24,219 bases of DNA, from the IMG/VR virus record IMGVR_UViG_3300037193_002569, positions 1 through 24,219 of that record; one strand, given 5' to 3'. Numbering within the stretch: the stretch's first letter is position 1; each line of letters opens with the position of its first letter. The DNA is from a virus. The translations under genes and the position numbers were made by a program. The notes below the pieces were generated by a model, which did no database searches, was not told the DNA's origin, and saw only the letters and a list, made by a program, of their open reading frames with translations. Of this stretch, positions 1 to 24,219 are shown piece by piece.

Positions 1-272
1 CAGCGGCGGAACGGGCGGGCGGCCGCCGAGTCGGACCGGACGACGACGTCGTACATGCCCGCCTCGTTGACGGTCGTGACGCGCTGACGGCCGCCAGGGG
101 TGTCAATCTGGCTGACACCCTTCACGTCGTCGTCGAGCCGTGCGGCGACCATGCGGCCGTTGAGGATGCCGAGGACCCTGCACAGGTCGGTCAGCACGAA
201 CCGCGGCTCGCCGTCCTGGGTCACGACGCGAACCTCGGCGCCGTCGAACACGAAGGGCTGGACGACGTTCAC
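1..272 (-). CDS. Bro-N family phage antirepressor (partial, C-terminus beyond window)
   Basis: The visible 90 codons match the BRO N-terminal domain of phage antirepressors: a start resembling NVVQPFVFDG, then a segment like VRVVTQDGEPRFVLTDLCRVLGI, a conserved LDDD stretch, and the pattern TVNEAGMYDVVVRSDS followed by FRR. This domain is known to bind DNA and often acts as an antirepressor or transcription regulator. The GTG start at 272 overlaps the TGA of the upstream small gene in a GTGA arrangement, with a GGGGTGG stretch just before it, so translation is probably coupled. It is the last of four leftward genes that begin with the HTH gene at 875. The C-terminal domain, often KilA-C or ANT, lies outside the window, so the exact subtype cannot be given. 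The family call is firm; the role in induction is inferred from the family and from the nearby repressor. Confidence 0.88.
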   Translation of the reverse strand, partial: MNVVQPFVFDGAEVRVVTQDGEPRFVLTDLCRVLGILNGRMVAARLDDDVKGVSQIDTPGGRQRVTTVNEAGMYDVVVRSDSAAARPFRR

Positions 273-436
273 GCGACCACCCCGTAGCGGAGCGACGCGA
301 GGCCGGCCTGCGAGCTGGAACGCCGCGGGACCTCGACGGGCGCCAGGGCCTCGGCCACGGTGCCGTCGTCCTCGGGAGCGAACGCCGCGATGGTCTCGGC
401 GCCGATGGCCTGGAGGTCCAGGAGGTCGCCGGTCAT
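269..436 (-). CDS. Small hypothetical early protein (55 aa)
   Basis: A 55-residue acidic protein beginning MTGDLLDLQAIGAE and ending SLRYGVVA. I do not recognise a family. It is supported by position: its ATG overlaps the TGA of the preceding 39-aa gene (ATGA), and its own TGA overlaps the GTG of the Bro-N gene (GTGA). This tight coupling on both sides is typical of real phage early genes. No membrane segment or motif is visible. The middle part is rich in Ala and Glu and the end is basic, so it could be a small partner or regulator of the antirepressor, but that is only a guess from position. Confidence 0.6.
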   Translation of the reverse strand: MTGDLLDLQAIGAETIAAFAPEDDGTVAEALAPVEVPRRSSSQAGLASLRYGVVA

Positions 437-552
437 CGGTCCGAGTCCTTCGCCTCGGTGCCGACGCCGTCCCAGCGGTCGAGCTGGCCCACGGGCTCGT
501 CGTGGCCCTCCTCGATGAGGAGGTTCTTGATCAGGGTGCCGAGGTTCGGCAT
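433..552 (-). CDS. Small hypothetical early protein (39 aa)
   Basis: A 39-residue protein beginning MPNLGTLIKNLLIEEG and ending TEAKDSDR. It is too short for family assignment. The start is well supported: an AGGAGA ribosome binding site lies a few bases before the ATG at 552, among the clearest in the early region. It is the first gene after the strong hairpin at 574-607, and it overlaps the next gene by ATGA. The N-terminal half could form one amphipathic helix. Its placement between a Cro-like HTH gene and a Bro-N antirepressor suggests an early regulatory role, but nothing in the sequence shows one. Confidence 0.6.
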   Translation of the reverse strand: MPNLGTLIKNLLIEEGHDEPVGQLDRWDGVGTEAKDSDR

Positions 553-573
553 ATGCTTCTCCTGTTCGTTCGG

Positions 574-607
574 AGGGCCCGGCTGCTGTGAAGGGGAGCC
601 GGGCCCT
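574..607 (-). terminator. Perfect 11-bp hairpin between HTH gene and early genes
   Basis: AGGGCCCGGCT at 574-584 pairs perfectly with AGCCGGGCCCT at 597-607 around a 12-nt loop. It starts 14 bases past the stop codon of the HTH gene and ends just before the ribosome binding site of the 39-aa gene. There is no U-tract on the minus-strand side, so it may be an attenuator, an mRNA-stabilising hairpin or a factor-dependent stop rather than a classical intrinsic terminator. Confidence 0.6.
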
Positions 608-620
608 TGGTGCGTCTGGA

Positions 621-875
621 CTAGGCGGCGTGCTGCTGGTCGCGGTCGGAACTACCGCTGTCTGCGGTAGTCGAGTCCACGAAGATGAGGTCGAGGTCGA
701 CGTCGAGAGCCTCCGCGATGCGCTCGGCGAGCTCGGGGGTCGCGCCACTGCGGCGGCCCTGGGCCAGGTGGCACAGGAACGGCGCGGTGCACCCGACCTG
801 AGCCCCGAGGGCTGCATACGTGAGCCCTCGCTGCCGGATCAACGCCTTGAGCGTCGGCGGGTGTGTGATTCGCAT
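621..875 (-). CDS. XRE-type helix-turn-helix regulator, Cro-like (84 aa)
   Basis: An 84-residue DNA-binding protein of the lambda-repressor/XRE fold. The HTH lies at about residues 16-40 (LTYAALGAQVGC followed by a recognition helix near LCHLAQGRR), then PELAERIAEALDVDLDLIF, the usual last two helices. The C-terminus is a short Asp/Ser-rich tail. I chose the ATG at 875. An upstream ATG at 896 in frame adds seven residues but has no ribosome binding site. A TTGACA box at 910-905 would place transcription start about at the A of the 875 ATG, which suggests a leaderless mRNA. It is divergent from the repressor-type gene at 1103 and leads the leftward early genes, as Cro or a Cro-like activator would. 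Its role in the switch is inferred. Confidence 0.82.
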   Translation of the reverse strand: MRITHPPTLKALIRQRGLTYAALGAQVGCTAPFLCHLAQGRRSGATPELAERIAEALDVDLDLIFVDSTTADSGSSDRDQQHAA

Positions 876-881
876 GTACAG

Positions 882-910
882 AGCCTGCCGGTACATGTCG
901 CATCTGTCAA
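882..910 (-). promoter_or_regulatory. Candidate leftward early promoter (leaderless start)
   Basis: On the minus strand a perfect TTGACA (910-905) is followed after 17 bases by CAGGCT (887-882), a weak -10 box. Start of transcription would fall at about 875, exactly the ATG of the HTH gene. Leaderless mRNAs are common in actinobacteria. A GGTACATG site sits inside the spacer, as expected for an operator. The weak -10 box keeps confidence low. Confidence 0.4.
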
Positions 911-1077
911 GCATCTGCGTCCAGATCACCCGCAGGCTGCGTCAGTTCGGTACACGACGGCGTGTTGCGTCTTCCGCAAGTGGCGGAATGGTGGGTATGT
1001 TGAGACCCCGTGCCGGTACATGCGCGGCACTGCCAACATGCCCGATCCCAGACCAGGGGCCGGGCCAGAGCGGTACA
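886..1077 (+). repeat. Four same-orientation CGGTACA sites: candidate operators of the genetic switch
   Basis: CGGTACA occurs at 889-895, 948-954, 1014-1020 and 1071-1077, all in the same direction and 57 to 66 bases apart. The first and third are part of an identical 12-mer, TGCCGGTACATG (886-897 and 1011-1022). A reversed half, CATGTAC at 873-879, faces the first copy. All lie between the divergent HTH genes. The 7-mer also occurs singly at 11191-11197 and 11822-11828 inside structural genes, so it is the cluster that carries the meaning. Confidence 0.6.
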
Positions 1078-1102
1078 CCGGACGGACGCAAAGGGCAGAG
1101 GT

Positions 1103-1522
1103 ATGAGCCAGCTTCACGACATCATCCAGCGACATATGGATGAGTTCGGAGTGCGAGAGGCGGCGCTCGCCCGGCGGATGGGCACCGCGTCGCAGACGAT
1201 CAACTCGTGGAAGACGCGGGGCGTGAAGCAGCTCCCGGCCAGATGGCTGCTGGAGGCGGTCGCGCGCGAGACGCGGACGCCGTACGACGTCGTGCTCCGT
1301 GCCGCGCTGCTGGACACGAAGTACCTCGACGGCGACCTCACGCCCGAGACCTCCGATGGGCACCCGAACGGAGTCCCGGCGCCGGCACCAGGACCGGACC
1401 TCTCCGAGGTGCACCAACCACGTCCGGAGGACAACCGCGGGGTCGCGTCTCGCCCGGCCCACGCACCTGCCCGACCTCGTGTCGCAGGTGGAAGAGGCAC
1501 CAGGCCGCACCACAGCTCGTAA
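1103..1522 (+). CDS. HTH immunity-repressor-type protein (139 aa)
   Basis: A 139-residue protein beginning MSQLHDIIQRHMDEFGVREA. The HTH is at about residues 16-40 (AALARRMGTASQTINSWKTRG), followed by LPARWLLEAVARETRTPYDVVLRAALLDTKYLD, which resembles the C-terminal helices of short repressors in actinophages. From about residue 78 the tail is Pro-, Ser- and Arg-rich and probably disordered. There is no LexA/S24 peptidase domain, so cleavage by RecA is not expected. It lies between the Cro-like gene (divergent) and the integrase (convergent), the usual place of an immunity repressor. Start ATG at 1103 follows AAAGGGCAGAGGT. The repressor role is inferred from fold and position. Confidence 0.8.
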   Translation: MSQLHDIIQRHMDEFGVREAALARRMGTASQTINSWKTRGVKQLPARWLLEAVARETRTPYDVVLRAALLDTKYLDGDLTPETSDGHPNGVPAPAPGPDLSEVHQPRPEDNRGVASRPAHAPARPRVAGGRGTRPHHSS

Positions 1523-1534
1523 TTGGACAGTTCC

Positions 1535-1593
1535 CCCGCGTCGGTGCGGGCGGCTCGTGCGTATCCCCCATAGCAGGCAATCCTGCGATACGC
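1535..1593 (+). terminator. Structured terminator-like region after the repressor gene
   Basis: Shortly after the repressor stop codon there is a CCCGC/GCGGG stem (1535-1539 with 1546-1550). Then follows a two-part hairpin: GCGTATC (1559-1565) pairs with GATACGC (1587-1593), and inside it GCAGG (1573-1577) pairs with CCTGC (1582-1586) around a CAAT loop. A 7-nt bulge CCCCCAT (1566-1572) lies on one side only. It separates convergent genes, so termination is the likely role, but no T-tract follows. Confidence 0.45.
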
Positions 1594-1797
1594 GCCGGGG
1601 GCAATCGATGCATTTGACGTCTATTCACCCGCCCATCACCCGCTCGATTTGCGCGATGTGGTGCGGTGTGTGCAAAAGGATGGAATATACGCCGCGAGTC
1701 CGGCAAATGCCGCGCCCGACGTAACCGCCGTGTCAGCACTTGCCGGACTCACGCCTGCTGGACGAGCGTCCAGATCACTGCTGTGATGAGCGAGCGG
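1594..1797. other. Repeat-rich intergenic region between convergent repressor and integrase genes
   Basis: I see no credible gene in 1523-1797. It contains an 11-bp perfect inverted repeat, GAGTCCGGCAA at 1696-1706 and TTGCCGGACTC at 1740-1750, with 33 bases between the arms. Directly after it come two back-to-back hairpins: CTGGAC/GTCCAG around GAGC (1758-1773) and ATCAC/GTGAT around TGCT (1774-1787). The last ends ten bases from the integrase stop codon and probably terminates integrase transcription. The base composition here is less G+C-rich than the flanking genes. Confidence 0.55.
1758..1787 (-). terminator. Tandem hairpins downstream of integrase
   Basis: Two perfect short stems lie next to each other: ATCAC-TGCT-GTGAT (1774-1787) and CTGGAC-GAGC-GTCCAG (1758-1773), ten bases after the integrase stop in its direction of transcription. 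No U-tract is seen, so this is a terminator candidate only. Confidence 0.45.
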
Positions 1798-3066
1798 TCA
1801 GGACTCGATCTGCTGCGGCATCAGCAGATCCCCGAGCCGCGCCATGGCCTCGACCGTCTCGGCGTCCGAGACGTGCGTGTAGCCCATCGTCACCGTGGCA
1901 TCCGAGTGGCCGAGGATCTGCTGGCGCGTCTTCTCCGGCACGCCGAGCTTGTGCAGCAGCGTCGCCGTCGTGTGCCTCGCGGTGTACGGCTCCACCTGCT
2001 CCAGGCCGGCGATGTCCAGCCATCGGTGCCACGCGGCGCCGTCGTCCTTCGGGTCGATCGGCCGGCGCGCCTCGTCCCCGCGGTGCAGCACCAGACCGTG
2101 CATGCCGAGCGTTGCCTGCTCGAGGTGGCGGCGCATCACGGCGGCGAGCGGCGGGGCCATCGGCACCTCGCGCCAGCCGGCGCGCGACTTCGGGCGCGTG
2201 AGCCACAGACCCCCGTCCACCCGGACCGCCTCCTGGTGCGGCGGCACGTCGACCCAGCGCTTCAGGCACGAGCCGCCCCGGCTACGCCCGCACGCCCACG
2301 CCTCGCCCTTGGCGGGCGGCCGGCCGCCGGGCATGCACCCGTGCTCCCAACGCAGGCGCTGCAACTGCCAGGACACGGTGATCATCGAGCGGTCCAGGTC
2401 GACCTGCTCGCGCGTGAGCCCCAGCCTCTCCCCCGGTCGCAGCCCGGCCATCAGCGCGAGCGACCAGTGCACGGCGGCCATCGGGTCCTGCGCGGCCGCC
2501 ACCAGGAGCGTGGTGGCATCGTCGGCAGACAGCGCCCCCCGCTTGCTCACGGCCTTCCGGGGCGCGTCGAGCTGGGTTGCGACGTTCTGCACCACGCGCC
2601 CCTGTCTGGCCGCGTCGGTGAGGCACTTGGCCAGGATGCGGTGGGTCGTCAGCGCCGTCGTCGAGGACAGGCCGCGCTCCTTGGTGACGTAGTCGTGCAC
2701 CCGCCGCACATGGTCGGCCGTGAGCCGCTCCAGCCGGATGCGCCCGATGGTCGGCACCACGTAGCTGAGCATCTTGCGCTCGTAGTCCACGTACGTGCCG
2801 GGCTTGAGGTTCTTCTTCTTGTCGGCGAGCCACGTCGTCGTCCACTGCGCCATCGTCGGTGACGACGTCGGCAGGTTGCCCGCCTTGGCCAGCTCGCGCT
2901 TGGCGGTGCGGAGCTTCGCCTTGACGCCCTCCTCGGTCTTGGACGAGAGGTACTTGCGCTTCCCGTTGGGCAGGCCGAGCTCGGCCATCCACAGGCCGTC
3001 GCTGCCGCGCTGGTACACGCTCCCCTCGCCCTTCTCGCGGCGGGGTCTGGGCTTCTTCGTGGCCAT
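1798..3066 (-). CDS. int: Tyrosine-family phage integrase (422 aa)
   Basis: Site-specific recombinase that would join phage attP to a host tRNA gene. The N-terminal arm-binding part (about 10-60, with GEGSVYQRGSDGLW and KRKYLSSKTEEGVKAKL) is followed by a SAM-like core-binding domain (about 70-155) and the catalytic domain. Visible catalytic residues are Arg210 (AGLRPGE), Lys293 in the beta-hairpin, Arg364 (ARHTTATLL), His387 (LGHSDA) and nucleophile Tyr396 (MGYTH). The usual first His of the HxxR box is Tyr361 here. A Cys-containing insert at about 244-268 (C244, C259, C267) resembles inserts seen in other actinophage integrases. The ATG at 3066 follows GGAG with proper spacing. The gene faces away from attP, whose arm repeats begin in its leader, so autoregulation is plausible. 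Confidence 0.95.
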   Translation of the reverse strand: MATKKPRPRREKGEGSVYQRGSDGLWMAELGLPNGKRKYLSSKTEEGVKAKLRTAKRELAKAGNLPTSSPTMAQWTTTWLADKKKNLKPGTYVDYERKMLSYVVPTIGRIRLERLTADHVRRVHDYVTKERGLSSTTALTTHRILAKCLTDAARQGRVVQNVATQLDAPRKAVSKRGALSADDATTLLVAAAQDPMAAVHWSLALMAGLRPGERLGLTREQVDLDRSMITVSWQLQRLRWEHGCMPGGRPPAKGEAWACGRSRGGSCLKRWVDVPPHQEAVRVDGGLWLTRPKSRAGWREVPMAPPLAAVMRRHLEQATLGMHGLVLHRGDEARRPIDPKDDGAAWHRWLDIAGLEQVEPYTARHTTATLLHKLGVPEKTRQQILGHSDATVTMGYTHVSDAETVEAMARLGDLLMPQQIES

Positions 3067-3070
3067 CGGG

Positions 3071-3290
3071 ACTCCAGTCTTCTACTTCAGGAAACTACTT
3101 CAGTCTGAACCAGTCCCGACCAGTCTGGACCCTGTAACTGTAGATGGCTAGATTCTGCCGATCCCGAGGCCGATCCCTGGTCACCAGGGTACCAATCGAA
3201 AGACTCATAATCTCTCGGTCGCGGGTTCAAGTCCTGCACGGGGCACCGATTCTCGGAGGTCACTTCAGTTGCACGTTCAGTTAAAGTCTC
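3071..3290. other. attP: Phage attachment site attP with tRNA-Met 3' half and arm-type repeats
   Basis: Positions 3202-3247 match the 3' half of an elongator tRNA-Met gene on the plus strand: an anticodon loop with CAT (GACTCATAATC, 3202-3212), a T-arm GCGGG-TTCAAGT-CCTGC, then ACGGGGC, A and CC. No matching 5' half (no D-arm or 5' acceptor) precedes it, so this is the integration core, not a gene. Flanking repeats look like integrase arm sites: CTACTTCAG at 3082-3090 and 3095-3103 on one side, ACTTCAG at 3262-3268 on the other, and TTCAGTT at 3264-3270 and 3276-3282. CCAGTC repeats lie at 3110-3115 and 3120-3125. A palindrome, CCCTGGT-C-ACCAGGG, lies at 3175-3189. Recombination would restore the host tRNA. 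Confidence 0.8.
3175..3189. repeat. Palindrome beside the attP core
   Basis: CCCTGGT and ACCAGGG form perfect 7-bp arms around one C, 12 bases before the tRNA-derived core. It could be a protein site of the recombination complex or an operator; no function is shown. Confidence 0.5.
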
Positions 3291-3304
3291 TTCGGGGGTC
3301 TCCG

Positions 3305-3322
3305 ATCCGGACCCATCCGGAC
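3305..3322 (+). promoter_or_regulatory. Tandem ATCCGGAC repeat upstream of the plus-strand gene
   Basis: ATCCGGAC occurs at 3305-3312 and 3315-3322, ten bases (one helical turn) apart, about 27 bases before the start of the following plus-strand gene. This spacing is typical of a site for a protein dimer. No clear -35/-10 pair is seen, so the role is a guess. Confidence 0.3.
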
Positions 3323-3348
3323 AGGGGTGATGTGGAAGGATGGCCGCC

Positions 3349-3669
3349 ATGACCGCGGACCGGGCCTCGACACCGACGTACGCCCCCATGCCCACCCCCG
3401 GCGCGACGATCCGCGAGTGCGTGTTCTGCCACTTCATGGTCACCCTGCGCCAGGTCCGCGGCGGCTGGTACCTCTGGACGGCCGACCGCGACCCGCTCGA
3501 CGGGCGCCGGCACTGCGACGGCGGCGTGCCCGCGTACGGGGACACGGCCGCGCTGCTCACGATCCACATCCCCGTGCCGAACCCGACCGGCGCCCCGTTC
3601 GCAGCCCGATACGACCCCGACGGCGTCGGGCACCACCCGCAGACGCACAGCGGGCGGCGGGCGGGCTGA
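3349..3669 (+). CDS. Zinc-ribbon-like small protein, function unknown (106 aa)
   Basis: A 106-residue protein on the strand opposite to the late operon. The first part is Pro/Thr-rich; then comes CVFC (Cys24, Cys27), GGWYLWTADR and an HC pair (His55, Cys56), a pattern like one half of a zinc ribbon. I chose the ATG at 3349 because GGAAGG (3334-3339) lies about nine bases before it; the ATG at 3340 is directly against this site and less likely. The gene sits between attP and the bidirectional terminator at 3686-3717, and after integration it would lie at the edge of the prophage beside the restored tRNA. This is where lysogenic-conversion genes are often found. Its function is unknown. Confidence 0.65.
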   Translation: MTADRASTPTYAPMPTPGATIRECVFCHFMVTLRQVRGGWYLWTADRDPLDGRRHCDGGVPAYGDTAALLTIHIPVPNPTGAPFAARYDPDGVGHHPQTHSGRRAG

Positions 3670-3685
3670 CCCCGTGCGCACGAAA

Positions 3686-3717
3686 GCGCCCCCACCGTCC
3701 GAAGACGATGGGGGCGC
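3686..3717 (-). terminator. Strong intrinsic terminator with UUCG loop, ends the late operon
   Basis: On the minus strand, GCGCCCCCA pairs perfectly with TGGGGGCGC (9 bp); after one mismatch the stem continues CGTC/GACG, closed by the very stable UUCG tetraloop, and TTTCGTG follows. On the plus strand the same hairpin serves the gene ending at 3669. It lies between convergent units and probably stops both. Confidence 0.85.
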
Positions 3718-3782
3718 AGTGCCGGAGCCTGAAAGCCTTTGAGGCGCTGCTCTCCGGTGCTTCCCATTGGTGGCGCGAGGTA

Positions 3783-3863
3783 ACGCGGGGCCCGGTATCG
3801 AACCGGGGTCCATGCGAGGCTCTAGGCCGGCTGCTCGCCGCTCTGCCCCTGAGCTACCCCGCC
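3783..3863 (-). tRNA. tRNA-like gene with expanded anticodon arm
   Basis: Read on the minus strand the order of parts is that of a tRNA: acceptor GGCGGGG (3863-3857), TA, D-arm GCTC-AGGGGCA-GAGC, anticodon stem GCGAG (3838-3834) with CTCGC (3818-3814), a short variable region, T-arm CCCGG-TTCGATA-CCGGG, and 3' acceptor CCCCGCG. Six of seven acceptor pairs form; the first pair is G-G. CCA is not encoded. The anticodon stem is perfect but its loop has 15 instead of 7 bases (3833-3819), with CTA at 3825-3823 and a possible inner GGC/GCC stem. No standard anticodon loop can be drawn, so the decoded amino acid is unknown. It follows the holin gene by 38 bases and precedes the late terminator. It could be a tRNA, a degraded tRNA or a tRNA mimic. 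Confidence 0.6.
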
Positions 3864-3901
3864 CCTCACGCCGAGGCCAGGATACCGCGAGCCACCGACA
3901 G

Positions 3902-4321
3902 TCAGTCGTTGGTCAGGGTCCGCACCGGGGCGAGCTCCAGCACGCGGTTGGGCACGATGCCCACCGACAACGCGCCGAGCGCAGCGATCAGCACCATGAG
4001 CCAGGACGAGGCTGGCAGGGTGCCGTTGACGATCAGCGGGATCGCGGCCTGGAGCGCGGTGCCGAAGACGGCGACGATCGCCTTCGCGTACCGACCCACA
4101 CCCGAGGGCAGGTTCGGCACGAGGTAGACCGCCATCGCGTTCACGAGTGCCAGGCCGATGCCGAGCCGCTCGTCGAGCACCACGACGCCGTCGGTCAGCG
4201 CCGCGGCGAGAACGGTGAGGACAGCCGTCAGGATCGCGACGATCGCCTTCGCGTACATGCTGGGCAGCTCGACGGGGTCGAAGGTCAGGATCTCGGAGTT
4301 GTCGGGCTCAAGGTGGCTCAT
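3902..4321 (-). CDS. Phage holin with duplicated domain (139 aa)
   Basis: Small membrane protein that would form lesions in the cell membrane so that the endolysin can reach the wall. The chain has two copies of one unit: YAKAIVA opens both (residues 23 and 78) and a VPN motif closes both (68 and 123), a period of exactly 55 residues. Each unit has two hydrophobic stretches, so four helices are expected. The short acidic N-terminus (MSHLEPDNSE) precedes the first helix and the tail is soluble. Such tandem-unit holins are known in actinophages. The gene follows the amidase by a few bases with AAGGAG before its ATG. At DNA level a 21-bp identical stretch marks both copies (4071-4091 and 4236-4256), pointing to recent duplication or strong constraint. 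Confidence 0.85.
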   Translation of the reverse strand: MSHLEPDNSEILTFDPVELPSMYAKAIVAILTAVLTVLAAALTDGVVVLDERLGIGLALVNAMAVYLVPNLPSGVGRYAKAIVAVFGTALQAAIPLIVNGTLPASSWLMVLIAALGALSVGIVPNRVLELAPVRTLTND

Positions 4322-4324
4322 GGG

Positions 4325-5245
4325 TCACTTCTCCTTCGGGGTCAGGACGTACTCGGTGCCCTCGGTCAGCGCCTCGACGGCCTTGCTGACCTCGGCCACG
4401 ACGCCCTTGGTGAGCGCCACCTTGTCCACGCCGGTCACGTCGGCCAGCGCCTTCGTGACGCCGCGCTGCACGGCGGCCGCGAGCTGCCCGGTCACGGCGA
4501 GCCGGGTCTCCTTGATCGCCGTGCGGAGCGTGATCTTCTCGCCGCCGATCTCCGCGGTCTTGTCGATCTTCGGGGCGGTGCCGGCGTGCACCTCGTCGAG
4601 CAGGGACTTGAGGTGGCCGACGAGCGCGCGCGTCTCGCTGAGCTGTCGGGCCTGGGTGGCGTCCATGTCGGGGACCTCCTGAGTCGGGGTGGTGTGGCTG
4701 CTCGCGACCGCGGCGCGGAACGCGTCCATGTTGAAGCTGGGGTCGATCTTGCGGCCGTTCGGCTTCCCGCCGGGGACCGCCGAGGCGATCTCCTTGTGGC
4801 CGAGCACGCGGCCGTTCGGGATGCCGAACGCCTTCGCCAGCGCGGCGACGCCGCGGGCGTAGGAGTCCATCTGGACCTTGGGCCAGTCGCGCGAGTCGCC
4901 CGTACCCTCGGCCTCGGCCTCCACACCCAGGGCGTTCCAGTTGTTCTGCCACGTGTACTGGGTGGCGCCGGCGTGCCAGGAGATCCCGGCGGCGATGACG
5001 TACCAGGTGCCGTCGCGGCCGAGGCCGAGCTGCGCGAGCGGGCCGGCCAGGTCGGAGCGGCCATCGCGGACGATGCCCAGGCTCGGGTAGTTGCCGCGCG
5101 CGTCGGCGTTCGTCGCGGTGTGGTGGCAGATGATCGCGCTCACGGACGACAGGGCGCCGTGGCCGCGCTCCTTCCATCCGGGGATCTCGATGACCTTGCA
5201 TCCCGCCTTGCGCAGGATGTCGGCCATGTCGGTGGTTCTGGCCAT
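4325..5245 (-). CDS. Endolysin, N-acetylmuramoyl-L-alanine amidase (306 aa)
   Basis: Cleaves the bond between muramic acid and the peptide stem of the host wall. The amidase_2 (PGRP-like, T7 lysozyme-like) domain spans about residues 15-180. Visible zinc ligands are His41 in CHHTA, His150 in LGHKEI and Asp168 in KIDPSF; SWHAG at 89-93 and the GVEAEAEG stretch are also typical. From about 193 to 306 lies a separate region (DATQARQLSETRALVGHL and onwards) that is rich in Ala, Val and charged residues and resembles a coiled or wall-binding tail; I cannot name its family. There is no signal peptide, so export depends on the holin just downstream. The ATG at 5245 follows AAGGG with correct spacing, one base after the stop of the collagen-like gene. 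Confidence 0.93.
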   Translation of the reverse strand: MARTTDMADILRKAGCKVIEIPGWKERGHGALSSVSAIICHHTATNADARGNYPSLGIVRDGRSDLAGPLAQLGLGRDGTWYVIAAGISWHAGATQYTWQNNWNALGVEAEAEGTGDSRDWPKVQMDSYARGVAALAKAFGIPNGRVLGHKEIASAVPGGKPNGRKIDPSFNMDAFRAAVASSHTTPTQEVPDMDATQARQLSETRALVGHLKSLLDEVHAGTAPKIDKTAEIGGEKITLRTAIKETRLAVTGQLAAAVQRGVTKALADVTGVDKVALTKGVVAEVSKAVEALTEGTEYVLTPKEK

Positions 5246-5246
5246 G

Positions 5247-5939
5247 TCACTTGCCCTTCATCGGGGAGGGGGTCGGGGTGGGCGCGGGCGCGCGGCACGG
5301 GCCGGGCACGGTCGTCGCGGTGCCGTCGGTGTAGGTGAAGACCCAGTCGCCCGTGGACAGGCACTCGACCTTCGAGATGCCGCGGCCGTCCGCGCCGGCC
5401 GGGCCGGTCGCTCCTGCTGGCCCGGCGGGACCCTGCGGCCCTGTCGCGCCCTGCGGCCCCGTGGCGCCCGGCTCGCCGGCCACGCCGTCGTTCCCCGCAG
5501 CACCGGTCTCGCCCGTCGCGCCGGCGGTGCCGTCCGCGCCGTCCGCGCCCGCTGGTCCCGGCGGACCGGCCGGGCCGCGCGGGCCCTGCTCGCCCTGCCT
5601 GCCCGTCGCGCCCGTCGCCCCGGTGGCCCCCGTCGGACCGGGCGGGCCCTGGGGGCCGGCCGGTCCGGCGAGGGGCGCGCCGTCGACGACGTCGTCGGCC
5701 TGCTTGCACAGGTCGCGGCCGTCGAGGTCCAGGGACCCCTGCGACTCGCACGCGGCCTGGATCTGCTGGGCCAGCGACACGGCCGACGTCTCCGCCTCCG
5801 CAGCCCGCTGCTGCTGCCCGTGCAGGGCCACGACGAGCGCACCCAAGGACAGCACGAGCGCTATCACCAGGACCACGTTCTGCAGGAACCTGCGGCGCGG
5901 TCCTCGCGCGATCTTCTCGGCGCGTTCTACCTCGGTCAC
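5247..5939 (-). CDS. Membrane-anchored collagen-like protein (230 aa)
   Basis: The basic N-terminus (ARGPRRR) is followed by one membrane helix (about 20-39, [18 protein letters not shown]), a short helical stalk with two Cys (C64, C78), and about 32 uninterrupted Gly-X-Y triplets (about 92-187) typical of trimeric collagen-like rods. The C-terminal 43 residues carry a Cys-bracketed beta-like unit ([20 protein letters not shown] to PGPC) and a Pro/Thr tail. Collagen repeats are common in phage fibres, but here the membrane anchor and the place beside the endolysin point to a cell-surface or lysis role. The GTG at 5939 overlaps the preceding stop and follows GGAGG. The start ATG-like options farther upstream belong to other frames. 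Function is unknown; topology would be cytoplasmic N-terminus, outer rod. Confidence 0.8.
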
Positions 5940-6250
5940 GGCATGCCACCTCCGGGCTGTGCGGCCTCGTGCAGCCGCCGGTACTTCGCGGCGTCGTCCT
6001 CGGCCGCCCACCGCAGGCGGCGCTCCTTGTCGAGCTCGGTCCGCAGCTCGCGCACCTCGGTGCGCAGGCTGGCTATCTCGGCTTCGGATCGCGCCTCGGC
6101 CTTCGTGATCGCCTCGGATGTGCGCTGCTCCACCTCGGCGATGTGGGTCTGGTACTGGCGGCGGTCGGCGTAGTTCTGCCGGAGCAGATAGATGACGACG
6201 GCGAGCAGCGTGACGCCCACGCCGCCGGTGCCGAGTAGCTGTGGGTCCAC
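5936..6250 (-). CDS. Membrane coiled-coil protein, lysis-cassette type (104 aa)
   Basis: One membrane helix at about residues 8-23 ([16 protein letters not shown]) is followed by a long charged helix (about 25-97) rich in Glu, Arg and Ala with a heptad-like pattern ([18 protein letters not shown], then [15 protein letters not shown]), so a coiled coil is expected. It begins with GTG at 6250 after GGGGG. Its stop overlaps the start of the collagen-like gene, so the two are translationally coupled. A protein with one N-terminal helix and a coiled coil next to holin and endolysin could be a second holin, an antiholin or a spanin-like link; the sequence does not decide. It has no signal peptidase or lipobox motif. 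Confidence 0.75.
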
Positions 6251-6274
6251 GTGGCCCCCTGTCTTCTCGTGGGG

Positions 6275-7129
6275 TCAGGCGGGCAGGGCCCAGGCGCGGA
6301 TGTAGTCGACCTTCACGCTCGCGGGGACGGCCGGGGTGGAGCCCTGCTGGCCGGCGAAGTTGCAGATGAGGAACATCTGCTTGTCCGCGTAGGAGGGGTC
6401 GATCGTCAGGTCCTTCACGAGCGCCCCGTCCACGTACCAGCGGATGCGGCCGGGCTCCCAGCGGCAGCCGAAGACGTGGAAGTCGTTGCCGACGTCCGAC
6501 GCGAAGCCGCGGACCGTGCTGGAGGAGCCGCCCGGCGTCGGCCGCGGGTAGTGGAACGTGTGGTAGGTCTGGAGGTTGAACGACGCCTTGCCGTCGTTCT
6601 CCATGATGTCGATCTCCGGCGGCCACGAGTGGTCCGTCGGGAACATCCAGAACGCCGGCCACGCGCCCGCCGTGTTCGAGAGCTTCATGCGCGCCTCGAA
6701 GTACCCGTAGACCGGGTTGAACGACGGGTACGAGCAGACCATGCCGCTGGTGTAGGCCAGCCCGGGCACGGTCTCCTCCTCGCGCATGGTGAGCACCATG
6801 CCGTCGGCGTCGAAGGAGATCGCCGAGGGGTCGTACCCCTGCGGCTCGTTGCTGTTCGTCTTGTGGCCGCCGGGCGTCGTCGTGTTCCAGAACGGGACGT
6901 CCGGGTACCACGGCAGCCACTTGCCGGCGTCGAGCGACCCGGCCTTGAACTCGTCCGAGAACACCGGGTCGCCGTACCCGCTCTGCCCCGCCGGCTGCAC
7001 GCCGTACGGCGTGTGCACGTCGGTCAGCGGGCTCTCGTGCGGGAACTCGCCGTACCCGCGCACGACCAGCAGGTTGCCCTGCCAGTCGCGCAGCGGGAGC
7101 GGGTTACCTGCGGAGTCGAGGAGCTCCAT
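6275..7129 (-). CDS. GH16 family glycoside hydrolase, tail-associated (284 aa)
   Basis: The catalytic motif of clan GH16 is clear: EIDIME at residues 172-177, with Glu172 as nucleophile, Asp174 and Glu177 as acid/base. Around it are the expected strands: [10 protein letters not shown] and WPAFWMFP before it and a TYHTFHY segment after it, then [22 protein letters not shown], and VKVDYIRAW at the end. GH16 enzymes cut beta-1,3 or beta-1,4 glucans and galactans. There is no signal peptide; the short N-terminus ([20 protein letters not shown]) may attach to the tail. It follows the FN3 fibre gene by 12 bases with GAGGAGG before the ATG. It probably degrades a capsule or wall polysaccharide during adsorption; a role in release of progeny is also possible. 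The substrate is unknown. Confidence 0.92.
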
Positions 7130-7141
7130 GCCGGCCTCCTC

Positions 7142-9070
7142 TCAGCCCTGCAGGTCGACGATGATGTCGAGCGCGCGCGCGTGGTCGTTGGATGCCCCGG
7201 CGACGACGCTGCCCGTGCCGATCCGGTGCGCCGAGCTCAGCGCCGTGCCGTACTCGATCCAGCCCAAGTCCTCGCCGAGCGGCCCGACCGACGGCACCGC
7301 GGACCCAGAGGCCCGGACGCCCGAGCCGAAGGGGTACTTGCCCGCGTCGCCGGTGCCGGTGAACCGCACGCCGATCATCCAGACCTCGGTGGGGCCCATC
7401 GCCTGCGGGGTGTCGAACAGCGCCTCGACCCAGCTCCCCGCCGTCGCGCCGGCCGTGGAGACGACCTTGGTCTGCACGGGGGTGGAGTCCAGGCCCTGGT
7501 TCGGGCCGAACAGGTAGAAGGTCGCCTCGGTGGGCAGCGAGCCGCTGGCCGCCGTCGGAATCCAGGTCCGCCCGCCGACCGCGCGCGCGCCCGCCTCGGT
7601 GCAGCGGAACCCCATGCCGACGACGATGTACGGCGTGCCGTCGGTTCCCCACGTGTAGGTGCCGGGCGGGGCCGAGGTGCCGAAGACGTTGTACGTGTCG
7701 GCGGCCGTCGAGAGAGTGGTGACCCCGAGCGAGGCCCAGGTGGAGGTGTTCCCCGCGGCGTCGCGCGACCGGACCTCGACCGTGTACGCGGTGCTCGCGG
7801 TGAGGCCGGTGAACGCGCGCGAGCGCGGGTCCGCCGCGACCGTCGTCGGCGAGCCGCCGTTGAGCCGCACGTCGTAGCCGGTCACCCCGACGTTGTCCGT
7901 GCCGGCACCCCACGTGACCGTGAAGCCCGACGACGAGATGCCGGACGAGGCGAGACCGGTCGGTGGCGTCGGGGCCGTCGTGTCCGAGCTGGCCGACGTC
8001 GAGAACGACGCCGCCGTCGACCATGCCGACCAGTTCCCCGCCGCGTCCCGGGCGCGGACCTGGAGGGTGTAGGCCGTGCTCGGCGACAGGCCGGTGATGA
8101 CGCGCGACGTGCCCGCGGCCACGCCGAGCGAGACCGAGCCGTCGCGGCGCACCTCGTACGCCGTCACGCCCACGTTGTCCGTGCTCGCCGCCCAGGACAG
8201 GGTGACGCCGGACGCCGTGATCGAGCCCGTGGTCAGACCAGTCGGGACGCTCGGAGGCACGAGGTCGGCACCCGCGGTGAACGAGCCGGCCGCCCAGATG
8301 TCGTTCTCGCCCATGTTCGTCGGCGGGGTGCTCTGGTCCGCGCGCGCGTCGAGCCAGATGACCGACGCCGGGCCCTCGGGGCGCGCCTCGGAGCCGCTGG
8401 CCACGATCACCACGCGCGGCACGTCCGGGCCCGCCTCTCCGCCCGCGTTGTCGAGCGCCTCCTGCAAGCCCACGATGGTCTCGATGCCCTGGGTGCCGGT
8501 GTGGTTCACGCGCTGGCGGGCGTACGCCGTCGCCACGTTCGTCGCGGAGCTCGCGATGGCGTCGACCGTGGCGCGCGGGTAGTAGCGCGCGTCGCCGCGC
8601 ACATTGTTCAGGTACTGCGTGTGGTCGTCGCCCGTGGTCAGCCCCGACAGCGCGCCGTGCGCCGAGACGCCGCCACCGCCGCCCGGGTTGGCTGCGATGT
8701 ACGCCTGGAGGTCCACGAGGGCCTGCTGCGCGGCTGCGGCGGATGCGGCGGACTCGGTCCGCGCGGCCTTCGCCTCGTCGCGCAGCACAGCCTCGAACGC
8801 GACCGGACCGCGCTTGCCCGAGCTGGCCTGGTACCAGTCCAGGTACAGGTCCGCGATCTCGACGCCGTCGGCCACGTAGACCGTCGGCGTGGTGAACGCC
8901 GTCGAGACCGTGACCAGCGAGTCCGTGATGGGATCGGTCGCGCCGTCCTGGATCGGGAACGGGGTGGTCGTGCCGCGGGTGACGATCTGCACCTGCTGGC
9001 CGATCAGCGCCGGGTCGAGCTCGCCCGTCTCGCTGTCGCGAACGGGGGCAGGGTCGATACGGATCGGCAT
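7142..9070 (-). CDS. Tail fibre or minor tail protein with two fibronectin type III domains (642 aa)
   Basis: N-terminal part (1-100) resembles tail-attachment regions that start with PIRIDPAPVRDS and end near FEAVLRDEAKAARTE, followed by an Ala-rich helix, a Gly linker (130-134), and GDDHTQYLNNVRGDARYY (147-164), a motif typical of phage fibres. Two FN3 domains follow: about 271-360 and 365-455, each with the STDNVGVTAYEVR or TDNVGVTGYDVR strand and a STAYT(L/V)(Q/E)VR(A/S)RDAAGN strand. The last part (458-642) is a beta-rich domain similar in outline to DUF4082-type carbohydrate-binding modules (WVEALFDTPQAMGPTEVWMIGVRF). FN3 domains in phages often bind surface sugars. The ATG at 9070 follows GGAAGGTGG, one base after the previous stop. 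Likely role: receptor recognition at the tail tip. Confidence 0.85.
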   Translation of the reverse strand: MPIRIDPAPVRDSETGELDPALIGQQVQIVTRGTTTPFPIQDGATDPITDSLVTVSTAFTTPTVYVADGVEIADLYLDWYQASSGKRGPVAFEAVLRDEAKAARTESAASAAAAQQALVDLQAYIAANPGGGGGVSAHGALSGLTTGDDHTQYLNNVRGDARYYPRATVDAIASSATNVATAYARQRVNHTGTQGIETIVGLQEALDNAGGEAGPDVPRVVIVASGSEARPEGPASVIWLDARADQSTPPTNMGENDIWAAGSFTAGADLVPPSVPTGLTTGSITASGVTLSWAASTDNVGVTAYEVRRDGSVSLGVAAGTSRVITGLSPSTAYTLQVRARDAAGNWSAWSTAASFSTSASSDTTAPTPPTGLASSGISSSGFTVTWGAGTDNVGVTGYDVRLNGGSPTTVAADPRSRAFTGLTASTAYTVEVRSRDAAGNTSTWASLGVTTLSTAADTYNVFGTSAPPGTYTWGTDGTPYIVVGMGFRCTEAGARAVGGRTWIPTAASGSLPTEATFYLFGPNQGLDSTPVQTKVVSTAGATAGSWVEALFDTPQAMGPTEVWMIGVRFTGTGDAGKYPFGSGVRASGSAVPSVGPLGEDLGWIEYGTALSSAHRIGTGSVVAGASNDHARALDIIVDLQG

Positions 9071-9071
9071 G

Positions 9072-10091
9072 TCACGCCACCTTCCACGAGCCGGTCAGTA
9101 CCAGCGTCTTGTCGCGGCCGTCCGCCCCGAACGGGCTGTTCACCGAGGCCCAGGTCCACCAGATCTGCCCGTTCGGGGCGATGTGACCGATGGCCGCCCG
9201 TTCCGTGCCGCCCTGGTCGATCGCCCACCCGGTCAGAGGCGTCTGGTCCGGGCCGATGGGCCTGTCCTGGTCGTGGATGGTGCCGACCCACAGCCGGCCG
9301 TCCGCCGCCGGGTTCGGGTTCCGCGCCGGCGATCCCTTCCAGACCACGAGCTTGAGGAACCGGTCCTTGCCATCGACTCCGTCGCGCACCATGCGGGATC
9401 CGTCCTGCCGGAGGAACCCCTCACCCGGCAGCGCGATAGCCGTGATCCCCTCGACCACCTCGCGGGGCAGCGCCTCCTCGATCCAGTCGATGCCCGAGCC
9501 GGCGTTGTCGCGCCTGTACAGGGTGAAGCCGCGGGAGGCGCGCGACCCGAGCGGGACGTTCGTGGGCAGCGTGCCGTTGATCGGCACGTCGTAGACGTTC
9601 CCGATCCGGGGCCGCAGGTCGGTCACGATCGCCTGGTTCAGGGACTCGCCCTGCCGTCGGCGGATCGCGTACAGGGCCACGTCACGGATGCCGTTGGGCT
9701 GGTACACCGCGGCCGGCCGGGCCGTGGAGCCCTCTGTCCCCGCCACGCGGTGCAGACGCACGGGACCTGGCGCCGTCGTGAACGACGACGGGTTCAGGCG
9801 GGCCACGATCAGGTCCGTGCGCCCGTTCGTCCCGCCGCCCGACGACGGCGGGATCTCCAGCGACTGCGTGGACCCCTCGGGTACCTCCAGGGCGAACCCG
9901 TCCACGACTACGCGCGAGGGCTGGGTGGCCGACCCGATCTCGGCGACGTCGGTGGACGGCGGCAGGGTCAGGCCGAACGCGGACCCGTCGACATCGCCGA
10001 CGATCCCCGCGTATCCGGCGTGCACGGCGCGCCACCCCTGGTCGGTCAGGTTCTCGTCGACCAGCGGCGCGGACGTCTGCACATCAGCCAT
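9072..10091 (-). CDS. Minor tail protein / fibre (339 aa)
   Basis: A 339-residue tail-tip protein beginning MADVQTSAPLVDENLTDQGW. The first half (about 1-165, with VHAGYAGIVGDVDGSAFGLTLP and GRTDLIVARLNP and LYAIRRRQGES) resembles the minor tail proteins found downstream of the Gp37-like gene in many actinophages. The second half (about 170-339) is beta-rich with many Trp and Gly and may be the distal fibre domain. No enzyme motif is visible. The ATG at 10091 overlaps the upstream stop (TGATG) and follows GAGAGGAG, so I reject the much longer upstream reading. Its precise function is not shown; place and style fit a baseplate or tail-tip appendage. Confidence 0.8.
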   Translation of the reverse strand: MADVQTSAPLVDENLTDQGWRAVHAGYAGIVGDVDGSAFGLTLPPSTDVAEIGSATQPSRVVVDGFALEVPEGSTQSLEIPPSSGGGTNGRTDLIVARLNPSSFTTAPGPVRLHRVAGTEGSTARPAAVYQPNGIRDVALYAIRRRQGESLNQAIVTDLRPRIGNVYDVPINGTLPTNVPLGSRASRGFTLYRRDNAGSGIDWIEEALPREVVEGITAIALPGEGFLRQDGSRMVRDGVDGKDRFLKLVVWKGSPARNPNPAADGRLWVGTIHDQDRPIGPDQTPLTGWAIDQGGTERAAIGHIAPNGQIWWTWASVNSPFGADGRDKTLVLTGSWKVA

Positions 10092-11284
10092 CAGCGGCTC
10101 CTCTCGATCATGGCCAGGCGTCGCAGCACGCGGTTCAGGCGGGCGGCGGCGCTGGTGGAACGGATCTCCGCGCCCGGGCTGCCGACGACGAGCGAGAGCT
10201 GGTCGGCCTGGCCGGGGCGGATGGTGGTGGCGGCCTCGCGCAGGCGGCGGTCGGAGATCGCCAGCGGCACGCCCGGGAGCTCGACGCCGACGACGTCGCC
10301 CAGGAAGAAGTCGGTGGCGTACTGGAGGCCGCCGATCGGCGAGACCTGGAAGCTCGTGGTGCTCGGGGACGCGCTCTGCTCCAGGCGCTCGGTGAGGGCG
10401 TCGTCCACCACTTCCTGGTCGTCGGTCTGCCGCTGGTCCACCAGCGCCTCGACGCGGCGGTTCCAGATGCCCTCGGCGACGGAGTCCACCCGCATCGCGG
10501 CCTCGCGCGCTGTCAGCTCGCCGGCGGCGAACGCGATGGCGGCCGTGGCGTCGGGCGCGGACAGTGAGTACCGGAACGACTCGATCGTGCCCATGGCCCG
10601 CGCGGTGTCCGGGCCGCCGAACACGACGTTCGCCGAGCGGTCGGTCACGGTGGTGATCTCGGTCAGCAGGCGCGGCGTGTCGGGAGAGGGCTCGTCGTGC
10701 ACGACCCGCACCCGCAGGCCGCCCGCCTCCGCGAGGGATGCGACGACGTCGCCCAGCACGTCCATGCGCGCGCGCCACGTGGTGGACCCGCCGCGGCCCG
10801 ACGACGTCGGCAGCACCAGGCCGGGATGCCGGCGCGATGCGACCGGCGCGGCCGGGCCCAGGTTGGCACCGATGTAGCCGAGCAGGATGGTCTCCCGCGC
10901 GCCCGTGCGCACGTCGTGCGCCGCGGCGAACGTCGAGAGGGTCGAGGTCAGGGCATGGGACGGGTCCGGCCAGCACAGGCGCCACCACAGCGGCGAGTTG
11001 TCCTCGACGAACCCGAGCGTGAGCGTGTCGACCAGGTTCCCCTCGTCGTCATGCTGGTAGGTCCGGTCGATGGCCCGCAGCATCCCGGAGACCGCCTGCT
11101 TGCCGTCGCGGTCGAGGATGCATCCCATGTCCGGGGTGAAGGCGGCCAGCGCCTGCGTGGGCCCGGAGAGCACCCACGTGCCGGGCTGGTTGTACCGCTC
11201 CACCACGTCGAGGGACGCCCAGTCCGAGACGTCGTCCAGGGTGCGCCCGAGGTCCGCGTCACGGGGCGTGATCGTCCACGTCAC
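10091..11284 (-). CDS. Siphovirus ReqiPepy6 Gp37-like minor tail protein (397 aa)
   Basis: The sequence matches the Gp37-like family of actinophages, which corresponds to the tail-tip hub in siphoviruses: an opening VTWTITPRDADLGRTLDDV, the region YNQPGTWVLSGP, repeated beta strands and a conserved late part YATDFFLGDVVGVELPGV. These proteins form the ring below the distal tail protein and hold the fibres. I chose the GTG at 11284: it overlaps the stop of the upstream gene as GTGA and AGGAG lies six bases ahead. An ATG upstream in frame at 11311 would lie within the distal tail gene and has no better ribosome site. No lysozyme or peptidase motif is visible. Confidence 0.85.
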   Translation of the reverse strand: MTWTITPRDADLGRTLDDVSDWASLDVVERYNQPGTWVLSGPTQALAAFTPDMGCILDRDGKQAVSGMLRAIDRTYQHDDEGNLVDTLTLGFVEDNSPLWWRLCWPDPSHALTSTLSTFAAAHDVRTGARETILLGYIGANLGPAAPVASRRHPGLVLPTSSGRGGSTTWRARMDVLGDVVASLAEAGGLRVRVVHDEPSPDTPRLLTEITTVTDRSANVVFGGPDTARAMGTIESFRYSLSAPDATAAIAFAAGELTAREAAMRVDSVAEGIWNRRVEALVDQRQTDDQEVVDDALTERLEQSASPSTTSFQVSPIGGLQYATDFFLGDVVGVELPGVPLAISDRRLREAATTIRPGQADQLSLVVGSPGAEIRSTSAAARLNRVLRRLAMIERSR

Positions 11285-12228
11285 AGCAGGCTCCTGTGCA
11301 GGCCGCGCCACGAGACCACCAGGCGCGTGTCCCCGGTCGCGCCCGGGGCCGACACCGACAGGACCGTGGTGCCCAGGCCGAACGGCGCCAGGCGCGACCC
11401 GCGGGCAAGCGCGCTCGCCGCGAGCTCACCGTCCAGGCGCACACTCTTGCCGCGCGAGCTCGACACCACCTCCAGCACCTGCCCTGCCTCCAGCCCCGCG
11501 GGCACGTCGAGCCGGAGCCCGTTCGTGCCGGTGATCAGGACCGAGTCGGCCGGGCCGGTGATGGTGAACGTCGGGAACACGGGCACCGTCGAGGCCATCA
11601 CCACGGGCGTGTCCGGGCCCGCGATCCGAGAGGAGACCAGGCTCAGCGAGCCCCACACGTTCGGGGCGCCCGGCGTCGTCAGGAACGGCCGGTCCGGTGC
11701 CGCGAGCTGGAACGGCCGCGACTGCGTGTCGCGGTCCTCCGCGAACGGCTGCGGTGCCAGGAGGTCCAGGACGACGTTCTGCCGCACGTGCGACGCGACG
11801 CCCAGACCCTCCAGCCCCGAGCGGTACACCAGCCCGAGCCGCCGCGTCCCCGCCGGCGTCGTGGCCACGAGCCGGAACGACCCGTCAGGGGTGAGCCCGC
11901 GCGCCGGGTCGGTGATGTCGCGCAGGGACTCCAGCGCCTCGTGCAGACCCGGCCAGCCCGAGCCCGCGATGGTCAGCGGCAGCAGCACAGGCCGCGCCGG
12001 GTAGGACACCCCGGACATCGACATGCCGGCCACGCCCGGGGTGGCCGACCCGAGGATGTCCGACGGCGCCACCTCGAGCCCCGTCGCTCCCGCCTTCCAG
12101 CGCACCGGCCCGTCCGACAGGCTCAGCGACCGCGACCCGTCCCACGACTCCAGGGCCAGGGTCAGGTCACGCGGAACGGTCGGGGTCGGCGGGGTCGAGG
12201 CGGGGGTGACCAGGACGAAGAAGCTCAC
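11281..12228 (-). CDS. Distal tail protein, Dit-like (315 aa)
   Basis: Lies directly after the tape measure gene, where siphoviruses carry the distal tail protein that links the tail tube to the tip. The N-terminal half (DLTLALESWDGSRSLSLSDGPVRW, then VLLPLTIAGS, LRDITDPARGL, RLVATTPAGTRRLGLVY) matches the siphovirus-type tail component pattern; the second half has a beta-sandwich pattern (VFPTFTITGPADSVLITGTNGLRL). The GTG at 12228 overlaps the tape measure stop (GTGA), after GGAGG. It would form a hexameric ring at the tail end, binding the Gp37-like protein encoded next. No unusual features. Confidence 0.85.
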   Translation of the reverse strand: MSFFVLVTPASTPPTPTVPRDLTLALESWDGSRSLSLSDGPVRWKAGATGLEVAPSDILGSATPGVAGMSMSGVSYPARPVLLPLTIAGSGWPGLHEALESLRDITDPARGLTPDGSFRLVATTPAGTRRLGLVYRSGLEGLGVASHVRQNVVLDLLAPQPFAEDRDTQSRPFQLAAPDRPFLTTPGAPNVWGSLSLVSSRIAGPDTPVVMASTVPVFPTFTITGPADSVLITGTNGLRLDVPAGLEAGQVLEVVSSSRGKSVRLDGELAASALARGSRLAPFGLGTTVLSVSAPGATGDTRLVVSWRGLHRSLL

Positions 12229-14858
12229 GCGGGCACCTCCAGCAGCTCCAGGGCCCGATCCGCCAGCATCAGGTCACGCACCGGGTTGCCGCCGCCGACG
12301 TAGGTCACGTTGATCGACCGCGTCACGCCGCCGACCTGCCCACCCTCGGCCCGACGGATCCGCCCGGAGTCGTTGATGCCCTCCAGCAGGTCCCGGTGCC
12401 GAGCCGCGGCGCGCGCGTTCACCACGAACTCGCCGTTCGAGAGGTAGGCCGGGATCGAGTCCGACGTCGGGGTGCCGGGCCCGTAGACCCAGCCGCCCTC
12501 GGCACGCGTGATGCCGCCCGAGCGCGACCCGGGCAGGCCCGAGGACACGTGCCGGTCGTAGACGTCGATCGTGGCGTTCAGGCCGTTGATGTAGTCGACG
12601 ATCGCGTTGGCCTGCTCGTAGGCGGTGCCACCGTCGGCCGCGACCTTGATCGCCGCGTTCAGGCCGTCGATGTACTTCTTCGTGCCGCGAGCCTCCGCGC
12701 GCGCCTGCCGGCCGTCGCCCCGGATCTCGGTCACGACCTTCTTCGGGATCAGGCCATACTCGTCGGCCAGGTTCCGGGCCTCGGCCCGGGTCAGGCCCAT
12801 CGCCTCCATCTGGTCGATGAACGCGGCCCGTGCGGTGCGCACCCGGTCACGCAGCGACGCCTGCCCCTCGCCGGCGGCCGACGCCGCGCGCACCTGGTCG
12901 TACAGCGACTCGCGCACGCGCTGGATCTGCCCGTCCAGGCGCTTGCCCTCGGCGGTGGAGGTGTCGATCTCGCCGTTCAGGAGCTCCAGGGAGAGCTGCG
13001 ACCCGTCGGCCGCGAACCCGACGCGCCCGATCTGCTTGGACAGGATGTTGGTCGCGTCGGACAGGGCCGCGGCGGTCTCGGCCGGCACGCGCAGGCCGGC
13101 GATCTTCTCCTGAGCGGGGTCGAGGGCGTTGTCGATCAGGGACGTGCGGATCTGCTCGGCCGTCTTCTCGGTGCCCTCGTCGAACTTCGCCAGGTTCTCG
13201 ACCGCGCCGTCGGCCCACTCGCGGAAGGCCAGGGCCTCCTGATCGCCGGGCAGTGCGTGGTCAATCGCGAGGGCCAGGTCTGCGGCGCCGTCGATCAGGG
13301 GCCCGATGGACCCCGCGAAGTCGCCGAGCGCCTCGATGCCGGTCGCGGTGCCATCCACCAGCGCCCGGCCGAACGCCACCGCGCCATCGGCGGCATCGAA
13401 CAGCATGCCGACGATGTCCTCGCGATGCGTCGAGACGAAGTCGGCGAGCTCGTTGAGCTGCGGTGCGAACGCCTCGGCCAGGGCGCCCTGCACGCCGTCG
13501 GCCGCCTGCTCGATCGAGCGCTGCGCCTGCTCGACCTTCGCCGCCGTGTTGTCGCCGAGCGTCGCGAGCGCGCGGTCGGCGGCCCCGTCGAGGCCGTCGA
13601 ACTTCGCCGCGGCGCCGTCCAGGTCCATCGCGAACAGCGCGGCGCCCAGATCCTCGGCCTGCGTGCCGAACAGGGCCACGGCGGCGGCGTTGCGGGCGAT
13701 CGGGTCTTCGATCTCGCGCAGGCCGTCCAGGGTCTTGCCCAGGGCCTCGGCCGCGGAGTCGCCACCCTTGCCGACGGCCTCCTCCATCTCGGAGGCGGAC
13801 AGGCCGATCGCCTCGAAGCCCTCGGCGGTCAGTGTGGAGTCGTCCACCGCGCGGATCGCGAACTCCTTGAGCGCGTCCGCCGCGATGTCGGTGTCCCGGG
13901 CGCCGGCCTGGACCGCCTGCGACAGCAGCCCGAGCGCCTCCGGGCCCTCCAGGCCCAGGTTGCGGAACTGCGTGCCGTACTCGTTCAGCGTGTCCAGCCA
14001 GTCCTCGGACACGTTCAGCCCGGCCTGCTGGCCGGCCACGATCAGGTCGAACGCCCCGGCCGCGTCCTTCGCGAGGCCGGTGCGCAGGATCTGCGACGCC
14101 GTTCGGGCCACGTTCGGGATGTCCTCGCCGAGCACGTCGGCGACGCCGGACAGGGACTGGATGACGGCCTGCGCGTCCCGGTCGGTCGACTTCGGGTCGA
14201 GCAGGCCGGTCTCCACCGCGACGCGCGCGGTGTCCATGTTGGCCTCGATGGACTCGCCGAAGTTGCTGGCGTACGCCTCGCCGGCTGCCCGGCCCAGGCG
14301 CGCCACGGTGGCCTCGTCGAGCCCCGTGCGCGCAGCCAGCGTGTCCGCCCGCACCTCGTTGTCGAGGCCGGACAGCAGCGCGTCACCGAGCGCCTGGCCG
14401 ATCTGGATCACGGAGCCCGCGATGGGGATCGCGGCCAGCGCGGCGATGATGCGCCCGCCGAGCGCGTTCCCGGCCCGCTCGCCACCGTCGGCCCCTGCGG
14501 CCTCCGCCTCGTCGGCCAGGCCCTCCAGCTCGCCCTCGGCGTCCGAGACGTCCGCCGTGACCTCGAACTCGGCGCGCAGCCCTGAGACCGCGCGCAGGCG
14601 CGCCTCCGCCTTGCCGAGCGACGCCTCCGCCTTGGTGATGTCAGCGTCCACCTCGGGCGAGGCGTCCATGTGCCGGAGAATCTCCAGCTCGCGGGTGTAC
14701 TCCTCGACCTTGGCCTCGGCCTTGGTGATGTCCGCATCGAACGGCGTTGTGACCGTCTTGCCGTCGAGCGCCTTCTGCCGACTCTCGACCTTGTCGGCAC
14801 CCTTGGTGAAGTCGTCAACCTTGGCGGTGAACAGGGACTCCAGCTCGGCGACGCGCAT
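12225..14858 (-). CDS. Tape measure protein (877 aa)
   Basis: The longest gene in the window, placed between the tail chaperone pair and the distal tail gene, as in nearly all siphoviruses. The N-terminus is helical with repeats: DADITKAEA occurs at residues 41-49 and 71-79, with a related DVSDAEGE near 103. A hydrophobic stretch at about 132-165 (RIIAALAAIPIAG and onward) is typical of tape measure proteins. The middle resembles PhageMin_Tail-type helical regions (IVAGQQAGLNVSEDWLDTLNEYGTQF). No peptidase or lysozyme motif is visible in the C-terminus, which ends with a Gly-rich section. The protein sets tail length; 877 residues would suit a tail in the range of 130 nm by the usual rule of 1.5 angstrom per residue. 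Start ATG at 14858 after GGAGGGGG. Confidence 0.93.
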   Translation of the reverse strand: MRVAELESLFTAKVDDFTKGADKVESRQKALDGKTVTTPFDADITKAEAKVEEYTRELEILRHMDASPEVDADITKAEASLGKAEARLRAVSGLRAEFEVTADVSDAEGELEGLADEAEAAGADGGERAGNALGGRIIAALAAIPIAGSVIQIGQALGDALLSGLDNEVRADTLAARTGLDEATVARLGRAAGEAYASNFGESIEANMDTARVAVETGLLDPKSTDRDAQAVIQSLSGVADVLGEDIPNVARTASQILRTGLAKDAAGAFDLIVAGQQAGLNVSEDWLDTLNEYGTQFRNLGLEGPEALGLLSQAVQAGARDTDIAADALKEFAIRAVDDSTLTAEGFEAIGLSASEMEEAVGKGGDSAAEALGKTLDGLREIEDPIARNAAAVALFGTQAEDLGAALFAMDLDGAAAKFDGLDGAADRALATLGDNTAAKVEQAQRSIEQAADGVQGALAEAFAPQLNELADFVSTHREDIVGMLFDAADGAVAFGRALVDGTATGIEALGDFAGSIGPLIDGAADLALAIDHALPGDQEALAFREWADGAVENLAKFDEGTEKTAEQIRTSLIDNALDPAQEKIAGLRVPAETAAALSDATNILSKQIGRVGFAADGSQLSLELLNGEIDTSTAEGKRLDGQIQRVRESLYDQVRAASAAGEGQASLRDRVRTARAAFIDQMEAMGLTRAEARNLADEYGLIPKKVVTEIRGDGRQARAEARGTKKYIDGLNAAIKVAADGGTAYEQANAIVDYINGLNATIDVYDRHVSSGLPGSRSGGITRAEGGWVYGPGTPTSDSIPAYLSNGEFVVNARAAARHRDLLEGINDSGRIRRAEGGQVGGVTRSINVTYVGGGNPVRDLMLADRALELLEVPA

Positions 14859-15199
14859 CAGTCACCCCCTCCGAGAGCAGCCCGCAGGCGGGACGTGGGT
14901 TCGTTCAGGAGCGCGAGGATCAGGCCCCGCACGGGCGCCCACGGGCGCTCCCACGTGGCCGGGTCGGTCAGGTCGATGCCGTACAGGCGGGCCAGGTCGG
15001 CCACGACGAGCGACCAGCGCGGCAGGATGTCCGGCCAGCCCACGACGCGCGCCTGGTCGCGGGACGGCGCCTTGCTCAGGAGGTGGCGCGGGAGCCGGTA
15101 GTCCGACCAGAGGCCGGTTTCCGGGTCCTTCGTGCCGACGCCGTAGCGGTCCCAGTCCGCTTCCGTGACCGGGAACCGCTCGCGGCTTCCCCCGAGCCC
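14858..15199 (-). CDS. Tail assembly chaperone T segment, made by -1 frameshift
   Basis: This open frame starts after a TGA at 15202-15200 and has no need of its own start: its protein reads SRERFPVTEADWDRYG, WSDYRLPRHLLS, VVGWPDILPRWSLVV and ends RAALGGGD, the style of the T part of lambda-type G/GT proteins. It lies in the -1 frame relative to the G gene, which overlaps it from 15199 to 15076. A GTG at 15043 (after GTCGTG) could give a 61-aa product but has no good ribosome site. The fused GT protein would be about 231 residues and help assemble the tail around the tape measure. The stop overlaps the tape measure ATG (TGATG). Confidence 0.8.
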   Translation of the reverse strand, partial: GLGGSRERFPVTEADWDRYGVGTKDPETGLWSDYRLPRHLLSKAPSRDQARVVGWPDILPRWSLVVADLARLYGIDLTDPATWERPWAPVRGLILALLNEPTSRLRAALGGGD

Positions 15200-15552
15200 T
15201 CACCGCCCGTGGTGTTCGAGCGCAGGCGGGCCACGTACTCCTCGGCCGCCTTCTGCCCACGCACCCAAGCCACCAGGGCCACCAGGGCGAACGTGCCGAT
15301 GGCGGCGGCCGGGACGTCGTCGGCGTCCATCTGCTCGACGACGGCGGCCGTGAGCGTCAGGTCCGGCAGGGTCTCCTCGCCGAGGATCTCCGCGCGCTCC
15401 TGCGGCGTCTTGGCCGCCAGGTACTGCGTGCACCGCACACCACGGGCGATGCCAGGCTGGGGCGCCAGGTACGTCTTGCCGGCGTACGGCAGCTCCAGCG
15501 CGGCCTCGCCCGTGATCGCGGCGATGTGCTCGCCGAGGTCCCCCAGGATCAC
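15076..15552 (-). CDS. Tail assembly chaperone G (158 aa)
   Basis: Short form of the chaperone pair between the major tail gene and the tape measure gene. It starts with MILGDLGEHIAAITGEA, contains YLAAKTPQERAEILGEETLPDLTLTAAVVEQMDADD, then a helical segment TFALVALVAWVRGQKAAEEYVARL. After the slip site its tail (RSRKRTGTATASARRTRKP) is basic and low in complexity, as usual for G proteins when the ribosome does not slip. The GTG at 15552 overlaps the upstream stop (GTGA). The longer reading from 15630 is unlikely because it lies inside the major tail gene. Role: chaperone that coats the tape measure protein before tube polymerisation. Confidence 0.85.
   Translation of the reverse strand: MILGDLGEHIAAITGEAALELPYAGKTYLAPQPGIARGVRCTQYLAAKTPQERAEILGEETLPDLTLTAAVVEQMDADDVPAAAIGTFALVALVAWVRGQKAAEEYVARLRSNTTGGEGSGEAASGSRSRKRTGTATASARRTRKPASGRTTGSRATS
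15187..15193 (-). other. Candidate -1 ribosomal frameshift site GGGGGAA
   Basis: On the minus strand the G frame reads TCG GGG GAA GCC. Slipping back one base at G-GGG-GAA moves the ribosome into the T frame (GGG GGA AGC CGC), which is open until 14858. The P-site pairing is kept fully; the A-site codon changes from GAA to GGA. It lies within 10 bases after the upstream stop of the T frame, so the position fits. Confidence 0.75.
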
Positions 15553-16079
15553 GGGACGACCGGCTCCCAGCCGGTCCACGGGTTCGTGATGCTCTTGTGC
15601 GGGCCCTTGCCGGTCAGGGTGACGTTCCACATCTCGTTGGTGCCGTCGGGGCCCGTGTTGCCGCGCACGATCGCGACCGTGGCGACACCCTCGAAGGCGT
15701 CGTTCGGGTCGATCAGCGCGTCATCCTCGGGCTTGTGGTACCAGCGCACCGGGATCACGGCCGCCGACCCCTTCGACTCGGGGCGCGTCCGGTCGAACAG
15801 CGCCTTGAGCTCCGGGATCAGGCCCGTGGTGGGGACGCGGTTGACGTACACCGAGAACGCCACGGTCCAGCCCCAGCCGGACACGTCGTCGTTCGGCGCG
15901 CCGAAGTCGTCGTAGGTCTGCGCGCTCTGCGTGATCGCGGTCGGCGACGGCACGAAGTTGAACATCCGGCGCACCGGCGTCCACGACGGCGTCTCGGTGG
16001 CCGAGGTGTCCACGTCGACGCCGTACTCGTACGACTTGCCGAGCTCGGCACCGGCCGGGAGCGTGGGGGATTCGGGCAT
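15549..16079 (-). CDS. Major tail tube protein (176 aa)
   Basis: A 176-residue protein upstream of the chaperone pair, the standard place of the tail tube subunit. The sequence has beta-rich features seen in tube proteins: GKSYEYGVDVDTSATETPSWTP region near the start, VRRMFNFVPSPTAITQ, GWTVAFSVYVNR, IPVRWYHKP, and a late MWNVTLTGKG strand. It has no appended Ig-like domain. ATG at 16079 with GGAGG eight bases ahead. The product polymerises as hexamers around the tape measure protein. The assignment rests on place plus fold-like pattern, and is firm. Confidence 0.87.
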   Translation of the reverse strand: MPESPTLPAGAELGKSYEYGVDVDTSATETPSWTPVRRMFNFVPSPTAITQSAQTYDDFGAPNDDVSGWGWTVAFSVYVNRVPTTGLIPELKALFDRTRPESKGSAAVIPVRWYHKPEDDALIDPNDAFEGVATVAIVRGNTGPDGTNEMWNVTLTGKGPHKSITNPWTGWEPVVP

Positions 16080-16082
16080 GGG

Positions 16083-16490
16083 TCAGTCCTCCAGGGTGAC
16101 TGCGTAGTTCAGGGACAGCTCGGTCCGGCGACTGCCGTCGGCACCGAGAGGCAGAGGGCCGGATGCCCACGCCGAGGAGAGGCCCGCTGTGCGGGTCATG
16201 CGCCGCAGGACGGCGTCGACCGCGTCGGCCAGGTCATCGGCCGACACCGGGTTGCCGGGCAGGCCACGGACGCGCACCTGGATCAGGCGCGGGCCCGGGT
16301 CGCCGTCGTACGTCGCGTCCGGCGAGCCGCCGTAGCGCGTGATGCCGATGGCCCGGTCCGGCGTCGTGCCGATCGGGCCGTAGAAGATGGCCGTCTCAGC
16401 GGCCGTGTACCCGCCCGCCGGCTTCCAGACGCCGACACCGCGAGCCGCGAGGATCCCGGCCAGGGCCACGATCGCCTCGGAGTCCTTCAC
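16083..16490 (-). CDS. Tail terminator-like / minor capsid protein (135 aa)
   Basis: A 135-residue protein one gene before the major tail gene. Its pattern (VALAGILAARGVGVW, AIFYGPIGTTPDRAIGITRY, LIQVRVRGLPGNPVSADDLADAVDAVL, then a late strand TELSLNYAVTLED) resembles the minor capsid or tail terminator proteins of Gram-positive phages, which cap the tail tube and join it to the head. Start GTG at 16490 after GGGGGTGATCC. It is separated from its upstream minus-strand neighbour by 236 bases that carry an opposed gene, so either the late transcript runs antisense through that gene or a new promoter acts here. Confidence 0.75.
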   Translation of the reverse strand: MKDSEAIVALAGILAARGVGVWKPAGGYTAAETAIFYGPIGTTPDRAIGITRYGGSPDATYDGDPGPRLIQVRVRGLPGNPVSADDLADAVDAVLRRMTRTAGLSSAWASGPLPLGADGSRRTELSLNYAVTLED

Positions 16491-16544
16491 GGATCACCCC
16501 CAGGATTCCTATGCGCGCGCGGGCGCGGGTGCGACGATCAGGGC

Positions 16545-16730
16545 ATGAAGCGATGGGTGAAGTGGGTCATCTGGGGACTCGTCGCCGCCTGGGTCCTGCT
16601 CGTGGTGGCGATGTTCGTGTCCGAGGAAGTGCTGGTCGCCGTCGGCTGGACGACGCCCGTCTTCCTGCTGTTCCTCGGCGGGTTCGCGGCGGTCGTCGCG
16701 GCGGCCGTGAAGTACCTGCGCCGGGACTAG
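16545..16730 (+). CDS. Small two-helix membrane protein on the opposite strand (61 aa)
   Basis: A 61-residue protein with a basic start (MKRWVKWV), two hydrophobic helices (about 8-26, IWGLVAAWVLLVVAMFV, and about 34-55, WTTPVFLLFLGGFAAVVAAAV), and a basic end (KYLRRD). This is a full, balanced membrane-protein composition, and no minus-strand gene covers the region, which supports a real gene. The ribosome site is modest (AGGG before ATG). Its stop TAG shares the four bases CTAG with the TAG of the convergent connector gene. An opposed small gene in a structural operon fits a moron, perhaps for superinfection exclusion or cell-surface change in the lysogen. No family recognised; function is open. 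Confidence 0.65.
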   Translation: MKRWVKWVIWGLVAAWVLLVVAMFVSEEVLVAVGWTTPVFLLFLGGFAAVVAAAVKYLRRD

Positions 16731-17074
16731 CCGAGCTTCCGGCGCACCGCGGCGGCCTGGATCTGCTCGACCTCCGCGCGGGAGTCGAGGGTGCCGGTCT
16801 CCAGGAACTTGCTCTGCCCGGTCGGGTGGCTCAGCGTGAGGTTCTCGTGCTGGTAGACCGCGTACTCGGAGTCCGTGTAGACGGCGGCCTCCAGGTGGTC
16901 TGGCGTGGCCTCGTCGACCGTCAGCGACCCGGGCAGGTCATCCCCGCTCGTGGCGGGGTCGTCCGGCGTCCGCTCGCGCGTGACCTTCCGGACCAGCTCC
17001 GCGCTCTCGTTCAGGCCGTCGGCGGCCGCAGCGCGCATCCGCGCGATGATCTGGGCCGCGCTCATGCCGCTCAC
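16727..17074 (-). CDS. HK97 gp10-like head-tail / tail completion protein (115 aa)
   Basis: A 115-residue protein with SAAQIIARMRAAAADGLNESAELVRKVTRERTPDD at the start, DHLEAAVYTDSEYAVYQHENLTLSHP in the middle and KFLETGTLDSRAEVEQIQAAAVRRK at the end. The pattern with YAVYQHE and a KFLE box is typical of gp10-like connector or tail completion proteins that lie between head closure and tail terminator genes. I chose GTG at 17074 because it overlaps the upstream stop (GTGA); the ATG at 17065 is three codons later and also possible. Neither has a good ribosome site, so coupling is likely. It ends at TAG shared with an opposed gene. Confidence 0.8.
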   Translation of the reverse strand: MSGMSAAQIIARMRAAAADGLNESAELVRKVTRERTPDDPATSGDDLPGSLTVDEATPDHLEAAVYTDSEYAVYQHENLTLSHPTGQSKFLETGTLDSRAEVEQIQAAAVRRKLG

Positions 17075-17397
17075 GTCAGCGCCAGGGTCTGCCACGACGG
17101 CAAGGTGGGGTGCGGCGCGCCGCCGCTCGTGATGACCACGGCCGTGCGCTCCTTGCCCGTCCCGGACCACACGGTGACCAGCGATCCGGGCGGGGCCACG
17201 ACCTCCCAGGCGCAGTGCACCTTGGCCGACGACACCACCTCGGCACCCCCCGGGTCACGGACGAGCGTCGCGCCCTCCTCGACCATGGCCGGGATGTCCG
17301 GCACCGCGGGCCCGAAGACGTCGCCCATGCCGCCCGAGCCCGTCAGGGGCTGCACCGTGACCGTGTGCGGCGTCATGAGCGCCGGTATCGCGGCCAC
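17071..17397 (-). CDS. Head closure / stopper protein (108 aa)
   Basis: A 108-residue protein in the connector module. It begins MAAIPALMTPHTVTVQPLTGSGGMGD, with a beta pattern and a late TAVVITSGGAPHPTLPSWQTLAL, the style of head closure proteins (SPP1 gp16-like) that seal the portal after DNA packaging. GTG start at 17397 after GGAGACGATCTGAC. It sits between the adaptor and the gp10-like gene and overlaps the latter by four bases. The family is inferred mainly from place and size, with some sequence pattern support. Confidence 0.72.
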   Translation of the reverse strand: MAAIPALMTPHTVTVQPLTGSGGMGDVFGPAVPDIPAMVEEGATLVRDPGGAEVVSSAKVHCAWEVVAPPGSLVTVWSGTGKERTAVVITSGGAPHPTLPSWQTLALT

Positions 17398-17398
17398 G

Positions 17399-17827
17399 TC
17401 AGATCGTCTCCTCCACCGGCGCGGTGGTCTCGTAGGCGCCCGCCCACATGTCCACCGCGCCGGCCCGCTGCCGGGAGAACCCCAGGCGCCGGCGCTCCGA
17501 CTTCGTCAGGTACAGGTCCCCGGTCGGGTTGGCGAACGTGGTCGAGGCGTTGAACGGGCCCGCGCCCCACGACGTCTGGGTGGCCGGCGGACCCGCCTCG
17601 ACACCCGACGCCATGGCGCGGATCACCATGGAGCACGTGACGCTGACCAGGGTCTGCGTCGGGGCGGTCAGGTCAGCCAGGACACCGTGCATGTCCTCGT
17701 CGAGAATGAGCTGCGAGGCGTCCAGGAGGAGCTGAGTCGCCCGCGTCGCCTCGGCCTCCGTGAGGGTTCGCCAGCGGGCCTCCACCTGCTCCGTCGTCGC
17801 GAACGCAGGGGGAACGGTCAGGGCCAT
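17399..17827 (-). CDS. Head-tail adaptor, Gp19/Gp15/Gp42 family (142 aa)
   Basis: The all-helical start (FATTEQVEARWRTLTEAEATRATQLLLDASQLILDE) followed by LVSVTCSMVIRAMAS and the late YLTKSERRRLGF is the pattern of the Gp19/Gp15/Gp42-like adaptor family, which binds under the portal and makes the first ring of the connector. ATG at 17827 with GAGGAGG at proper spacing, the best ribosome site in this part. It is the first gene after a 184-base gap that follows the capsid genes, so it probably starts a subset of translation units. Confidence 0.87.
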   Translation of the reverse strand: MALTVPPAFATTEQVEARWRTLTEAEATRATQLLLDASQLILDEDMHGVLADLTAPTQTLVSVTCSMVIRAMASGVEAGPPATQTSWGAGPFNASTTFANPTGDLYLTKSERRRLGFSRQRAGAVDMWAGAYETTAPVEETI

Positions 17828-18011
17828 GACGACCTCCTCGGGGGTGTGGTGGCGGGCACGCAGGACAGCTCATGACAGGGCGGAAAGGACCCCGGCAGAG
17901 AAGAGCCCCGAGCCGCCTTCGCGCGGTATGCGTGGATCACCGGGGCACGCGTTGACGCGCCCGCCACCAGGTGGGCGGTGCACGGCGGGGATGATCCGCC
18001 GTGCACCACGA
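17828..18011. other. Gap after capsid genes, with strong hairpin
   Basis: No convincing gene is seen in these 184 bases. The main element is a 12-bp perfect hairpin at 17977-18007. A coupled reading frame (18015 to 17818) crosses the whole gap but has no ribosome site and an odd Pro/Ser/Cys-rich product, so I do not call it. Confidence 0.5.
17977..18007 (-). terminator. Perfect 12-bp hairpin downstream of the capsid genes
   Basis: GGTGCACGGCGG (17977-17988) pairs with CCGCCGTGCACC (17996-18007) around a 7-base loop, starting five bases past the stop of the 119-aa gene. There is no U-tract, so it may be a partial terminator or 3'-end stabiliser that sets capsid expression above that of connector and tail genes. 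Confidence 0.6.
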
Positions 18012-18371
18012 TCACTCGGCCGGGTGCTCGGCCTCGTACGCGTCGCGGATCTGGTCGCGCGTGGCGCCCTCGGGGTAGGTGAACCCCACGGTGTCCGCGA
18101 ACCCAGCCCACGCCGCCAGGGAGGCGCCACGCGAGGGCCGCTCGACGTCGCCGGCCGGGTCGCCGGCGGGCTCTACGGGCGGCTCCTGTGGCTCGGGGGC
18201 TGGGGCTGCCGGGTCGCCGGCGGGCTCTGCCGGAGCGGCGGGGAGGTGCCCACCGGTGGCCTTGTATCCCTTGGCGACCAGGCGGCGCGCGAGGTCGCTC
18301 CCGGCTGTCACCGAGGTGCCCTTGGGGCTGACCAGCGTCACGCGCTCCTTGACGACGCGCTCCTTCGCCAT
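18012..18371 (-). CDS. Hypothetical protein next to major capsid (119 aa)
   Basis: Three parts are visible: a small N-terminal beta unit (MAKERVVKERVTLVSPKGTS to LARRLVAKGY), a Pro/Ala/Glu-rich linker (about 43-78, with PAGDPA repeated), and a C-terminal helical unit (LAAWAGFADTVGFTYPEGATRDQIRDAYEAEH) like the small helix-extended-loop-helix modules found in Lsr2 and Rho N-terminal regions. Similar two-part proteins are commonly encoded just after the major capsid gene of actinophages. It could be a head decoration or a connector helper. ATG at 18371 follows GGAGGG. I cannot name a function. Confidence 0.7.
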   Translation of the reverse strand: MAKERVVKERVTLVSPKGTSVTAGSDLARRLVAKGYKATGGHLPAAPAEPAGDPAAPAPEPQEPPVEPAGDPAGDVERPSRGASLAAWAGFADTVGFTYPEGATRDQIRDAYEAEHPAE

Positions 18372-18374
18372 CGG

Positions 18375-19316
18375 TCAGCCCTCCGTGTTCTCGGTGATGG
18401 TGACGAATGCCTCGGTGTCGGCCACGACGAAGCCGTACTCGGCCTCCGCCAGGACCGCCACCAGGTTGTTCTCGAACAGCGAGGTCAGCTGACCGTTGAT
18501 CGTCACCGTCGCCTCGGTCGAGACGCGGAACGAGATGCCGCCGACGGCGCCCCACGCGGTCTTGGACCAGTCGCCGGCGTAGCCGACGATGCCACCCGTG
18601 TTCGGGGTGCCGGTGACCACGTCGGTGCCGATGCCCTCGGCGTACACCGCCTGGCGGCGCAGGAGACGCCCCGCGTCCAGGGAGGTGTTCTCGTAGGTGG
18701 CGTCCACGAACAGCGGGCGGCCGTTGAGGTCCACGGCGCTGTTCAGGATGGGCTCCGCGACGTCGTCGAACGCCCAGCCGCGCAGCTTCTTCTTGTCGTT
18801 GACCAGGAGGGCCAGCGCCGAGTTGAGGTCGGCGTACACGCCACCGTCCGCCGCGGCGGCCGTGCCGAGCTCGACCGACTTGGTTGTCTCGTCGATGTAG
18901 TTGTCGAACGGGCCCGTGCCGGTGCCGTCACCACCCACGTTGTGCAGGGCAGCGAGGTCGAACGCCGTCGAGAACGCCTCGGCGAGGTGGCCGCGCAGGA
19001 GGGTCGCGTAGCTGCCCGGGTTCGCCCGCACGACCTCCGAAGACATGACCGCGATCGCGGCCAGCTTCTTCGGGGCCATCGAGATCAGCCCGAGGCCACC
19101 CTTGGTGGCGGGCTTCTGGCCGGCCTCGCCAACCCAGTTCGCCGTCGGCTTGCTGGTCACGTGGGGGATGGCCTGGCCGGAGATCCCGAGCGGGATCCGC
19201 GGAGAGAGCGCCTGCACGGCCGACTGCCGGGCGGCCTCGTCGAAGATGGGGGCCGACTGCTCGGGGGTCAGGAACCCCTCGAAGTCGCTGAGCTTGGTTG
19301 CGGCGGTGATCGCCAT
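18375..19316 (-). CDS. Major capsid protein, HK97 fold (313 aa)
   Basis: The pattern fits HK97-like coat proteins: a helical start (KLSDFEGFLTPEQSAPIFDEAARQSA), the P-domain strand VTSKPTANWVGEAGQKPATKG, LAAIAVMSSEVVRANPGSYATLLRGHLAEAF (spine helix region), AFDLAALHNVGGDGTGTGPF, and the late FRVSTEATVTINGQLTSLFENNLVAVLAEAEYGFVVAD. A separate scaffold gene lies just upstream, so there is no need for an internal delta domain. There is no sign of a protease gene next to it. ATG at 19316 with AGGAGGA at good spacing, in line with high expression. The product builds the icosahedral head. Confidence 0.93.
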   Translation of the reverse strand: MAITAATKLSDFEGFLTPEQSAPIFDEAARQSAVQALSPRIPLGISGQAIPHVTSKPTANWVGEAGQKPATKGGLGLISMAPKKLAAIAVMSSEVVRANPGSYATLLRGHLAEAFSTAFDLAALHNVGGDGTGTGPFDNYIDETTKSVELGTAAAADGGVYADLNSALALLVNDKKKLRGWAFDDVAEPILNSAVDLNGRPLFVDATYENTSLDAGRLLRRQAVYAEGIGTDVVTGTPNTGGIVGYAGDWSKTAWGAVGGISFRVSTEATVTINGQLTSLFENNLVAVLAEAEYGFVVADTEAFVTITENTEG

Positions 19317-19325
19317 GGTCTCCTC

Positions 19326-19841
19326 CTAGGAGATGCCGAGCTTGGCCCGGAGCGCGTCTTCCAGCGCATCCGAGTTGAGAGGGGTTGCGGGGGCCTTGCC
19401 CTCGCTGGGGACGTACGGGCCGATCGCTCCCTTACGGGTCTGCGGTTCGGCCGGAGCGATGAGCGGCTTGAGGGTCTCGGCGTGCGCCCGGATCTCCTCT
19501 AGCGACGAGCCGGCCAGGGCCTTCGCGGGGACGCCGGTCTTCTCTGCGACCTCGTCCTTCCACTTGGCGACCTGCTCCTTGCGCTCGTACTCGGCAGCCT
19601 TGGCCTCGGCGGCAGCGGCTCGGTCGGCGAGCTTCTGCGCCTCGGTCTTCTGCGCCTCCTCGAGCTCGGCCAGCTTCTCGGCCGCGCTCTTGTTCTCCTT
19701 GGCGCGGGCCTCCCACTTGCGGGCCTCGGCCTTCCAGTCCGGCTCCTGTGCAGGAGCCTCGGTGGTGGGCGGGGCCGGCGTCGGGGCGCCTTCGGCCGGA
19801 GGGGTAGGGGTCGGCGTAGGTGCCGGGGTCTCGGTGCTCAT
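19326..19841 (-). CDS. Capsid scaffolding protein (171 aa)
   Basis: The N-terminal 35 residues are Pro/Thr-rich (TPTPTPPAEGAPTPAPP); then comes a long charged helix (about 36-115, WKAEARKWEARAKENKSAAEKLAELEEAQ and on) with strong coiled-coil character, and a C-terminal part ending EDALRAKLGIS. This order and the place immediately before the major capsid gene are characteristic of phage scaffolding proteins, which guide shell assembly and are then removed. I chose the ATG at 19841, with GGAGG eight bases ahead. The longer reading to 19955 would overlap the upstream stop region and has a poor basic start. Confidence 0.88.
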   Translation of the reverse strand: MSTETPAPTPTPTPPAEGAPTPAPPTTEAPAQEPDWKAEARKWEARAKENKSAAEKLAELEEAQKTEAQKLADRAAAAEAKAAEYERKEQVAKWKDEVAEKTGVPAKALAGSSLEEIRAHAETLKPLIAPAEPQTRKGAIGPYVPSEGKAPATPLNSDALEDALRAKLGIS

Positions 19842-19910
19842 CAGTCGTCCTCCCGTGCGGGATCGCCGCGCGCCCCGTGCGGGCCGTGCGGTGGTGGATT
19901 GGGGTGTTTG

Positions 19911-19931
19911 CTTCCGCCGTGCGGCGGGAAG
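19911..19931 (-). terminator. Short hairpin between MuF-like and scaffold genes
   Basis: CCGCC (19914-19918) pairs with GGCGG (19923-19927 region) around GTGC, and the flanking CTT/AAG extends the stem past one bulged G. It lies one base from the stop of the MuF-like gene, in the 91-base gap before the scaffold gene. It may be an attenuator or an mRNA processing site; no U-tract is seen. Confidence 0.4.
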
Positions 19932-19932
19932 A

Positions 19933-20697
19933 TCAGTCGTCGGTGGTGTGCTCACCGGTGGGGTGGTCGCTCTCGCCCGGGAACTTGCGCTCCAGCCAGG
20001 CGGCGACCCGCTCCTGCTTGATGCGGCGCTGCTCGTCGGTCAGGCCCGCCGTCGTCTGCGAGACGGTGTAGGCGAACGTCTCGACCTCCGGCGCGCCGCG
20101 GTCCCACGTCGGCGCGGCCACGCAGTTGCACTTCGGGCCGTGAGCTGCGAACCGCACGCTGTGCCGCGTGTAGACACCGCCGCGCGCGGCCAGCGCGCGG
20201 CAGAACCGGCACGCGCCGGAGCGCGTCATGCGCTGCCACCCACGGGCGGCGGGGTCACGGTCCGCGTTGCGGGTGATCGCCTCCCGGCCAGACTGGCGCA
20301 CGGCCCGCGTCGCGGAGTCCTTGATGCTGGCCACCACGACGTCGGTACCGTCCGTCGCCAGGCGGTGCTGCCAGTACGAGCGCGCCGCGGCCGAGATCTC
20401 CAGGATCTGCGGGTCTGTGCGGACCACCTCGAACGACGTCGCGCGCCCGACGGCGGCGATCAGGCCCTGGTCGATGGCGTCGAACCGCAGCTCCTCGAAC
20501 CAGCCCATCGCCACCTCGGCCGCGATCTCCCCGAACTGCTGCGTCAGCAGCGGCACGAAGTTCAGCAGCGCGTTCAGCGCCGCGACCGGGTTGCCCGAGC
20601 TCGCGGTGGCCCAGAACTCGTCCAGGCGGTCCTCAACCTGGGCGATCAGCTCGGCGTTCGCGGTCCGGAACTCGTCGACCTGCCCCGGGGTGGCCAT
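19933..20697 (-). CDS. MuF-like minor head protein (254 aa)
   Basis: Follows the portal gene directly. The helical N-terminal part (1-140) precedes a Cys/His cluster: Cys163 and Cys166 (GACRFC), His179, His186, Cys190 and Cys192 (KCNC), probably a metal site, as in MuF or VG23-type minor capsid proteins of Gram-positive phages. The C-terminus is charged (RIKQERVAAWLERKFPGES). Minor head proteins of this kind bind the portal and may be injected with the DNA. No toxin domain is attached. ATG at 20697 overlaps the portal stop (TGATG) after GAGGAGG; the longer frame to 20973 lies inside the portal gene. Confidence 0.86.
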   Translation of the reverse strand: MATPGQVDEFRTANAELIAQVEDRLDEFWATASSGNPVAALNALLNFVPLLTQQFGEIAAEVAMGWFEELRFDAIDQGLIAAVGRATSFEVVRTDPQILEISAAARSYWQHRLATDGTDVVVASIKDSATRAVRQSGREAITRNADRDPAARGWQRMTRSGACRFCRALAARGGVYTRHSVRFAAHGPKCNCVAAPTWDRGAPEVETFAYTVSQTTAGLTDEQRRIKQERVAAWLERKFPGESDHPTGEHTTDD

Positions 20698-22310
20698 CAG
20701 GCCTCCTCGAGTTCGGCAGCCTCCGACTCCGGAAGGCGCAGAGAGACCGGAACTGCGCCCGTGAACTGGATGCCGTCGAGGCCCAGCCGGCGTGCGGCGT
20801 CGTCGGGGTCCACGCCGGCGCGGATAGCCACGCCGAGAGCGTCGAACTGGGCCTTCTGTGCGGCGGCGTCCGTCGCGACGCTGGACTCCTGCGGCTCGGC
20901 TGCCGGCGCAGATCGTCCGGCAGCCGAGGCGGTGAGGGCAGCGAGACTTGATCGCGACGCCTCTCGAGCCCACTGGGCCTTGATGCGACGGATCTCGTCG
21001 TCCGTGAAGCCCTGCTTCTCCAGCTCGACGTCCGTCCCGGCCAGCCGCGGGTTCGCCTGAACTCGAGCTGCGGATGCCTGTGCCCGTGAGACCTCCGACG
21101 GCGTCGACCAGGCGCCCCAGCGGGCCCGGATTGTGCGGTAGGTGGCCATCGCGGCCGGCGAGTCATCCACGATGGACAGCGCCATGCGGACGATGGACTC
21201 CCACGCCGGGGACAGCGCGGTGCGCTGCCAGTGCTCGATCTCCGTGCCGAGCTCCTCCCACGCCGCCTTGATCGCCTCGGCGCTGGACGGGTTGTCCTGC
21301 ACGATGCCGAGCGAGCCGACCGGCAGGGACAGCTCCATGGCGAGCTGCTGCGCCAGGGACCGCATCTGGTCGAGGTTCGGGACCATCGACTGCTGCGCGA
21401 ACTGGCCGACCGTGGGGAGCTCGCCCTCCTCGTCACGCGAGAGGGTCAACATGCGGCCCAGGAGCACCTGCCAGGCCGGGGCGACCGTACCGTCCTTGGC
21501 CTTGAAGGCCTCCTCGTCGGCGCCCAGGGCGTACCGCTGGGGGGCGTTGTAGAACTCGGCCGAGACCTCGGTGCGCAGCGCCGTGCGGACCATGGCGTCG
21601 GTCAGGTACATGACCGGGCGGGTGATGCGGGACCGGCCGAACGGCCGGTCCAGCTCCGCCTTGTAGGCCAGCAGCTCCACCGGCACGCCGAGGTCGTGCT
21701 CCACCTGGCGCAGGTCCCACCTGCCGCCACTGGTCGACCGCATGATGACGGTCCGGTTCGGCAGGTACATGTTCATCTCGGTCGGCACGCCGGCCTCGTC
21801 GACCTCCGTGACCGACAGGGCTGAGCGCAGGGAACGACGGCGCCGGTCCCACATGCCGGTGGCGAATTCGGCCGACCGCGTCGTGATGAGCGCCGGCGGC
21901 TCGCCTGCCTCGACGTCGCCCTGGGTGACGAACCCGAACGCGCAGGACCGGATCAGGGCTGAGGTGTGCGCGTTCGGCGCCTCGATCTCCATCCGGTTCC
22001 CGGTCCACAGGTCGTCCAGGCCGAGGTCCGCGGTCTCCGCGTCGGCGGCCGTGAAGCCCTCGAGGATCGTGCGGCGGCTCATCGAGTCCACGCCCTTGGC
22101 GGGCGCCCCGAGGGCGACCTCCACGTTGCGCAGCTGCGGCGGGATCGAGATGCCGAGGTCCCGCAGGCCGGCCTTCGCGTCGTAGTACTTCCGGCGCAGG
22201 ATGTTGCGGCGCTGCTTCGCGGCGAGCTGCTGCCAGAGCTCGGTCATTGCGGCCTGGTCGTCGGTCCCGAGCTGCTGCGGGATGACGGCGGAAGGTGTCA
22301 CCTCGGTCAC
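20697..22310 (-). CDS. Portal protein, SPP1 Gp6-like (537 aa)
   Basis: Forms the dodecameric ring through which DNA enters and leaves the head. The family pattern is visible: an N-terminal helical segment (WQQLAAKQRRNILRRKYYDAK), EGFTAADAETADLGLDDLWTGNRM, then the central stem region and TVGQFAQQSMVPNLDQMRSLAQQLAMELSLPVGSLGIVQDNPSSAEAIKAAWEEL, the most conserved stretch of SPP1-type portals in actinophages. The C-terminal 100 residues are Ala-rich and variable. Length is usual for the family. The GTG at 22310 overlaps the terminase stop (GTGA) and follows GGGAGGGG. The next gene (MuF-like) overlaps its end. Confidence 0.92.
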   Translation of the reverse strand: MTEVTPSAVIPQQLGTDDQAAMTELWQQLAAKQRRNILRRKYYDAKAGLRDLGISIPPQLRNVEVALGAPAKGVDSMSRRTILEGFTAADAETADLGLDDLWTGNRMEIEAPNAHTSALIRSCAFGFVTQGDVEAGEPPALITTRSAEFATGMWDRRRRSLRSALSVTEVDEAGVPTEMNMYLPNRTVIMRSTSGGRWDLRQVEHDLGVPVELLAYKAELDRPFGRSRITRPVMYLTDAMVRTALRTEVSAEFYNAPQRYALGADEEAFKAKDGTVAPAWQVLLGRMLTLSRDEEGELPTVGQFAQQSMVPNLDQMRSLAQQLAMELSLPVGSLGIVQDNPSSAEAIKAAWEELGTEIEHWQRTALSPAWESIVRMALSIVDDSPAAMATYRTIRARWGAWSTPSEVSRAQASAARVQANPRLAGTDVELEKQGFTDDEIRRIKAQWAREASRSSLAALTASAAGRSAPAAEPQESSVATDAAAQKAQFDALGVAIRAGVDPDDAARRLGLDGIQFTGAVPVSLRLPESEAAELEEA

Positions 22311-23839
22311 GCCATCACCCCTCCCGTGGTCCTACGGCCTGGTCGCCGCTTGCTCGTCTTGGCGGCCCACAGGGCCAGTGCGACCGACTCCGCAGGGGTC
22401 GAGTCGTCCTCGTCGGTCTTCGGGATCAGTACCCAGCCGCCGGACTGGCCGGACTTGTGCTCCTTGGAGCCGACGATCGAGGCGTCCAGCACCTCGGGGT
22501 CGGCCAGGTGGGTCACCTCGCCGCGGTTCACAGCCTCGCGCAGCGTGGTGGCGGCCGTGATCGCGTTGTCCTGCGTGCCGATGATCAGGCACTTCGCCGC
22601 GACGCCGGCCTGCCGCAGGTCGTTCGCGAGGCCGGTCGACCCGGCCTTGCCGAACACCACGATCTGGGCGGCCTCGCGGTGCCTGGGGCGGCCGTCGCGC
22701 TCGGCAGTGAAGAACTCCACCAGCCAGAGCGTTCCCTCCGTCAGCGGGCGGCGGGCGATCGTCTCGACGTGCACGCCGTGCTGATGCTTGAGGGCGGCCG
22801 AGAGCGACACCGAGGTGCCGTCTCGGTGGAACACCACGCCGTAGGAGCGCGTACCCTCGGTCGTCGGCGGGGCAGGGACGGCCAGGTCGCGCCAGGCGAA
22901 CGGGTCGATCGCTGAGGCGAGCTGCTCGAGCTCGTCCCAGATGCCGTAGCCCTCCGAGAAGAACCCGTCGGGTCCCAGCTGCTCCCACATCCGCTCGATC
23001 GCCTCGGCGTCGACGCGGTGGGGGTAGGAGGGGTTGGCGCGGGCGATCTGCTCCCAGTCGATCTGATCCCGAAGCGTGTCCCGGTCCGCGCTCAGCTCGA
23101 CGTAGAGCATGTTGCACTTCGGGTCGCCGCCCTGAGAACGCGACGCCTCGATCGCCAGCGCCTTTGTACGGCGCTCGGTGAACAACTCCCCCCAGCCTCC
23201 GTCGTCGTCGCGGCGGGGCGGGGTGCCCATGTAGAACACCAGCGGGTTCTCTCCGGCGTTCGTCGTCGGCACCATGTCCATGACCGTGCGGCGCTTGAGT
23301 CGCTGGGCCTCGTCGAAGATCAGTAGCGACACCTTGGTCATGCCCAGGCCGAAACCGTGCTCACGCGCTCCGAAGAGGATGCGGCTGCCGTTGCGGAACT
23401 CGATGCCCTCGTCGCCGTTACCGGTGGTCACCTTGAGGACGTGAGGGGCGATCTTGGCCCGCTTCACCATGGACTGCATGGCGCGGAAGGTCTCGTTGAT
23501 GGTCTTGCCGTGGTGGGCAGTCCACAGGGCCAGCATCCCGGGCCGCAGCAGGCACATCGCGATGACGATGGCACCGATGAGGTACGTCTTGCCGACCTGG
23601 CGGGGCCAGCTGAGGTGCACGCCGCCGATTCCCGCTGCGAACTTGCCTGACACCCGCTGCGCGAGAATCAGGCGGCCGGCACCGTCCTGCCACCGGTCGA
23701 ACCCCAGTCCGAGGTCCAGGCACTGATCCCGGACGGCGTTCCAGTAGGTCTTGACGATGCCCGTCGGCGCCACCAGATGGCGAGCTGCCTCAGATAGCCG
23801 CTTCGTCCCAGGCTTCGGCTTCGGTGGCGCGATGGTCAA
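22307..23839 (-). CDS. Terminase large subunit (510 aa)
   Basis: ATP-driven DNA packaging motor with endonuclease. Walker A is WPRQVGKT at about residues 78-85; Walker B with catalytic Glu is LLIFDE at about 172-177, followed by AQRL; a coupling-motif-like YMGTPP lies near 215. The second half (from about 330, with GVVFHRDGTSVSLSAALK) should be the RNase H-like nuclease. The gene starts with TTG at 23839, which is rare in this window, but GGGAGG lies at good spacing and no better start is in frame. It overlaps the small-subunit gene by 50 bases, in a different frame, and its own stop overlaps the portal start, so translation is coupled. Confidence 0.94.
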   Translation of the reverse strand: MTIAPPKPKPGTKRLSEAARHLVAPTGIVKTYWNAVRDQCLDLGLGFDRWQDGAGRLILAQRVSGKFAAGIGGVHLSWPRQVGKTYLIGAIVIAMCLLRPGMLALWTAHHGKTINETFRAMQSMVKRAKIAPHVLKVTTGNGDEGIEFRNGSRILFGAREHGFGLGMTKVSLLIFDEAQRLKRRTVMDMVPTTNAGENPLVFYMGTPPRRDDDGGWGELFTERRTKALAIEASRSQGGDPKCNMLYVELSADRDTLRDQIDWEQIARANPSYPHRVDAEAIERMWEQLGPDGFFSEGYGIWDELEQLASAIDPFAWRDLAVPAPPTTEGTRSYGVVFHRDGTSVSLSAALKHQHGVHVETIARRPLTEGTLWLVEFFTAERDGRPRHREAAQIVVFGKAGSTGLANDLRQAGVAAKCLIIGTQDNAITAATTLREAVNRGEVTHLADPEVLDASIVGSKEHKSGQSGGWVLIPKTDEDDSTPAESVALALWAAKTSKRRPGRRTTGGVMA

Positions 23840-24095
23840 CGGTCGCCTCCCGCTCCTGGGCCGCCTTCATGGCGTCGATCTCGCGGCCGATCTCCAGCTG
23901 CCGGCGGGAGAGGGCGGCCATGTCCCGCGGCGGGCACGTCGGGTCATCAAGGGCCTGGGCCAGTCGTCGGCGCATCGCTTGCAGCTCGGAGAGGCGGTCA
24001 CCAACCTCCGCGGCCTCGGAGATCGTCAGGGGCTTGGACGGAGACGGCGTCTCACCAGGCCTCACGGACCGTAGAGGGGTCTTCTTGGTAGCCAT
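23790..24095 (-). CDS. Terminase small subunit-like protein (101 aa)
   Basis: A 101-residue protein encoded directly upstream of the large terminase. It begins MATKKTPLRSV and has a long charged helical middle (SEAAEVGDRLSELQAMRRRLAQAL), a conserved-looking CPPRDMAALSRRQLEIGREIDAMKAAQE and an acidic end. This is the usual make-up of short actinophage small terminases, which recognise the packaging site. I chose the ATG at 24095: GGGGG lies eight bases before it, while the GTG at 24104 in the same frame lies against this site. No clear HTH is seen, so the assignment depends on position. Confidence 0.72.
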   Translation of the reverse strand: MATKKTPLRSVRPGETPSPSKPLTISEAAEVGDRLSELQAMRRRLAQALDDPTCPPRDMAALSRRQLEIGREIDAMKAAQEREATVDHRATEAEAWDEAAI

Positions 24096-24104
24096 CACCG
24101 TCAC

Positions 24105-24219
24105 CCCCTTGGGAATGGAAAATCGCTGGGGAGAGAGTTCGCAATAACCCCCGGCTGCGAGCCCCCTTCCACTGGGAGGGGGTGGTACCCGGGGTCACCA
24201 GATCGGCGAGTGCGCGGGC
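24105..24219. other. Non-coding region upstream of terminase genes; possible cos or late-promoter region
   Basis: No gene is seen in these last 115 bases. A hairpin is present: CCCCCTTCC (24162-24170) with GGGAGGGGG (24174-24182), one G-T pair and a 3-base loop. The stretch around 24130-24160 is less G+C-rich than the genes. The region before the small terminase often holds the packaging site and the late promoter, but I cannot point to a cos overhang or a clear -35/-10 pair. Confidence 0.4.

Follow-up and report, generated by a model that had tools for sequence, protein, structure and literature searches.

A short RNA element with the body of a tRNA was found directly after the lysis genes of the viral sequence analysed here (the window, 24,219 nucleotides at full length); its body is nearly unchanged among its relatives while its anticodon arm drifts, and it is therefore probably a tRNA look-alike that is not used for protein synthesis. 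The body is conserved, the stems change in pairs, the anticodon arm drifts freely and the element is inherited as a module. As an explanation of the whole, to which we give a probability of about 0.45, we propose a non-decoding cassette RNA derived from a tRNA, with its own transcription and with processing and charging blocked, and whose role would be that of a decoy, or of a scaffold, for a protein that binds the elbow. Phage tRNAs are usually explained by codon supply, by the replacement of cut tRNAs or by the repair of the integration site. A non-decoding RNA that keeps its tRNA body in phages with different lysis and integration genes would point to a role for the tRNA shape itself, and the element, being small and easily deleted, offers a handle for testing such a role. 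The phage carrying it is a phage of actinobacteria. The features of the window used in this study are listed below.

3785 to 3862, minus strand: core of the tRNA-like RNA, with a 6-bp acceptor, D-arm, anticodon arm and T-arm (RF00005 match, five-member alignment A6 and pair counts).
3819 to 3833, minus strand: 15-base loop of the anticodon arm, CAGCCGGCCTAGAGC, as read from the sequence; the arm is not conserved.
3864 to 3872, minus strand: 5' strand of the outer helix, GGCGTGAGG, a 9-bp run with the predicted RNA start at 3872.
3772 to 3780, minus strand: 3' strand of the outer helix, CCTCGCGCC, with GTTA (3784-3781) between it and the acceptor.
3879 to 3884, minus strand: -10-like hexamer TATCCT, 6 bases before the outer helix, a putative promoter element.
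3686 to 3717, minus strand: GC-rich hairpin and probable terminator, GCGCCCCCATCGTCTTCGGACGGTGGGGGCGC-TTT, with too few T (three) for formal terminator criteria.
3902 to 4321, minus strand: small holin-like gene of 139 aa upstream of the RNA (PHROG 17055, E 4.7e-10, function unknown).
4325 to 5245, minus strand: endolysin, N-acetylmuramoyl-L-alanine amidase (PF01510, E 7.7e-18; PHROG 880, endolysin).
1798 to 3066, minus strand: tyrosine integrase (PF00589, E 4.7e-17; PHROG 1, E 3.6e-60).
3202 to 3248, plus strand: probable attP core, which corresponds to the 3' half of a tRNA-Met(CAT) gene and is separate from the tRNA-like RNA.

A preliminary description had placed a tRNA-like gene at 3783-3863 on the minus strand, and the Rfam tRNA model RF00005 matched at exactly these coordinates when a 221-base stretch was scanned (34.4 bits, E 6.8e-6; Rfam cut-off 29 bits). 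The element was missed when the whole window was scanned with RF00005 at E<=1 and was not called by standard ARAGORN on the window; with introns allowed, ARAGORN called a tRNA whose anticodon loop contains an 8-base insert. The D-stem (GCTC/GAGC), the anticodon stem (GCGAG/CTCGC) enclosing a 15-base loop and the T-stem (CCCGG/CCGGG, with the T-loop TTCGATA) are as had been described, and the acceptor (GCGGGG/CCCCGC) has 6 pairs, not 7, because of a G1-G72 mismatch. The flanks of the element also pair, 3872-3864 with 3780-3772, and the resulting 9-bp outer helix makes the structure larger than was reported before. A run of this length was matched in 14 of 2000 shuffles, and its strands have pair probabilities of 0.94-1.0 in nearest-neighbour folding.

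Homologues of the element were identified in two metagenomic phages (L002 and L064) and two Actinomadura prophages (L007/L068 and L065/L062), so that the family so far comprises five distinct sequences in three lineages; the homologues are flanked by lysis genes on one side and by a terminator-like hairpin on the other. L002 is a phage with a 42% identical endolysin segment and carries its tRNA-like element directly after the lysis genes; a pattern derived from the window and L002 retrieved a single chromosomal copy, from Actinomadura sp. WMMA1423, where it follows a short gene of a prophage-like region. A covariance model (R1) built from the window, L002 and this first Actinomadura copy scored its founders at about 91 bits and the tRNAs of a phage tRNA cluster at no more than 38.5 bits, and it recovered the second Actinomadura copy at 84.6 bits. 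Exact-pattern scans of viral contigs gave, among the matches listed, L064 (90 bits) together with L068 and L065, the IMG/VR versions of the Actinomadura prophages. Among about 1,440 actinobacterial genomes in four partly overlapping draws, the RNA was found in one Actinomadura genome only, that of a strain with two prophage copies, the other checked matches being tRNA-Thr, other called tRNAs or members of a second tRNA-like family, and a blastn search of annotated phages and plasmids with the element gave no relative. RF00005 scored L002 at 36.9 bits and L064 at 37.1 bits and gave no match to the Actinomadura copies at E<=1. One of the Actinomadura prophage regions also contains, about 7.6 kb away from the RNA, a tRNA-Ile(GAT)-like sequence called by ARAGORN (L092:3469-3541, minus strand).

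The carriers are mosaics. L064 has the holin of the window, placed before the RNA (115 of 127 aa identical), together with a different integrase; L002 has the integrase of the window (71%) together with another holin, which is also that of L076; and L076, with the closest integrase of all (83%), is without the RNA. Since holin and integrase differ among carriers, the RNA is not tied to either neighbour. A scan for close relatives with the integrase alone gave no match, and a two-sequence integrase alignment used as query retrieved three phages.

The second tRNA-like family met in these searches belongs to a system consisting of an undescribed all-helical protein of about 410-470 residues with an adjoining tRNA-like gene or a tandem pair of such genes; their anticodon loops are about 6-9 bases long, in most cases start with CTC(T) and vary in the remainder. 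It is carried by several phages, large ones among them, and by Actinomadura-related chromosomes. Loci located by tblastn include L041:58-1461 with the RNA at 1501-1571, L067:4275-4424, L066:3176-3321, L069:470-625, L070:7225-7295, L071:8478-8639, L072:4500-4569, L073:5377-5530 and L096:1377-1446, and also loci in the ranges L010-L013, L039-L050, L055 and L058-L060, the gene not being present at every locus of these ranges. The protein had no convincing match in Pfam or PHROG, and its AlphaFold model (mean pLDDT 74.6, pTM 0.71) had no match in the PDB below E 0.6. It was absent from the records of all carriers of the RNA, in a search that had no positive control there and in which the window record is a fragment, and is therefore probably not a partner of the RNA; the two systems are apparently separate.

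One argument for selection on the element is a comparison of rates. Between the window and L064, 47 of the 53 positions of the tRNA body are identical (89%), compared with 61% of the four-fold sites of the holin gene and 9 of 18 positions (50%) of the anticodon arm; the body is more conserved than the four-fold sites (binomial p 1e-5, Fisher p 0.001) and the anticodon arm does not differ from them (p 0.42). A further comparison of the anticodon arm of the window with relatives gave 8 of 16 identical positions. Against the Actinomadura copy, the body is identical at 48 of 53 positions, and the 150 bases on each side show roughly the identity expected by chance. The tRNA-specific single-stranded positions T8, A14, G18, T54, T55 and A58 are kept in all five members.

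Alignment with related phages had been suggested as a way to look for compensatory changes, and such changes were found in the acceptor, in the anticodon stem and at the contact of the D-loop with the T-loop. In the five-member alignment 96% of the cells are paired, against at most 43% when the partners are slid, and four helix pairs have changed on both sides, two in the acceptor and two in the anticodon stem. The tertiary elbow pair 19-56 is G-C in three members and U-G in L002 and L064, which as one event is only suggestive, and a single change in an ancestor could account for part of the covariation. Pair counts from five sequences cannot carry the case alone, and for the sequences in hand the rate comparison is stronger.

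The predicted folding adds a further aspect. In nearest-neighbour folding of the window member, the pairs of the outer helix, acceptor and T-arm are predicted with probabilities of 0.70-1.0, only a single one not exceeding 0.9, and the D and anticodon stems fall below 0.01, being outcompeted by a long hairpin that uses the 15-base loop; in the minimum-energy fold the D-stem pairs with GAGC of this loop. The cloverleaf lies 9.2 kcal/mol above that fold; both contain a stable outer helix, acceptor and T-arm. As an equally large energy gap was seen in 7 of 94 called tRNAs, folding neither proves nor excludes the cloverleaf of the window. By the same method the cores of the Actinomadura copies fold as a cloverleaf and those of L002 and L064 come within 2.3 kcal/mol of one. 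Within a selected family, the window copy may be one that is drifting. The outer helix has an 8-bp counterpart in L002 and L064 and is weak in the Actinomadura copies, in which about 500 of 2000 shuffles were equally long.

Two features of a functional tRNA are absent. There is no 7-base anticodon loop with U33 and an anticodon, the loop having 15 bases in the window and 4 bases in L007 and L065, with no conserved triplet; and there is no 7-bp acceptor with a free 3' end for CCA, position 1:72 being mismatched in all members and the 3' side, in the window as in L002 and L064, running into the outer helix. With no conserved anticodon, a mismatch at 1:72 throughout and a buried 3' end in three members, we infer a non-decoding RNA, and quite probably one under selection. 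The origin of the element most likely lies in a host tRNA gene for threonine: in the phylum draw, every chromosomal match that passed the strict cut-off was a tRNA-Thr, and tRNA-Thr(TGT) and L007 have the same acceptor CCGGTG/CACCGG, from which sequence resemblance descent from a tRNA-Thr gene may be inferred.

The setting suggested earlier holds in so far as the RNA follows a holin-like gene and precedes a GC-rich hairpin, after which only three T follow; a promoter and terminator scan of the window gave no sigma-70 pair and no terminator satisfying its criteria. The word GTATCCTGG occurs once in the window against 0.07 expected, and the same word stands at the same place in L007 and L065; in the Actinomadura copies TATCCT precedes GCCG. 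The -10-like site of L002 and L064 is about 40 bases farther upstream and belongs to a motif, GTCAGACCCTC-N4-TANACT, that is common to L002, L064 and L076 and was not found in the window even with three mismatches allowed. The presence of the -10-like TATCCT ahead of the RNA, both in the window and in the Actinomadura prophages, suggests that the RNA may be its own transcription unit, where the earlier description would have it made from the late transcript.

Between its lysis genes and the next genes, L076 has three successive small stretches resembling transcription units (3823-4170), each with TANNNT and a GC-rich hairpin, and in two of the three the motif found upstream of the RNA in L002 and L064 is present. 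Against shuffles, folding was better for the first two (z -3.2 and -3.7) and not for the third (z +0.3 and +0.75), which contains T-arm-like pieces but is for this reason not counted as a member of the family. Small RNA genes may have a hotspot in this gap after the lysis genes. On the other side of the RNA in the window, a convergent small gene with a CVFC motif (3340-3669, plus strand) has a similar protein at the corresponding place in L002.

On the reading that we prefer, the RNA would travel between the lysis genes and the next genes as a cassette of its own, an RNA "moron". Transcription would run from the -10 element at 3884-3879, start near 3872 and end at the hairpin at 3717-3686. The outer helix and the 1:72 mismatch might in addition prevent trimming and charging, and a tRNA elbow with the acceptor/T helix would then be presented without an anticodon or a free CCA end. 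The RNA's binding partner would be an elbow-recognising protein of the host or of a rival phage, for which it would act as decoy or scaffold, a role that we put forward only tentatively. Among the enzymes that read the elbow or the acceptor/T helix are EF-Tu, RNase P, the CCA-adding enzyme and several enzymes of tRNA modification; the mimic may bind one of them, or a defence protein, and yet not serve it as a substrate. For such an elbow mimic the anticodon arm would be free to vanish, and the relatives fit the earlier suggestion of a tRNA mimic or an RNA for another use. A decoy for anticodon nucleases, which had been offered as an example, does not fit: the anticodon arm is the sole part without conservation, and since selection ignores it, this is the least likely kind of decoy. 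With low confidence, a tRNA-shaped decoy is our first guess, an RNase P signal the second and main rival, and neutral decay the third.

The RNase P signal would be a tRNA-shaped processing site, at which RNase P (and RNase Z) cuts the cloverleaf and thereby sets or protects the 3' end of the lysis mRNA, with a conserved 1x3-4 internal loop at the acceptor end substituting for the single-stranded leader and trailer; mascRNA has such a role for MALAT1. The element stands directly after lysis genes in all cases, and what is conserved, the acceptor, T-arm and elbow, is what RNase P reads. The element is preceded by a -10-like site of its own, however, the outer helix of the window, L002 and L064 buries the cleavage site, and the upstream genes differ among carriers, for which reasons we regard this reading as unlikely.

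Decay of a phage tRNA gene that has lost its anticodon and is drifting is a poor candidate as well. It would account for the neutral rate of the anticodon arm, for the misfolding of the window member in silico and for the altered T-loops of L002 and L064, but not for a body conserved so far above the four-fold sites, for stems that covary or for carriers in three lineages. No relative with an intact anticodon loop was found; the loops have 4 bases (L007/L065) or about 8-10 bases on different stems and none the normal 7, which does not support the idea of a tRNA with a simple insertion. The view expressed at the outset that the whole element is not in random decay agrees with these results.

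That a DNA-level element, such as a protein-binding or packaging site, resembles a tRNA by chance is very improbable: inverted repeats mark DNA sites too and the position between gene modules is conserved, but the tRNA-specific single-stranded positions are kept in all five members, the elbow pair covaries, and the -10-like site and hairpin are correctly oriented.

Still less can be said for a remnant of an attachment site, or for a complementing tRNA of tRNA-dependent lysogeny, although the phage is temperate with a tyrosine integrase and the first-listed tblastn match lies in Mycobacterium phage Boilgate, the comparison phage of PMC10865867. The element was considered as attP and rejected, the probable attP at 3202-3248 matching tRNA-Met. 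This core lies about 500 bases from the RNA and has 94% identity with a chromosomal tRNA-Met over 47 bases, enough to rebuild that gene; judged from the sequence, integration at the shared core can restore the host tRNA-Met, so that the tRNA-dependent lysogeny of PMC10865867 would not apply. The RNA is Thr-like and without an anticodon, and L064 carries it with a different integrase. The attP of L076 has the same kind of core, a tRNA-Met 3' half.

A decoding tRNA, either an amber suppressor or one with a removable insert as in the ARAGORN call, is hardly credible: the CTA to which amber reading had been attributed is present in the loop, but no U33 precedes it and it is not conserved in relatives, some of which have a 4-base loop, and the 1:72 mismatch of all members and the 3' end buried in the window and two relatives speak against decoding too.

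The non-decoding RNA proposed here was finally compared with known systems. Phage tRNAs that resist tRNA-cutting defences are likewise kept by phages for reasons beyond codon supply; they are decoding tRNAs with changed anticodon loops that replace the cut host tRNAs (PMC10264068; PMC11555353), whereas the present RNA cannot decode. The tRNAs of tRNA-dependent lysogeny in actinobacteriophages resemble it in that a temperate actinophage carries a tRNA-like gene close to its integrase and attP; they have the isotype of the attB tRNA, a short attP core (about 10 bp) and a host tRNA that is not rebuilt (PMC10865867). Here, in contrast, attB is tRNA-Met and the RNA is Thr-like without an anticodon, so that the isotypes differ, and the 47-base core (94%) lets attP rebuild the host tRNA. 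The element therefore lacks two defining features of a tRNA and the tested features of the tRNAs of tRNA-dependent lysogeny.

With actinobacterial tRNA-Thr (RF00005) it has in common the cloverleaf, the signature bases of the D- and T-loops and the acceptor CCGGTG/CACCGG, which is kept in the Actinomadura copies; it differs from a tRNA in having no anticodon and no CCA end, a 6-bp acceptor with a 1:72 mismatch, an outer helix and a drifting anticodon arm. The mascRNA and menRNA of MALAT1 and NEAT1, which are eukaryotic, cut by RNase P and CCA-tailed, are also non-decoding cloverleaf RNAs beside a long transcript, and we know of no comparable outer helix in them. In the open-licence papers searched, no description of a tRNA mimic of the present kind was found. 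It is conceivable, if doubtful, that the family represents a new RNA class, an uncleavable and unchargeable mimic of the tRNA elbow that is a moron of temperate actinophages and occupies a tRNA-recognising host enzyme or defence protein. Ro60 (TROVE, PF05731), a search prompted by the idea of a Y RNA, gave no match in the record of L002, the one relative searched. Bacterial Y RNAs of the YrlA type, the partners of Ro60/Rsr, are tRNA mimics of bacteria and phages, and the present RNA resembles them as a non-coding tRNA mimic occurring in both; it differs from YrlA in having its ends on the acceptor side and all four arms present.
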